64,000 bases of DNA from Methanosphaerula palustris E1-9c (GTDB lineage Archaea; Halobacteriota; Methanomicrobia; Methanomicrobiales; Methanospirillaceae), in contig NC_011832.1 of assembly GCF_000021965.1 (NCBI RefSeq), forward strand, positions 1,674,001-1,738,000, written 5' to 3'. Shown piece by piece: positions 1 through 64,000 of the stretch (position 1 is the stretch's first letter; every line of letters starts with the position of its first letter). A program made the position numbers and the translations under genes. Below the pieces are notes generated by a model. That model did no database searches, was not told the origin of the DNA, and saw only the letters and a program-made list of their open reading frames with translations.

Positions 1-152
1 CAGTCGACGATACTCACCGGGAGGCCGAGGTCCCGGATCTGGCTGGCCAGGCCGGCGATCCCGAGGGGCGGAAAGAGTTTGTCGACCGGGTCCAGATCCC
101 GGAAGTAGGGATAGACCAGAACGACTCCGCTTGGTTGTGATGCATCGATCAT
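1..152 (-). CDS. B12-binding radical SAM protein, N-terminal part (cut by window edge)
   Basis: Read leftwards from an ATG at 152, the frame stays open to the window edge. It begins MIDASQPSGVVLVYPYF and continues with a DKLFPPLGIAGLA segment and a later VSIVD strand. This matches the first beta-alpha units of the cobalamin-binding domain that precedes the radical SAM barrel in many anaerobe enzymes; the CxxxCxxC cluster would lie outside the window. The start overlaps the stop of the upstream gene by four bases (ATGA), so the two are translationally coupled. The substrate cannot be told. Only about 50 residues are visible, so the family call rests on the N-terminal pattern alone. Confidence 0.65.
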   Translation of the reverse strand, partial: MIDASQPSGVVLVYPYFRDLDPVDKLFPPLGIAGLASQIRDLGLPVSIVD

Positions 153-961
153 GTCAAACCCCCGACGGTGAACTCGATGCGGTAACGCACCTCGTTCGGA
201 ACCACCATGCCATCCGGACTCTCCACCTCGACAGCGAACCCGGCCCAGCCGAGGTCCTCCCCCATCTCCCTGCCCCAGAAGATCTTCGATTGTAGTGGCG
301 GGGAGGTCGAGATCGCTGCGATGCTGAACCGGATCTGATGCACCGGGTCATACAGCGATTTGGCACCCCTCTCCCTGGACAGCTCCTCCCACCCGGGTGG
401 AGGGGGGACGATCCCCCCGATCCATCCCGTCACGAAACAGTCGGCACTCAACTCGTTCAACAGACAGACGGTTCCGACCGGACCAGCGAGGCGACGGACC
501 CGTGCCGAGATATCGACCGCCGTACCGGTGATCTGGTAGGTGAACGTGACCTCGGCAGTGGGGGGAATGGACTCGAAGACCGGGTGAATCCCAAACAGAG
601 AGCGGAGCGGCATCACCGGGACCATCAGCAGACGCTGAAGCCCGGGGTGGCGCATGTAGGCTCCGATCCCTGACTCGATCGACCGGGTGAGACTGGGAGA
701 GACAAAACCGAGGATACTCCAGCTCATTCTGGTGTCGACCAGGAACGTCCGGATGACGATTCCTTCCCCGCCAGGGCTATCCTTGCTGGTTCGGGAGAAG
801 CAGGTGAACCCGGGGCACCTGATAGCCACGCTGCCGATCCCCATCCCCTCGCCGGTCAGGTTCTCTCCGCCGAAGCAGACGAGCAGCCCCCTGGCGAGTC
901 CTTCAGATATTCCTTCACCGAGGTATCCCAAGTCAGGGACGATGCTGATACCAGCCATCAT
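149..961 (-). CDS. hypothetical protein, 270 aa
   Basis: I do not recognise the family. The protein begins with two methionines preceded by a GGAG-like site about six bases upstream. It is rich in Gly, Pro and beta-prone stretches, has several scattered cysteines, a GGIVPPPPGWEEL segment near residue 185, and no clear signal peptide or membrane helix. It is coupled by an ATGA overlap to the B12/radical SAM gene downstream, so it may serve the same pathway as a partner or modification target. A long opposite-strand reading frame here has no recognisable motifs. Confidence 0.6.
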   Translation of the reverse strand: MMAGISIVPDLGYLGEGISEGLARGLLVCFGGENLTGEGMGIGSVAIRCPGFTCFSRTSKDSPGGEGIVIRTFLVDTRMSWSILGFVSPSLTRSIESGIGAYMRHPGLQRLLMVPVMPLRSLFGIHPVFESIPPTAEVTFTYQITGTAVDISARVRRLAGPVGTVCLLNELSADCFVTGWIGGIVPPPPGWEELSRERGAKSLYDPVHQIRFSIAAISTSPPLQSKIFWGREMGEDLGWAGFAVEVESPDGMVVPNEVRYRIEFTVGGLT

Positions 962-1081
962 GTCCGCTCCATACGGTCAATCTGGCGCTCCGACTATATA
1001 GTCATGGTGTGGAATGGGCCGGCCATCCACCTCTGCAAACCTCCAGATCAAAAAAATAAGCATTCATCGGCCCCACCTGAT

Positions 1082-1639
1082 TCAGAACCCGAGATACCCG
1101 AGCACCAGCAGGAACCCGATCATCCCAACCTCCATTACGGCGATCACGATCCAGACGTTCAGATGCAGGAACTCGGGCACCGTCCTGGCCGGGAAGGGGA
1201 GATAGATGAGCACCCGGGTCTTCAACCTGGGGTAGAGGCGTGCGAAGATCCCAGACCCGATCAAGAGCCCGACCATTCCGCCAGCGAGGGCATCGAGGGC
1301 CCCGGTTCCGACCGCACCGGCCACCGTCCCCGGGCAGTACCCGAGCAGGGCAAACCCGGCCCCGAAGATCAGCCCGCCGATCACGTTCGAACCGACTGTC
1401 CCTTCGGCGGCATGAAGTTCCACAAGCCCGAACTGTTTGAGCAGGTGAAACCCGACCATCCCGACGATCACCGCCGAGAGCATCACCTTCAGCACCGTGA
1501 AGTCGGTGAGCAGGAGCTGCCCGATGATCACGTCGTACCTGGTAACCCCGCCTTTCTGGAGCAGAAACCCGAAGACGATCCCGAAGAGGAGGCCGAGCAC
1601 GATCTGGGCTCTCTTATTGGCATGGAGAGAGGTCAGCAT
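1082..1639 (-). CDS. YeeE/YedE family (Sulf_transp) membrane protein, second half-size subunit
   Basis: The product is an integral membrane protein of about 185 residues with around five hydrophobic helices. Glycine-rich repeats, such as the GYCPGTVAGA motif with its conserved Cys, are typical of YeeE/YedE transporters that import thiosulfate or related sulfur species. I chose the ATG at 1639, which has a GGGGGTG site just upstream and lies four bases after the stop of the preceding yeeE-like gene. A longer TTG start at 1657 would overlap that gene. Classical YeeE is about 350 aa with two halves; here each half is a separate gene. Substrate is inferred from family only. Confidence 0.8.
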   Translation of the reverse strand: MLTSLHANKRAQIVLGLLFGIVFGFLLQKGGVTRYDVIIGQLLLTDFTVLKVMLSAVIVGMVGFHLLKQFGLVELHAAEGTVGSNVIGGLIFGAGFALLGYCPGTVAGAVGTGALDALAGGMVGLLIGSGIFARLYPRLKTRVLIYLPFPARTVPEFLHLNVWIVIAVMEVGMIGFLLVLGYLGF

Positions 1640-1643
1640 CGTT

Positions 1644-2171
1644 TCACACCCCCGCAACCACCCGGAAGATCAACACCGCGACGCCGATCCCGCCGGCAAA
1701 GAAGCAGCCGGCAGCGATCATCGAAGCGAGGGAGAGCTGGATGGACCCGCTGATCCCGTGACCGCAGGTGCATCCGCCAGCCCAGCGTGCACCGAGGCCG
1801 AGCAGGATCCCGCCGGCCAGGGCGATGACGATCCGGATCACCGGGCTGTACCCGAACGTTCTTCCCCAGAGATCCGGTACCCAGAAGAGATGGAACTTGC
1901 CCGAGAGAATGGCCGATATGAACGCCCCGATGATCACCCCCGGTATGATCATCAACGACCAGTCCACTGCAGGGACGATCTCCTGATAATACTCCATCGC
2001 TTCAGTCTTTTTTGCATCAAAAGCCATCCCTATCAATCCCCGGGCCTTGACAAACGCTGTCGAGCAGCCGAGGGGCCGGTTGGAGAGGAGGAAGACGAGG
2101 CAGGTCAGGAGACCGATGCCGCCGCCGGCGATATAGGGCGACCATACAGGCTCTGTTAAGAATTCAAACAT
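1644..2171 (-). CDS. YeeE/YedE family (Sulf_transp) membrane protein, first half-size subunit
   Basis: This is a hydrophobic protein of about 175 residues starting MFEFLTEPVW, with an early RPLGCSTAF motif and a later WAGGCTCGHGISG motif. The Cys-containing GCT/GHG repeats are hallmarks of the Sulf_transp family. The ATG at 2171 is chosen because GGAGTC lies eight bases upstream; an upstream extension to 2213 lacks such support. It is immediately followed by a second half-size gene of the same family, so the pair likely forms one two-part transporter feeding a sulfur compound into the cytoplasm. A separate sulfur-relay operon at 50.5-52.7 kb may be functionally related. Confidence 0.8.
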   Translation of the reverse strand: MFEFLTEPVWSPYIAGGGIGLLTCLVFLLSNRPLGCSTAFVKARGLIGMAFDAKKTEAMEYYQEIVPAVDWSLMIIPGVIIGAFISAILSGKFHLFWVPDLWGRTFGYSPVIRIVIALAGGILLGLGARWAGGCTCGHGISGSIQLSLASMIAAGCFFAGGIGVAVLIFRVVAGV

Positions 2172-2280
2172 TCTTATGACTCCTTCTGCCTGATTGGTTC
2201 GGAGAGATATCAACCTACGTAATTCGGTTTTTTTGTCCGATATTATCTGTTAAATACCACTTACTCTAAGGGATACTCAG

Positions 2281-3468
2281 ATGAAGGTTCCCTCCAATGA
2301 ACTGAGAGCCCGCATGGACCGTTTTTTATTACAGATGGAGATCACAGAGCCGGACTGGGAGATCGTAGCCCTCTTTGGCAAGATCAACCTCTACTACTTC
2401 ACCGGTACCATGCAGGAGGGAATGCTGCTCATCCCCCGCAGAGGGGCGCCTATCTTCTGGGTCCGTCGGAGTTATGAACGGGCACTGAACGAGTCACGCT
2501 TTTCCGATATCAGAAAGATGAACAGTTTTCGGGATGTCGCAGCAGCGATGAGTCAGGACCCGCTGACCGTTCATCTGGAGATGGAACTGGTGCCGCTGGC
2601 CCTGCTTCAGCGTCTGCAGAAGTACCTCCCTATTAAAGAGGTGAAACCGGTCGATGCGCGGGTTATGGCTGTCAGGGCTGTGAAGAGCCACTATGAGATC
2701 ACGCTGACCCGGCAGTCCGGGAAGATCCATCGGCATGTCATGGAGGACTGTCTGCCAGACCTCCTCTTCGAAGGGATAAGCGAGGCTGAGTTCGGGGGGG
2801 ATCTCTACGCCCTGATGGTCAGGAAGGGGCACCAGGGGATCGCCCGGTTTGGAATGTTCAACACTGAGATGGCCGTGGGACAGATCGGTTTTGGTGAGAG
2901 CTCGATCTACCCGACCTCCTTCGACGGTCCGGGTGGGAACTATGGGATGTATCCCGCAGTACCGCTGCTGGGCAGCCGCGAGAGGAGATTGAAAAATGGG
3001 GATCTGGTCTTCGTCGACGTTGGGTGTGGATTTGGGGGGTACAACACCGACAAGACGATGACCTACATGTATGGAAGACCATTGCCTGACGAGGTGATCG
3101 AGGTGCACCATGAATGCGTCGCGATCCAGGATCGGATGGCAGCCATGCTCAGGCCAGGGACTGTCCCGTCAGAGATCTATGCGACCGTCATGGATGACCT
3201 GGAACCCAGGTTTTTACAGAACTTTATGGGATATGGTAAACGGCAGGTGCAGTTCCTCGGTCACAGCATCGGGCTGCAGATCGATGAAACCCCAGTCATC
3301 GCCAGGGGCTTTGACCTCCCGATCCAGGAAGGGATGGTCTTTGCTCTTGAGCCGAAGAAGGGGATGCCGGGAGTCGGGATGGTCGGCATTGAGAATACCT
3401 ACCTGGTCACCTCATCCGGCGGAGAGTGCCTCACCGGGGAGAGCCTCGGCCTGATCCCGATCTACTGA
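2281..3468 (+). CDS. M24 family metallopeptidase (Xaa-Pro dipeptidase-like)
   Basis: The 395-residue protein has an N-terminal creatinase-type domain (about 1-130) and a C-terminal pita-bread domain. All five expected dinuclear-metal ligands are visible: D246 in VFVDVG, D257 in YNTDKT, H328 in LGHSIG, E357 in ALEPKK and E371 in GIENTY. It should therefore be an active aminopeptidase P / prolidase-type enzyme of the cytoplasm, although some M24 members cleave C-N bonds of other substrates. AAGGGAT lies a few bases before the ATG. It is transcribed divergently from the yeeE-like pair; the 109-base gap holds both promoters. Confidence 0.88.
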   Translation: MKVPSNELRARMDRFLLQMEITEPDWEIVALFGKINLYYFTGTMQEGMLLIPRRGAPIFWVRRSYERALNESRFSDIRKMNSFRDVAAAMSQDPLTVHLEMELVPLALLQRLQKYLPIKEVKPVDARVMAVRAVKSHYEITLTRQSGKIHRHVMEDCLPDLLFEGISEAEFGGDLYALMVRKGHQGIARFGMFNTEMAVGQIGFGESSIYPTSFDGPGGNYGMYPAVPLLGSRERRLKNGDLVFVDVGCGFGGYNTDKTMTYMYGRPLPDEVIEVHHECVAIQDRMAAMLRPGTVPSEIYATVMDDLEPRFLQNFMGYGKRQVQFLGHSIGLQIDETPVIARGFDLPIQEGMVFALEPKKGMPGVGMVGIENTYLVTSSGGECLTGESLGLIPIY

Positions 3469-3471
3469 AGG

Positions 3472-5469
3472 TCAATCTGATGGATTGGCTCCTTCCTCAA
3501 AGAGATCCCGGAGCCGGGAGATGTCCTCCAGTTCCCCAAAGACGATCACCTCATCTCCAGAGACGAGCAGAGTATCGCCAGCGGGGTTCGAGATGGTCTC
3601 CCTTCCTCTCCTGATCGCGACGACCGATACTCCGTACTGATTCCGAAGTTCTAACACTGCCAGGGACCGACCGCAGACGCTGGAATGCGGGTCGACCATC
3701 AGGATGCTGATATCCAACGAAGGACTTGTCCCTGCAAGATCGGTGAGATCTGAAGAGATGGATGACGGGGTCCGGAGCATCTGATAGGTGTCGGCACGGA
3801 CTTCTCGGACGAACCGCTCGATCGTCCTCTGTGGAATCAGGTACTTCTTCAGCACCCGTGTGAAGATCTCCACCGACGTCTCAAACTCCTCAGGGATCAC
3901 CTCATCTGCGCCCAAATCGAGAAGGGTGGTCGCCTCCGAGGTGAACCGGGTCCGGACAATGATATACAGATTCCGGTTCATCTGTCGGGCCAGGCTGGTT
4001 ACGGCACGGGTCGAGAGGGTATCGTTGATGACGATCACCAGGATCCGGGCCGTTTCGATTCCGGCGTGAGTCAGAATCTCAGGGCAGGTCGCGTCACCAA
4101 AGAAGATCGGCTCCCCCTTCCCTCGCTCCGCAGCGACAGTATCCGGGTTCAGATCGATGATCCGATACGGGATTGTGCCGGCCTTCGCCACCTTAGCGAG
4201 GTTCCTGCCATTCAACCCATAGCCGACGATCACCAGATGGCCGCTGAGTGGCTCGGCCAGGATGACATCATCCTTCAGCGATCGTGTCCTGATCACCTGC
4301 GCCAGCGGACTCTGACCGACCCGGTCGGCCACCCGCGGTCCAACGGCTATAGCCAGCGGAGCGAGGGACATCGTCAGGACCGCCACAGCCAGGAAGACCT
4401 GTTCGGTCGCATCGGTGAAGAGGCCATATCCCTTCCCGGCCGTCGAGAGGATGAAGGCGAACTCCCCGATATTTGCAAGTGCCAGCCCTGACATGATCAC
4501 GGTCCGGAGGGAATGACCGAGAATGAAAGCAGCGCCGCCTGACAGGACCGCCTTCACCAGAATGACGCCGATCGCGAGCGCGATGATGATCCCCGGATGG
4601 GCGATCATGTACCCGAGGTCCAGCAGCATCCCGATGGAGATGAAGAAGAAACTGGTGAAGATCTCGCGAAACGGCAGGATACTGGCGAAGGCCTGGTGGA
4701 AGTACTCGGACTCTGAGAGGGTGAGGCCGGCGAGGAAGGCGCCGAGGGCGATCGAAAGGCCGACCTCGGCGGTGATATAGGTGATCGCAAAGCAGATCAG
4801 AATGATACTTAAGAGGAAGACCTCGGGGTTCCGTGTACCCGTGATCCGGTTCATGAACCAGGGGATCACGTAGATGGAACTCCCAATGACGAAGACCAGC
4901 AGGAGAACCATGGTGACGCCGAGGTTGACGATCGAACCGAGGATGTCCGAGGTCTGGCCGGCCAGGATCGGGAGGGCGACGAGCATCGGGATCGTGATGA
5001 TATCCTGGAAGATCCCGATGCCGAAGCTGACCCTTGCATGCGGGCTCTCCAGTTCCGCCCGGTCCTGGAAGATCTTCAGGGTGATGGCGGTGCTGCTGGG
5101 GCAGACGAGAAAACCGATGAAGAGGGCCTGATTGGTGGGCACCCCGAAGAGGGAGAGAATCCCCACCACCACTGCAATGGTGAGGAAGACCTGGAGACCT
5201 CCACCGATCAGGACGATCTTCTTCATCTCAAAGAGTTTCCGGAAGGAGAACTGCATCCCGATCGTAAAGAGGAGGAAGATGATCCCGATCTCTGCCAGGG
5301 CGTCGACGATCGTTCGGTCAGGGATCAACCCGAACCCATAGGGGCCGATGAGGATACCAGTGATGATGAACCCGACGATCCCGGGGATCCGGAACCGGTT
5401 CCCGATGGCGATGATGACGAGGGCGAAGGCGCAGATGATGATGATATTGGCGAGGTATCCGGTGATCAT
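3472..5469 (-). CDS. Kef-type monovalent cation/proton antiporter with RCK domains
   Basis: The 665-aa protein has about twelve membrane helices in residues 1-390 with CPA2-type features, including an IVGFIITGILIGPYG start and a conserved SSTAI helix. A TrkA-N Rossmann domain follows, with nucleotide-binding motif GYGLNGRNLA near residue 415. A C-terminal TrkA-C domain spans about 575-650. This order is that of KefB/KefC-like potassium/proton antiporters gated by nucleotides. It stands alone, convergent with the M24 peptidase, with only three bases between the stops. Substrate ion (K+ or Na+) is inferred from family. Confidence 0.9.
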   Translation of the reverse strand: MITGYLANIIIICAFALVIIAIGNRFRIPGIVGFIITGILIGPYGFGLIPDRTIVDALAEIGIIFLLFTIGMQFSFRKLFEMKKIVLIGGGLQVFLTIAVVVGILSLFGVPTNQALFIGFLVCPSSTAITLKIFQDRAELESPHARVSFGIGIFQDIITIPMLVALPILAGQTSDILGSIVNLGVTMVLLLVFVIGSSIYVIPWFMNRITGTRNPEVFLLSIILICFAITYITAEVGLSIALGAFLAGLTLSESEYFHQAFASILPFREIFTSFFFISIGMLLDLGYMIAHPGIIIALAIGVILVKAVLSGGAAFILGHSLRTVIMSGLALANIGEFAFILSTAGKGYGLFTDATEQVFLAVAVLTMSLAPLAIAVGPRVADRVGQSPLAQVIRTRSLKDDVILAEPLSGHLVIVGYGLNGRNLAKVAKAGTIPYRIIDLNPDTVAAERGKGEPIFFGDATCPEILTHAGIETARILVIVINDTLSTRAVTSLARQMNRNLYIIVRTRFTSEATTLLDLGADEVIPEEFETSVEIFTRVLKKYLIPQRTIERFVREVRADTYQMLRTPSSISSDLTDLAGTSPSLDISILMVDPHSSVCGRSLAVLELRNQYGVSVVAIRRGRETISNPAGDTLLVSGDEVIVFGELEDISRLRDLFEEGANPSD

Positions 5470-5566
5470 GATCGTTCACAACAGGTTTAACTGATCTGGT
5501 ATGGCAGGTCCTGCCATATAGGCACGGTGGAGTCCGGCAAGGACCGGACACTCACTCACCCAATGA

Positions 5567-5824
5567 TCAGTCGTTCCACTTAAAATAAGGGGTTCCCTCG
5601 ATCACCCTGCATTCGATCCGTTCCTCCTCGAAGAGGTGCGGGATCAACAGGAGAAGATCTGCGATGAAGATATCGAGGTGACGAATCCGATCGATCTGGT
5701 CACCGATGATCGCCGCTTCGATCTCATGCAACGAGTACCCGGTATCCGGATGGGCTCTGAGAAATCGTTCAATTTCATTGATCTGCACCGATCCTTCGCT
5801 GAACTCCCATGCTGACACCGGCAT
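5567..5824 (-). CDS. small winged-helix-like hypothetical protein, 85 aa
   Basis: The product is a short soluble protein with an INEIERFLRAHPDTGYSLHEI segment that looks like the first helices of a winged-helix fold, and a C-terminal wing-like strand ending YFKWND. AGGGG lies directly upstream of the ATG. No ligand or metal motif is evident. It sits between the cupin gene and the antiporter on the same strand and could be expressed with either. The fold assignment is tentative. Confidence 0.55.
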   Translation of the reverse strand: MPVSAWEFSEGSVQINEIERFLRAHPDTGYSLHEIEAAIIGDQIDRIRHLDIFIADLLLLIPHLFEEERIECRVIEGTPYFKWND

Positions 5825-5885
5825 TCCCCTTCACCTTCGATACCCTTTATCCAGGGAATCTGGTATTTAATAGTACCGGCTGGTC

Positions 5886-6251
5886 TCACTCGCGGATCAT
5901 CGTCAGCGACATCTTGAACCGCGTGAGGGCCGAGAGGGCATGGGGGACATTGGCCGGAAAGATGATCGTCTCCCCTTCCTTCATCTGGTAGGTCTGGCCG
6001 GCCACCCAGACCTCGCACTCGCCATCCAGGATCGTCACGACCGCATCGTAGGGGGCGGTATGCTCGGAGAGACCCTCGTTCTCATCGAACGAGAATATTG
6101 TGATGCTGCCGGCCTTGCGGTTTGCAATCATCCGACTTGAGACGGTCCCTTCCGAATATTCGACAAGGTCCTTGAGAGAAAGCACCTTTGCATAGAGTTC
6201 TGCTCTCCTCTGGTCGTGTGTATCCGGATGTTCCGGTTTATATTCTGCCAT
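5886..6251 (-). CDS. cupin-domain protein
   Basis: This roughly 121-residue protein carries one cupin barrel. The conserved strand motifs are GLSEHTAPYDAVVTILDGE (motif 1) and a later IIFPANVPHAL (motif 2), with the His and Glu expected for a metal site. The start at 6251 is preferred because GGAGGT lies ten bases upstream; the frame could begin further upstream without such a site. Single-domain cupins of this type in anaerobes bind small ligands or act as isomerase-like accessory proteins; the substrate is unknown. It lies just downstream of hcp on the same strand and may be co-transcribed with it. Confidence 0.82.
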   Translation of the reverse strand: MAEYKPEHPDTHDQRRAELYAKVLSLKDLVEYSEGTVSSRMIANRKAGSITIFSFDENEGLSEHTAPYDAVVTILDGECEVWVAGQTYQMKEGETIIFPANVPHALSALTRFKMSLTMIRE

Positions 6252-6322
6252 TGACTGGTAAACCTCCATTCTTTCTAGTGGCACCCCTATAAAAAAGAAG
6301 GGATCTGTCTCCAGGTCGACGC

Positions 6323-7939
6323 TTATGCACTCGGGACCATCCGGGCGAGGTCCTCTTCCACGGTACTGTTCTTGCTGATTCCGAAGTTTTCGACCAGCAC
6401 GTTCAGGACACCGGGGGAGATGAAGCCGGGCAGGCGGGGTCCGAGCGTGATGTTTTTGACTCCAAGGTTCAGCAGTGCCAGCAGAACGAGAACGGCCTTC
6501 TGCTCGTACCAGGCGATGTTGTACGAGATCGGCAGTTCGTTCAGGTCGACATTGAAGGCCCCTGCCAGCGCCTGGGCGATCACGACCAGCGAGTAGGAGT
6601 CATTGCACTGCCCGGCATCGAGCACCCGCGGGATCCCGCCGATGGTGCCGAGGCCGAGGCTGTTGTACCGGTACTTTGCGCACCCGGCCGTCAGGATCAC
6701 CGTGTCCTTCGGAAGTGCTTCTGCGAATTTCGTGTAGTAGTCCCGGTCACTGTGCCGGCCGTCGCAGCCCGCCATCACCAGGAACCGCTTGATCGCTCCG
6801 CTCTTCACCGCATCGACGACCGTGCCGGCGATCGCAAGGACCGCATCGTGGGCGGCACCGGTGATCAGGTCCATTCCGTTCCCGATGCTCGTCGGGGGCG
6901 GGCTGGTCTTTGCCCGGGCGATCACCGCAGAGAAGTCCTTGCTGCCGTCCGCAGCCGCAGGAATGTAGGTGACGCCGGCGAACCCGACCTGCCCAGTGGT
7001 GTAGATCCGGTTGATATACGACTCCTTTGGCGGGACCAGGCAGTTGGTGGTGACCACGATCGGACCGTTGAACTGTTCGAACTCCTCCTTCTGGTGGTGC
7101 CATGAACTGCCATAGTTGCCGACGAGATTGGTGTACTTCTTGAAGGCCGGATAGGCATGCGCCGGGAGCATCTCACCATGGGTGTAGACATCCACACCGC
7201 TCTCCTTCGTCTGCTCGAGGAGCATTTCAAGGTCTTTGAGATCATGGCCGGTGATCAGAATACCGGGGCGTGTCCCGACCGTCGTCTTCACCGTGGTGAT
7301 CTCAGGCTTTCCATAGGCCCCGGTGTTGGCCGCATCGAGGAGGGCCAGTACCTTCACACCGACGCCCCCGCATTCGAGGACCAGGGCGATCAACTGGTCG
7401 GCCGGCAGGTCTGCGACTGTCGCGGCGAGCCCCGTCTGGAGGAAGGTGGTGATCGTCTCGTCGGTAGAACCGAGCACGGCTGCATGGGTGTAATACGCAC
7501 TGATCCCTTTCATACCATAGGTCAGGAGTAGGCGGAGCGAGGTGATGTCGTCCCCTTTCTGCGCCAGTGATGCAATCTCATCAGCCTTCGCGGCGATATC
7601 ACCGTCGTTCTTCGGAGTCCAGGTGCAGACCTCCGGCTCTTCCCCTTCCAGATGTGGCAGAGCATCGCGGAGTGCGATGGCCTGCTGGATCAGATCGTTG
7701 AACCGGGCCGGGTCGAAGTTCACATTGGTCAGGGTCGCAAAGAGTGCATCAGCAATGAATATTCCTGCTTTTGCATCTCCGACTCCCTTTTCCATAGCCT
7801 TTAGATTCCGCACTGCGATCCCCTTGCACAGATATATCAATACATCCTGAAGCCCTGCGGTGGCTCCTTCTTTACCGCAGACCCCTTTCACTGTACATCC
7901 ACTACCTTTTGCCGTCTCTTCACACTGGTTACAGAACAT
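6323..7939 (-). CDS. hcp: hybrid cluster protein / hydroxylamine reductase
   Basis: The protein starts [19 protein letters not shown], giving the N-terminal cluster cysteines C3, C6, C15 and C21 (CX2CX8CX5C spacing). Further hybrid-cluster ligand regions follow, including [25 protein letters not shown] and AGQCNDS. At about 538 residues it has the normal Hcp length. The enzyme reduces NO or hydroxylamine and protects against nitrosative stress. The ATG at 7939 is chosen because GGGAG sits eight bases upstream; a further ATG at 7954 would add five residues. It is divergent from an HxlR regulator with an inverted repeat spanning the gap, so it is probably controlled by that protein. Confidence 0.95.
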
Positions 7940-7951
7940 AAATTTCGCTCC

Positions 7952-8028
7952 CATGGTATATTTTTGCTACAAGATATCTAATATATACTATAATATAAAT
8001 AGTCGGAGGTTTCAAAAAATATACCATG
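7952..8028. promoter_or_regulatory. divergent hcp/hxlR promoter with inverted repeat
   Basis: Two arms form a nearly perfect inverted repeat: CATGGTATATTTTTG at 7952-7966 and its complement with one extra A at 8013-8028. The arms lie at the start of each divergent gene and flank about 46 AT-rich bases holding TATA-like sequence for both directions. The symmetry suggests two equivalent operator sites for the HxlR protein encoded at 8026. Confidence 0.6.
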
Positions 8029-8385
8029 CAGGAAGCGTGCACCGTCAATAAAACAGTCAGATATCTAACCAGGAAATGGACGCTTCTGATCATTCTGGAG
8101 ATCTACAAAGGGGAAGGATACTCCCGGAGATTTTCAGATCTTCGGGATGCTCTGGCAGGCATCACCTCCAAGACACTTTCGGAACGGTTGAAAGAACTTG
8201 AAACAGAGGGGCTCGTCACTCACCAGATCGATGCCACCTCGTTCCCGGTGAAGAGCGAATACATCCTGACCGAGAGCGGCCTTGAGATCATCGAGATCGT
8301 CAGGGACATCAAGACGTGGGCGTTGAAGTGGAAGATCGACAACATCGCCTGTGGGAACCAGGACTGTAAGGTCTGCGTGCTCTAA
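8026..8385 (+). CDS. HxlR-family winged-helix regulator with cysteine cluster
   Basis: The 119-residue protein has the HxlR signature: C5 near the N-terminus, TRKWTLLIILEIYKGEG, then LAGITSKTLSERLKELE for the recognition helix. Unusually it ends ACGNQDCKVCVL, giving C109, C114 and C117 in a CX4CX2C tail. With C5 these could hold an Fe-S cluster or a metal, or form a thiol switch. Its position divergent from hcp across a symmetric operator suggests it senses NO or redox change and controls hcp. GGAGGT lies 15 bases upstream, longer than normal. Sensor chemistry is inference. Confidence 0.88.
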   Translation: MQEACTVNKTVRYLTRKWTLLIILEIYKGEGYSRRFSDLRDALAGITSKTLSERLKELETEGLVTHQIDATSFPVKSEYILTESGLEIIEIVRDIKTWALKWKIDNIACGNQDCKVCVL

Positions 8386-8482
8386 ACGAGCAGAGCATCA
8401 CCAGCAACCCATCGAAGGGAAGACCTGAAAAATTTTGGGGCCTGTTCAAAATATTATTAAGGTCCTGGAGAGTAGTGTACCT

Positions 8483-8965
8483 ATGCATCACTTCACCGGG
8501 TTTGAGCTCACCCCCCGGAAAGTCGAATATATGAAATATATCTCAACGCGAGGAGAACGGGTGAACACCAGCAAAATGGCGGTCTATTTCAATGTCGACC
8601 CGTCCACGATCACCAAGATGATCGGTGAACTCTCAGAGAGTGGGTACCTCACCCATGTGCCCTACCATGGAGTGACGTTCACCCAAAAAGGAAAGGAATA
8701 TACCGAGTTTCTCCTCAGGCGTCACAGGATCCTCGGGCTGGTACTCACCCATTACGGGCTTTCGCCCGAAGAAGCCTGTTTTGAATCGGCCCGGTTTGAG
8801 AGTTATGTCTCCCGCGAGATGATCGATCGAATCTGCAGGTCCCTTGGACATCCGATGATGGGTGTCTGCGGAGCCATCCCCCATGACCGTGAATGCTGTC
8901 AGTTGGAGGCAGATCATCTGGCTGATGAACAAAAAAATGTCAATACAATACAGTTTGACCGGTGA
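8483..8965 (+). CDS. DtxR/MntR-family metal-dependent regulator
   Basis: This 160-residue protein has an N-terminal helix-turn-helix (TSKMAVYFNVDPSTITKMIG) followed by a wing and the RRHRILGLVL helix typical of DtxR/MntR dimerisation domains. Metal-site candidates include C and H residues in the EEACFESARFESYVS region and the late HDRECC. No FeoA-like SH3 domain is present. The ATG at 8483 is preferred over an upstream TTG. Its stop overlaps the GTG start of cbiQ by four bases, so it likely regulates the metal transporter with which it is coupled. Ni or Co is more likely than Fe from the context. Confidence 0.82.
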   Translation: MHHFTGFELTPRKVEYMKYISTRGERVNTSKMAVYFNVDPSTITKMIGELSESGYLTHVPYHGVTFTQKGKEYTEFLLRRHRILGLVLTHYGLSPEEACFESARFESYVSREMIDRICRSLGHPMMGVCGAIPHDRECCQLEADHLADEQKNVNTIQFDR

Positions 8966-9768
8966 TCGGATTGCTGAACGATCACCTCCCTGACCTGAAC
9001 CTCATCACCTGGTATGCAGAGAGTAACCACTCATTCCTCTCCCGGGTGAGTCCCTGGACCAAAGGGATCACTCTGGTACTGCTGGTGCTCTTCATTACGG
9101 TGAACCGGTCTCCCCTGCTGCTGGCCGGAGTCTATGCTGCGATCCTGATCCTCTACAAAACAGCCGGATTTTCATTAAAGCAACTCTTCAAATGGTATCT
9201 GCTCCCAGTCGTCTTCGTTATCTCGATATTCGGGATTATGATGTGGAGTGAGCCGGGGCCGATCCTTCTATCTATTCCCCTCGGTCTGATGACATTGACG
9301 CTGAGTGTAAACGGTCTCCTTCTGCTGATCACCTTAACGCTTAAGACGCTGATCATGGTCACCTACTCATTGCTCTTCCTGATGACGACGCGCTATCTCC
9401 ACCTGACGACGATGGTCGACAGGGTCTTTCCAAACCCGCTCAATCAGATCTTCCTGATGTCGTACCGGTTCATCTTTCTTATGCTCTCCCTTGTGGAAGC
9501 ACTCCTCAAATCGGTAAAATCGCGTGGTGGTGGTCTGATCCAGAGTGCACGACAACAGGGAACGATATTTGCCGAGGTCTTCGGACTGGTCTTCATCCGC
9601 TCGTTCGACAAGGCAGAACGGGTTACCGGAGCCATGCAGGCACGGGGATACTCGGGACAGTACAGGGCACTGACACCAGTCCCTTCCATCCGGGTACCGG
9701 AATGGATCTTCCTTATCTGTGCCGGCATCGCGGTGTTGTATGTGATACTGACCGGGAAGATCTGGTGA
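8962..9768 (+). CDS. cbiQ: energy-coupling-factor transporter T component, CbiQ-like
   Basis: The 268-aa membrane protein has about six helices and the conserved cytoplasmic coupling region seen as SRGGGL near residue 190 and AMQARGYSG near residue 230; the latter A-R-G motif contacts the ATPases in ECF transporters. The start is GTG, overlapping the stop of the DtxR-like gene. A CbiM-like substrate-binding subunit and a CbiN-like protein follow, so the system should import Ni2+ or Co2+. No CbiO-type ATPase is encoded in the cluster, so an ATPase must come from elsewhere. Confidence 0.88.
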   Translation: MIGLLNDHLPDLNLITWYAESNHSFLSRVSPWTKGITLVLLVLFITVNRSPLLLAGVYAAILILYKTAGFSLKQLFKWYLLPVVFVISIFGIMMWSEPGPILLSIPLGLMTLTLSVNGLLLLITLTLKTLIMVTYSLLFLMTTRYLHLTTMVDRVFPNPLNQIFLMSYRFIFLMLSLVEALLKSVKSRGGGLIQSARQQGTIFAEVFGLVFIRSFDKAERVTGAMQARGYSGQYRALTPVPSIRVPEWIFLICAGIAVLYVILTGKIW

Positions 9769-9894
9769 AGAATCCAACCTTTCTTTGGAAGTAAATTTTT
9801 ACCACACCCCAAAATTTTAGCAATGTTTTTCTGTTACCACAAAGAATGCTGATCACCAGAGAGGAGAACTTCGTCTGGTATCAGTTGATCAGTT

Positions 9895-10542
9895 ATGGCG
9901 CATATACATCTTCCAGATGGATCGTTCACCCTTCTTTGGGTAGTAGTATGGTGGGTTGTGACCGGGGTGTTGATCGCAGGGTCACTGTACCTGTTGCGGA
10001 GGAAGGGACCGCTTGATAGCAGAAAGATCACCATCGCCGCCTTCTGTACAGCAGCCTGTTTTGCAGTCTTTCAGGTGAGTATCCCGCTCTTCGGTGGAGT
10101 CCATATCAATCTGACCTCCCTGATCGGGATTCTCACCGGTCCCCTGATCGGGAGTCTGATCGTCTTCATCGTCAATATCCTCTCCGCCGGTATCGGGCAT
10201 GGCGGATGGGGAATGGTCGGAGCCAACACCTTCGTCAATATCATCGAGGTTGTTACGGCCTACGCGGTGTACCGCGGAACCGGGCGGTTCCTCACCGGAA
10301 CCTTCTCCCGTGCCGGCATCGCAACCCTCATCGCCCTCGTTTTTGGCAGTGTGGGAATGATCGGGGTTATTCTGATCTCCGGTGTGCAGGGGACGGAACA
10401 GACGATGAGTCAGACACTGTACGGACTCTCTCTTCTGACGGTGGTGAACCTCGGGGTTGCAGTCATCGAAGCCTTCGTCACCGGATATATCGTGACCTAT
10501 ATCAAGAGGGTGAGACCGGCGATGATGCCAGAGGAGAACTGA
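9895..10542 (+). CDS. cbiM: CbiM/NikM-type substrate-binding membrane protein
   Basis: The N-terminus MAHIHLPDG places His at positions 3 and 5, the known metal ligands of CbiM/NikM that bind Co2+ or Ni2+ with the N-terminal amine. A family-typical HGGWGMVGAN segment lies near residue 102, and about six helices follow. The start is fixed by this motif although no strong ribosome site is near; GGAG lies about 33 bases upstream. It is separated from cbiQ by 126 bases holding a directly repeated ATCAGTT half-site, and abuts the CbiN-like gene. Ni versus Co is not decidable from sequence. Confidence 0.88.
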   Translation: MAHIHLPDGSFTLLWVVVWWVVTGVLIAGSLYLLRRKGPLDSRKITIAAFCTAACFAVFQVSIPLFGGVHINLTSLIGILTGPLIGSLIVFIVNILSAGIGHGGWGMVGANTFVNIIEVVTAYAVYRGTGRFLTGTFSRAGIATLIALVFGSVGMIGVILISGVQGTEQTMSQTLYGLSLLTVVNLGVAVIEAFVTGYIVTYIKRVRPAMMPEEN

Positions 10543-10821
10543 ATGGTCGACAGAACTGATAAGAAGGGACTGCTGGTGATGGGAGGTCTTGTCGTACTGA
10601 TCCTCATCGGAGCGCTCCTCGCTTTTCATATCACCGGCCCCATGGGGATTGAGGACCGGTTCACCAGTGCGGTCGGTCTGCAGCAGCACGATGAAGGGGG
10701 GGAAGACGGGGATGGAGGGTTCTTCGGTTTCAGTCTGGAAGGGAATACCCTCGCCTATCTGACGATCCTCGCCCTGTTGATCATCGTCTGTATCCTCGCC
10801 CTCAGAAGAACCGGAATGTAG
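10543..10821 (+). CDS. CbiN/PDGLE-like small transporter subunit
   Basis: The 92-residue protein has two membrane helices (about 9-29 and 70-87) joined by an acidic, glycine-rich loop containing EGGEDGDGG. This is the layout of CbiN or PDGLE/NikN accessory subunits that pair with CbiM/NikM. It starts directly after the cbiM stop codon, which supports the assignment. Which of the two sub-types it is cannot be settled here. Confidence 0.72.
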   Translation: MVDRTDKKGLLVMGGLVVLILIGALLAFHITGPMGIEDRFTSAVGLQQHDEGGEDGDGGFFGFSLEGNTLAYLTILALLIIVCILALRRTGM

Positions 10822-10888
10822 ATCATCTCAAAGATCATTTTTTGTGGGAGGGCTGAAGCACGAAGGAGACTTTCCCCCAGACTCGAAT

Positions 10889-13510
10889 TCAATCCGTTTC
10901 GATGAATCGGAAGGATCCCTTCGGCACCGTGATCAGGAATCGAGCCCCCACCCCAGGGGTGCCGGCCTCACGGATCGTGATCCCAGTGATCGCCAGGATC
11001 TCACGTACCAGGAAAAGGCCGAGTCCGGTATTCTTTCCAACACCTCGTTCAAAGATCCGCTCCTTCTCCCTGACAGGAACCCCGACCCCGTCGTCCTCCC
11101 ATGAGAGGACCAGATTCTCTCTCTGTCGGCCAGCAGAGAACCGGATCTCAGTCACCCGCTCTCCATGCCGCATGGCATTGTCGAGCAGGTTGAAGAAGAC
11201 CTTCGCCATCAATTGATCGGCGAACACCTCGATTCCTTCCACCGATGTGGTGAATCGGATGTTTTCAGGTAGATCCTGAGTGGGAAGGAGGTCGACGAGA
11301 GGGTGCCAGTGAGGCGGATGGTATCCCAGATCCCGGTAGACCCGGGTGAATTCGATCTGGTTCTTTATTGCCCCAGTGGCTCCATTCAACTTGGTGAGGA
11401 TCGTCGACGTCCCCTCTGGACGGACCTCCTCGTCGAGGAGGTCGAGATACGCCTGGATCACCATGATCTGGTTGAGGATATCATGGCGGGTCACGCTCGT
11501 CATCAGGTTCAACTGCCGGTTCGCCTGCCGCAGTGCCTGCTCAACCTGCATCCGTTCAGACCGATTGATGATCATGCAGTGGACCTGTTTTAAGCCCATA
11601 TTCCGGCCGTATGCAGCGGTCACCTCACAGAGAGCAAGGAACTGTGTTCCATCCCTCCTGATCAACTGGTACTCGTTCCCCCGGATCTGCCTGCGGTCGA
11701 CCAGTCTGGAGAAGAGGTTTTTAAAATGCTCGCGGCTCGACTCGACGACGAGTTCTGAGAACGGGTGACCGATCACCTCTTCACGGGTGTATCCCATCTC
11801 GTCCAGCCAGGCCTGGTTCACAGCGATCAACCGGCCTTCCGGGTTCAGCGAATGGTAGGCGACCGGAGCATGCTCAAAGAGCATCCGAAACCGCTCCTCG
11901 CTCGCCCGAAGTTCCCCTTCAAGGTTCTTGATGGCAGTGATGTCGACCAGAGAGGCGACTGCCTGCCCGGTCTGGGGGAGCACCCCGACCGTGGAGAGGA
12001 TCGAGCGTTCCCCTCCATCCTGCCGGACGAATCGAAACTCATACTGCAGGGGGTTCTGCCGGAGGGGAGCGCTGATCGCCCTGTGGTACGCCAACACCCG
12101 GGCCCGATCCCCTGGCACGACAAAGTCCGTCAGATACCGTTTTCCCTCCAGTTCATCCCGGCTGTATCCGGTTATATCCTCAAAGGTGCCGTTGACCAGG
12201 GAGATCGCAAGATCCGATCCAACCTGGACCATCGCGGTGCCGGTGTGTTCGAAGATCGTGCGGTACGCCTCTTCAGAGTTCCGCAACGCCATCTCACTCT
12301 TGGTCAGGGAATCATACTGCTGGCGGATCTCCTCTTCAGAGGCTGCAATCTCTTCATAGGCAGCCTTCAGGCTCTCCTCTCCATTCTTCTGATCGGTCAC
12401 ATCTCTGCTAACAAAGAGGACGGTCTTCTTGGAGAGCCGGGAGATGAGCGCCGTATACCAGTGCCAGGTCCCCGCGATGGTGAGGGAGTACTCCAGCGGG
12501 GTCGTCCGACCGGTGGTGAGGGTCTGCCGGATCCCCCGAAGGAATTGATCGGCAAGATTCTGCGGAAATACCTCATGAACGGTTTTACCAAGGTATGCAT
12601 CAGGGATCCGGTGTATCAGATCAGGGCTGGTCGGAGCGACCTCCTGAAACCGTCCTTCGTAGTCCAGAGTCAGGATCTGGTCGGTCATCGCTGAAAAGAG
12701 TGCACGGAGTCGACGCTCGGATCTGGCCAGCGCCTCCTCAGCCCTCTTCTGATCGGTGATGTCCCGCCCCTGGACCTGGACCCCGCTCTTGATCCCGTCA
12801 CGGATGATCGCGCTCCCCCGCATCGAGACGACCACCCAGGAACTGTCCTTCTTCATCATCCTGAGTTCAACGCCGGTCTGGGAGTGGTCAGGCATTTTTG
12901 CCACAGCCTCCTGGAACCGTTCGAAGTCCCCCGGGAAAAAGACTGAGTCCTCAGCCCGTACCCCAATCAGTTCTGCTGGGTCAAGCCCAAGGATCTTCGT
13001 TGATGATGGGGAAACATAGGTGATCCGGAGGTCGGGGTCGCAGACCAGGATCAGGTCGCTGGACCGTTCAGCCATCCCCCGAAACCGTTCTTCACTCTCC
13101 CGCAGCGAGATTTCGGCTCGTCGTCGGCGAATGGCCTGCCGGATCTGGTTGGTCAGTTCGCTGAACTGGGGGCGGGGTTCACCTCCCTTCTGCAGATAAA
13201 AGTCAGCGCCATTCTTGATCGCTTCAATCACCACATCCTCGCGTCCTCTCCCGGTAAAGAGGATGAAGGGAAGATCGCCGAAGAGTGAACGAACCTGTTT
13301 AAGAAAAGAGATTCCATCGATCTCCGGCATCTGGTAGTCTGAGACGACTGCATCGAAGGATCGGCATCGAAGTGCCTCGATACCCTCCAGAACCGAGGAA
13401 GCGGTCTGCACAACAAACTCTCCCGTGAACTCCAGAAAAATCTTTCCGAGTTCGAGAAGGGCCGGTTCGTCGTCGACATACAGCAGGGTATTTTTTCTCT
13501 GGTCTGGCAT
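10889..13510 (-). CDS. hybrid response regulator / multi-PAS histidine kinase
   Basis: The protein (about 873 aa from MPDQRKNT) starts with a receiver domain showing acidic pocket YVDDEP, phospho-acceptor region VSDYQMPEIDG and the LFTGRGRE strand. Four PAS domains follow, including SERFRGMAERSSDLI, MTDQILTLDYEG, RTIFEHTGTAMVQ and RMLFEHAPVAYHS. The phosphotransfer helix is SVTRHDILNQIMV, and the ATP-binding domain has N, G1 and G2 boxes (LLDNAMRHG, WEDDGVGVP, GLGLFLVREI). No membrane helix is present, so it is a cytoplasmic sensor. The start at 13510 is chosen at the receiver domain; the longer frame to 13564 has no support. Confidence 0.88.
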   Translation of the reverse strand: MPDQRKNTLLYVDDEPALLELGKIFLEFTGEFVVQTASSVLEGIEALRCRSFDAVVSDYQMPEIDGISFLKQVRSLFGDLPFILFTGRGREDVVIEAIKNGADFYLQKGGEPRPQFSELTNQIRQAIRRRRAEISLRESEERFRGMAERSSDLILVCDPDLRITYVSPSSTKILGLDPAELIGVRAEDSVFFPGDFERFQEAVAKMPDHSQTGVELRMMKKDSSWVVVSMRGSAIIRDGIKSGVQVQGRDITDQKRAEEALARSERRLRALFSAMTDQILTLDYEGRFQEVAPTSPDLIHRIPDAYLGKTVHEVFPQNLADQFLRGIRQTLTTGRTTPLEYSLTIAGTWHWYTALISRLSKKTVLFVSRDVTDQKNGEESLKAAYEEIAASEEEIRQQYDSLTKSEMALRNSEEAYRTIFEHTGTAMVQVGSDLAISLVNGTFEDITGYSRDELEGKRYLTDFVVPGDRARVLAYHRAISAPLRQNPLQYEFRFVRQDGGERSILSTVGVLPQTGQAVASLVDITAIKNLEGELRASEERFRMLFEHAPVAYHSLNPEGRLIAVNQAWLDEMGYTREEVIGHPFSELVVESSREHFKNLFSRLVDRRQIRGNEYQLIRRDGTQFLALCEVTAAYGRNMGLKQVHCMIINRSERMQVEQALRQANRQLNLMTSVTRHDILNQIMVIQAYLDLLDEEVRPEGTSTILTKLNGATGAIKNQIEFTRVYRDLGYHPPHWHPLVDLLPTQDLPENIRFTTSVEGIEVFADQLMAKVFFNLLDNAMRHGERVTEIRFSAGRQRENLVLSWEDDGVGVPVREKERIFERGVGKNTGLGLFLVREILAITGITIREAGTPGVGARFLITVPKGSFRFIETD

Positions 13511-13723
13511 GATGCTTTGGCCTGTTATGAGAACAGATACGCTAGAATAACAGATAAAGAGCATGTTTTACGCATCTGGTTCTGGATGCTCCTCACCAGA
13601 GAGAACCTTCCCGGTGTCCCCCTGGGAAGAGAAAGAACCAGCCGATCAGAGACCTTCCCAGAGTGAGTGATCGGAAGATCGGATCCATACGACTATCAGG
13701 TGATCAGGAGAAAGAATGCAGGT

Positions 13724-14542
13724 ATGAGCACCATTGTGATCGATGAAACGAACTGCACGCATTGCTCCACCTGTGCGACAATCTGCCCGTCAGGGATCAT
13801 CGAAGAGACCGACAGCATCCCTTCGATCCGCCCGGAGAACGAAGGATCCTGCATCGCCTGCGGACAATGCGAGGCGACCTGCCCGACCGGGGCGCTGAAG
13901 GTACAGGACCCGGACGGTCAGCCATCGGCACTGCCGGCGGGCCGGCCGGCGATGACACCCGGTGCGCTCGGCCTCTATCTGCAGAGCCGGCGATCGGTCC
14001 GCCACTTCAAACCCGAACCGGTGCCAAGAGAGACGATCGAAGCGGTGATGGAGATCGTCAGGTACGCCCCCTCGGGTGCGAACTTGCAGCCCGTCCAGTA
14101 CATCATCATCACTGACCCGGCCGAGGTGAAGCGGCTCGCCGGCGTGACGATCGAATGGATACGGGATGAGATCGCGGCAGATTCACCGCTGAGCAGGGGG
14201 CTGCCGCTCCAGCATCTGGTCGACGCCTGGGAACAGGGATCCGATCCGATCTGCAGGGGTGCTCCCCATCTGGTGATCGCCCACACCCCCGCAGGGAACT
14301 CATCGGCCCCGGTGGATGCGATCATCGGGCTGACGCACTTCGACGTGACCGCGCCGGCCTTTGGAGTCGGTGCATGCTGGGCCGGATTTCTGACGATCGG
14401 GGCCATGGCATCGGAGAAGGTGAAGCAGGCGCTCGCCATCCCGGAGGGGAGGGTGTATCAGTTCGCACTCTTCTTCGGGTACCCGAAGTTCACGTCCCAC
14501 AGCATCCCGTCCAGAAAGCCGGCCCGGATCGAGTGGCGGTGA
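13724..14542 (+). CDS. nitroreductase-family protein with two N-terminal 4Fe-4S clusters
   Basis: Residues 1-60 carry two ferredoxin motifs: C11, C14, C17, C21 in NCTHCSTCATICPSG, then CIACGQCEATCP. After a Pro/Ala linker comes an FMN nitroreductase domain beginning near SRRSVRHFKPEPV and including RYAPSGANLQPVQ. The design lets electrons pass from ferredoxin to flavin, for an unknown substrate. The start at 13724 directly precedes STIVIDETNC; the longer frame to 13667 is not needed. A remnant of a very similar C-terminus occurs at 27254-27362. Confidence 0.9.
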   Translation: MSTIVIDETNCTHCSTCATICPSGIIEETDSIPSIRPENEGSCIACGQCEATCPTGALKVQDPDGQPSALPAGRPAMTPGALGLYLQSRRSVRHFKPEPVPRETIEAVMEIVRYAPSGANLQPVQYIIITDPAEVKRLAGVTIEWIRDEIAADSPLSRGLPLQHLVDAWEQGSDPICRGAPHLVIAHTPAGNSSAPVDAIIGLTHFDVTAPAFGVGACWAGFLTIGAMASEKVKQALAIPEGRVYQFALFFGYPKFTSHSIPSRKPARIEWR

Positions 14543-14868
14543 GCGAGGGCTCATCCGCGCACCGGGTCTGAACAGAACTACCGGCGAATGTGGAACTCGC
14601 CACCATACCGATCTCTTTTTTCTTCTGCAAGGGGGACGGATCTCCCCCGGTTTTCGATTGTAGTATTCATCTAGATATTCGGTTCGTGCGAATGAGCAGA
14701 ACAGACGGCGAGGTCAATAATAAAGTGTTGATTTTTGAAATAGATAATTATAAATAATGACAGGATGAGTCCCTCCACTGTAGTGCATCGAACTGTTCGT
14801 TCACCTGTCTCCCATGACGATGTCGGATGTGTCCAGGTGTCATGCAGGGAAATTAGGGGATGTAATCA
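14543..14868. other. non-coding gap upstream of the C39 protein
   Basis: No gene is visible in this 326-base stretch. It holds the hairpin described at 14631-14648 and, near 14745-14757, an AT-rich TATA-like sequence (ATTATAAATA) that is the likely promoter for the C39-like gene about 110 bases further on, leaving a fairly long untranslated leader. Confidence 0.5.
14631..14652 (+). terminator. putative hairpin terminator after nitroreductase gene
   Basis: GGGGGA and TCCCCC form a six-base stem with a short loop, followed by GGTTTT. A T-rich tract also lies just before it. It sits about 90 bases after the nitroreductase stop. Confidence 0.4.
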
Positions 14869-17022
14869 ATGAAACTGATCAGTATGAGCATCGTGGTGGT
14901 TGCTCTGCTGCTAGCGGCGATGGTAATGGTACCGTTCGTGACTGCGGCGGCAGCGGATTCACACGCCGTCAGCGTTGAAGAGGCAAAATCTGTCGCAGAG
15001 ACAAACGTGCAGCGAATCGCTGCTTCGTCCTCGGAGTTCTCGGACTGGAAGAGTGCGGACATCCGGCAGGCGACGACATACTATGATCTGACCGGAAACC
15101 AGTCAGCGTATTCGTTTGAACTTACGGTCGGCGGCACGTATGCCGGGTACCTGATCATCTCTGCAACGCGGGAGAACTTCCCTGTCCTCGAATACTCGAG
15201 AGGAGAGACCCCTGACCGAAATGCAACGGTGAAGGCCAGGGCAGACCGGCTTGCCGCACAGGAGGCAAGCGAGAAAAAAGTCTCAATTAGTGCCGGGCGA
15301 CCGCTCTATCTCGGGGCGACGTTCTTCTACATGGACTATTCCAACGACAAAGCCGATGCGAAGAAGACCGGTGACGAAAGGATTGTGGTCGACCTCAACG
15401 AGGGGAAGATCCTGAGGCCGGAGTCTTCGAACGCGACCCTTGCACGATTCGGAACGAACGAGTTAGAGATTCAGCGATCCGAACTGTCAAAAAAAGCGCA
15501 GGCACTCGCAGCGTGGGACACGATAGAGAAGAGTACATCTAATAGCAGCGCACGGACGGCTGGTGCAAACAGTGTGGCGGTTATGACACTCGGACAGACG
15601 ACAAAGATCATTGATGATGTCCCGTTCTACTTCTGGAACGATGGCTGTTCACCCACGTCGGCAGCGATGGTCCTGGGATACTGGCGCAACCGTGGCCTGA
15701 CGCGCCTTCCAATTACGAACCAAACCAGTGGAGATCCCCTGACATCTGAGTTACGAAGGGATATGCTAACATTATATGGTGCAACAATTCCAGCAATGAT
15801 ACCAATTGGTATGAACTTGGTCACACAGAATTACAGTTATCAATATAGTGCTGATTTTCAGACAATAATCATTTCTACATGGCACGTGTTAATCAATGAA
15901 ATCGACGCTGATTCGCCTGCCGTGCTATCAATGTTGAGCGGCGGCGCTCCCTTGGAAATACCCTCACGACCATATGGGGAGCATAGTGTGGCAGCCGTGG
16001 GGTACGATTCCGACGGCACGCTTGGTAATACGTATGTAATAGTCCACGATACATGGGATCCTCTCGTCAATCGCCATATCCTGATATGCAATTGGATTGC
16101 TGCGGTAAGTAGTGCTGAACGGCCCAACTCTACCTACACCATCACCGCCAGCGCTGGAAACCATGGCAGTATCAACCCGGCCGGCTCCGTGCAGGTACCG
16201 ATCGAGACGCGGAAGACCTTCACCATCACTCCGGATGCTGGCTGCACCATCACCAGTGTCATGGTTGACGGTCAATCGGTCGGAACCGTGAGCAGTTACA
16301 CGTTCGAGGACGTGACGGCCAGTCACACGATCAGTGCGACGTTCGGGCAGAACGCGATGATATGGAACTGGTCACAGAGCGGCTGGGGCACCTGGCAGTA
16401 CCGGGCGTACACTCCATCGGGCCTTTCAACACCCTATGGGCCCGTGATGACCAGCAATTCAATCGAGGGACTCCACGGGGAATACGGCATCGATATCCAG
16501 AGTAACCCTGGCTTTGGTCAGACCTGGATTAACAGGACATTCACTGATCCCACCGGCGTGGGCTGGAATACCATCACTTTCAATGGTGTTTTGACTCCTG
16601 CAACGTACGCGGATGAGACCGGTTTCGGGATAAGAGTGAACAACGATTGTGTATTCGATGCGTGGGCCTCACAAACACCCCCAGGCAATAGCGGCCAACC
16701 GTTCTCGTTTACTGCCAATTTTGCCCAATCCCCAACGGTGGAAGTAACCATCAACTTCATATCGGACTATGCACCGATCGAACGAGACGCTCTGCATTAC
16801 GACTCGCTGTCCCTCAGCCGCCAGCCGGGGTCCCTGATGACGGCCGGGAATGCGTCGTTCACCATATCGGACAGAAACGGCACGACCCAGAGCGGACTCA
16901 TCACCACAGAAAAGTCCGGCACCATCACCATCACAGACTCGACAGGACGGACGAGGAGCGTCACGCCTTTGAATTTGAAGAACAGATCGATGACTGGTGC
17001 CGTTCACCAGAGTCATGAATGA
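14869..17022 (+). CDS. secreted C39-like (papain-fold) protein with InlB-type repeat
   Basis: The 717-aa protein has a signal peptide (about 1-27, ending VTAAAAD) and an N-terminal region resembling the propeptide of streptopain-type peptidases (SYSFELTVGGTYAGYLIIS). A C39-like peptidase domain follows with candidate catalytic C260 in WNDGCSPTSAAMVLGYW, H372 in EHSVAAVGYD and D394 in VHDTWD. Residues about 421-492 form a Bacterial_repeat/InlB-type unit (TITASAGNHGSINPAG). The rest is a beta-rich C-terminal region. It is probably exported and may cleave or bind surface proteins. Its last residues are encoded by DNA that recurs in the spacers of the downstream membrane-protein array. Confidence 0.85.
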   Translation: MKLISMSIVVVALLLAAMVMVPFVTAAAADSHAVSVEEAKSVAETNVQRIAASSSEFSDWKSADIRQATTYYDLTGNQSAYSFELTVGGTYAGYLIISATRENFPVLEYSRGETPDRNATVKARADRLAAQEASEKKVSISAGRPLYLGATFFYMDYSNDKADAKKTGDERIVVDLNEGKILRPESSNATLARFGTNELEIQRSELSKKAQALAAWDTIEKSTSNSSARTAGANSVAVMTLGQTTKIIDDVPFYFWNDGCSPTSAAMVLGYWRNRGLTRLPITNQTSGDPLTSELRRDMLTLYGATIPAMIPIGMNLVTQNYSYQYSADFQTIIISTWHVLINEIDADSPAVLSMLSGGAPLEIPSRPYGEHSVAAVGYDSDGTLGNTYVIVHDTWDPLVNRHILICNWIAAVSSAERPNSTYTITASAGNHGSINPAGSVQVPIETRKTFTITPDAGCTITSVMVDGQSVGTVSSYTFEDVTASHTISATFGQNAMIWNWSQSGWGTWQYRAYTPSGLSTPYGPVMTSNSIEGLHGEYGIDIQSNPGFGQTWINRTFTDPTGVGWNTITFNGVLTPATYADETGFGIRVNNDCVFDAWASQTPPGNSGQPFSFTANFAQSPTVEVTINFISDYAPIERDALHYDSLSLSRQPGSLMTAGNASFTISDRNGTTQSGLITTEKSGTITITDSTGRTRSVTPLNLKNRSMTGAVHQSHE

Positions 17023-17038
17023 ACAGAGGAATGGATCG

Positions 17039-18400
17039 ATGTCGTCATATCTGCCGTCTAACAGAATTCAGTGGGGGATCTGTCTCGCCGTCCTCACCCT
17101 CCTCCTCTCATCCGCACTGATCGGCTCGGTAAGCGCCACCCCGCCTCCTCCAGATTATAAGGCCTGGTGGGCCACGACAAACACCGAATACCTCAATGCA
17201 TCGGATGCCGGCCTCTTTGTCGAGACCGACGGATACATCTCCCGGCAGGGACGTGAGAAGAGACCACCATTCCTGTCGAACGTCTCGGATAATTATTATT
17301 ACACCAACTTCACCTCTCCGAAGACCGGCGAACAGTATCTCACCGCCGTCTGGTACTTCAGTGACTGGGACGGATTCATAAAAGAGAAGGACGAGCTGCA
17401 CCGATACCTTCAACAACACGGTACAGTCACTCCGGTCGCACTCAATCTCTCTCCAGAACTCGCCAGTTCCAATAGTTCTGACCTGGTGAACCTCTCCGGA
17501 TCTGAGCAATGGCAGGCGATCGATGCGACCCAGTACGAGAGTGACGAGACGTCGGGGTACCTCCTCACCTTCGTCATGGATTCGCACCCGGGGGTGAACT
17601 ACTACATCGCGTACTACGGGGTCGTGGGTCCAACTGATCTGAGAGAGGAAGCTCATCATCTCCACCTCCTTGCGATGACGAACCTTCCTGTAATGGTACT
17701 GGGTCACTTATACGTCTTCAATCTGACGACGCCGAAGACCAATTCACATGATTCGTCCAGCCACACATCCAGTCTCGCGTCCAACCCCATATTCAACCCC
17801 AAAACCTGGATCCCATTTCTCGTGGTATTCATTCCGATTCTCCTTCCGATCATCGGCTTCACCTTCATCCCGATCATCGTCCTCGCGTATATCTCCGCCA
17901 GGATATCTCTATGGATGGAGGCCCGCTTGACTCCACGGACCCGTGCCATCCTCCCACTGAGCGTCGCCGGTTGTCTGATCGGGGTGATTGCCCTCAGGTC
18001 TCTTTTCATCGAAGAGATCTCGCTTGGTTGGACCGATCTCATCGCCGCTGCAATCCTCGTCCCAATGGGGGTGCTGACCGTCAGACCATTCTTTAAAGAG
18101 CGCCTGAAGTACGTGAAGCCGAAGTCTGCCGTGTTCCTCTGCGTGGTCGGGACATTCTACACCATTATCATTGGTTCCCTGTTATACCTTCTTCTGGGTG
18201 TAAGTTTTACCTCGAACCCAGGTTCTCTCGATCAACCGCTCTCGTACATCGTGGGTCGCTCTGTCGTCCTGCGATCAGTCATCCTTTATATCATGAGCGT
18301 GGTCATCGCCATCGTTCTTTATGCAGTGATCCTGTTCTGGGACCTGATCCGGAGACGCCGACAGAGCAAGAAGCATAAAGTGGAGGATGAAGATCAGTGA
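17039..18400 (+). CDS. array membrane protein, copy 1 (type A)
   Basis: The family is not recognised. The roughly 453-aa protein has a signal peptide (GICLAVLTLLLSSALIGSVSA), an extracytoplasmic domain to about residue 230 rich in NxS/T sequons (NVSD, NFTS, NLSP, NSSD), then five or six membrane helices and a charged Arg/Lys-rich tail ending VEDEDQ. The start MSSYLP at 17039 is chosen because GAGG lies nine bases upstream. The ATGAACAG seen before the other copies is out of frame here, so the MSS start is the one conserved in all copies. Compared with copies 3 and 5 its loop after residue 240 is different (SSSHTSSLASNP). Confidence 0.78.
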   Translation: MSSYLPSNRIQWGICLAVLTLLLSSALIGSVSATPPPPDYKAWWATTNTEYLNASDAGLFVETDGYISRQGREKRPPFLSNVSDNYYYTNFTSPKTGEQYLTAVWYFSDWDGFIKEKDELHRYLQQHGTVTPVALNLSPELASSNSSDLVNLSGSEQWQAIDATQYESDETSGYLLTFVMDSHPGVNYYIAYYGVVGPTDLREEAHHLHLLAMTNLPVMVLGHLYVFNLTTPKTNSHDSSSHTSSLASNPIFNPKTWIPFLVVFIPILLPIIGFTFIPIIVLAYISARISLWMEARLTPRTRAILPLSVAGCLIGVIALRSLFIEEISLGWTDLIAAAILVPMGVLTVRPFFKERLKYVKPKSAVFLCVVGTFYTIIIGSLLYLLLGVSFTSNPGSLDQPLSYIVGRSVVLRSVILYIMSVVIAIVLYAVILFWDLIRRRRQSKKHKVEDEDQ

Positions 18401-18516
18401 CTCCATAACGAGGAGGAAGGCCGGCACCAGCCCGGAATCAACAGGAAAGACGTGAACAGATCGATGACCGGTATCATTCGGATGAGGGGAATATGAACCG
18501 AAAGAGGGAAAGGTCG
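18401..18516 (+). repeat. array spacer, first of four full spacers
   Basis: The sequence between copies holds GGAAGGCCGGCACCA, a GACTCGACAGGA-like stretch in most copies, and AACAGATCGATGACC before the next gene. The same order occurs at 16914-17005 inside the 3' end of the C39-like gene (CCGGCACCATC, GACTCGACAGGACGG, AACAGATCGATGACTGG). Related spacers lie at 19828-19943, 21288-21403, 22721-22836 and 24184-24275. The spacers therefore look like eroded copies of that gene's end. Confidence 0.65.
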
Positions 18517-19827
18517 ATGTCGTCACATCTGCCGTCAGATAGAATTCGGTGGGGGATCTGTCTCGCCGTCCTCGCTCTCCTCCTCACATTCGCCCTCGTC
18601 GCCGTCGCGAGCGCTACCCCGCCTCCTCCCGAGTACCGGGCCCAGTTAGCGGCTCCGAACCTCGAATACCTCAACACATCGGACTCCGGGCTCTTCATCA
18701 AAGTCGACTCGTACAGTTCCGAGCAGGGACTGGCAAAGAGACCGTCGTCCCTCCCGAACGTATCGGATAACTACTATTACTCCACCTTCACCTCTCCAAA
18801 GACTGGCGAACAGTATCTCGACGCCGTCTGGTACTTCAACACCTGGGACGGGTTCACGAAAGGGAAGGACGAACTGAACCGGTACCTCCAGCAACACGGA
18901 ACGGTCACACCGGTCGTGCTCAATCTCTCCCCGGAACTCGCCGGCTCCAGTATCTCTGACATCAGGGATCTCTCCGGGACGGAGCAATGGCGGACGATCA
19001 ATGCGACCCGGTACGAGGGGGAGGGGACATCAGGAGACTTCCTCACCTTCGCCACGAACTACTTTCCGGGCGAGAATTACTACATCGCGTACTACGGGAT
19101 CACAGGTTCGACCAACGTGAGTGAGGATGCGACGCATCATCAACATCTCCTCGCCATGACGAGTATCCCTCGATTTGTCATGAGCCACTGGTACGAGTTC
19201 GATCCCGCAACGCCGATGACCATTCCGGATTATTCATCCAGCCCCGCATACTGGGCCAATCAACTCGTGGTGATCTCTCCGCTTCTCCTCCTTGTCATTG
19301 GTTTCACGTACATCCCGGTCATCGCCCTCGCGTATATCACCGCCAGGATAGCCCTGTGGATGGAGGCCCGCATAACTCCACGGATCCGTGTTATCCTGCC
19401 CCTGATCGTTGTCGGTTGCCTGATCGGGTTGCTCGCTGTCAGGGCTCTCTACATCGAAGAGGTCTGGGTCGGTTTGACCGATATCCTCGTCACCGCAGTC
19501 CTCGTTCCGATGGGAGTGCTGACCGCCTGGCCAGTCTTCGAAGGGCATCTGACGATTGTGAAGCCGAGGTCGGCCGTGTACTTCTGCGTCGCCGGGACAC
19601 TCTTCGCCATCATCCTTGCCACCGCGTCATTCTTTCTCATTAAGGTCTTTGTCATAGACGGTCAACCGGTCTCATTCTTCGTGTCGGACTCTGTCGTCGT
19701 GCGTTCCATCATCCTTTATCTCATGAGCGTGGTCATCGCCATTGTTCTCTACTCGGTGACCCTGCTCTGGGACCGGCTCCAGAGACGCCGACAGAACAAG
19801 CATCCTGCTGAGGGTGAAGATCTATGA
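18517..19827 (+). CDS. array membrane protein, copy 2 (type B)
   Basis: This paralog of about 436 aa has the same plan: signal peptide (LLLTFALVAVASA), an extracytoplasmic domain with the shared YYY and YLQQHGTVTPV blocks, and about six C-terminal helices with an RRRQNKHPAEGEDL tail. It differs from type A in the mature N-terminus (PPPPEYRAQLAAPN), in KVDSYSSEQGLAKRPS and in the PGENYYIAYYGI segment. An in-frame ATG 24 bases upstream (MNRKRERS) is an alternative start; GAGG lies within that extension at normal distance from the chosen ATG. Function unknown; two related membrane proteins alternating suggests they act as a pair. Confidence 0.78.
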   Translation: MSSHLPSDRIRWGICLAVLALLLTFALVAVASATPPPPEYRAQLAAPNLEYLNTSDSGLFIKVDSYSSEQGLAKRPSSLPNVSDNYYYSTFTSPKTGEQYLDAVWYFNTWDGFTKGKDELNRYLQQHGTVTPVVLNLSPELAGSSISDIRDLSGTEQWRTINATRYEGEGTSGDFLTFATNYFPGENYYIAYYGITGSTNVSEDATHHQHLLAMTSIPRFVMSHWYEFDPATPMTIPDYSSSPAYWANQLVVISPLLLLVIGFTYIPVIALAYITARIALWMEARITPRIRVILPLIVVGCLIGLLAVRALYIEEVWVGLTDILVTAVLVPMGVLTAWPVFEGHLTIVKPRSAVYFCVAGTLFAIILATASFFLIKVFVIDGQPVSFFVSDSVVVRSIILYLMSVVIAIVLYSVTLLWDRLQRRRQNKHPAEGEDL

Positions 19828-19943
19828 GCACTTCACGAGGGGGAAGGCCGGCACCATCATGGACTCGACAGGATGGATATGAACAGATCGATGACCGTTG
19901 CCGTTCGGATGAATGAAATATGAACAGAAAGAGGGAGGGATCG

Positions 19944-21287
19944 ATGTCGTCACATCCGCCGTCTGAGAGGATACGGTGGGGGATCTGTCTCGCCGTCCTC
20001 GCCCTCCTCCTCTCATCCGCACTGATCGGCTCGGTGAGCGCCACCCCGCCACCTCCCGACAATTATGCCTGGTGGGCCGCGACGAATACCGGATACCTCA
20101 ATGCATCGGATGCCGGCCTCTTTGTCGAGACCGACGGATACATCTCCCGGCAGGAACCTGAGAAGAGACCACCCTTCCTGTCGAACGTCTCGGGTAATTA
20201 TTATTACACCAACTTCACGTCTCCAGAGACCGGCGAACAGTATCTCACCGCCGTCTGGTACTTCGGTGACTGGGACATGTTCACAAAAGAGCAGGACGAA
20301 CTGCACCGGTACCTTCAGCAGCACGGTACAGTCACTCCAGTCGCGCTCAATCTCTCTCCAGAACTCGCTGGCTCCAATAGTTCCGACCTGGTGAACCTCT
20401 CCGGGTCTGAGCAATGGCGAGCGATCGATGCGACCCAGTACGAGAGTGACGAGACGTCGGGGTACCTCCTCACCTTCGCCATGGATTCGTACCCGGGGGT
20501 GAACTACTACATCGCGTATTATGGTGTCGTTGGCCCGGTTGATCTGAGAGAGGAGGCCCATCACCTCCACCTCCTCGCCATGACGAACCTTCCCGTAATG
20601 GTACTGGGTCACTTATACGTCTTCAACCCGACGACGCCGATGATCAAGGTTTATGATTCGTTCATCCCCAGATTCGACATTACGAACTGGACAAACTGGA
20701 TCCCATTTCTCGAGATATTCATTCTGATTCTCATTGCTGTCATCGGTTACACCCTCATCCCGATCATTGCCCTCGCATATATCTCCGCCAGGATATCTCT
20801 ATGGATGGAGGCCCGCATGACTCCACGGACCCGTGCCATCCTGCCACTGATCGTCGCCGGTTGCCTGATCGGAGTGCTCTCCGTCAGGGCCCTCTACGTC
20901 GAAGAGTTCTCGCTCGGTTGGACCGATCTCATCGCCGCCGCAATCCTCGTCCCAATGGGGGTGCTGACCGCCAGACCACTCGTTAAAAAACGCCAGAATT
21001 CTGTGAAGCCGAAGTCTGCCGTGTTCCTCTGCGTGGTCTGGACATTCCTGACCATCATCATCGGCACCGTGTTGTACTATCTCCTGGGTGTACGTTATAT
21101 CTTAAACACAGGTTCTCTCGAACAGCCGCTCTTGTACATCATGGGGCGCTCTGTCGTCCTGCGTTCAATCATCATGTACCTTGAGAGCGTGATCATCGCC
21201 TTCGTTCTCTACGCAGTGATCCTGCGTAAGAATCTGATTTGGAGACGCCAACAGAGCAAGCATCCAGTGGAGGATGAAGATCAATGA
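19944..21287 (+). CDS. array membrane protein, copy 3 (type A)
   Basis: The roughly 447-aa product is almost the same as copy 5 throughout and as copy 1 in the extracytoplasmic part. Its distinguishing loop IPRFDITNWTNWIPFLEIF before the first C-terminal helix is shared only with copy 5. Helices follow around YTLIPIIALAYISARI, ILPLIVAGCLIGVL, LIAAAILVPMGVL, FLTIIIGTVLYYLLG and the last IIAFVLYAVIL; the tail is RRQQSKHPVEDEDQ. There are no cysteine pairs or catalytic motifs. The start choice follows the same reasoning as for copy 1, with GAGG upstream. Confidence 0.78.
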   Translation: MSSHPPSERIRWGICLAVLALLLSSALIGSVSATPPPPDNYAWWAATNTGYLNASDAGLFVETDGYISRQEPEKRPPFLSNVSGNYYYTNFTSPETGEQYLTAVWYFGDWDMFTKEQDELHRYLQQHGTVTPVALNLSPELAGSNSSDLVNLSGSEQWRAIDATQYESDETSGYLLTFAMDSYPGVNYYIAYYGVVGPVDLREEAHHLHLLAMTNLPVMVLGHLYVFNPTTPMIKVYDSFIPRFDITNWTNWIPFLEIFILILIAVIGYTLIPIIALAYISARISLWMEARMTPRTRAILPLIVAGCLIGVLSVRALYVEEFSLGWTDLIAAAILVPMGVLTARPLVKKRQNSVKPKSAVFLCVVWTFLTIIIGTVLYYLLGVRYILNTGSLEQPLLYIMGRSVVLRSIIMYLESVIIAFVLYAVILRKNLIWRRQQSKHPVEDEDQ

Positions 21288-21403
21288 CACCATCACAGGG
21301 GGAAAGGCCGGCTCCATCATGGACTCGACTGGAAGGATGTGAACAGATCGATGACCGGTATCGTTCGGATGAGTGGAATATGAACAGAAAGAGGGAAAGG
21401 TCG

Positions 21404-22720
21404 ATGTCGTCACATCTGCCGTCTGATAGGATACGGTGGGGGATCTGCCTCGCCGTCCTCGCCCTCCTCCTCTCGTTCTCCCTCGTCGCCGTCGCGAGCG
21501 CCACTCCGCCCCCTCCCGAGTACCGGGCTCAGTTAGCGGCTCCGAACCTCGAATACCTCAACGCATCGGACTCCGGGCTCTTCATCAAGGTCGACGAATA
21601 CAATTCTGAGCAGGGACTGGCAAAGAGACCGCCGTCCCTCCCGAACGTATCGGATAACTACTATTACACCACCTTCACATCTCCAGGGACCGACGAACAG
21701 TATCTCGACGCCGTCTGGTACTTCAACACATGGGACGGGCTTACGAAAGGGAAGGATGAACTGCACCGGTACCTTCAGCAGCACGGAACGGTCACACCGA
21801 TCGCGCTCAACCTCTCCCCGGAACTCGCCGGCTCCAGTAGTCCGGATATCAGAGAGCTCGCCCTGTTGGAGCAGTGGCAGGCGATCAATGCGACCCGGTA
21901 CGATGGAGATGGAACGTCGGGGTACTTCATCACATTCGCCACGAACTACTATCCAGGCGAGAACTACTACATCACGTACTACGGAATCATGGGTAAGGCA
22001 GACAGGAGTGAGGAGACGACGCATCGTCTCCACCTCCTCGCCATGACGACCATCCCTCGATTTATCTCGAGTTTCTGGTTCGATTACCTCGATCCCGCGA
22101 CACCGATGAAGGTCCCCCTTCCTTCGCCCATTCCCATGTCATGGATCAGTCTTCTCATGATCGGGGGGTTGTTCCTCTTCCTGATCATCGGCTTCGTCTT
22201 CATTCCGGCCCTCGTTCTCGCGTATATCACCGTCGGACTATCTCGTTGGATAGAAGCCCGTTCAGCGCCGTGGATTCACTCGCTCCTACCGCCGCTCGTC
22301 GCCGTATGCCTCATCGTAGTGCCAGCCGGGATCGTCCCGTTCGTCGATCAGGTCTCGGCCGGCGTAATCGAAGGAATCGTTCTCGCAGCCCTCATCTCGA
22401 TGGGCGTGATGACACCATGGCCGCTCTTCCTGGAACGCCTGAAGGTCGTGAAACCACAAACGGCGGTGTTCATCTGCGGAATAGGGACGTTCTTCGTCCT
22501 GACGCTCGGCATCATGCCATGGACTCAACTCTCTCCGGATCTCGGTGGATTCCTGATCGCTCTCGCCCAGCCATTCCCATCCGCCGCGGTACGCTCTGTG
22601 ATCTTTTACCTTGAGAGCGTGGTTATCGCCATCGTTCTCTACGCAATGATCCTGTTCTGGGACCGGGTCCGGAGACGCCGGCAGAGCAAGAAGCATCCAG
22701 TGGAGGATGAAGATCAGTGA
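21404..22720 (+). CDS. array membrane protein, copy 4 (type B, mosaic)
   Basis: The N-terminal 230 residues follow copy 2 closely. The middle membrane part diverges (TVGLSRWIEARSAPWIHS, PAGIVPFVDQVSAGVIEG, PWTQLSPDLGGF). The last 35 or so residues (SVVIAIVLYAMILFWDR, then RRRRQSKKHPVEDEDQ) return to near identity with type A copies 1 and 5. The protein thus looks like a mosaic produced by recombination or gene conversion between copies. The open frame continues upstream into the spacer to 21284, but the MSS start at 21404 matches the other copies. About 438 aa. Confidence 0.78.
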   Translation: MSSHLPSDRIRWGICLAVLALLLSFSLVAVASATPPPPEYRAQLAAPNLEYLNASDSGLFIKVDEYNSEQGLAKRPPSLPNVSDNYYYTTFTSPGTDEQYLDAVWYFNTWDGLTKGKDELHRYLQQHGTVTPIALNLSPELAGSSSPDIRELALLEQWQAINATRYDGDGTSGYFITFATNYYPGENYYITYYGIMGKADRSEETTHRLHLLAMTTIPRFISSFWFDYLDPATPMKVPLPSPIPMSWISLLMIGGLFLFLIIGFVFIPALVLAYITVGLSRWIEARSAPWIHSLLPPLVAVCLIVVPAGIVPFVDQVSAGVIEGIVLAALISMGVMTPWPLFLERLKVVKPQTAVFICGIGTFFVLTLGIMPWTQLSPDLGGFLIALAQPFPSAAVRSVIFYLESVVIAIVLYAMILFWDRVRRRRQSKKHPVEDEDQ

Positions 22721-22836
22721 CCACTTCACGAGGGGGAAGGCCGGCACCATCATGAACTCGACAGAATGGATGTGAACAGATTGATGACCGGTATCGTTCG
22801 GATGAGTGAAATATGAACAAAAAGAGGAATAGATCG

Positions 22837-24183
22837 ATGTCGTTGCATCTATCGTTTGATAGGAAACGGTGGGGAATCTGTCTCGCCGTCCTCGCCCTCC
22901 TCCTCTCCTCCACATTGATCGGCTTGGTGAGCGCCACCCCGCCTCCTCCCGACAATTATGCCTGGTGGGCCACGACGAACACCGAATACCTCAATGCATC
23001 AGATGCCGGCCTCTTTGTCGAGACCGACGGATACATCTCCCGGCAGGGAAATGAGAAGAGACCACCATTCCTATCGAACGTCTCGGATAATTATTATTAC
23101 ACCAACTTCACGTCTCCAAAGACCGGCGAACAGTATCTCACCGCCGTCTGGTACTTCAGAGACTGGGACGGGTTCATAAAAGAGAAGGACGAACTGCACC
23201 GGTACCTTCAACAGCACGGTACAGTCACTCCGGTCGCGCTCAATCTCTCTCCAGAACTCGCCGACTCCAATAGTTCCGACCTGGTGAACCTCTCCAGATC
23301 TGAGCAATGGCAGGCGATCGACGCGACCCAGTATGAGAGTGACGAGACATCGGGGTATCTCCTCACTTTCGTCATGGATTCGTACCCGGGGGTGAACTAC
23401 TACATCGCGTACTACGGGGTCGTGGGTCCAACCGACATGAGAGAGGAAGCTCATCATCTCCACCTCCTCGCGATGACGAACCTTCCTGTAATGGTACTGG
23501 GTCACTTATACGTCTTCAACCCGGCGACGCCGATGATCAAGGTTTATGATTCGTTCATCCCCAGATTCGACATTACAAACTGGACAAACTGGATCCCATT
23601 TCTCGAGATATTCATTCTGATTCTCATTGCAGTCATCGGCTACACCCTCATCCCGATCATTGCCCTCGCGTATATCTCCGCCAGGATATCTCTATGGATG
23701 GAGGCTCGCATGACTCCGCGGACCCGTGGTATCCTACCACTGATCGTCGCCGGTTGCCTGATCGGGGTGCTCGCCGTCAGAACTCTCTACGTTGAAGAAT
23801 TCTCGCTCGGTTGGACCGATCTCATCGCCGCCGCAATCCTCGTCCCAATGGGGGTGCTGACCGTCAGACCACTCGTTAAAAAACACCAGAAGTCTGTGAA
23901 GCCGAAGTCTGCCGTGTTCCTCTGCGTGGTCTGGACATTCCTGACCATCATCATTGGCACCGTGTTGTACTATCTCCTGGGTGTACGTTATGTCTTGAAC
24001 ACAGGTTCTCTCGAACAGCCGCTCTTGTACATCATGGGTCACTCTGTCGTCCTGCGTTCAATCATCATGTACCTTGAGAGCGTGGTCATCGCCATCGTTC
24101 TCTATGCAGTGATCCTGTTCTGGGACCGGATCCGGAGACGCCGGCAGAGCAAGAAGCATCCAGAGGAGGATGAAGATCAGTGA
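22837..24183 (+). CDS. array membrane protein, copy 5 (type A)
   Basis: The roughly 448-aa copy closely matches copy 3, with a signal peptide (LLLSSTLIGLVSA), extracytoplasmic domain and five to six helices, but its C-terminus (FWDRIRRRRQSKKHPEEDEDQ) matches copies 1 and 4. The high similarity in both coding and spacer DNA indicates recent duplication or ongoing homogenisation. After its stop comes one more spacer and then a stub of a sixth gene. The start is MSLHLSF at 22837, with an in-frame MNKKRNRS extension possible. Confidence 0.78.
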   Translation: MSLHLSFDRKRWGICLAVLALLLSSTLIGLVSATPPPPDNYAWWATTNTEYLNASDAGLFVETDGYISRQGNEKRPPFLSNVSDNYYYTNFTSPKTGEQYLTAVWYFRDWDGFIKEKDELHRYLQQHGTVTPVALNLSPELADSNSSDLVNLSRSEQWQAIDATQYESDETSGYLLTFVMDSYPGVNYYIAYYGVVGPTDMREEAHHLHLLAMTNLPVMVLGHLYVFNPATPMIKVYDSFIPRFDITNWTNWIPFLEIFILILIAVIGYTLIPIIALAYISARISLWMEARMTPRTRGILPLIVAGCLIGVLAVRTLYVEEFSLGWTDLIAAAILVPMGVLTVRPLVKKHQKSVKPKSAVFLCVVWTFLTIIIGTVLYYLLGVRYVLNTGSLEQPLLYIMGHSVVLRSIIMYLESVVIAIVLYAVILFWDRIRRRRQSKKHPEEDEDQ

Positions 24184-24251
24184 CTCCATCATGGACTCGA
24201 CATGATAGATGTGAACAGATCGATAACCGTTCCCGTTTGGATGAGTTAAAT

Positions 24252-24290
24252 ATGAAAAGAAAGAGGGAGAGATCGATGTCGTCGCATCTT
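24252..24290 (+). pseudogene. 5' stub of a sixth array copy
   Basis: ATGAAAAGAAAGAGGGAGAG then ATCGATGTCGTCGCATCTT matches the start of the other copies (MKRKRERSMSSHL), preceded by a recognisable spacer. Homology then stops at TTCCGAG and the frame ends soon after. The array was cut here by deletion or rearrangement. Confidence 0.7.
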
Positions 24291-24356
24291 TTCCGAGAAA
24301 ATTTAAATAATCATCAGAAGCCGGGACCATCGTACGGGAATGGGTCAGGATGCGAT

Positions 24357-24542
24357 CTATACGACAACCGGCTTTGCGCGGAACCGGGGCCGGATCTTTT
24401 CGGAGAAGAACTTTCCAATCTCGCTTGAATGCATGAGATCCGCATAGACTTTTGAAGGGACACCAGAGTACTGGTAGACCTCTCCTTTGTGAAATTCGAT
24501 CTCCAGAATTTTCGTATTCTCATCATACCCAACAGACTTCAT
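24357..24542 (-). CDS. KTSC-domain small protein
   Basis: The sequence VGYDENTKILEIEFHKGEVY, then YSGVPSKVYADLMHSSEIG and FFSEKIRPRF matches the KTSC domain, a small domain of about 60-70 residues with roles suggested in nucleic-acid binding or RNA metabolism. The ATG at 24542 gives 61 residues, but the domain normally starts a few residues earlier (VKSVIMKS here), so a TTG about 36 bases upstream may be the real start. The frame is open much further upstream without recognisable content. Confidence 0.68.
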   Translation of the reverse strand: MKSVGYDENTKILEIEFHKGEVYQYSGVPSKVYADLMHSSEIGKFFSEKIRPRFRAKPVVV

Positions 24543-24967
24543 AATAACGGACTTGACGGGCTGTCTTTCCAAGAGTATCGCCAAGTTCTTACACGGGGGC
24601 TGAATGGTTAATAGTTTTGATGACCAGTGTTGCACCCACTTCTGTTTCACCACACGAACTGGCATCGGAGTAAGGCCCCTCCCGGTTCGTCCTCGTTCAT
24701 CGCTCGCCCGTGATGAAGGTGACAGAGCCGCCTCCCCAAGGTCGACGAAGGTCCTCCAGTTCGTCCAGACGGACGCAGGATCAGCCAGTTTGGACAGGCA
24801 TGTTCCCTTCAGAGGTATGATGGTGGTGGCTCTATGGTGAATAGAGTGAACGATATTGTTCCAGAATTGTCCTCGTTGAACCCAGAAATACAACTCAATT
24901 GTACCATTGGCTCCAATCGGCTCGTCAGAAAAGAGGTGTCTGACCGGGATCAAAATCGAGGGAATAG
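24543..24967. other. gap without recognisable gene
   Basis: Several frames are open across this stretch on both strands but none shows a known motif or a good ribosome site. It joins the KTSC gene and a small winged-helix gene, and may be decayed coding sequence. Confidence 0.35.
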
Positions 24968-25213
24968 TCACAGCATACGGTTTAACCTGCTCTTTCCCGC
25001 TTTTGACAGAGAGAAATGTATCACACCGTTCTCCTCACGAGGACCATCTCCTACTAACAGATGCTGGCTGATCATCGTTCTGATTATTTTATTGGTTATT
25101 GCAGAAGAGAGATGCAACTCTTCAGCCACCGTTGAACTGGTCATCGATCCACGCCCATCGGAAAAAAGGTACAGAATCAGGTCACTTTCCATCATGGCAT
25201 CTACATTGAACAT
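24968..25213 (-). CDS. small winged-helix DNA-binding protein
   Basis: The roughly 81-aa product has LILYLFSDGRGSMTSSTVAEELHLSSAITNKIIRTMISQHLL, which reads as a helix-turn-helix with a following wing (NGVIHFSLSKAGKSRL). The sequence is that of a minimal MarR/ArsR-like winged helix without effector domain. GGGA lies just before the ATG at 25213; a second start at MMESDL is possible. It is divergent from the 25338 gene across about 125 bases and may regulate it. Family assignment beyond winged helix is not possible. Confidence 0.55.
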   Translation of the reverse strand: MFNVDAMMESDLILYLFSDGRGSMTSSTVAEELHLSSAITNKIIRTMISQHLLVGDGPREENGVIHFSLSKAGKSRLNRML

Positions 25214-25337
25214 TGTCCCTTTTTTTACTACCTGAACTGGCACCCTTATGGATCCATGCCTCAAAGAACAGCCACTGGCAATGGTGACCGGTCTGTTGGG
25301 AACGACTATAAGGGGTGAATCCATTAGAAGAGATGGT

Positions 25338-25676
25338 ATGAACAGTGACGATATGAAGATCGAAGATCAGGGTTCAGAGTATTACTTCCTGAAAAAAATA
25401 TTTATGGGCCGCCCAAGCCTGGCGATTGATGGCCGCCTTGTCAGTTCTTTCAAAAACCTTCCCGAGGTCGAAGTCACGATCGTTAATTGCGGTTCGGACG
25501 GTACTGAGATCACATTCTTTGAAAAAGGGCGAACAATGCGATATTTAGATCACTCCAATCCTCCGATTGGTGTCGAGTGCATGAATATGTCCGACATGGA
25601 AGGAGTGGAGTATCTTCGTGATCTCTATCGCCAGTACAAATATGTCCATGCGGAAAATCCAAATAACGTCAGATGA
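25338..25676 (+). CDS. hypothetical acidic protein, about 112 aa
   Basis: The family is not recognised. The soluble protein begins MNSDDMKIEDQGSEYYFLKK and contains a mixed alpha/beta pattern (PEVEVTIVNCGSDGTEITFFEK) with a single Cys and no membrane helix. GAGATGG lies upstream of the ATG. Its stop overlaps the ATG of the next frame at 25673 (ATGA). It is divergent from a small winged-helix gene. Confidence 0.55.
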   Translation: MNSDDMKIEDQGSEYYFLKKIFMGRPSLAIDGRLVSSFKNLPEVEVTIVNCGSDGTEITFFEKGRTMRYLDHSNPPIGVECMNMSDMEGVEYLRDLYRQYKYVHAENPNNVR

Positions 25677-26080
25677 TCGGGGATCATCAGATCAAACCGG
25701 ATTGGCGATATTTGATCATCACTCCTCGTTTCACCGGTATTATTATTGATACCCTCTTCTCTGAGAATGAATCGAGAAGAGGAACCCAGGGAAAATCCCT
25801 GGCTGTCCCAATCACGGAGATCTGCAATAAACTCATGCGAGAGATCGATGATCCCTACCTCGATTCCGGTCATCACCAGAACATCAGATCCCGGAAACGA
25901 TCAGGTACATCAGGCGCCATTCGTCCGACAGATCGAATTACCGGATACCCGCTCCGCAAGTCCGGGTCCGGTACTCCTTTGAGAAGCAGTTCACAGGGGT
26001 GTGTCTGCCGGAATAGTGATAATCAAAGGGATATCCTGACGCATTATAAAATGAGCAAACTTCAGATAGGAGAGAACTGA
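25673..26080 (+). CDS. hypothetical protein, possibly frameshifted
   Basis: The first 60 residues (DWRYLIITPRFTGIIIDTLFS) look like ordinary coding sequence and the ATG overlaps the previous stop. After about residue 65 the composition becomes low in hydrophobics and rich in Ser, Arg and Gly, as expected after a frameshift or in non-coding DNA. I cannot name a family. It may be a broken gene. Confidence 0.35.
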   Translation: MIGDHQIKPDWRYLIITPRFTGIIIDTLFSENESRRGTQGKSLAVPITEICNKLMREIDDPYLDSGHHQNIRSRKRSGTSGAIRPTDRITGYPLRKSGSGTPLRSSSQGCVCRNSDNQRDILTHYKMSKLQIGEN

Positions 26081-26128
26081 TGAAATATTTCTGTTGCTGG
26101 CCGGCCGCCAACTGTCCAAAAAAAAGGA

Positions 26129-26296
26129 TTAGAATGAAGGCTTTCTGTGCTTTGGCAGGCACTCCCTGCAGTAGACCGGCCTATCTTCGGTTGGCTTGAA
26201 CGGGACCTCGCACTCTTTTCCACAGTCTGAACAGATTACTTTTGTCATTTCTCGTGGCCCAAAGTTTCTTGGACCTCCGAATCCTCTTTCGCTCAT
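26129..26296 (-). CDS. CxxC-CxxC zinc-ribbon protein, 55 aa
   Basis: This is a short gene read from an ATG at 26296: MSERGFGGPRNFGPREM, then VICSDCGKECEVPF and VYCRECLPKHRKPSF. The two CxxC pairs (C22/C25 and C43/C46) form a zinc ribbon. Small archaeal proteins of this type, with an upstream Gly/Arg/Phe-rich tail and a DCGKECEVPFKPT motif, are common in methanogens and are thought to bind nucleic acid or ribosomes. It stands alone with no strong ribosome site. Confidence 0.78.
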   Translation of the reverse strand: MSERGFGGPRNFGPREMTKVICSDCGKECEVPFKPTEDRPVYCRECLPKHRKPSF

Positions 26297-26887
26297 GATT
26301 TACTCTAACAGAACTTATTCTGTTTTAAAACCTATGGTCCACAGATTGATAGAGGTATGTATTGAGGGCAGGTCCTACAATCCCAGTAGTGAGGACCGAA
26401 TCTGATCCGAACGAGGGGTTTCGCCAGGCTGAATAGAGGGAAGGAGGGGCAGGACCTCGGGCAGGCGCGAGGAACGACGGCCGATGTGGCCAACGCAATC
26501 GTCCCTTTCGGTGAAGACCAGGATCTCGTCAACACGAAGACAGTATCGGTTACGCCGGGGTGGACAACCACTTATTCTCAGTCCGACGACCTTGGGCCGC
26601 GACCGGGTTGTCGAAACCGGCCGGCGCAGGCCTCACGTGATGGGCACGGTCGATCGGCAGGCAATGGCGCTCGACCTCGACAAAACACAATGGGATGAAT
26701 GACGACATGAACGGGAGCGGAGCACTCGACTTCAATGCCGCCCCCTCCTCTTCAACACCCTCAACCTCAATTATAAGCGTGAGGTATAAGCGTGAGGTTT
26801 TACCCTGAATGATGGGGTGACCGGTAGGGAGACACTCAGATTCTTTCTGCCTCAACCTGTCATCAATGACGAACGAAATCCGTACTC
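26297..26887. other. gap with no convincing gene, probably decayed coding sequence
   Basis: Frames shift repeatedly. One short stretch (about 26485-26580) reads ANAIVPFGEDQDLVNTKTV, which looks protein-like. Near 26640-26700 a different frame reads MGTVDRQAMALDLDKTQWDE and stops. I take this as a remnant of an unidentified gene broken by frameshifts. GC is high compared with the AT-rich flanks. Confidence 0.35.
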
Positions 26888-26923
26888 ATGCCGGCCCTAC
26901 CACCTCAGACGAAAGAAAGAATG

Positions 26924-27172
26924 CCAATGACCCCATATCACCTACTCGAGGAACCAATGATACAACTTCTCGTATGGAGCCTGATAAAAGGTTTGATCTG
27001 GAAAAAGGCCCTGGTCCTGATCGGGGTGACGTTGCTGGCGATGACCGGTGTCGGTCTTGTTGTGCTCCTTCTCTTCTTCCTTGGAAAGCGAATGATGACA
27101 ATGATGGCCGGCGACGGGTGCTGCTCGTGCATAGGGCCTGGGGATGAACCAGAGAGCAGCAGCAGGGCATAA
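26924..27172 (+). CDS. small membrane protein, hypothetical
   Basis: One strong hydrophobic pair is present: a first segment around LLVWSLIKGLIWKKALVLIG and a second VTLLAMTGVGLVVLLLFFLG, then a Cys-rich tail MMAGDGCCSCIGPGDE. The start shown is the ATG of MPMTPYHLLEE; another at MIQLLV is possible. No family is recognised and the surrounding DNA is decayed, so this may be a spurious or relict frame. Confidence 0.35.
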   Translation, partial: PMTPYHLLEEPMIQLLVWSLIKGLIWKKALVLIGVTLLAMTGVGLVVLLLFFLGKRMMTMMAGDGCCSCIGPGDEPESSSRA

Positions 27173-27253
27173 CTGACGACGAGACACTGAGATCCAGGGA
27201 TCAGTATAGCTGCAGGCATACTCAGGTGCAGGTCCTGCTCCACAGACCAATTG

Positions 27254-27362
27254 GAACTTATCAGCAGAGCAGGTCTACCAGTTCGGGCTGCTCTTCGGGT
27301 ACCTAAAGTACCAGTTCACAATATCTTACCCAAGAACGCCGGCCCTAATCGAGAGATGGTGA
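27254..27362 (+). pseudogene. nitroreductase C-terminal remnant
   Basis: The frame reads QVYQFGLLFGYLKYQFT then YPRTPALIERW and a stop. It aligns with the end of the ferredoxin-nitroreductase at 14453-14542 (RVYQFALFFGYPKFTS then RKPARIEWR). No upstream part of the gene is present. It is therefore a short 3' relic of a paralog. Confidence 0.7.
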
Positions 27363-27417
27363 GAGAAACCTTATCCATTCATCAGTTCACATTCTGCGCA
27401 AGGGAGATGATCTATTC

Positions 27418-28563
27418 ATGTTGTATAGGAGGATGAAGAACCTCGATAAGGACCTCTCGATCCTGGGATTCGGGTGCATGCGCCTCCCGCTCTCAGACGA
27501 CGGGAGCATCGACGAGCCACTGGCGACAGCGATGGTCAGGGACGCGATCGATCGGGGAGTGAACTATATCGATACCGCCTATCCATATCACAACGGGGAG
27601 AGCGAACTGTTCCTTGGACGTGCACTATCGGACGGATACCGTGAACGGGTGAACCTCGCGACAAAACTGCCGAGCTGGCTGGTACATTCTCGCGAGGATA
27701 TGGACTGCTACCTGAACGAACAGTTAGAAAAACTGCAGACCAACCATATTGACTGTTACCTGGTCCACGGCCTGAACAGTGTCTTATGGAAAGACCTGGT
27801 CCCGCTCGGCCTCACCGAGTTTCTGGACGATGCAATCGCCGATGGTCGGATCGGAGCTGCAGGCTTCTCGTTTCATGACCCTTCAGGGGATGTCTTTAAA
27901 GAGATTGTCGACGGGTACGACTGGACCTTCGCTCAGATCCAGTACAACTTCATGGATGAGGACTACCAGGCCGGGACTGCAGGACTTCAGTATGCCGCAG
28001 AGAAGGGGCTCGGACTGGTGATCATGGAGCCAATCCGCGGGGGAATGCTGGCCACAAGGATCCCTGCCATCCAGAAGATCTGGACCAGGGCATCGACGCA
28101 GCGGACCCCTGCAGAGTGGGCGCTCCGCTGGGTCTGGAATCATCCAGAGGTGACAGTCGTCCTCTCCGGGATGTCGACGCCGGAGCAGGTCCGGCAGAAC
28201 ATCGCAACAGCCGATCAAGGTCACCCAAATTCCCTCTCCGAGGGGGAACTCCGACTCTATGATCTGGTCAGGCACGAATACACAAAGCGTATCAGGGTGC
28301 CATGCACAGGCTGCAAATATTGTATGCCCTGCCCATCCGGTGTGAACATTCCAGAGTGCTTCGCCCACTACAATGCCGGAACGATCTTCGAAGACCCGGG
28401 TGTCGCAAACATCAACTACACGATTGCCACCGGGTCGTTCTTTGGCGGTTCCCCATCGTGCGCCTCACAGTGCACAGAATGCGGGGCATGCGAAGAACAG
28501 TGTCCGCAGGGGATTCATATCCGGGAGCGGCTCAAGGAGGTCGCAATGTACTTTGGAAGGTAA
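27418..28563 (+). CDS. aldo/keto reductase with C-terminal ferredoxin domain
   Basis: The 381-aa protein starts with an AKR barrel: GFGCMRLPL, then catalytic D and Y in NYIDTAYPYHNGESE, K in ATKLPS and H in LVHGLN. The C-terminal 90 residues carry two cysteine sets, CTGCKYCMPCPSGVN and CTECGACEEQCPQGI, typical of the 4Fe-4S-containing AKR subgroup common in anaerobes. It is likely a cytoplasmic oxidoreductase linked to ferredoxin; the substrate is unknown. GGGAG lies about 12 bases before the ATG. Confidence 0.92.
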   Translation: MLYRRMKNLDKDLSILGFGCMRLPLSDDGSIDEPLATAMVRDAIDRGVNYIDTAYPYHNGESELFLGRALSDGYRERVNLATKLPSWLVHSREDMDCYLNEQLEKLQTNHIDCYLVHGLNSVLWKDLVPLGLTEFLDDAIADGRIGAAGFSFHDPSGDVFKEIVDGYDWTFAQIQYNFMDEDYQAGTAGLQYAAEKGLGLVIMEPIRGGMLATRIPAIQKIWTRASTQRTPAEWALRWVWNHPEVTVVLSGMSTPEQVRQNIATADQGHPNSLSEGELRLYDLVRHEYTKRIRVPCTGCKYCMPCPSGVNIPECFAHYNAGTIFEDPGVANINYTIATGSFFGGSPSCASQCTECGACEEQCPQGIHIRERLKEVAMYFGR

Positions 28564-28631
28564 AAAAGAGAATGATGAAGCGCCGGGAATCCCAACGCCC
28601 TTTTTTGATTCAGATCGATTCATTCAGTATC

Positions 28632-30053
28632 TCAGTCTGCCGATGCACCCGGTAGGGATATCAACTGACTGATATGATACCTGGCCCAGGCATACCCGAG
28701 CAGCCCGCCGAGAATGTCTCCGATCACGATCCCCCACCAGACTCCATGTTCTCCCATACCAAGGACGACACCAAGAACATAGGCGAAGACGGCAATGAAG
28801 AGCAGGTTCCGGAACAGACTGACGATCAACGAGTTAACGCCCCGACCCAGCCCCTGAAATACACAGCCTGACATGATACCCGGCGGTACGAACGGATAGA
28901 AGAAACACATCGTCGCCAGGAAGGCTGCAATCGTCGGAGAAAGATGAGCGCTCTCCGGAGCGTATGCGAAGAGATAGGCGATCTGCTGGGAGAAGACGTA
29001 GGTCACCACACTGATCAGAAGGGTGATAGCGATTCCAAATCCAACCGAGAAACGGTGGATCACCCGCAGACGCTTATACAGACGTGCACCATAGGCTGCC
29101 CCGGTGACTGCAGTCACGGCGGTACCAATTGCTACCACCGGAATGATAGCAAACATCACAACCCGCCAGCCAGCCGTATAAACAGCGACTGCGTCGGTGC
29201 CAGCGACGATCACCAGAATTCCGTTGAGAATGATGGCAAGCGCCGACATCAGTACGAACTCCAGGCTCGCCGGGAGTCCGACCTTCAGGACGTCTGTCAC
29301 GATCGCCCGGTCGGGTTTGAAATGCTGCCACGAGAGCGAGATGTAGGTGTCCCGCTTCACAAAGAACCAGTAGAGCAGGACAACTGATACAAATCCAACA
29401 GAGATGAGCGTCCCCCAGGCCGCACCTGCGATCCCCAGACCCGCCGTATAGATCAGCAACGGGTCGAGAACCATATTGATGAGCGAGGAGGCGACCATCG
29501 CGTACATGGTCCGTTTAGCGTCCCCCTCGGCACGGAGAATCGCGTACCCGATATTGGAGAAGAGGAGCAGAACGGTCCCGGCGAAGATCACCTGGCCGTA
29601 CTCAGCTGCAAGTCCAGCCGTCTTCCCTGCTCCGAAGAGGAGGGCGATCGGCTGGGCGAAGAGGATCAGGGGAACCGTGAGGATCGCTGAGATGGCGAGC
29701 ATCAACAAGAGCGCATGGACTGCAGCGCTGTCCGCTCCTTCCCTATCCTCCGCCCCGATCCGTCGTGATATCACCGAGGTGACCCCTGCACCAAGCCCAG
29801 CCCCAAGCCCCATAATAATCATGAAGAGCGGGGTGATGAACCCGACAGCTGCCATAGCATCAGAGCCGAGCCCGGCCACCCAGATAGCATTCACTATGTT
29901 GTACAGCGACATCAACAGCATCGCTACGATCATCGGTCCGGAGAGTTTGAGGATCGCCTTCTTTGGGTCACCCCGTAAGAGTGAGACACCAGCGGTCTCT
30001 GCCTTCATCTTCAGATCTGTGTTTTGAGTGACTTCTGGATTAGATTCTGTCAT
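28632..30053 (-). CDS. MATE-family multidrug/sodium antiporter
   Basis: The roughly 473-aa protein has twelve predicted helices in two similar halves and family features such as the LYNIVNAIWVAGLGSDAMAAVG start and a GLGAGLGAGVTSVISRRIG segment. It probably exports cationic compounds using a proton or sodium gradient. The ATG at 30053 follows GAGG by nine bases and lies within the last codons of the marR-like gene (14-base overlap), so the two are one operon and the MarR protein likely represses it. Confidence 0.92.
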   Translation of the reverse strand: MTESNPEVTQNTDLKMKAETAGVSLLRGDPKKAILKLSGPMIVAMLLMSLYNIVNAIWVAGLGSDAMAAVGFITPLFMIIMGLGAGLGAGVTSVISRRIGAEDREGADSAAVHALLLMLAISAILTVPLILFAQPIALLFGAGKTAGLAAEYGQVIFAGTVLLLFSNIGYAILRAEGDAKRTMYAMVASSLINMVLDPLLIYTAGLGIAGAAWGTLISVGFVSVVLLYWFFVKRDTYISLSWQHFKPDRAIVTDVLKVGLPASLEFVLMSALAIILNGILVIVAGTDAVAVYTAGWRVVMFAIIPVVAIGTAVTAVTGAAYGARLYKRLRVIHRFSVGFGIAITLLISVVTYVFSQQIAYLFAYAPESAHLSPTIAAFLATMCFFYPFVPPGIMSGCVFQGLGRGVNSLIVSLFRNLLFIAVFAYVLGVVLGMGEHGVWWGIVIGDILGGLLGYAWARYHISQLISLPGASAD

Positions 30054-30507
30054 GTGAGGGTTCCTCACGATTACGGATATTTCTGATACAATTCATCGCA
30101 ATTCTGTTCAGGAGGGCGTTGAGATCTACGCGTTCTTCTGGCGAGAGACCATCACAGACCTGATCATCCCACTCCTGATCGATCATCTGTATTTTAGAGA
30201 CAATCTGTTCTCCTTTCTCCGTCAACAGGAGCCTGAACGCCCGCCGGTTGACCGGGTCAGGAGTCCGGCTGATATAGCCAGTATCCTCGAGTTTACGGGC
30301 TGCACGGGCGATCGCTCCCTTGTCGAGGTGAAGATGCCTAGCCAGAGATTCCTGCGTAATGTTCTGCTGATGGGAGAGATGCATGAGAAGCGGAAACTGC
30401 CCTGATGAGAGGTCATAGGGGCGGAGCCGGTAGTTCATCATGATCCCGTGGGTTCTGGCAATAACCGAAACAAGCCCTGCTAACGGGATCTCTTCGTCTT
30501 CTCTCAA
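30040..30507 (-). CDS. MarR-family transcriptional regulator
   Basis: The 155-aa protein has the MarR winged helix: YDLSSGQFPLLMHLSHQQNITQESLARHLHLDKGAIARAARKLEDTGYI, followed by the wing RTPDPVNRRAFRLLLTEKG. It should bind DNA as a dimer and respond to small phenolic or toxic ligands. The stop overlaps the start of the MATE gene, so control of the pump is likely. Upstream bases 30542-30570 hold symmetric GTTGTC/GACAAC sites suited to autoregulation. Confidence 0.92.
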   Translation of the reverse strand: MREDEEIPLAGLVSVIARTHGIMMNYRLRPYDLSSGQFPLLMHLSHQQNITQESLARHLHLDKGAIARAARKLEDTGYISRTPDPVNRRAFRLLLTEKGEQIVSKIQMIDQEWDDQVCDGLSPEERVDLNALLNRIAMNCIRNIRNREEPSHDRI

Positions 30508-30541
30508 GTGGATCAGTACTTGGTTCAGAACTGGGATAAAC

Positions 30542-30570
30542 GTTGTCGTCGCAACAGTTGATTTGACAAC
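30542..30570. promoter_or_regulatory. putative MarR operator
   Basis: GTTGTC at 30542-30547 and GACAAC at 30565-30570 are inverted half-sites; further CAAC and GTTG elements lie between them. The site is 35 bases upstream of the marR start. Assignment rests on symmetry and position. Confidence 0.4.
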
Positions 30571-30633
30571 AAATGAAGTGGATGTACCCCGTACCGCCGC
30601 CCGAATGATCAGGAGCCATCCCCGGGTATCAGA

Positions 30634-32070
30634 TCAGGTGGCGGTAGCCGGGAGCGTGAAGTAGAAGGTCGTTCCCCTCCCGACCGTCGAAGTGACTCGA
30701 ATCTGCCCGCCATGTCGGTCGAGGATCTTCCTGGCGATGGTGAGGCCGATCCCGGTCCCTTCGTACTCCTGCCGGGTATGGAGCCGCTGGAAGATCACAA
30801 AGATGCGCTCGAAGTAATCTGATTCGATCCCGATTCCGTTATCTGCAACCGAGAACTCCCAGAACTGTCCGATCCTGCCGGCCCTGACATGGATCATCGG
30901 CACCACCCCGGGGCGGTGAAATTTCACCGCATTGCTGATCAGATTCGTGAAGAGCTGAACCATCTGCATCCGGTCTGCCATCACCATCGGCAGCGGCTCA
31001 TGGGTGATAGTCGCTCCAGAGGATTGGATCATCTGGTTCAGGCCTTCCTCCACATCGACCAGCACGGCCTCGATATTGGTCTCTGTGAACTGTGGTTCAC
31101 TGGCATTGATACGGGAGAACGCAAGCACATCCTGAATCAGCATCTGCATCCGGAGACCACCTTCGACGATGTACTCCAGAAATTCATCAGCATCTGCGTC
31201 TAATTTCCCCCGGTACCGCCGGTCCAGCATCTGGCTGTACGAGACGATCGACCGCAACGGTTCCTGTAGATCATGGCTCGCGATGTACGCAAACCGCTGT
31301 AGATCCTCGTTCGACCGCTGCAGTCTCCCGGCGTACTCCTTCAGGCTCTCCTCTGCCTTCTTGCGCTCAGATATATCCGTCGCCACAACAAGCACGCTGT
31401 CACACTCTCCCTCCGGATTCAGCATGGGAACCTTGGCCGTGGTGAACCAGTGGATCTGTCCATCCGCTCCGAAAAGCGCTGCTTCTGAGTGGATCTCATT
31501 TTTACTGTGAATCACTTCTGCGTTCTCATCATGGAGGTGGCGGATCTGATCCGCAGTATCCAGGAACCTGAAATCTTCGTCGGTCTTCCCGATCATCCCG
31601 TCGACAGTCGTGCCGAAGAATCGAGCCGTTGCCAAATTTGCCTGGAGGAAATGCCCCCCAAAGTCTTTCACAAAGATCAGGCTGTCGGCCGAATCAATGA
31701 TCTTCCGTAGAGAACGTGCAGATTTCTGCCTGGCCTCCACCTGATCGGTATATGTCTGGATCCCTATTGCAGCGATGACAAGGATCAGACAGAACAATGC
31801 CCGGTCGAGGACGGTCTCAAAAAGATTTGCCGGGGAGGTGAAGAGAAGACTGATGATGATGAGAACAATTGAAACCCCTGCAACAGCGAAAGGCGCCCAC
31901 CGCTGCCGGAGCCAGATGGTCAGGATCAGAGGGAGGACGTACGGCGTCAGAACCCTGAATTCAGAAGGCGTGACCAGGTCAATGAAGAAGATGACAGTTA
32001 TCGAGATGATGATCAGAGCAGGTATCAGGAGGTCAGAAATATACTGATGTTTCCACTCTTCTGGACTCAC
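30634..32070 (-). CDS. membrane PAS histidine kinase
   Basis: The 478-aa protein has four N-terminal membrane helices (about 12-110), a PAS domain (about 125-240; DSADSLIFVKDFGGHFLQAN), a short coiled coil, the phospho-acceptor helix FAYIASHDLQEPLRSIVSYS and an ATP-binding domain (NLISNAVKF, DNGIGIE, GTGIGLTIARKIL). It starts with GTG at 32070 after AAAGG. No response regulator is adjacent. The HisKA region is very similar to that of the kinase at 34680-37025. The signal is unknown. Confidence 0.9.
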   Translation of the reverse strand: MSPEEWKHQYISDLLIPALIIISITVIFFIDLVTPSEFRVLTPYVLPLILTIWLRQRWAPFAVAGVSIVLIIISLLFTSPANLFETVLDRALFCLILVIAAIGIQTYTDQVEARQKSARSLRKIIDSADSLIFVKDFGGHFLQANLATARFFGTTVDGMIGKTDEDFRFLDTADQIRHLHDENAEVIHSKNEIHSEAALFGADGQIHWFTTAKVPMLNPEGECDSVLVVATDISERKKAEESLKEYAGRLQRSNEDLQRFAYIASHDLQEPLRSIVSYSQMLDRRYRGKLDADADEFLEYIVEGGLRMQMLIQDVLAFSRINASEPQFTETNIEAVLVDVEEGLNQMIQSSGATITHEPLPMVMADRMQMVQLFTNLISNAVKFHRPGVVPMIHVRAGRIGQFWEFSVADNGIGIESDYFERIFVIFQRLHTRQEYEGTGIGLTIARKILDRHGGQIRVTSTVGRGTTFYFTLPATAT

Positions 32071-32253
32071 CTGCCTTTCCTGCTCACCCAGTACCAGTCT
32101 GATGTTCCCCCTCCGGGACTATGTATCTGATCACAGTACTCATCCATCCTTATCTTTTTACGTGATAAGTGCTTCCCCTTGGATCGAGGAGAGGAATATG
32201 CAATCAGGATCAGATTTCATAGAAAAAAGGGGTTCTTTCATAGAGGGAGGAGA

Positions 32254-32934
32254 TCAGATCGGCTCCCCTGCGTTAACCATTCCCGGGATCCGATACCGCA
32301 CCTCTAGATAATTGGCCATCCATGTCGCGATCGTGACCAGCGCCAGGTACACCAGTCCAACGACTGCAAACGTCTCAGTGTACGTGAAGTACTTAGCTGC
32401 GACGATCTTGCCGGCTCCAGTCACCTCGATACAGGTCAGCATGTAGGCCAGGGACGAGTACTTGATCAGGTAGATCATCTCGTTGGCGATCCCAGGGATA
32501 GCCCGCCGCATCGCCTGCGGCAGCATGACATAGCGGATTGCCTGCCTGCGAGTCATACCCAGAGCAAGGGCGGCGGTCATCTGCCCGTCCCGGATCGAGC
32601 CCAGTGCACCCCGGATATATTCTGAGGTGTAGGCTCCATTACAGAGGATGAACCCAAGCACCGAGGCGACGAAAGCGGAGAACCGAATCCCGACCGAGGG
32701 CAGACCGAAGTAGATGATGAAGAGCAGGATCAACAACGGACATCCCTTGACGAGCAGCACAAAGAGCCGGCAGACCGAGGCCGTGAACGGACTCCCATAG
32801 GTCCTGCCGAGGGCGACCCCGATCCCGGTCAGCAGCCCGAACGGCGCCGAACAGGCGACCAGACCGAGCGTGACCAGCAGCCCGCTGCCGATGGCAGGCA
32901 AGAGGATCGTCAGGATAAAGTCCGGTGTCGTCAT
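32254..32934 (-). CDS. polar amino-acid ABC transporter permease
   Basis: The roughly 226-aa protein starts MTTPDFILTILLPAIG and has five or six helices with the family coupling motif seen as MTAALALGMTRRQAIRYVMLPQA. It belongs to the HisMQ/GlnP permease family. It lies eight bases after the ATPase gene and is the second permease of a three-gene operon. The frame extends upstream into the ATPase gene, but that part is non-native in composition. Confidence 0.9.
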   Translation of the reverse strand: MTTPDFILTILLPAIGSGLLVTLGLVACSAPFGLLTGIGVALGRTYGSPFTASVCRLFVLLVKGCPLLILLFIIYFGLPSVGIRFSAFVASVLGFILCNGAYTSEYIRGALGSIRDGQMTAALALGMTRRQAIRYVMLPQAMRRAIPGIANEMIYLIKYSSLAYMLTCIEVTGAGKIVAAKYFTYTETFAVVGLVYLALVTIATWMANYLEVRYRIPGMVNAGEPI

Positions 32935-32941
32935 CTGGTGA

Positions 32942-33706
32942 TCATCTCTGCTGCCCCATCGGCCCGGCATGGTCGCCGAGGTGGGAGAGGAATGCCCGGG
33001 TCCGCTGGAAGTCTGGGTTGTTCTGCATCTCCTGCGGAGTGCCACGTTCGACGATCTGCCCCTTCTCCATGAACAGGATCTCAGAAGCCACCGAGAGCGC
33101 AAAACTCATCTCGTGGGTGATGATCAGCATCGTCATTCCACTTCTAGCCAGGTCACGGATGATCTCAAGCACCTCGCTGATCCGTTCTGGGTCGAGTGCT
33201 GAGGTCGGCTCGTCAAAGAGCATGACATCCGGGTCCCCGGCGAGAGCCCGAGCGATCGCGACCCGCTGTTGCTGCCCGCCCGAGAGTTCGGCCGGGTAAC
33301 AATCCGCCTTGTCCAGGAGACCGACCCGTTCGAGCTCCTGCAGGGCCTTTGTATGGGCCTCGTCCCGGCTGAGCCCCTGCACCCGAATCAGGGCGAGCTC
33401 AATGTTCTTCACCGCGGTCAGATGGTCGAAGAGGTAGAAGTTTTGAAAGACCATCCCCATCTTCTGCCGGAAGTAGTTGATCCGCGGGGAGGTGGCGGTC
33501 ACCTCCTCCCCATGGAGACGCACTGTTCCGGTGTCAGGTGGTGTCAACTGGTTGATACAGCGCAGCAGGGTCGTCTTCCCGGTCCCGGACGGACCGATAA
33601 AGACCTTGGTCTCTCCTTTCTTCACAGAAAACGAGACCGAGCGCAAGACCTGGCTGGTCCCAAACGTCTTGGAGAGGTTCTCCACACTGAGTATCACATC
33701 GTCCAT
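32942..33706 (-). CDS. polar amino-acid ABC transporter ATP-binding protein
   Basis: The 254-aa ATPase has Walker A GPSGTGKTT (about 38-46), Q-loop MVFQNFYLFDH, signature LSGGQQQRVAIARAL, Walker B VMLFDEPTSALDP and the switch His in IITHEMS. The D-loop and sequence are those of GlnQ/HisP-type importers. The gene lies between two permease genes; four bases separate it from the first. No binding protein is in the operon; the nearest is the lipoprotein at 39627-40490. Confidence 0.93.
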   Translation of the reverse strand: MDDVILSVENLSKTFGTSQVLRSVSFSVKKGETKVFIGPSGTGKTTLLRCINQLTPPDTGTVRLHGEEVTATSPRINYFRQKMGMVFQNFYLFDHLTAVKNIELALIRVQGLSRDEAHTKALQELERVGLLDKADCYPAELSGGQQQRVAIARALAGDPDVMLFDEPTSALDPERISEVLEIIRDLARSGMTMLIITHEMSFALSVASEILFMEKGQIVERGTPQEMQNNPDFQRTRAFLSHLGDHAGPMGQQR

Positions 33707-33710
33707 AATA

Positions 33711-34388
33711 TCAGACTCCTCCGGTTCCGAATCCCGGGATCCGGTAGCGCTTCTCCACGAAATGGAAGATCTTCAGCCCGCCATAATTGAGCAGGATATA
33801 GATCCCAGCACAGATCAGAAAGACCGGCATCGGCTGGTAGGTCTGGGTGACAATATTGTTGGCCCGGGTCAGAATCTCCATGATCCCGATGGCATAGCAG
33901 ACCGCAGAGTCGGTCAGCAGGATCGGGTACTCGTTGGACCAGCCAGGAAGGGCGATCCGGAAAGCCTGGGGCAGGATCACACTGGTGATCGCCTGCACCC
34001 GGCTCATGCCGAGCGACCGGGCGGCCAGCATCTGCCCGTCCCCAATCGACTGGATCGCCCCGCGGAAGATCTGTGACTGGTATGCCCCGCTCCGCAGCCC
34101 GAGGACCACGATCCCGACGAAGAACGGATCTACATCGAGCCCTGCCAGCGGAAAGAGCCCAAAGTAAAAGAGGAAGAGGAGGACCAGATTCGGGAGACCA
34201 CGGAATATCCAGACATAGGTCGCAACAATCGCACTGAGCAGCCGTTTTCCGTACACCTGCGCAAGCGCCATCGGGACGCCGATCAGAAATCCAAGCAGCA
34301 GTGAGGAGAGAACCAGGCCAAGAGTGACCCAGATCCCACCGAGAAGATAGGGAAATGAGCCGATGAGCGCCTGAACCAGGTCGGTCAC
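33711..34388 (-). CDS. polar amino-acid ABC transporter permease
   Basis: The 225-aa protein has the HisMQ-type layout of about five helices with the EAA-like loop GQMLAARSLGMSRVQAITSVILPQA, which contacts the ATPase. It is first in the permease-ATPase-permease operon. Two different permeases suggest a heterodimeric membrane channel. The upstream 290 bases to the kinase gene at 34680 carry no gene; a likely TATA element lies around 34440. Confidence 0.9.
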   Translation of the reverse strand: MTDLVQALIGSFPYLLGGIWVTLGLVLSSLLLGFLIGVPMALAQVYGKRLLSAIVATYVWIFRGLPNLVLLFLFYFGLFPLAGLDVDPFFVGIVVLGLRSGAYQSQIFRGAIQSIGDGQMLAARSLGMSRVQAITSVILPQAFRIALPGWSNEYPILLTDSAVCYAIGIMEILTRANNIVTQTYQPMPVFLICAGIYILLNYGGLKIFHFVEKRYRIPGFGTGGV

Positions 34389-34679
34389 CTGCTGTCAGCC
34401 CCCGATGATTGCATACAAGATCGTATGCATCCAAAACCTGATATATTCAACTCAAAAACAGACAGGTATTTCTGTGGAAGGAAAGGGGGGCACACCCTCA
34501 TGGCAGTTCTGTGTCCCTGAGATCTTTTCAGGGGTGACGCCTGATTGGTTCAGACGTGCTGAGTATGTCGACATCCAAATGGTCCGCAGCCCGACACCGT
34601 ATCCGGCCTGATCGATGATCAATGGTACATCAGGGTCTCTACAAAATGAGCGAACTGCTGAGCCCCGGAAGATGTGACG

Positions 34680-37025
34680 TCATACATCCGTATCTCTCCC
34701 CTTAATGCTTTCTCCTGGCAGGGTGAAGTGAAATATGGACCCCTTACCGGGCGTGGACTCAACCCATATTTTTCCCCCATGTCGCGCGACGATCTTTCTG
34801 ACGATCGCAAGCCCGATCCCGGTTCCTTCATACTCGTCCTTCGTCTGGAGCCGGCTGAACATCTCGAAGATCTGGTCGAAGTACTCAGGTTCGATCCCGA
34901 TTCCGTTGTCCCTGACCGCGAACTCCCACCAACCGCCCTGACGAACGGCAGAGACCCAGACGACAACCGGTACCTCCGGCCGCCGGTACTTGATCGCATT
35001 CCCGATCAGGTTTGTAAAGACCTGCTCGAGCTGCGGTGGGTCGGCCATGACGATCGGCAGCGGATCGACGGTCACCACGGCACCGATCTCCAGGATCAGG
35101 GTTTCAAGCGAGCGAATAGTATCGGCGACCACCGTGCGAGCATCAGTCGGGGCGAACGATTGTACCTGTGTCTCTATCCGGGAGACCAGGAGCAGATCTT
35201 TGATCAGATTCTGCATCCGCACGCCACCATCGACGATGAATCGGATGTAATCATCGGCGTCCTTATCGAACTTTCCCCTATATCGGCGATCGAGGAGCTG
35301 GCTGAAGCTGACGATCGATCGCAGCGGCGCCTGCAGGTCGTGACTTGCGATGTACGCGAATCGTTGGAGCTCCTCGTTGCTCACCTGTAACCGTTCAGAG
35401 TAGATTTTCAGGGATTCCTCAATCTCTTTCCGTTTGGTGATGTCCCTGATGATCATCGTCGACATAATGGCGCCGTTCCGGTCTGTGAAGAGGGCCGAGG
35501 TCACCTCCCCCGGAAAGAGTGTCCCGTCCTTCCGTCGATACGTCAGTTCTCCACTGAACCGGCCGGTCCGGGCCCGTTCCTCGTAGGCGGCCGTGAATCT
35601 GGGATCTGATTCATCGATGAGCGAGGCCCGGCCGGCCTGTATCAGTTCCTCCTCGGTCATGCCGAAGATCTGAGAGGCCCCTGCATTGGCTGCAAGAATA
35701 GAGCCGTCTGGCAAGCTGAGCAGGACGGCATCGATGCTTTTCTCGACCAGGGAGCGATACCGATCCTCACTCTCAGCCAGCGCCTCCTCCGCCTGCTTTC
35801 GCTCGGTGATGTTATGGAACACCACGGCGACCCGACCCCCGCGGACCGGGAACGCGGCGATACGGTACCAGCGTCCAACCACAGGGAACGGCTCCTCGAA
35901 CTGCATAGCTGCCCCTGTTCTGTGGACCTCAAGGAACCGGTCGAACCAGGGGAGGGTAAGCTCCGGACGGATCTTGAAGGCGGTCCATCCCGCGATCTCG
36001 GCGGCCGGCCGACCCAACTCCTGGGCGAGGGCTGCATTGACCTCGACCAGGCGGATGTCGATTGGTTTACCATCGGGGGAGTACACAGTCTCGCAGATCG
36101 CACAGGCATCGACCATGTTATCCATGAACGACCGCGCTTCCGCCTCGCTCTCGGCCAGGGCTCGCTCGATCGCCTTTCGTTCGCTGATATCGTGGCTTGT
36201 GCCGATCACTGCGACGAACTCACCATCCTCGTCGAAGACCGGTGCCTGGTTCACATGGATAGGAAAGAGATGGCCGTCGCGATGGTGAACCTGGAACTCG
36301 CCAGACCAGGCATTGCCGGAGCCGAGCTGCTCGGCCATACGATCGGCGTCGTCCTGCGACAGTTCGCGCACAACGGCCTCGTTCAGGCTCTGTCCCATCG
36401 CCTCGGCTTCTTTCCAGCCGTACGTCCGTGTGGCCGACCAGTTCCAGTAGATGATCCGGCCGGCAGGATCGGTTGCGATGACTGCGTCGGCGACGGCGTC
36501 GAGCATGCGGCTCTGGAGATGCAGACGGTCGTAGTCCTCCTTCCGGTCGCTGATCACGACGCTCAGCTTCGGCGACCCGTCCACCATGATCGGGGTCATC
36601 GAGACCAGCACGGGAAATGACCCGGCGCCACTGCAGACGAGCATTTCGCCCCTGCCCGGGCCGGTCAGGGACCTGGTGAGCAGTTCGTCGAAGCGACTCC
36701 GATCCCGGGGTGCGATATGATCGCGGAGAGAGGTGCCGATGATCGCAGAGAGACGCTGCCGGCGCATTGCGACGAAGGCCGTGTTGGCGTACAGGATCAT
36801 TCCGGTCACCGTCAGGGTGAGGGCCCCCTCCTGGATCTTCTCGACAAGGACGCGGTACAGGTGGTCCGCCCCTTCCAGCGTGTAGATCTCCTTACGCCCC
36901 TCTTTCGAGACGACGATCGCGTCCACCTCGCCGGACTGAATCGCATCCAGCGTCTCTTCGAGTTCCCGGTTCCGGGAACGCAGGTCTTCGAGCTCCTGCC
37001 TGAGCCTCTCCATCTCCTGTTTCAT
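34680..37025 (-). CDS. multi-PAS cytoplasmic histidine kinase, Kai-operon partner
   Basis: The 781-aa protein begins with a coiled coil (RLRQELEDLRSRNRELEETLDAI) and a conserved GEVDAIVVS region. Four PAS domains follow (about 55-165, 172-285, 290-410, 415-530). The phospho-acceptor helix is FAYIASHDLQAPLRSIVSFS and the ATP-binding domain has NLIGNAIKY, DNGIGIE and GTGIGLAIVRKIV. It has no membrane helix and no KaiB-like sensor domain as in cyanobacterial SasA. It is the last gene of kaiC-kaiB-kaiB-kinase, 17 bases after kaiB, so it may read out the Kai state. No response regulator is nearby. Confidence 0.88.
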   Translation of the reverse strand: MKQEMERLRQELEDLRSRNRELEETLDAIQSGEVDAIVVSKEGRKEIYTLEGADHLYRVLVEKIQEGALTLTVTGMILYANTAFVAMRRQRLSAIIGTSLRDHIAPRDRSRFDELLTRSLTGPGRGEMLVCSGAGSFPVLVSMTPIMVDGSPKLSVVISDRKEDYDRLHLQSRMLDAVADAVIATDPAGRIIYWNWSATRTYGWKEAEAMGQSLNEAVVRELSQDDADRMAEQLGSGNAWSGEFQVHHRDGHLFPIHVNQAPVFDEDGEFVAVIGTSHDISERKAIERALAESEAEARSFMDNMVDACAICETVYSPDGKPIDIRLVEVNAALAQELGRPAAEIAGWTAFKIRPELTLPWFDRFLEVHRTGAAMQFEEPFPVVGRWYRIAAFPVRGGRVAVVFHNITERKQAEEALAESEDRYRSLVEKSIDAVLLSLPDGSILAANAGASQIFGMTEEELIQAGRASLIDESDPRFTAAYEERARTGRFSGELTYRRKDGTLFPGEVTSALFTDRNGAIMSTMIIRDITKRKEIEESLKIYSERLQVSNEELQRFAYIASHDLQAPLRSIVSFSQLLDRRYRGKFDKDADDYIRFIVDGGVRMQNLIKDLLLVSRIETQVQSFAPTDARTVVADTIRSLETLILEIGAVVTVDPLPIVMADPPQLEQVFTNLIGNAIKYRRPEVPVVVWVSAVRQGGWWEFAVRDNGIGIEPEYFDQIFEMFSRLQTKDEYEGTGIGLAIVRKIVARHGGKIWVESTPGKGSIFHFTLPGESIKGRDTDV

Positions 37026-37042
37026 AAGGGTCCTTCGCCTCC

Positions 37043-37387
37043 TCAGGTCTTTGGGATCAGGTCGAGCCCGATGAGCACCTTATCCTTCTCGGTCATATCT
37101 CCGATGACGCGTCTGAGCGGCAATGGCAGTCTCCTGATCAGGGTTGGAGCGGCAAGGACGAGGTCCTCGGGGATGGTGGTTAGGTCCTGATAGATATCGA
37201 TCACCTCGAGCTCGCACCGGCCTTCCAGATACTCTTCACAGATCCTCTTCACGTTCTCGATGGCCGTCTGGGAGCGAGGCGAGTTCCCGGCAATATACAG
37301 ACGGAGCACGAATGGACCCTCTCTTATTTCGTTGAGTTTCTGTTCGAAGTCTGCTGTCACGTCTCCGGGGATCTTCTCGTCGTTCAT
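37043..37387 (-). CDS. kaiB: KaiB-domain protein, second copy in operon
   Basis: The 114-aa protein has a roughly 27-residue N-terminal extension, then a complete KaiB thioredoxin-like domain: LRLYIAGNSPRSQTAIENVK, then LEVIDIYQDL, PTLIRRLPLPLRRVIGD and VLIGLDL. The residues match cyanobacterial KaiB in the central blocks, including the LPLP motif and the KVLIGLDL end. Its start overlaps the stop of the preceding kaiB gene (ATGA), so the two are coupled. KaiB binds KaiC's CI ring; here the two copies may play different roles. Confidence 0.92.
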   Translation of the reverse strand: MNDEKIPGDVTADFEQKLNEIREGPFVLRLYIAGNSPRSQTAIENVKRICEEYLEGRCELEVIDIYQDLTTIPEDLVLAAPTLIRRLPLPLRRVIGDMTEKDKVLIGLDLIPKT

Positions 37388-37698
37388 CAGCGCACCCTCT
37401 TCAGGTCGAGACCCACCAGCACCTTCTCTGTGTTGGAGAGGTCCCCGATGATCTTCTTTATCGGCGTCGGGAGATTCCTGATCAGGGTGGGGATCGCGAT
37501 GATCTGATCCCCTTCGGCCAGCTGGGGGTTGACCAGGAGATCGATCACCTCGATCGTATACCTGCCCTTCAGATGCTCCTCGCAGATCCTCTTCAGATTC
37601 TCAAAAGCCGTCAGCGCCTTCGGGGTCTGGCCGGCGATGTACAGCCGGAGTCTCCAAAACTCATCGGAAGACGTCGCCTCCTGGTCGGGGGCCATCAT
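37387..37698 (-). CDS. kaiB: KaiB-domain protein, first copy in operon
   Basis: The roughly 103-aa protein reads [23 protein letters not shown] and continues [44 protein letters not shown], then [19 protein letters not shown]. It is closer to cyanobacterial KaiB than its neighbour in the NPQLAEGD block. GGGGGAAG directly precedes the paired ATGs at 37698/37695. The frame is open to 38127 through the 3' end of kaiC, but that part is out of frame with KaiC and is not native. It starts 25 bases after the kaiC stop. Confidence 0.92.
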
Positions 37699-37723
37699 AA
37701 TCTTCCCCCTCTGCCTGCGCCGG

Positions 37724-39448
37724 TCATGATCGGTCCGCCTGACGCTCTGCAGCGAACGCCTCGCGGGCCTTCGTGGCGGCGTCCTCACGTGCCTGCTCCT
37801 GCTCGACGAGGATCGCAAGATCCTGCTCATCCCGGGCGAACCGCTCGTGAAGCACTGCGACCTCGTTCTCCATCTGGCGGCGTTTCTGTTCGAGTTCCCG
37901 CTTCCCGGCCTCGATAGTCTCGCGGTTCCGAGCCACCTCAGCCAGGTCCCGATTCTCCTGTGCGATCCTGGCCGAACCGAAGAGGACCCTGTCACCGCCC
38001 ATATAGACATCGAGGAGTTCGATCCCCTGATCTGAGAGGACAAACTCCCTGAGCTGGTTCGAGTGGGGCATCCCCCGTGACTTTGCGATGGCGAACGTGC
38101 GGTTCCGCTCTCCTCCCCCCTCGACATTCTTGAGGAGGAGCCAGGTATCCATCAGGGAGGAGACATGCATCTGGGTGGTCTCCAGCGCCAACGACCCGGT
38201 CATCGAGGAGTCTGAGAGGTTCGTGAAGAGTCCGGTGATCCCGAGCGTCTTTGCATGATCGATCAGGCGCATCAGCATCGAACGGACCTGCAGGTCGTCG
38301 CCCACGGGGAAGAGATTCGAGATCGGGTCGACGACCAGGATCAGTGGGGAGACCTCCTCCATCAGTTTGAGCATCATCGAGAGGTGCATCTCCAGGCTGT
38401 ACGCGGTCGGCCTGACTGCGTGGAACCGGAGGAGACCCTGCTCCACCCAGGGCGCCAGGTCGATCCCGATCGAACGCATGTTCCGCAGGAGCTGGCTCTC
38501 CGACTCCTCGAAGAGGAAGTACAGGCATCGTTCCCCCCGCCGGCACGCGGCATCGACGAAGGTGGAGGCCAGGCTGGTCTTGCCGGTCCCGGCCTGGCCG
38601 GAGACCAGGATCGAACTGCCGCGGTAGTACCCGAGGCCGCCCAGCATGGTATCGAGCCGCGGGATGCCGGTCGAGACCCGTTCGGTCGAGGCCGGATGAT
38701 GGAGGGACATCGAGGTGATCGGCAGCACCGAGATCCCATCCTCGCTGATCAGGAACGGGTACTCGTCCGTGCCATGGACGCTCCCGCGGTACTTGACCAC
38801 CCGGAGCCGCCTGGTCGCGATCTGATGGTTCACCTGGTGATCGAGGGTGATGACGCAGTCGGCCACATACTCCTCAAGCCCGTACTTGGTGATCGTCCGA
38901 TCTCCACGTTCTCCGGTGATGACCGCCGTGACTCCCCGGTCCTTGAGCCAGAGAAAGAGCCGGCGGAGTTCTGAACGAAGGATCGCCTCGTTGGAGAAGC
39001 CTGAGAAGATCGCCTCGATCGTGTCGATGGCGATCCTCTTTGCGCCAACCCGGTCGATGAGCATTCCAAGGCGGATGAAGAGCCCTTCGAGGTCGTACTC
39101 GCCGGCCTCCTCGATCTCAGACCGGTCGATGAAAATGTGGTCGAGGACGATCTTCTTCTGCTCGATCAGGTCAAAAAGATCGAACCCCATCGACGCGAAG
39201 TTCTTCATGAGGTCGTCGACCTTCTCCTCAAAGGCGACGAAGACGCCCGGCTCGCCATGATCGACGATTCCACGAACCACGAACTCCATGGCAAAGAGCG
39301 TCTTACCGCATCCGGGACCCCCGCTGACCAGGATCGGCCGGCCCTTCGGCAGTCCGCCACCGGTAATCTCGTCAAGACCGCTGATCCCTGAAGGCACCTT
39401 CTCCAGTTCTGGTGCATTCGTTATCGTGATTCCTTTCTCACTCCTCAA
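37724..39448 (-). CDS. kaiC: KaiC-type double RecA-like ATPase
   Basis: The 574-aa protein has two RecA-like domains. CI has Walker A GGPGCGKT at 43-50 and the Glu pair E74/E75; CII has Walker A GQAGTGKT at 284-291 and the pair E314/E315. At the position of the cyanobacterial phosphosites S431/T432 the sequence is HVSSLMDT, giving S430 and S431. The CII block [19 protein letters not shown] is also conserved. A coiled-coil tail (about 495-574, Glu/Arg/Ala-rich) replaces the KaiA-binding end. No kaiA is present. The start is TTG with GGTGA just upstream. It likely forms hexamers that autophosphorylate and bind the two KaiB proteins. Confidence 0.92.
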
Positions 39449-39542
39449 AACTCACCGCCCCTGTTCCCGGATCCGTTCCGAGAAATGTTCAATGATACAT
39501 CAGTAAAGATCCAGAATATTTAAAGATGCTCGATTTCTTATT

Positions 39543-39564
39543 TTCGACGTACCTCGCCGTCGAA
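39543..39564 (-). terminator. perfect inverted repeat between kaiC and binding-protein gene
   Basis: TTCGACG and CGTCGAA form a seven-base stem with an eight-base loop, followed on the plus side by AT-rich sequence. It lies upstream of kaiC, and could be a terminator of the binding-protein side or an operator for the Kai operon. Confidence 0.35.
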
Positions 39565-39602
39565 TAATAACTTAAAAAAAGTGGACAGATCATTTCCCTG
39601 CC

Positions 39603-39621
39603 CCCCAAAAAAATTGGGAGG
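39603..39621 (-). terminator. terminator after solute-binding lipoprotein gene
   Basis: On the minus strand CCCAA and TTGGG form a short stem around a T-rich loop immediately after the stop codon of the binding-protein gene, giving a run of seven T. The position and T-run suit an archaeal terminator. Confidence 0.4.
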
Positions 39622-39626
39622 ACTGT

Positions 39627-40490
39627 TCAGTCCATGTTGTACTTTTTCAACAGTTCCTGCCACTTTGGCGAGTTCATCAACTGGTCAAGACCGGTATTGA
39701 TCTTGTTCTGGAGTTCTGTGTCTTCCTTGCGGATTGCAACCCCGTACTCTTCGTGAGTGTCAACGGTGCCGATCTGCTTCAGCGGCATGTCCTTGATCAG
39801 GGTGTTCATCACTGGCTGATCGAACATTACGACATCGACGCGTTTGTTGGCGAGGTCGGCCAGGGCCAGCGAGACGCTGTCGTAGAGCTTCAGGTTGTCT
39901 GATGAGAGTGTGTTGTTCTTTACCAGGTTATCATCGATCCAGGAGTTGGCCGAGCTGCTCCGCTGGGTTCCGACGATGACCTTGCCCTTCTTGAAGTCAT
40001 CCATGGTCAGGGTGGAGTCGTTCCGTCCGACGACTGACTGGTTCACGATCAGGTAGGTCTTGGAGAAGTTCACCTGTGCAGCCCGCTCAGGGGTCTTGGT
40101 CATGCCCGAGTAGACCATGTCGATCTTCTTCTGGAGCAGTGCCGGAATGATTCCGTCCCATGCCATCGGCTGGATCTTCACATTGAATCCCTGCTGCTGG
40201 GCGATCCACTGGATCGAGTCCACATCAAATCCGACGATCGTCCCATTGTCGGAGAAGGTGTACGGTTTGTTGTCCGCATCCACACCAACGATGTAGGTGA
40301 CGTTGCCTGTCCCAGTGGTGTTGGTCACGTTGGTCACATCGGTCGTGCTGGTGACATTGGCCACCACGGTCGTGGCGTTGGTCTTCACTGCTGTACTGTT
40401 GTTGGTCGCCGGCGTTGTGCCGGTACACCCTGCTGAAGCGAGCACTGCCACCAGGATCACCAGGGTGAGCGCTCCATACCAGAACTTCAT
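39627..40490 (-). CDS. amino-acid ABC transporter solute-binding lipoprotein
   Basis: The roughly 287-aa protein starts MKFWYGALTLVILVAVLASA followed by GCTGT, a lipobox with the lipid-anchor Cys. A Thr/Asn/Val-rich linker of about 45 residues follows, then a family-3 binding domain: YIVGVDADNKPYTFSD, GFDVDSIQWIAQQQG, DMVYSGMTKTPERAAQVNFS and EEYGVAIRKED. It should catch a polar amino acid outside the membrane. It is the only binding protein in the window and probably serves the permease-ATPase operon at 32254-34388, though separated by the Kai operon. Confidence 0.9.
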   Translation of the reverse strand: MKFWYGALTLVILVAVLASAGCTGTTPATNNSTAVKTNATTVVANVTSTTDVTNVTNTTGTGNVTYIVGVDADNKPYTFSDNGTIVGFDVDSIQWIAQQQGFNVKIQPMAWDGIIPALLQKKIDMVYSGMTKTPERAAQVNFSKTYLIVNQSVVGRNDSTLTMDDFKKGKVIVGTQRSSSANSWIDDNLVKNNTLSSDNLKLYDSVSLALADLANKRVDVVMFDQPVMNTLIKDMPLKQIGTVDTHEEYGVAIRKEDTELQNKINTGLDQLMNSPKWQELLKKYNMD

Positions 40491-40943
40491 GTGGAAAAGA
40501 TGCACTAACATCGTATTTTTATGTTGTGAAATGCGTATGATGCATCGAGGTTGAAGCGTTATACTCAATCTCTTGAGTTTGAGAGCCCGGGAACATTCTT
40601 GCTAACCAAAAAAAGTTAATGCGATTTTAATATCAATCGAATATCATATGAACCTCTTCGAGAGGAAGGTCTCCACCTCCTCATTCCCTCGACCCACCCG
40701 TCCTCTGGAAAATTCCAGAGCTCGCAGAATCGTTCACCCTTGCTGCGCGATCAGACGTAAGGTCGCGATCATCTCTATCTGGAGAGGGAATCATGCGGGA
40801 TCTCCCACAGCCGAAACGCCGGGCTGGCTGACAGTCGGAGGAGAAGGTCATCCTGACAGACCTGGCCGGCAGGTTAACAGTAACCGACCGAATTGTAGAG
40901 ATAAGCAATCACAGGTCATCTATACCACTTCCTTCAGGCGGTT
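40491..40943. other. gap between binding-protein and PAS genes
   Basis: No gene is supported in this stretch. Near 40610-40640 an AT-rich run (AATATCAATCGAATATCA) resembles promoter DNA. Open frames on both strands are short and without motifs. Confidence 0.4.
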
Positions 40944-41645
40944 TCAGGCATTTCTCATTACAATCTGTACCGCGGACCCGTTGTCCCAGAATATGGTTCC
41001 AAGAAACATCCCGATAGACATTTCACTCCCGTCCTGCCTGATAAGTTGAACTGTGTCAATGTCCATCCGTGCACCGAGTGCAGCTTGGGCAACCCGCTCC
41101 AGGAACAGCTTCCGAAACCCAGGATCGATCATATCGATAATGTCACGGCCAATCAGATCATCCTTACGATCAGACCCGAGCAACCGGATGCCGGCAGGAT
41201 TTATATATGCAATTCTCCCCTGCTGGTATACAATAATTCCTTCTGGCAGCCATTCGATGAGATGCCGGTATCGCTCTTCGTTCATAGCGAGACATTCGAC
41301 ATTCGATACATAATTTTCGATGAAAATTGATGTTACAATTAAGATCAGCGCGAAGAAGACCCGGTCGATGAGCGCGTATTCTATCGAGATATCACGCGGC
41401 GACATGAAGAGACTTACAGCCATGATGAGAATAAACACGCCAGTCATCACAAGTGGAGCATACTTCCAGCTGAGGTACACGGTCAGGAACAGGGGGATGA
41501 GATAAAGGATCCAGATCATCACGCCCAGTGGTGTGATGACGTCGATGACGAATATGAGTGCAGTTGCGAGAATTATATATGCGACAATGCGAAAGAAATC
41601 ATCCCTCCGTTGAATCGGCCATATGAGTCCACTCGTGTCTACCAT
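40944..41645 (-). CDS. membrane PAS-domain protein without kinase module
   Basis: The 233-aa protein has four or five membrane helices (about 18-110) of the same type as the kinase at 30634, then one PAS domain (about 120-233; EERYRHLIEWLPEGIIVYQQGRI). The sequence stops at the end of the PAS core (VQIVMRNA). No HisKA or ATPase domain follows. It is either a stand-alone sensor or the 5' remnant of a kinase gene; the clean stop and lack of downstream kinase sequence favour truncation. The signal is unknown. Confidence 0.75.
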   Translation of the reverse strand: MVDTSGLIWPIQRRDDFFRIVAYIILATALIFVIDVITPLGVMIWILYLIPLFLTVYLSWKYAPLVMTGVFILIMAVSLFMSPRDISIEYALIDRVFFALILIVTSIFIENYVSNVECLAMNEERYRHLIEWLPEGIIVYQQGRIAYINPAGIRLLGSDRKDDLIGRDIIDMIDPGFRKLFLERVAQAALGARMDIDTVQLIRQDGSEMSIGMFLGTIFWDNGSAVQIVMRNA

Positions 41646-42152
41646 ACATGAACCTGTCGGATTATTATATATAAAATTGGTGGAAACTCAAGGATGGTCA
41701 CACCCTCAGACCCTACGATCTTCTTATAAAGAACTCTGATATAGCAACCACAGAACTCATCCCAAACTCTCAATAGTCCCCTTTCTAGAAGTAATACATA
41801 GGATTCGCATAACAAAGTGGAAAGGCACCACACTCGTTTTGTGATCTGATGTTTACTTTGGAGAGTTTAAGATACCACAGATCTAAAGTATCGATCTTTT
41901 AACAGGTCATAATTTATCGTGCAAATGCAGGAATGCCATTCATCATTCTCCCGGTCAGCGATGGCAAAAACCGTTCGACGAGTTCGGGCATGGAAAATGG
42001 ATTGCTGTGACCAGATTGAGGCATGAAATATGAACTTCAAAATCGTAGGGGAGATCTTTGATCCTCCAGACGAAAATGACACCTGACAAGAGTTCCTCCA
42101 ACATCGACGCCCACCATGAGACTGCAAACCCGATTCTGTCCCATCATCCTCC
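41646..42152. other. gap, with possible transposase tail remnant
   Basis: No gene is supported. At 41849-41862 the sequence ACTTTGGAGAGTTT matches the last bases of the decayed IS5-type transposase at 59404-59417, and the frame before it reads CLLWRV then stop, like the CVLILWRVLG end there. It could be the scar of an IS end, but the match is very short. The rest is AT-rich with no motif. Confidence 0.3.
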
Positions 42153-44918
42153 CTAACAATCATCCGTCTTCACCGTGTGAAGTTCTGCAGCACACGCTTC
42201 AGTCTCGTCGCAGAGGCAGTGCCAATCGCAGTTCGCGCACCGATCTGCTGCCGGCCGTCGGGGGAACTCCTGGTTCTGGATCCCGACAATCATCCTCTCC
42301 ACGGCAGTTTGCGCCTCGGCGAGTGCTGCCGGCCCCACCGCCACCTCAGTGATCGAACCGGTATCGAAGTGATAGATCGTCGCCTTGTGTACCTCGTGAC
42401 CAAGCGACCGGGCAGCCAGAGCATAGACCTGGAGCTGCCGCTCGACATCGGGACGAAACGAGGCCTCCCCCTCCTCAGTCAGTTTGAAGTCTCGGAGTTC
42501 AACCCCGCCGTCACCATCGCCGAGCATGAGGTCCATCGCCCCGTTCACCACGCCATTCCCAACAGCGAACGAGAACGGCAGCTCGATACCGGCGATCCGG
42601 GCGAAGTCATGGCTGTTCTGTTCCACGTAGCGAAGGGTCTGCCTGGCGACGATCCCCTGCACCCGCTCGGTCGTCCCCGCCGGGGCGAAGCGGAGGAGCA
42701 GGTGCTCATCGACCAGATCCGGGATCTCTGCGGGATCGAACGTTCCTCTGACTATCTGTGTATGCACGGCTGCAAGCACCGAGTGGACGGCCCGCCCGAA
42801 ACCCAGTTCCTCCCTGGGCATCGGATCGAACCCGTAGAGGTGCCGGAGTTTGTAGTCGAACGGACAGTGGGCATAATACCGAAGGGCCGACCAGCTCGTC
42901 TCAATCCGGGCCGGCGATCGATCCGATATTGGAGTAGCAGTATGGCTGGTCTCCCCGCCCTTGGCTGGGCAAGGAAAGCGATCGACGACATGGTCACGGG
43001 GGTATTCAGAGAAGAAGGTCGACGGTTCTGCAGGAGGAAGGTCCCCGGATCTTTGCCGATGGCCGGAGAGGAAGAGGTACTTCTCGCTCCGGGTGATGCC
43101 AACATAGAAGAGCCGTCGCTCGTCTTCAAGGCTGGTGGTATACCGATCTCGGTCGAAGAGGGGCGACGGCACAAACCAGACCGCCCGGTCCGGCCGGTCC
43201 GAGGGGAACTCGCCGGTGTTCAGTCGGGGGATGAAGACGACCGGGAACTGGAGGCCCTTGGCCTTGTGGAGTGTGGTGACGGTCACCGCATCCGGGAGGA
43301 GTTCCTCCCCTGCCCCGCCCTCCTCAGCCTGTTTCATCGCATGCTCCTGAATGTACTCCAGGAAACGGTGGATCTCCATCGTAGTTATCAGAGGATACTG
43401 GTGCTCGAATGCAGAGACCAGTTGCGAGAGATTGCCGAGGTTGTAATACCAGACCTCAGGGAAAGGGGTCCGATCACCCCCCATGGCCTGCACCACCCGG
43501 TGGAAGAGCGTCTGCAGACTGAATGACTCGCTTCGATCGATCTCCCGCTTCAGGTCCGTCATCAATTTCAGGAACAATGCACAGTCGGCCGCCTCCCCAT
43601 AACCAAGCGCCAGGTATGCCTCCTCGAGGAGGGGGAGGTGCACTGGAACCGGGCTTCTGAGGGGATAGGGGTATTCACCGAGGAAGGCGAGGGCCTGCAT
43701 CACGATCACGACCTCAGGCCGTTCAAAGAGCCGACCTCCCCTGACGACGAAGGGGATCCCGGCCCTCTCCAGAGCGGAGATGAGAGAACGGGCATACACC
43801 CGGACAGAACGCATCAACACCGCCATGTCACGATAGGAGAGTGTTCGCTCTTCGCCCTGATTATTGATATACTCCCGACCCAGGAGTGCCTGGATCTGCC
43901 CGACGATCCCTGCCACTTCCTCTTCTTCATCGTCGAAGAAGCAGGTGGCGATGTCGCCCTCCTCGGTCTGCCCCAACCCCTCGGGCCAGGGCTCCATCAT
44001 CTTGGGCAGCCTGAGTTCATTTCGATCGATCACCCGGGATGCGGCACTGATGATCCCCGGGGTCGACCGGAAGTTCTGCTGGATACGGACGGTCGTGACG
44101 TCGGGGTACCGGGTGCCGAACGAGATGATATTCTCATAGTTCGAGCCCCGCCAGTGGTAGATACACTGGTCGTCATCGCCGACGACGGAGAGGTTCCCGG
44201 TGCTGCCGACCATCAGGCGTATCAGTTCCTCCTGAAGAGTGTTGATGTCCTGGTACTCGTCGACGATCAGGTACCGGACCCGTCCCCTCTCACGGGCGAG
44301 CAGGGCGGGGTCCTCTTCGAGCGCCTCGACATAATGGGCAATCATCCCGGTGAAGTCGATGTAATGGTCTGCTTGAAGGTGGTCGAGGTAGGCGCGGTAA
44401 CACTCGCAGAAGGGCAAACCAAGACCGGCCGGATCGATTCGCTCGTCCCTGACCAGATCGGCATTCCTGCAGAAGTCATGGATGATTTCATACCGCGACG
44501 GCTCGCGGCGCCGGTCCTGGTAATGGACGAGGAGGTCCTCGAAACCGAAGTCATGGTAGTAACGGGAACAGAAGAGCGGCCGCATATCATCGTCGAGCAG
44601 GTCGAAGGATCGGTACCTCGGCAGAACCTCTTTCAGTCGCTGATCGCAGTAAGCATGGATGGTGCCGACAGAGAGGCCGGCCAGGTCAGGTTCCCCCGGG
44701 ACCAGTGTCTGCAGGTGGAGACGGAGGCGATCGGCCATCTCCGCTGCAGCCCGGTCAGTGAAGGTGAAGGCAACGATAGATCGTGGATCCACGCCCCCGG
44801 CGACGAGACCCGCGATGCGCCGGGTGATCGTCTCGGTCTTACCCGAGCCGGCACAGGCGATCACCTGCAGGTTTCCGTCGCGAAACGCGATCGCCCGTTT
44901 CTGCTCAGGGGTCAGCAT
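42153..44918 (-). CDS. UvrD/AddA-type helicase fused to Cas4/AddB-like Fe-S nuclease
   Basis: The 921-aa protein starts MLTPEQKRAI with Walker A ACAGSGKTE, then helicase motifs AFTFTDRAAAEM, YLIVDEYQDIN, VVGDDDQCIYHWRG, QQNFRS, VTTLHKAKGLQFPVVF and LFYVGITRS. From about 680 a PD-(D/E)xK nuclease follows: D796 in GAMDLM and D810/K812 in ELRDFKL. C685 (HCPFDYKL) with C894, C897 and C903 (CX2CX5C) give the iron-sulfur staple of AddB/Cas4-type nucleases. Such enzymes process broken DNA ends for repair. No partner helicase or cas gene is adjacent, so it probably acts alone. Confidence 0.9.
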   Translation of the reverse strand: MLTPEQKRAIAFRDGNLQVIACAGSGKTETITRRIAGLVAGGVDPRSIVAFTFTDRAAAEMADRLRLHLQTLVPGEPDLAGLSVGTIHAYCDQRLKEVLPRYRSFDLLDDDMRPLFCSRYYHDFGFEDLLVHYQDRRREPSRYEIIHDFCRNADLVRDERIDPAGLGLPFCECYRAYLDHLQADHYIDFTGMIAHYVEALEEDPALLARERGRVRYLIVDEYQDINTLQEELIRLMVGSTGNLSVVGDDDQCIYHWRGSNYENIISFGTRYPDVTTVRIQQNFRSTPGIISAASRVIDRNELRLPKMMEPWPEGLGQTEEGDIATCFFDDEEEEVAGIVGQIQALLGREYINNQGEERTLSYRDMAVLMRSVRVYARSLISALERAGIPFVVRGGRLFERPEVVIVMQALAFLGEYPYPLRSPVPVHLPLLEEAYLALGYGEAADCALFLKLMTDLKREIDRSESFSLQTLFHRVVQAMGGDRTPFPEVWYYNLGNLSQLVSAFEHQYPLITTMEIHRFLEYIQEHAMKQAEEGGAGEELLPDAVTVTTLHKAKGLQFPVVFIPRLNTGEFPSDRPDRAVWFVPSPLFDRDRYTTSLEDERRLFYVGITRSEKYLFLSGHRQRSGDLPPAEPSTFFSEYPRDHVVDRFPCPAKGGETSHTATPISDRSPARIETSWSALRYYAHCPFDYKLRHLYGFDPMPREELGFGRAVHSVLAAVHTQIVRGTFDPAEIPDLVDEHLLLRFAPAGTTERVQGIVARQTLRYVEQNSHDFARIAGIELPFSFAVGNGVVNGAMDLMLGDGDGGVELRDFKLTEEGEASFRPDVERQLQVYALAARSLGHEVHKATIYHFDTGSITEVAVGPAALAEAQTAVERMIVGIQNQEFPRRPAADRCANCDWHCLCDETEACAAELHTVKTDDC

Positions 44919-44927
44919 GGATAATCG

Positions 44928-47507
44928 TCATTTCGGGGAAAGATAAACGTTATGGACTTGGTACCCAAAGCGGAGCAGAGCTCCGACCACCAGCACCGAG
45001 GCCGACGCCACGCCAGTCCGCACCCACAGTTCCAGGGAGAGGGGGACGGTCTCAAAGAATACACCGCCGTACTGGACGATCAGCACCTGGACGGCGACGA
45101 TGAAGATGGTCACCGCAAAGAAGGTCGGGTTGCCCCGGAAGAAGGGGGGCATCTTTCCGTCGAGGGCCCTGCAGTTGATCCCGTTCCAGACCGCAACGAA
45201 GATGAACGCGGCGAAGAAGACCGTGCCGATCTCCGTCGGCGTCGAGCCGCCCAGAAAACCAGTGGCCAGTTGAAGCAGACCGCCGACGATCAGGAAGAGG
45301 CCGGTGACAGCGATCGAGAGCCACATGAACGGTGTGACGATTGGGGCGTCATGTGAGATCGGCTGGTTGTTCATCAGTTCTGGATGGGGGGCCTCGGAAC
45401 AGAGGGCGAAGGCTGCGAGCGTATCCATGATCAGGTTGATCCAGAGCACCTGGATGATGGTGAAGGGTTCCGGTAACCCGAGGAGCGGGGCGGTGAAGAT
45501 CAGGATACAGGCACTGAAGTTGAGGGTCAGCTGGAAGAGGACAAAACGCTGGATGTTCTCGTAGAGCGACCGACCCCACCAGACAGCGCTGGTTATCGTG
45601 GCGAACGAATCGTCGAGGAGAATGATGTCGCTCGCCTCCCGCGCCACCTCGGTGCCGGCGATCCCCATGGCCAGCCCCACATCGGCATGCTTGAGCGCCG
45701 GAGCGTCGTTGGTGCCGTCACCGGTGACAGCGACGACGGCCCCGGTCTTCTGGAGGGCAGAAACGAGCAGCAGTTTGTCGAGGGGTTCCGCCCTGGCCAT
45801 CACGTCCAGTTCATCTGCAGCCCCGACCTGCTCGTCGGGCGGGAGAGAACGGAACGCTTCACCGGTCATGACCGTCCCACCCTGCAGAATCCCCGCCTCC
45901 GCTGCGATGGCCCGAGCCGTCTCGGCATTATCCCCGGTGACCATCCGGACCCGGATGCCGGCCCGCTGGCAGGTGGCGACCGATTCTGCGATCTTATCCC
46001 TGAGATGGTCGCGTATCCCGACGTACCCATCCCAGATCAACCCGGTCTCGGCCTCGTCATCGTCGATGATCTCCCTGTGGGCAAACGCAAGCGTCCTCAT
46101 CGCCCGGGATGCGAGGGCATGCACCTCGTCAAGGTCCGGGCTCTCTGTGCAGAGCGATGCCAGCACCTCCGGTGCACCCTTCACCAGAAGCCAGGACCGG
46201 CCGTCCTGGGAGATGACGGTGGACATCCGTTTCCGTCTCCCGTCGAAGAGGTGTTGCCTGATGATATCGGTCTCTCTCCGGATCTGGAGATAATCGAGCG
46301 CATGCTCCCGAAGCCACCGGAGAAGCGCCCCCTCGGTGGAGTTCCCGATGACGATCACCCGGTCGTCCCGCTCCTCGAGATATGCCGTCCCATTCACCGC
46401 GGCATTGAGCGTGATCCATTCGGCCCGCGTCTCCGGGAATCGTCCGGCGTGAACCGGCCTGTTGATCGATGCTTCGATCACCACCATCTGGTTCATGGTC
46501 AGCGTACCGGTCTTGTCAGTGCAGATGGTCGTAGCGGAACCGATCGTCTCACAGGCGATCAGCCGGCGAACCAGGCAGTTCGCCTTCGCCATCTTCCGCA
46601 TCGCCAGCGAAAGGGAGAGGGCGACGCTCATCGGCAGTCCTTCGGGGACTGCGGCGACGACGATCACGACGGCGAGCATCACGTCATGGAGGATGACATC
46701 AACTGTGGTTATGGTCAGCCCGGTGATCTCACCGAGGATGATACCGCGGACGAGCAGGGTGCAGAAGATCAAAACGGCCATTCCGTACCCGAAAGAGCTG
46801 ATGATGCGGGCGAGCGCTTCCAGCTTCTGTTCGAGCGGTGTCAGGGTCGCATGATCGATCCCCAGCGAAGCGGCGATCACGCCCATCTCTGCCGAGTCCC
46901 CGACCGCCCCTGCGATCATCCTACCCTTGCCAGCGGTGACCAGCGCCCCTTTCAACAGGCGATCCTGCACCCCTTTCGCGACCGGTTCGGTCTCACCGGT
47001 GAAGGCCGATTCGTCGGAGGTGAGATCGTCGGTTGAGACCACCCAGCCATCGGCCGGTATCCCGTCGCCGGCCTCAAGCAGGACCAGGTCCCCGACCACG
47101 ATCTCGCGGGAAGGTACTGATACAGGGTGGCCGTCTCGGACTGCCTTGATCGCCAGGTCGTCGCGGTGTGCATTGAGCAGCTCGAACTCTTTACTGCTCC
47201 GGTACTCATTGAGAAATGCGATCAGGGTCGAGAGGAGGACCGCGATGACGATCCCGATGGTGTCCAGCAGTCCCTCTCCTCTGATGATGGAGACGAGGGC
47301 GGAGAGGGCGACAGCGAAGAGAAGGATCTTGATGATGGGGTCGTCATACTTTCGGAGGTACTGTCTCCAGAGCGGCTCCCGGGGAGGAGGGGTGATCGTG
47401 TTGACCCCGTACTTCCGGCGCATCTCCTCGACACGGGAGAGAGGCAGACCCTGATCGCCGGTGATGGACACCAGTTCTTCGTACGGGGCCAGGACAGGGG
47501 TTCTCAT
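44928..47507 (-). CDS. P-type ATPase, Ca2+-transporting (P2B-like)
   Basis: The roughly 859-aa protein has all P-type signatures: TGETEP, phosphorylation site ICTDKTGTLT, KGAPEV, MVTGDNAETA and TGDGTNDAPALKHADVG. Helix 4 has VAAVPEGLPMSVALS, and helix 6 has QVLWINLIMDTLAAFAL, with the N and D ligands of calcium pumps. The end resembles plasma-membrane Ca-ATPases. It probably exports Ca2+. The ATG at 47507 has GGGGAG nearby; the longer frame to 47714 overlaps the feoB end and is not native. Ion specificity is inferred from the helix residues. Confidence 0.92.
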   Translation of the reverse strand: MRTPVLAPYEELVSITGDQGLPLSRVEEMRRKYGVNTITPPPREPLWRQYLRKYDDPIIKILLFAVALSALVSIIRGEGLLDTIGIVIAVLLSTLIAFLNEYRSSKEFELLNAHRDDLAIKAVRDGHPVSVPSREIVVGDLVLLEAGDGIPADGWVVSTDDLTSDESAFTGETEPVAKGVQDRLLKGALVTAGKGRMIAGAVGDSAEMGVIAASLGIDHATLTPLEQKLEALARIISSFGYGMAVLIFCTLLVRGIILGEITGLTITTVDVILHDVMLAVVIVVAAVPEGLPMSVALSLSLAMRKMAKANCLVRRLIACETIGSATTICTDKTGTLTMNQMVVIEASINRPVHAGRFPETRAEWITLNAAVNGTAYLEERDDRVIVIGNSTEGALLRWLREHALDYLQIRRETDIIRQHLFDGRRKRMSTVISQDGRSWLLVKGAPEVLASLCTESPDLDEVHALASRAMRTLAFAHREIIDDDEAETGLIWDGYVGIRDHLRDKIAESVATCQRAGIRVRMVTGDNAETARAIAAEAGILQGGTVMTGEAFRSLPPDEQVGAADELDVMARAEPLDKLLLVSALQKTGAVVAVTGDGTNDAPALKHADVGLAMGIAGTEVAREASDIILLDDSFATITSAVWWGRSLYENIQRFVLFQLTLNFSACILIFTAPLLGLPEPFTIIQVLWINLIMDTLAAFALCSEAPHPELMNNQPISHDAPIVTPFMWLSIAVTGLFLIVGGLLQLATGFLGGSTPTEIGTVFFAAFIFVAVWNGINCRALDGKMPPFFRGNPTFFAVTIFIVAVQVLIVQYGGVFFETVPLSLELWVRTGVASASVLVVGALLRFGYQVHNVYLSPK

Positions 47508-47620
47508 CTGCTCCCCTTCATAGACCAGCGTGGATTGGTATACATAGTTACCAGTCTGTCTGGTTTCGCGGTCAGACCTGATAGGTCTTGTGAGGGAGGC
47601 GGGGGCTGGAGCACCACCCC

Positions 47621-49609
47621 TCACATAAACAGTCCGAGCGCCCGATACGCGAGCCCGCCGAGCACAATGGCCAGCACGATTTCGGTTCCGGTTATGGCGA
47701 GGGCCCGTCTCCACCCGAACTCCGAGGCCAGTGCGAAGATGGCGGAGATACAGGGAATGTAGAGCATCGAGACGAGGGCCAGCACGATCAGCTGCACCGG
47801 GGACATGATGGTGGCAAAGTTCGTCGTTCCAAAGATCACGGCGAGTGTCAGGATCGTCAGTTCCTTTCTGACGATCCCGAAGATGAGCGTGATCCCGACG
47901 ACCGCCGGCAGCCCGAGCCAGAGGGTGGTGATCGGGGCGAGCAGGGCGTTCACCGGGTCGAGGAGGCCGGCTGCATAGAACCCCTGGAGCACGGCACTGC
48001 CGATGATGTAGGCCGGAAAGACAACCCAGATCAGCGACTTGGTCCTGGCCCAGGTCTGCTTCAGCACCACCCGAAGCGACGGGACATGGTAGTCCGGCAT
48101 CTCCATGATCAGCCCGACCGACTCACCGGGCACCGCCTTGAAGGCCACCCTTCCGACCACGAGGATCAGGAGGATATCGAACGCATAGAGGGCGAGTGCC
48201 CACCAGATGTTTACGAACGCAGCCACCAACCCGAGGATCACGACTGTCCGGGCTGTGCACGGGACGAGGGTCACGAGAAACGCCGCAAGCAGTTTCTGTT
48301 TCGGGGACTCCATGATCCGGCAGGAGTAGATGGCAGGGACATTGCACCCGTAGCCGAGGATCAGCGGGATGATGGCCTTGCCGTGCAGTCCGATTTTGTG
48401 CATTCCCCGGTCAAGCATCACCGAGATGCGGGTCAGGTACCCGGAATCCTCGATCACTGCGAGGATCAGGTAGAACGGGAGGACGTAAGGAATGATCAGG
48501 GTCACTCCTGCCAGAAACCCTGTGAAGACGCCATTCCAGAGGATGTCGGTAAACGGGCCGGTGATCACCGGCTCGTACTGTTCGAACTGGGTGAGGAACG
48601 AAGTGATGAACGCTGAGACCGGTGCTCCGATCAGGAATGTCCAGACCAGGAGACCGCCGATCACCCCGACGACCCCGAAATACCCGAGGATCGGGTGGAG
48701 AGCAATCTGATCGATTTTATCAGTCAGGCTCTTCTTTTGAGGGCCGTCCTGCGGCATCTGCACCGTGATCACTTCCGCTGCGATCCGATCTGCAATCTGG
48801 TACCGCTCGGCGGTGATCACCACTGAAACAGGCTCTCCATGGATCGCTTCGATCTCTCCTGCCAGCCGGTCTGCTTCCTGAACAATGGAAGGATCCTGAA
48901 CACTGACGATCCGGACCATGTCCGGGTCGCGTTCGAGCAGTTTAATCGCAGTCCACCTGGTTGGATACGGAGTCGAGACCGGATGTAACAGGGAGACGAT
49001 CCGGGCTATTCGCTCCTCGATCTCCCTTCCATAAAAGAGGACCGGGGGGACCGGCCGATCGTGCACCAGATCGAGGATCGCATCGGTGAGCGGTGAGATC
49101 CCTTTCCCTCTTATAGCCACAGTCGGCACCACGGGAACGCCGAGTATTGATGAGAGTTTCTCCACATCGATGGTCAGTCCTTTCTTCTCTGCAAGATCGA
49201 TCTGATTGACCGCGATCATAAGGGGCGGTGCCAGTTCCATCAACTGAATCGTAAAGAAGAGGTTCCGTTCTAGAGCCGAGGCATCGATCACATTGACGAC
49301 CGCATCAGGGTGTTCGAGGGCGATGAACTCCCGCGAAACAAGTTCTTCCATCGAGTAGGTGGAGAACGAGTAGATGCCCGGTAGATCGATCACCCGGATC
49401 CGGTGCCCCTTATGCACCAAAAGCCCCTCTGCTCGCTCGACGGTCTTACCTGGCCAGTTCCCGATGATCTGGTCGACGCCGGTCAGTTGATTGAAGGTTG
49501 CACTCTTCCCAACATTTGCATTCCCGGCGAGGGCTACTGTATATGCTGCATCCTTTACGCTGGTGATACCTTTAGGTGAACAACCCTTGCAGCCTCCACA
49601 GCCGCTCAT
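47621..49609 (-). CDS. feoB: ferrous iron transport protein B
   Basis: The 662-aa protein has an unusual Cys-rich start (SGCGGCKGCSPKG; C4, C7, C10) then a GTPase domain with G1 GNANVGKS, G3 DLPGIY and G4 NQID, a GDI-like helical part, and a membrane domain with two Gate motifs (IPLILGYGCNVPAIYSCR and CTARTVVILG). It moves Fe2+ into the cell. It starts within the four-base ATGA overlap with the upstream DtxR-FeoA gene, so the two form one operon under iron control. Confidence 0.95.
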   Translation of the reverse strand: MSGCGGCKGCSPKGITSVKDAAYTVALAGNANVGKSATFNQLTGVDQIIGNWPGKTVERAEGLLVHKGHRIRVIDLPGIYSFSTYSMEELVSREFIALEHPDAVVNVIDASALERNLFFTIQLMELAPPLMIAVNQIDLAEKKGLTIDVEKLSSILGVPVVPTVAIRGKGISPLTDAILDLVHDRPVPPVLFYGREIEERIARIVSLLHPVSTPYPTRWTAIKLLERDPDMVRIVSVQDPSIVQEADRLAGEIEAIHGEPVSVVITAERYQIADRIAAEVITVQMPQDGPQKKSLTDKIDQIALHPILGYFGVVGVIGGLLVWTFLIGAPVSAFITSFLTQFEQYEPVITGPFTDILWNGVFTGFLAGVTLIIPYVLPFYLILAVIEDSGYLTRISVMLDRGMHKIGLHGKAIIPLILGYGCNVPAIYSCRIMESPKQKLLAAFLVTLVPCTARTVVILGLVAAFVNIWWALALYAFDILLILVVGRVAFKAVPGESVGLIMEMPDYHVPSLRVVLKQTWARTKSLIWVVFPAYIIGSAVLQGFYAAGLLDPVNALLAPITTLWLGLPAVVGITLIFGIVRKELTILTLAVIFGTTNFATIMSPVQLIVLALVSMLYIPCISAIFALASEFGWRRALAITGTEIVLAIVLGGLAYRALGLFM

Positions 49610-50325
49610 TCCTTTTCTGCCCCCGGTGCATCAACAAAAATCTTCTCAGCAATGGTATGATCGATAGCCAGTTTGGTCCTCCGGACAAAGACCTCGACAG
49701 GTCCTTCCCTTGGAGTTCTCCGAGTTACAGCTACGCTGGTTCCAAGGGTGAGCCCTAGATCGGAGAGACGCTGGACGACTTTCTGATCCCCACGGATGAA
49801 GGCGATCCGACCCTGCTGGTCAGTGCCCAGATCTGTGATTGGGATGACATTTCTGTTTCGGGGGGAAACCTGCGTCGCCCATTCAGTCGCAGCTGTGCAT
49901 TCGGTACAATTCCCTACCTCCCTGTTGCAGGGACTGATCGGGCTTCCATGGGGGCACCGAGCAGGGGCTTCAAGTAGCCGGCAGAGGGCGTCTTCGGTCT
50001 CCCCAGAGATAGTGTGTTCCATCCTGCAGGCCTCGTCATGGACCTTCTCCCGGTTGATATGGAGAATATCAGTCAGGAACACCTCGAGGAGCCGGTGGCG
50101 ACGTTTGATGGTCGTTGCAATCGTTCTTCCATCCCCGGTCAGGGTTGCTCCCCGGTAGGGTTCGTACCTGACAAGCCCTCGCTCTGAAAGATTCTTCAGT
50201 GCCTCGGTCACACTTGCCGGCGCTACATTCAGACAGTGAGCGATCGCCGTCGTCTTCGCTGACCCGTCCCTGTTCTCAAGGTCATAGATAGTTTCGAGGT
50301 ATTCCTCGATCTGTTCCTGTGCCAT
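49606..50325 (-). CDS. DtxR-type iron regulator fused to FeoA domain
   Basis: The 239-aa protein has a DtxR helix-turn-helix (TTAIAHCLNVAPASVTEALKNLSERGLV), the metal-binding dimer domain (RRHRLLEVFLTDILHINREKVHDEACRMEHTIS) and a Cys/His-rich link (RCPHGSPISPC, GNCTEC). It ends with an SH3-like FeoA domain (GRIAFIRGDQKVVQRLSDLGLTLGTSV). It probably senses Fe2+ and represses its own operon; the FeoA part may assist FeoB. Two matching palindromes lie directly upstream. Confidence 0.92.
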   Translation of the reverse strand: MAQEQIEEYLETIYDLENRDGSAKTTAIAHCLNVAPASVTEALKNLSERGLVRYEPYRGATLTGDGRTIATTIKRRHRLLEVFLTDILHINREKVHDEACRMEHTISGETEDALCRLLEAPARCPHGSPISPCNREVGNCTECTAATEWATQVSPRNRNVIPITDLGTDQQGRIAFIRGDQKVVQRLSDLGLTLGTSVAVTRRTPREGPVEVFVRRTKLAIDHTIAEKIFVDAPGAEKE

Positions 50326-50336
50326 CGTACCAGTTA

Positions 50337-50378
50337 TTTAGGTCACCCTAAATATATATTTATTTAGGTCGTACTAAA
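50337..50378 (-). promoter_or_regulatory. twin DtxR-type operators around feo promoter TATA
   Basis: Two 16-base sites start at 50337 and 50363, 26 bases apart: TTTAGGTCACCCTAAA and TTTAGGTCGTACTAAA. The first is a perfect 6+4+6 dyad and both resemble the known DtxR box TTAGGnnnnCCTAA. Between them is an AT-rich run with ATAAATATATATTT on the minus strand, which fits the TATA box of the dtxR-feoB operon. Binding would hide the TATA element. Confidence 0.75.
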
Positions 50379-50532
50379 GGGACTCCCCCCATCAAGTGTG
50401 AGTTAGTGTGAGTTCTGAACCGTGCACCCCTACCAATCCGATATATTTTTACCTATCCCGGGATAGTAGGGGAATTAGACCCATCCAATTGGGAGAAAAT
50501 GATCAATCTGTCCTGTTAGGGAGGGAACGGTT

Positions 50533-50775
50533 ATGTCAAATGAGATTCTGGCGGATGCTGAACTGGATTGTGTTGGCTTCTTCTGCCCGATGCCGATTTC
50601 GATGACCAAAGAGGAGATCGATAAGATTGGGGTCGGCCAGGTGCTGAAGATGGAGGCCGATGATCCGGCAGCGGAGGAGGATATTCTCCGCTGGGCGAAG
50701 AGAACCGGACATGAAGTGGTCAAATTCGAAAAGATCGGAGGGGTGATGACCTTTTACATCAGGAGGGGGAAATGA
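50533..50775 (+). CDS. tusA: TusA-family sulfur carrier protein
   Basis: The 80-aa protein has the TusA core: LDCVGFFCPMPISMTKEEI with C13 and the active C18 (CPxP), then VGQVLKMEADDPAAEEDI. It carries a persulfide sulfur between enzymes in the cytoplasm. GGGAGGG lies seven bases before the ATG. It is first in the tusA-dsrE-iscS-iscU operon and overlaps the dsrE-like gene by four bases. A TATA-like GATATATTTTTA lies around 50439. Confidence 0.92.
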   Translation: MSNEILADAELDCVGFFCPMPISMTKEEIDKIGVGQVLKMEADDPAAEEDILRWAKRTGHEVVKFEKIGGVMTFYIRRGK

Positions 50776-51134
50776 CATCTAAAATTCTGTATGTGCAGAC
50801 CAGCGGACCTGAAACGCCGGAACGACTCTATTCGCCTTTTATTCTAGGGAGCACGGCACGGTCGATGGAAGTCGAAGCGAGCATATTCTTTATGATCAAG
50901 GGGATTCTGGTCATGAAGAAAGGAGAGGCGGCGAAGATCCAGATCGGGTCGTTTCCACGTCTGGACCAAGTGATCGAACAGGCAGCAGCGGCTGGCGTGC
51001 ACTTTTATGTCTGTGAGCAGAGTACCCAGTTGTTGGGGATACCCAGGGGCGAATTCATCGAGCAGGCCACGATCGGTGGGGCGGCGACACTGAACGATCT
51101 CGCACTGGATGCAGATGCTGTCCTCACCTTCTGA
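50772..51134 (+). CDS. DsrE/DsrF-family sulfur-relay protein
   Basis: The 120-aa protein has the DsrE fold pattern: ILYVQTSGPETPERLYSPF, FFMIKGILVMKKGEA, and VHFYVCEQSTQLLGIPRGEF with a single Cys in the position of the sulfur-accepting residue. It overlaps tusA by four bases. Such proteins exchange sulfur with TusA; here the pair may supply sulfur to IscU directly. Confidence 0.88.
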   Translation: MTSKILYVQTSGPETPERLYSPFILGSTARSMEVEASIFFMIKGILVMKKGEAAKIQIGSFPRLDQVIEQAAAAGVHFYVCEQSTQLLGIPRGEFIEQATIGGAATLNDLALDADAVLTF

Positions 51135-51147
51135 AGAGGGAGAGGCC

Positions 51148-52302
51148 ATGAAGCAGATATATCTCGACCATGCGTCCGCATCTCCCGTCGACCCGCGGGT
51201 GGTCGCGTTCGCTGTACCATTTCTCTCTGAGGATTACGGCAACCCGTCCACACTCTATGTGAAGGGCCTTGACGCCAGGAGAGCGCTGGAGAGTGCACGG
51301 GGAAAGGTCGCCTCCCTCATCAATGCGGAGAGCCCGGCCACCATCATCTTCACCGGCAGCGCCACCGAGTCCAACAACCTGGCCATCCGGGGAACCGCGC
51401 TGCGGAACAGGCAGGCCGGGCAGAAGGTGGTTTCGAGCGTCATCGAACATATTTCTGTCCTAAACCCGATGAAGGAACTCCAGAAGAGCGGGTACCACTA
51501 TGAGACGGTACCGGTCGACGCCAGCGGGATCGTCGATCTTGAAACACTGGCAGACCGGGTGACGAAGGAGACCGTGGTGACCTCCATCAACTATGCCAAT
51601 GATGAGATCGGCACGATCGAACCGATTCGTGAGATCAGCGAGATCGTGCATGAGCGGGGGCAGTACCTGCACGTAAATGCGACAGCGGCGGCCGGCAAGA
51701 TCTCGATCGATGTCCAGAAGGACGGGGTCGACCTGCTGACTCTCTCCTCCAATGATCTCGCTGGTCCACGAGGGGCAGCAGCCCTCTACATCCGGAGAGG
51801 GGTGAAGGTGCAGACGATCCTTCCCGGCGGGGGGCAGGAGAATGGGATCAGGTCGGGGACCGAAAACCTCTTCGCCATCGCCGGGATGGGGGAGGCGGCC
51901 GTCATCGCAGGAGAGGAGATGGCAGCGGAACGAGAACGGCTGCAGCAGATCGCGAGTCTATACCGCCAGGAGATCCTCACCATTCCGGACTCGTACCTGA
52001 CCGGCCACCCGACCGAGCGATTGCCGGGTCACCTCAGTTTCCGGTTCAGCCGGATCGAAGGGGAGAGTATTCTGCTGAACCTCGACACGGCCTACAACAT
52101 CCAGGTCGCGACCGGCTCGGCCTGCAGTTCGCGGACGCTAGAGCCGTCGCATGTACTGCTGGCCATCGGCCTCAAGCATGAAGAGGCGCACGGATCGATG
52201 ATCATGACCCTCGGGAGGTCGACGCTGGGGGAGGACATCCCGTATGTGGTGGACGCAGTGAAGAAGACGGTCGACCGCCTCCGGGAGATCACCGCGATGT
52301 AA
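51148..52302 (+). CDS. iscS: IscS/NifS-like protein lacking the PLP lysine
   Basis: The 384-aa protein aligns along the full length with class I cysteine desulfurases (LDHASASPVDPRV, SATESNNLAIRG, SSVIEH with H101, GSACSS with C326). But the PLP-binding SxHK motif is SSND at 200-203, so the lysine is Asp203 and the His is Asn202; the PLP-contacting Asp is Asn177. A normal desulfurase reaction is therefore unlikely. Archaeoglobus fulgidus IscS is reported to have a similar Lys-to-Asp change. The Cys loop is kept, so it may hold a cluster or sulfide with IscU. The start at 51148 matches the family. Confidence 0.9.
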   Translation: MKQIYLDHASASPVDPRVVAFAVPFLSEDYGNPSTLYVKGLDARRALESARGKVASLINAESPATIIFTGSATESNNLAIRGTALRNRQAGQKVVSSVIEHISVLNPMKELQKSGYHYETVPVDASGIVDLETLADRVTKETVVTSINYANDEIGTIEPIREISEIVHERGQYLHVNATAAAGKISIDVQKDGVDLLTLSSNDLAGPRGAAALYIRRGVKVQTILPGGGQENGIRSGTENLFAIAGMGEAAVIAGEEMAAERERLQQIASLYRQEILTIPDSYLTGHPTERLPGHLSFRFSRIEGESILLNLDTAYNIQVATGSACSSRTLEPSHVLLAIGLKHEEAHGSMIMTLGRSTLGEDIPYVVDAVKKTVDRLREITAM

Positions 52303-52312
52303 GGAGGAGAAA

Positions 52313-52708
52313 ATGGAAGACGTACCACAGATCGGATATACCGAGAAAGTGATGGACCATTTCATGCACCCGCGAAATGTGGGGGCTGTGGCCGATCCGG
52401 ACGGGGTCGGTCAGGTGGGCAACCCCGTCTGCGGGGACCTGATGGAGGTATCCATCAAGGTGGAGAAGGATGTGATCACGGACATCAAGTTCAAAACATT
52501 TGGATGCGGATCGGCTATCGCAACCGCGAGCATGGTGACCGAACTGGCCAAGGGGAAGACCCTCGATGAGGCAGAGAAGATCAGCCGGCAGGATGTGGCT
52601 GATGAACTCGATGGGCTGCCGCCGCGGAAAATGCACTGCTCCAACCTCGCAGCAGATGCACTGCACAAGGCGATAGAGGATTATCGGAAGAAGACAGAAA
52701 CTGGCTGA
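52313..52708 (+). CDS. iscU: IscU/NifU-N iron-sulfur scaffold
   Basis: The 131-aa protein has all three scaffold cysteines, C40 (NPVCGD, with D42), C65 (FGCGSAIA) and C109 (LPPRKMHCSNLA), so it should assemble [2Fe-2S] clusters. AAGGAGG lies just before the ATG, and the gap to the iscS-like stop is ten bases, showing one operon. It ends the sulfur operon; 210 bases then follow before the 5S gene without a gene. Confidence 0.93.
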   Translation: MEDVPQIGYTEKVMDHFMHPRNVGAVADPDGVGQVGNPVCGDLMEVSIKVEKDVITDIKFKTFGCGSAIATASMVTELAKGKTLDEAEKISRQDVADELDGLPPRKMHCSNLAADALHKAIEDYRKKTETG

Positions 52709-52917
52709 TCCGGTCATTGGCCGTGATCATCTCTTACCATGGAGGGATAAAACAATACCGATAGTTATCACTCCTGAAATTACCATTTTTATAATAAAAT
52801 ATCCCCTCTAAAAAAACCTATTCTACAAATGAGTGGATATCACAATGGCAGGGACTGGCTCATATGCCAATCCTCTTTCCCGAAAAACTCGATAAAATAG
52901 CAATTTGGTATGAAACG

Positions 52918-53042
52918 ATACTGGCAGCGTTGTATGGTTCCCGAGGACTCGCGTACCTCAGTACAGCATACGACGTAAACCGGCTTAACTACTGGGTTCG
53001 GCATGGGTCCAGGTGTATCCCGATTGCTATGGCCGCCAGTAT
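52918..53042 (-). rRNA. 5S rRNA, second copy (distal)
   Basis: Read on the minus strand it begins ATACTGGCGGCCATAGCAA and ends CGCTGCCAGTAT; the two ends pair as helix I. The conserved loop-region ACCTGGACCCATGCCGAACC and the GTACGCGAGTCCTCGGGAAC part are present. It lies about 150 bases after the first 5S copy and differs from it at many bases. Confidence 0.9.
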
Positions 53043-53046
53043 CGAA

Positions 53047-53079
<33 letters not shown>

Positions 53080-53194
53080 CAGTAAGAATATCCATTCGAG
53101 AATCAGACGAATAGTGGAATGAACAGAAACGTTGTAACTCTTCACGAATCACAATTACGAAAAACAGCATACTTTTTATCGATGCATAAGAAGG

Positions 53195-53320
53195 GTAATA
53201 GCAGCGTATTATAGTTCCCGAGGACTCGCGTACCTCAGTACAATATAGTACGTGAACTGGCTTAACTTCTGGGTTCGGAATGGGTCCAGGTGTGTCCCAG
53301 CTGCTATGGCCGCTATTACC
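53195..53320 (-). rRNA. 5S rRNA, first copy (proximal)
   Basis: On the minus strand the sequence starts GGTAATAGCGGCCATAGCAG and ends CGCTGCTATTACC, giving a paired helix I, with ACCTGGACCCATTCCGAACC and GTACGCGAGTCCTCGGGAAC between. It follows tRNA-Cys directly and belongs to the rRNA operon. Confidence 0.92.
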
Positions 53321-53323
53321 CGA

Positions 53324-53395
53324 AGCCAAGGTCCGGAATTGAACCGGAGTGTAGCTGATCTGCAATCAGCCGCGTGGCCGCTCCGCCACCTTGGC
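53324..53395 (-). tRNA. tRNA-Cys (GCA)
   Basis: On the minus strand acceptor GCCAAGG pairs with CCTTGGC, the anticodon arm is GCTGA-TTGCAGA-TCAGC with anticodon GCA, and the T arm is TCCGG-TTCAATT-CCGGA. The discriminator base is T (U73), as expected for Cys. No CCA is encoded. It lies between 23S and 5S in transcription order. Confidence 0.93.
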
Positions 53396-53505
53396 AGCCG
53401 TGTAAAGAAAACCAATACAGTTATCGCTTAGATAAGCAATAAACATAATGGTTTCGTATAATTTAGCACTCCAGATTTCGTCTGGGTTCAACTCAAGTTT
53501 GCAAG

Positions 53506-56424
<2,919 letters not shown>

Positions 56425-56537
56425 TCTTTGATGTTGAACCCATTTAACGTCCAGAGTGCTAAACCATTACACGGCATCGTCAGGTCATTAACCTTCAGCC
56501 CTTCCCTGATGATTCACATCTCCAGGTGCATCGAAAG

Positions 56538-56610
56538 TGGACTCAATAGGATTTGAACCTATGGCCTCCACCCCACAAGGGTGGCGCTCTTCCAACTGAG
56601 CTATGAGCCC
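56538..56610 (-). tRNA. spacer tRNA: Ala-type body with UGU (Thr) anticodon
   Basis: The 73-base gene folds well: acceptor GGGCTCA/TGAGTCC with A73, D stem GCTC/GAGC, anticodon stem CCACC/GGTGG, T arm ATAGG-TTCAAAT-CCTAT. The G3-U70 wobble pair and A73 are the alanine identity elements, and archaeal 16S-23S spacers normally carry tRNA-Ala(UGC). But the loop is CTTGTGG, giving anticodon UGU, which reads Thr ACA; base 37 is G, not the A expected for ANN codons. It is either a changed tRNA-Ala, a mis-reading tRNA or a decayed copy. Confidence 0.8.
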
Positions 56611-56672
56611 TCTGCTTTAATTGACACTGGCTATTTTGTGTTCTGTTCAGCAACTGCCATCCCAAATTCATT

Positions 56673-58139
<1,467 letters not shown>

Positions 58140-58845
58140 TAAGTTGAAATACACACTATACTATCTGAAATTTTATGGAATTGGCAGTTACTAAACAAAA
58201 TTCCACATTGCCAGTATCAATGTCAGAACCGATCCCGAAACACGCCGGGGAACTCGATTCTCCATCACAGAGGGTAATATTCTATGGTATTACCGTAAAC
58301 TATCTGCACTCTCATGCAGACGGTTGCTCGCGGTCGTTGTTTGTTACAACGCGAGATACTTATGTTGAACGCTGAGGCATATATACCTTAGTATCAATCG
58401 ATTCATTGAAGCAAACGATACATGCGCTCTTCACAATCACTCGCATTCCATTACAACGCGAGATACTTATGTTGAACGCTCGGACATATATACTTTACTT
58501 CAAATCCCGATTCGTCGAATCGGAGTCTGAAGACGTCCTTCACAATCACTCGTGTCGACTTCGCAACGCGAGATACTTATGTTGCATGTTGATACTTATA
58601 TAAGTTATTCTGAATTCCAAGGATCTGAACCGGAATTGCAGGAATTGGCCAGCATCATCTATCTTGAGGTATTTCTTACGCGCGATGATATCCTGATTCA
58701 CACTCAATGATTCCTAAAGGTGAATTGATTTTTATCACCTACATTTCTTGAGATATGTCATATCTATGAGAACTCTCTACGACCATGTGATTGACCTTCC
58801 AGTATGCCTTTTGGATTTTTAACGCTAATAAAATAGAATGATATG
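58140..58845. other. leader and promoter region of rRNA operon
   Basis: This 700-base gap holds the three promoter repeats described at 58346-58606 and, below 58340, the leader that precedes 16S. Beyond 58620 the DNA is AT-rich with no gene until the decayed transposase. No open frame is convincing. Confidence 0.6.
58346..58606 (-). promoter_or_regulatory. three tandem rRNA promoters
   Basis: A block reading CAACGCGAGATACTTATGTT on the plus strand occurs at about 58348, 58455 and 58564, a period of about 108 bases. Each is followed on the plus side by a TATATA element (58380, 58487, 58597). On the minus strand this is a TATA box about 25 bases before the conserved block, the spacing of an archaeal promoter and start site. 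A second repeated piece CTTCACAATCACTCG lies before two of the blocks. The result is a triplicated strong promoter for the rRNA operon. Confidence 0.75.
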
Positions 58846-59426
58846 ACCAGATCTTTGCTTTGATTCAGCACCACGGTTACGATCTCTCACAGCTCGATCT
58901 CTCCTGTTGTTCGATCGATACAACCACGATCCCCGGAAAAAAAGGGGATTGTTAGGGTTTGATGGACATCATCGAATTCAAGGCAGCAAAATGAGTGTTC
59001 TGGTCGAACGACACTGCAGACCGCTTGCATGCATCATCGTTCCAGCGAACGTACATTATGTGATGACATATCTCATCCGACGTTGATAGCGTTCAGAATT
59101 CAAAGGTTGATTGGAAGCCGATCACATGACCAAAGGAGATCCTCGCAGATGCAGCGTACGATTCCATAGCCATCAGACCAACCAATCGTAGACGCGGAAT
59201 TAAGACGATGATTCCAGTCAATCGGAGAAATCGCAGGCGATCAAAAGGAGGGAGAGCGTATCGATTTGATCCAGAAATTTATCGCTACCGAGGAGCGGTT
59301 GAACGGTTCTTTAACTGGATAAAGGCATTCAGAAAGATCTCACCCAGATATAAACGACTCGAAGAATCATTTCGAGAGCCGGTCATCATCGCCTGTGTAC
59401 TAATACTTTGGAGAGTTTTAGGATGA
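58846..59426 (+). pseudogene. decayed IS5-type (DDE) transposase
   Basis: Pieces of one transposase can be read in shifting frames: ALIQHHGYDLSQLDLSCCSI, then DGHHRIQGSKMSVLVERHCRPLACIIVP, then a stretch ending with an intact tail AYRFDPEIYRYRGAVERFF, WIKAFRKISPRYKRLEES and VLILWRVLG before the stop. Internal stops and frameshifts (for example at the TGA after KPIT) show it is dead. No clear terminal repeats are seen. Confidence 0.75.
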
Positions 59427-59586
59427 GATCCAGATAAAAAACTACCAATCAATTAGATCCATGAATTCTAGATTCTCCTAAAGAAAACAGGTAAACCAAT
59501 ATCAATTATTGAACTAATAAACCCAAATAGGATTTTGGAACAGATCATAAGGAGAGATTCCACAAGATGTGGATCAATGATATCTA

Positions 59587-59880
59587 TCACGAGTTTCTCA
59601 TGCAGAGAATGCGATAATTCTCACTCTCCACATAACTCAGTTTTAACCAATGTTTTATGCTTAACAATCTGATGAATTGTATAGGAAAGTTCAGCAAATT
59701 GGGCATCGGAGTTCCCACCCCCTGAACATAATAATCATCACTGCCATCCAATTTGGTTATCAGCGTGATCATAACACTCTCCTCTCTGCCCATACCCGTG
59801 AAAAGAATTAAGGAGATACTATCACTCATTCTGATATTTCGTAGTAATTCGATCCCAAAAATTCAGGTCATCCAACAATC
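59587..59880 (-). pseudogene. remnant of a receiver (REC) domain
   Basis: On the minus strand the frame reads GIELLRNIRMSDSISLILFTGMGREES, then DDYYVQGVGTPMPNLLNFPIQ. This lines up with the receiver domain of the kinase at 10889-13510 (DLPFILFTGRGRE, ADFYLQKGGEP). The first half is frameshifted and the rest of the kinase is missing. It is a fragment of a response-regulator or hybrid kinase gene. Confidence 0.6.
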
Positions 59881-61048
59881 AGTGGTAGCATGCCAAAAGT
59901 GATGTAAAAGTAAAAAGGCCCTGTATCCAACCTAGAATTAGAGAAAGGTGAAACAGTGCCAAGATACCATTATCGTTTATTGAAGATTATCTTTCCGACA
60001 AAGACGAAAGGATGCGCAGTCTCATCACCTGGTTTAATATGAAAATCGGGAACTCGCCGGTTCCCCCTGAAATTTTCATCTAGAATGCTTGTGGCCTTTG
60101 GCATTGTGTCTGTTTTTGAACTAGGTGATGCAGATCGAAGCCCATCAACAAGTGGGTGCCAATCCCTATGAACGAACCTCAAACAAGAAACTGCCATCGA
60201 AACGGTTCTCGATCCCGATCCCTTACGACTAGGTATGGGGATGTTACTCTCACAAAACCTCAGTTTCGGGAGAAACCCTTCGAGACTCAGATCTTCGGGT
60301 GATACGCCCGGGTCGAGAAGGCACTGGTGAACTCTATCGCCGAATCGTATTTACAGGGACGATAGTCGAGAATATCTATGATTTTCGCTGGGTTTCAACC
60401 AGGAAAGTTCAGGAGATCGTCGCGCATCTGGTATGGAACAACTCTCTCCATCCTCGGTTTCACGAATCTCACACGATCTCGACGATCAGGTGAAGGCTTT
60501 TCTCAATCGGCTGATTGAACAACCGATTCCTTACCTTTACGTCGATGCATCGTATTTTAGGTTTGAGATGGGCCCAGATATGTCTCCAAGGCACTTCTGG
60601 CGACAGCCGGAGTTCGGGAGGATGGATATCGAGAGATTCTGGGAGCCCAAATTGCGGGGTTTGAGAATACATCCTTCTGGTCAGGGCTCTTCGATGAGAT
60701 GAAAGAACGAGGATTGAAAGGCGTACAACTGGTCATCTCTGATGGTCATCAGGGAATCCAGACGGCAATTTCTACGGCATTTCTAGGAGCATCATGGCAA
60801 ATGTGTGAGGTGCATACAACCAGAACTGTTTTGAGGAATATCCCGAAAAAAGATCAGCGGGAGGTTGCTGAACAACTCAGGGAAGTATATGGATCCGAAC
60901 TGAAACTTGAGGAAGTTGCCGATTCACTGAATTTACAAGGATACCGGAGAGCTGCCAATATCATCGAGTAATTCCTTCCAGGACTCCTGAACTACACGGC
61001 ATTCCCCAAACAGCACCACCACAAAAGGATTCAAACAATGAATGTTAT

Positions 61049-62365
61049 CAGTACTTAGCTAATTTTGCTCCGTGTCTTTTTCATTCATCAGCGTTCCAAG
61101 TCTCCTTCAGTTATACTGGGTTTCTGAGGGCAGGAATTTTTATCACGACCTTTAAAATTACTCGTACGGCCTCCCAGACAAATAACTTGAACTGATCAAA
61201 TCTGAACGCGCCTATCTCAATAGTTCTTGGACCTTGTTTCACGGGTGAGAATCGTGTCCAAAGCACCGCCATCCAGAGATTTTTAAGCAGAAACGAGATA
61301 ATAGCAAAGAGATATCGGATCACCGGATTTCGGGTTGATGTCCTGAGTTTGACCAGGTTACGCATCCGGTACGACGACTCGATCGCAAACCTGGATCGGT
61401 AGGTCTTATGAATCCGCTGGGGATCCCAGGATATACCATGTACCACATATCCAAGGTTCTCGACCCCATGTTTCCCTCGTTTTCCTTTAGCATACTTCAC
61501 GTTTATTGTAATCTTCAGATGAAGCGAGGGTTTTCCACGCATAATATAATCTCCAAACCGTGATTTTGTTCCGTTCAGGAGTTTTTTCATTGCTCGACTG
61601 TGTTTTCTGACCGGGACGATGAATGGGATCTGAACGGTTGTCAGGAAGTCGATTACCTTTCGTGCGTAGAATTCCCGATCCAGACAGAGTGCCTGGATCC
61701 TCAGACCCGCTGTTGTGATTGCATCCAGACAGCGGGCGATATATGCGACCTTGGATGTACCCTGTGTCACAGGGTAGACCGCCAGGGTTATCTGGCGGTC
61801 CTGGGTGATCGCATAGATCGTAACGTAGAAATAGAACTTGTTCGTTGATTTCTTGAGCCGACTTCGAATGACATATCCCTCTTTTTCTGATGAAACCATC
61901 CCATAATACGGGTCATTGGTGTAATCAATGGCGAACGTGTATGCCTTTCCTGGTATCAGGACCGATGAGATTACATGAGTCAGAATCGTGGCATTCGCAG
62001 ATTAGAGATAATCCATCCGGAGTTTGGAAAGATGATACCGAAGTGAGGTTTCACACGGACTCTTCTCCAGAAGCGAACTGATCGAATGGATTGACTGTCG
62101 CTCCACGGCCGTCCCAACGAGTGTACGATAGATAGTTCTTTGGGTCAGGGATCCATGAATCGGAATATTCACATGACCGCTTAGAGCGGCTACAGCCAGA
62201 TCACAACTTTCTTTCGGACGAACGTAAGAAACATCAGTGCAGGGTCTGCTCCCGGTTTGTAGGACCATAGGGGGTAGCCTGCAAAGTATAAAGATCTTCC
62301 TATTTTATCGATAAATTAATGATCAACTGCATATTTGAACGCTTTACAAAATTAGCGAACTACTG
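61049..62365 (-). mobile_element. ISH3-like insertion sequence, 1317 bp, inserted in IS256-type gene
   Basis: The ends are inverted repeats of 19 bases with two mismatches: CAGTACTTAGCTAATTTTG at 61049-61067 and the complement of CAGTAGTTCGCTAATTTTG at 62347-62365. GTTAT flanks both sides (61044-61048 and 62366-62370) as a 5-base target duplication, and joining the flanks restores the reading NVMERINKE of the host transposase. The size, 5-base duplication and DDE transposase suit the archaeal ISH3 family. Confidence 0.85.
61111..62268 (-). pseudogene. ISH3-like DDE transposase with one internal stop
   Basis: From an ATG at 62268 the frame reads through SLLEKSPCETSLRYHLSKLRMDYL to a TAA at 62002-62004, and then continues in the same frame: AYTFAIDYTNDPYYGMVSS. 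The expected catalytic residues are present: D in AIDYTND, D in ALCLDREFY and E in RFAIESSYR. The single nonsense change splits an otherwise complete transposase of about 385 codons; it is probably inactive. Confidence 0.8.
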
Positions 62366-62702
62366 GTTATGGAAAGGATCAACAAGGAATTTAAAAGGAG
62401 AAACAGAATTGTGGGTGCGTTCCCCAACGATGATTCACTCCTCAAGCTTGCAGGAGCGATCCTCATGGACATCAACAAAGAATGGGTGATTGGCAGGAAG
62501 TATTTGACAATGGAGGAGAGATGATCTTTCGCAGATATAGGGTTTGTTGAAATTACAGCACATATGGCACGTACCCAATCAGAGATGATATCATCACAGA
62601 TTGGGGATGCCAGTCGACAGAGAACATCCTTATAAGGAAAAGAGACGATCGTCTGAATCATGAAAGGCCATAAGTTGATAAGAGATGTCAGAGTAAAGAG
62701 AA

Positions 62703-62921
62703 TTAATGAGCCAAATTTATTGAGTTCTCCTCCTCATAAATGAACATATCTTCTATATTCACCCCAAAATATCGTGCAATTTTAAAGGCAAGATCGAGAG
62801 ATGGAACATATTTTCCCTTTTCAATAGCAAGAATAGTCTGACGATTGACCCCAATAGCCACCCCAAGGTTTTCCTGCGTGAGATCGTTCATCGCCCGAAA
62901 AACCTTGATCTTATTCTTCAT
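62703..62921 (-). CDS. XRE-family helix-turn-helix regulator
   Basis: The 72-aa protein MKNKIKVFRAMNDLTQENL, then GVAIGVNRQTILAIEKGKYVPSLDLAFKIARYFGVNIEDMF is a minimal Cro/C1-type regulator. The ATG at 62921 lies inside the last codons of the DUF2178 gene, so they are coupled. Such HTH/DUF2178 pairs are common in archaea, the HTH probably controlling the pair. The palindrome at 63369-63384 may be its operator. Confidence 0.9.
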   Translation of the reverse strand: MKNKIKVFRAMNDLTQENLGVAIGVNRQTILAIEKGKYVPSLDLAFKIARYFGVNIEDMFIYEEENSINLAH

Positions 62922-63357
62922 CAGTCTCCCAACCCCCATATTTCCGGGCATAGTATAACCTGAACCCGACATACAGAAAGATCATCAGAACGAGAAGCCA
63001 GAGTTGGAGATATCCAAGCATCCTGGGTGAAAATGGAATCAAGGCAGGTGGGGGAACGGAATGCGGAGCAAACGATGGAACATGAAATAAATCCATAATC
63101 CCACCGATCGAAACTGCACCGAAAACAACCCAGAACACCTGCATTGTCCGCCCCATTGCCTGCTCTGCAATTTTTATATCTCTTTCATCCTCAGTGAAAT
63201 CAGTACACTTCACCTTCACATAATAGACAATGGCCACTGCCACAATGAATGATAACTCCATGAGCAGAGCCGTATTGTGCTCCACCGAGTACCAGAAGAT
63301 GCCGACCAGGGCTATGGCGATAATCCCAAGTAAAAGATAGAATCCATTCTTCCTCAT
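62911..63357 (-). CDS. DUF2178-type membrane protein
   Basis: The 148-aa protein has four membrane helices in two pairs (about 5-22, 30-48, 75-95 and 115-137), with the acidic loop KCTDFTEDERDIKIAEQAMGRT between the pairs; the DERD-I-A pattern is typical of DUF2178. AGGT lies just before the ATG. It overlaps the HTH gene by 11 bases. Function is unknown. Confidence 0.82.
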   Translation of the reverse strand: MRKNGFYLLLGIIAIALVGIFWYSVEHNTALLMELSFIVAVAIVYYVKVKCTDFTEDERDIKIAEQAMGRTMQVFWVVFGAVSIGGIMDLFHVPSFAPHSVPPPALIPFSPRMLGYLQLWLLVLMIFLYVGFRLYYARKYGGWETDEE

Positions 63358-63368
63358 GGTGTACCTAT

Positions 63369-63384
63369 GTATAGTATATTATAC
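63369..63384 (-). promoter_or_regulatory. putative operator of the DUF2178/XRE pair
   Basis: GTATAGTATATTATAC is a 16-base dyad with one mismatch, 12 bases upstream of the DUF2178 start. An AT-rich run GGTATATTTATACGAC (minus strand) further upstream is a likely TATA element. Autoregulation by the XRE protein is inferred. Confidence 0.45.
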
Positions 63385-63595
63385 ATTTTGTCGTATAAAT
63401 ATACCTAATGTGTCTTCCTAAATTTTTAACTGAAACCCTCCTCCGCTGCCAACCTATTGTGTTGTTGTACCATTCTGTCGACAGAGCACCGTTGAAAAGA
63501 CTATAACGGTCACCACCATTGATACCCATGGATCAGAAAGCGGATTCTCCTCTGTTTCCACAAGAAAAAATGAAATTTCGTGTGTCGCTCCCTAT

Positions 63596-64000
63596 TCAGA
63601 ACAGGATCTCTTCTTTTGAAAATCTTACCTTTGGCATCGCCTTGTCAGCTGCATATCCAACCGGACAGAGCATGACCGGAACCAGTGGTGCCGGAATGTT
63701 CAGAATCCGTGAAAATTCAGCAGGATTAAAACCCCCCATTGGACATGAATCAAAACCAAGTGATTTAGCACCGTTTACTGCATTCCCCAGGGCAAGATAG
63801 GTCTGTGCCTGTGACCAGGCCAGTTGTTGCTCCCTGGTCATCGCACCAGCAGACTGAGACGCCATCCCTACGATCATCGTCTGTACCTCCTCCGGGATGT
63901 TGTTGTCTTTCAGCAGTTTCTCAAGTTTTTTTATCAGACCCGAATAATCCGGATCCGCGCAGAAAACAAGCAGGTGAGAACAGGTAGTGATCTGTTCCTG
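63596..64000 (-). CDS. nitroreductase-family protein, C-terminal part (cut by window edge)
   Basis: Read from the window edge, QEQITTCSHLLVFCADPDYS then QTMIVGMASQSAGAMTREQQLAWSQAQTYLALGNAV leads into CPMGGFNPAEFSRIL and stops. This is the second half of an FMN nitroreductase of the NfsB/YdgI kind, with the GFDSCPMGGF motif near the flavin. The N-terminus lies beyond the window. It differs from the ferredoxin-linked nitroreductase at 13.7 kb in having no Fe-S part here and a different sequence. Confidence 0.88.
   Translation of the reverse strand, partial: QEQITTCSHLLVFCADPDYSGLIKKLEKLLKDNNIPEEVQTMIVGMASQSAGAMTREQQLAWSQAQTYLALGNAVNGAKSLGFDSCPMGGFNPAEFSRILNIPAPLVPVMLCPVGYAADKAMPKVRFSKEEILF

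Follow-up and report, generated by a model that had tools for sequence, protein, structure and literature searches.

The closest described relatives of the protein reported here are YodB, QsrR and HypR, redox repressors of the HxlR/DUF24 type from Firmicutes, which a profile match places in PF01638 like the archaeal protein. The operator of QsrR reads GTATA-N5-TATAC and is left out of the argument below. All three repressors sense through an N-terminal cysteine. In the sections cited, Cys6 of YodB is described as pairing with Cys101 or Cys108, near the C-terminus, of its partner subunit (PMC6798810, PMC8063818), and the YodB operator is given as TACT-N7-AGTA (PMC8063818). The protein that gave the family its name, B. 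subtilis HxlR, is a formaldehyde activator working through a Cys-Lys crosslink, with targets that differ from those of the archaeal HxlR; its N-terminal Cys11 participates in sensing, according to the part of the source used (PMC7835342).

Bacterial hcp, the gene for the hybrid cluster protein, has been predicted or shown to be under HcpR, NsrR, NorR or DNR in the response to nitrogen oxides, and the hcp-regulation section of the same paper describes no archaeal hcp regulator (PMC1274295). Like the archaeal HxlR candidate these are hcp regulators, but they belong to other protein families. Among thiol-based redox regulators from Archaea, MsvR, SurR (ArsR family) and OxsR (TrmB family) differ from HxlR in family and in targets. 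MsvR derepresses its own gene and the adjacent operon, and HxlR is absent from the main text of the paper concerned, as far as it is covered here (PMC9426492). Likewise, the word HxlR does not occur in the covered part of a survey from 2026 on the gene surroundings of CO dehydrogenase and hcp (PMC13056359). A 2023 structural paper states, in the passages cited, that hcp genes of classes I and III often stand alone, without related neighbours and with no evident NO source, and that Methanothermococcus, an organism outside the loci treated here, expresses hcp without a known NO source (PMC10210160). Among the openly licensed papers listed in our searches, none describes an archaeal HxlR linked with hcp, with Fe-S or with control by nitrogen oxides. 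A conserved regulator with its putative operator and co-regulated genes gives a handle on the role of hcp in methanogens, since the signal that releases the proposed repressor should reveal the purpose of archaeal hcp.

The window analysed here, a stretch of 64,000 nucleotides, spans positions 1674001-1738000 of Methanosphaerula palustris E1-9c, whose genome is a single contig of 2,922,917 bases. Our analysis favours, at a probability of roughly 0.65, an HxlR protein encoded at 8026-8385 that acts as an autoregulatory repressor of hcp on three dyads and senses through Cys5 and Cys109/114/117, most likely by way of a metal or Fe-S site. The features of the locus are as follows (window coordinates):

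5886-6284, minus strand: cupin gene, downstream of hcp on the same strand (PF07883, 48.7 bits)
6323-7939, minus strand: hcp, hybrid cluster protein (NF003658), with its likely start; the open reading frame reaches 7954
7948-7952, minus strand: Shine-Dalgarno-like sequence of hcp, found upstream of codon 6 in 86/92 loci, columns partly conserved
7952-7965: left arm of a 14-nt inverted repeat, consisting of an O1 half-site and a poorly conserved CATG
7956-7970, no strand: operator O1, GTATA-TTTTT-GCTAC, from column conservation (family consensus GTATC-N5-GATAC)
7974-7988, no strand: operator O2, ATATC-TAATA-TATAC, from column conservation (7985 and 7987 are A in 89/89 rows)
7994-8002, no strand: TATA box TATAAATA, conserved A/T columns
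8009-8024, no strand: operator O3, GTTTC-N6-TATAC, just 5' of the hxlR start, from column conservation
8015-8028: right arm of the 14-nt inverted repeat, consisting of an O3 half-site and the hxlR start codon
8026-8385, plus strand: hxlR, four-Cys HxlR/DUF24 regulator of 119 aa (PF01638)
8038-8040, plus strand: codon of Cys5, conserved in 109/109 orthologs and profile-aligned to the sensing N-terminal Cys of QsrR
8350-8376, plus strand: codons of Cys109-X4-Cys114-X2-Cys117, the C-terminal knuckle

The original prediction of a divergent hcp/HxlR pair is upheld by the profile scores of both products: 791 bits for NF003658 hydroxylamine reductase (cut-off 367) and 557 bits for Prismane in the case of hcp, and 74.8 bits for PF01638 (HxlR/DUF24) against a curated cut-off of 20.8 in the case of the regulator. 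The hxlR product is not a member of the Rrf2 (NsrR) or Crp/Fnr (HcpR) families; a Pfam search at E 0.001 returned HxlR only, and its NCBIfam matches, RrpA and RrpB, both score below cut-off. Cupin genes are recurrent downstream of hcp in relatives, and the cupin gene of the window probably shares one transcript with hcp. The region adjoining hxlR on its other side (8483-10539) encodes a DtxR/MntR-like regulator together with CbiQ and CbiM of a cobalt/nickel ECF transporter.

Orthologs were sought in 199 genomes of one order, sampled from a larger group, and ortholog sets were collected by similarity to the proteins of the order. Among the matches listed, the distribution was bimodal, with orthologs at 57-75 % identity, nearly all full-length, separated by a gap from a next group at about 33-45 %. 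This yielded 110 ortholog loci in 105 of the 199 genomes, including the window and a broken copy in genome G079; an HxlR fragment with stops (G130) was omitted, and the frameshifted L125 was left out of the 109-protein cysteine counts. A further set of loci with named hosts holds the best 80 of 456 confirmed ones, with relatives including Methanoregula, Methanoculleus and Methanocalculus. One of these 80, L196, lies in a metagenome-assembled genome labelled bacterial and is 66 % identical; the label is likely due to contamination.

All four cysteines that had been named for the regulator (C5, C109, C114 and C117) are present as described. Cys109 and Cys114 occur in 109/109 orthologs of the order and Cys117 in 108/109; the sole exception, L074, sits close to the end of a contig and continues into other sequence. 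Over a wider set, the N-terminal Cys and the CX4CX2C tail were found together in 179 of 181 distinct orthologs (exceptions L074 and L125) from the order, Methanothrix, Methanosarcina relatives, Methanomassiliicoccales, Thermoplasmata and DPANN archaea. As the sequences compared here have it, the gene pairing and the Cys set are more widespread than one window could show. The further claim that HxlR proteins usually have one or few cysteines holds only in part. Besides the copy in the window, 12 HxlR segments of the same genome were scored, and these carry between one and four cysteines. These segments come from 17 matches, with loci for 15, of which two pairs look like pieces of single genes; none of the 12 shows the CX4CX2C tail, L013 being a 63-aa fragment that does not extend to this part.

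A predicted monomer model based on 90 diverse sequences reached a pLDDT of 91.6, with mean values of 83 and 78 in its last two blocks; an earlier model from 40 sequences had a low-confidence tail (64 and 45 in the same blocks). The predicted fold is a winged helix like that of YodB, QsrR and HxlR, shared with the Firmicutes repressors, and HypR, QsrR and YodB are among the closest solved folds (QsrR-DNA: Z 15.2, rmsd 2.2, 103 aligned; YodB: Z 14.4, rmsd 2.3, 98 aligned). By sequence profile, Cys5 aligns with the N-terminal sensing Cys of QsrR, and YodB has extra cysteines near its C-terminus, as the archaeal HxlR does. The archaeal four-Cys HxlR differs from the Firmicutes repressors in its CX4CX2C tail, in hcp and related genes as its probable targets, in the GTATC/GATAC half-site, and in putative operators paired around a shared TATA box.

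The same kinship is what speaks for a metal-free thiol switch, on the pattern of YodB, QsrR and HypR, in which Cys5 would be linked by a disulfide to a C-terminal cysteine in the other subunit, or would undergo S-nitrosation or alkylation. The closest solved folds and the alignment of Cys5 to the QsrR cysteine agree with it, and two near-C-terminal cysteines are a known layout (YodB Cys101 and Cys108). Yet a CX4CX2C arrangement at fixed spacing in 179/181 orthologs across archaeal phyla exceeds what a disulfide needs, and the carriers are, we assume, mostly strict anaerobes, so that we regard the thiol switch as a genuine but rather unlikely alternative. Less probable again is a structural zinc in the C-terminal knuckle, with sensing through Cys5 alone or through another ligand. 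A short, ordered Cys knuckle would suit zinc, and the tail is confident in the 90-sequence model, but it lacks a conserved His. Moreover, Cys5 is as conserved as Cys109, Cys114 and Cys117, which suggests one four-Cys site. The likeliest sensor is a metal or Fe-S site, given four conserved cysteines in hosts that are presumably mostly strict anaerobes. In the structural alignment with the predicted model, residue 103 corresponds to YodB 101 at the end of the aligned range, which would place Cys109 one to two helical turns further on, so that Cys5 could meet the knuckle of the partner.

The linkage of hxlR to hcp is evident from gene content and gene order. Both genes occur in 102 of the 199 genomes, hxlR alone in three, hcp alone in two and neither in 92 (Fisher p 2e-50, with shared ancestry ignored). 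Divergent orientation was found at 93 of 110 loci. The 17 non-divergent loci include nine of genus g27 (mostly Methanocorpusculum), L096, with hcp 1.5 kb from hxlR, and the broken copy L125. In L017 and L124 hcp is located on another contig, in L058 (534 nt upstream covered) no hcp was found in the genome, and in G197, a genome 84 % complete, hcp was not found though hxlR is present. Five genomes carry the pair twice, and divergent hcp has been kept in all ten copies; L024 and L026, from two of these five genomes, share the very same protein and upstream sequence, so transfer or a binning error is possible.

The other three of the 17 loci, L023, L032 and L038, show unusual arrangements of hcp. 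Only 33 residues of hcp are left in L023 (genome G041); hxlR is intact and the promoter still matches the promoter profile described below. In L032 (a Methanocalculus chunghsingensis contig, as is L235) and L038 a duplication covers the promoter and first codons of hcp; what faces hxlR is a short piece from the 5' end of hcp, and the full gene lies about 600-890 nt off. In genomes G012 and G036 the operator profile is found on both copies of a duplicated hcp promoter.

The control region was aligned from 93 upstream regions (90 distinct rows). Three dyads stand out from the alignment by their column conservation: O1 and O2, with the consensus GTATC-N5-GATAC, separate the TATA box from the hcp start codon, and O3, with the consensus GTTTC-N6-NATAC, separates it from the hxlR start. 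Within O3, position 8013 is C in 90/90 rows, and 8009, 8010 and 8012 are conserved in 89/90. From 28 selected rows the consensus TnGTATCTTTTTGATACAAnGTATCnATTnnATACTAAnnTATAAATAGnnGnGAGTTTCnAAAAnTATACCATG was obtained. The GTATC-N5-GATAC dyad covers the same 15-bp span as the YodB operator. The TATA box is retained at hcp promoters apart from hxlR, and a single TATA box probably serves both directions. Transcription is predicted to begin near 7970 for hcp, with a leader, and near 8024-8026 for hxlR. Upstream of hxlR a Shine-Dalgarno-like sequence was found in 0/92 loci (window counted), and the TATA box lies about 28 nt upstream, which makes a leaderless hxlR mRNA probable. A known RNA element in the gap was considered and discarded, because an Rfam scan of 5800-9000 at gathering scores gave no match.

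The inverted repeat that had first drawn attention to the gap does exist, its arms being complementary at 14/14 letters around a 49-nt spacer, and none of 400 dinucleotide shuffles of the gap reached 14 or more paired letters (maximum 10). Its interpretation as a long symmetric hcp operator has to be rejected, since the intact pair of 14-mers is present in 1/93 ortholog gaps, namely the window alone. The sequence CATGGTAT occurs on the hcp side in 5/93 ortholog gaps, and in the 92 gaps other than that of the window the right arm agrees with the hcp side at no more than 12/14 letters. As the sequence comparison reveals, the repeat consists of the outer half-sites of O1 and O3 joined with a chance CATG. 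It was also said to sit at both start codons. It does touch the hxlR start, but the in-frame ATG at 7954 on the hcp side is probably not a start: an in-frame ATG up to seven codons upstream of codon 6 was found in only 17/92 loci. Codon 6, by contrast, is ATG in 90/92 loci and is preceded by a Shine-Dalgarno-like sequence in 86/92 (window counted), and the comparison thus places the likely hcp start at this codon, at 7939.

A dyad motif derived from the order was searched in upstream regions, of which those below 120 nt and duplicates were left out of the counts. Sites with at most one mismatch were found in 65/108 regions of the order itself (the derivation set; shuffled mean 0.63). Outside the derivation set such sites occur in 11/13 Methanothrix-type, 13/18 Methanosarcina-type and 21/36 other archaeal regions (shuffled means 0.07-0.20); in the other 15 of these 36 no dyad within one mismatch was found. 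An O3-type site (GTWTC-N6/7-ATAC) lies near the hxlR start in 84/103 loci of the order (shuffled mean 0.09), in 13/13 Methanothrix-type, 15/18 Methanosarcina-type and 18/36 other archaeal regions. Twenty of the Methanosarcina-type and Methanothrix-type regions had been selected by hand from matches. The pattern GTATC-N5-GATAC by itself, with one mismatch allowed, gave 106 matches in the own genome, three of them exact, versus 28 for a reversed control. This pattern is too loose to name a regulon, and a 75-nt promoter profile built from 28 promoters of the order was therefore used instead; searches of more than 40 genomes were run with stricter filters, at which weak matches are lost. The profile has one strong match in the own genome, the hcp/hxlR gap (E 4.6e-18; next match 0.037). 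When 120 order genomes were searched, the profile matched in 65, and all 65 carry the regulator; among regulator genomes up to G120 the match is missing only in G079, the genome with the broken copy.

The operator also follows hcp where the two genes are separated. Seven g27 genomes of the sample have the two genes about 4 kb apart (four genomes) or on different contigs (three genomes), and in the same seven the profile is found directly upstream of one hcp in 7/7 and of hxlR in 4/7. A second hcp copy in nine g27 genomes gave no profile match at E 0.01 under the stricter filters, so not every hcp is under the regulator. A distinct archaeal HxlR subfamily tied to hcp is supported by the near-invariant Cys set, the co-occurrence with hcp, the divergent synteny and an operator that stays with the separated hcp.

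Lying on either side of the TATA box, where they separate it from the two start codons, the dyads suit repression of both genes, presumably through binding by HxlR. Activation of hcp, by a protein resembling B. subtilis HxlR, is improbable: the family does include this one activator, as the cited part of the source describes (PMC7835342), but the placement of O1-O3 between TATA box and start codons suits blocking, not recruitment. That the conserved gap is merely a strong bidirectional promoter while HxlR binds elsewhere is hardly credible, for although a TATA box sits at the centre of the conserved block, the dyads are symmetric and lie outside it, recur at hxlR without an hcp neighbour and at hcp without an hxlR neighbour, and their profile was found solely in regulator-bearing genomes (120 sampled).

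Under the autoregulatory repressor model, HxlR dimers would occupy the three 15-16 bp dyads flanking the shared TATA box and would repress hcp, with the cupin gene behind it, as well as hxlR itself. The occupied dyads would overlap both presumed transcription starts and thereby block the basal machinery. A signal would be received via Cys5, as in YodB and QsrR, together with the Cys109/114/117 knuckle, the four cysteines most likely forming a site for metal or Fe-S that may span the dimer (cf. YodB Cys6-Cys101'). Nitrogen oxide, hydroxylamine or oxidation would then destroy or alter this site, the protein would leave the DNA and hcp would be expressed. Points against the model are the hxlR genomes in which no complete hcp was found (G041, G197), the second g27 hcp copies lacking a profile match, the orthologs opposite genes other than hcp, the 15 archaeal regions in which no dyad was found, and the expression of hcp in Methanothermococcus. 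The four-Cys HxlR thus probably switches hcp on under nitrogen-oxide or redox stress, as far as conserved sequence can indicate, and the HxlR family would, if this is true, gain archaeal thiol or metal sensing.

A bolder version is that of an ancient archaeal hcp regulon, present in methanogens, Thermoplasmata and DPANN, with the first Fe-S or metal HxlR, in which NO or hydroxylamine would destroy a dimer-spanning four-Cys cluster and derepress hcp together with siroheme nitrite/sulfite-reductase-like, ferredoxin, DUF166/CGGC and CO-dehydrogenase genes. We put this forward tentatively, at less than even odds. For 75 further entries, nearly all from outside the order and with some genomes present twice, seven probes were run over 1500 nt on the divergent strand. 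The nearest probe was hcp in 30, NIR_SIR in 12, a ferredoxin-type protein in eight, DUF166 in five and CGGC in three; ten had no probe match and seven too little sequence. L224, scored as having no divergent probe, has an hcp gene downstream in the same orientation. For the NIR_SIR protein from L233 the best match is NirB, the large subunit of nitrite reductase (E 1.8e-52, below the model cut-off). As signal, the putative targets point to nitrite, hydroxylamine or NO, or to a wider redox stress, and since some orthologs face a ferredoxin or siroheme-reductase-like gene and not hcp, the signal may exceed NO.

In the class of G252 (Methanosarcina type) the profile matched in 49/60 genomes at E 0.05. 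Among 20 extra Methanosarcina-type promoter sites, hand-picked from profile matches, 12 lie directly upstream of hcp, four beside DUF166 genes (one identified by Pfam, the others by likeness) and two near CO dehydrogenase catalytic subunits that score over the family cut-off; in L311 and L313 the nearby genes are without name. The two CO dehydrogenase sites differ in distance, the profile lying 43 nt from the catalytic subunit gene in L302 and about 600 nt from it, with a small ORF between, in L308. In L172, L311 and L313 (Methanothrix types) a gene of about 276-348 aa lies near the operator, with a short N-terminal motif that appears common by eye; a Pfam scan of the operator-near genes of L172 and L311 gave no match. 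In L218, L220, L225, L227, L228 and L230 (mostly DPANN) the divergent gene encodes a protein of 260-335 aa. The two of these that were scanned, from L220 and L225, have an N-terminal 4Fe-4S ferredoxin domain, and such a protein opposite hxlR is possibly an electron donor. In L233, L262 and L298-L300, genes for DUF166, CGGC-domain and siroheme-reductase-like proteins cluster beside a four-Cys hxlR or its operator.
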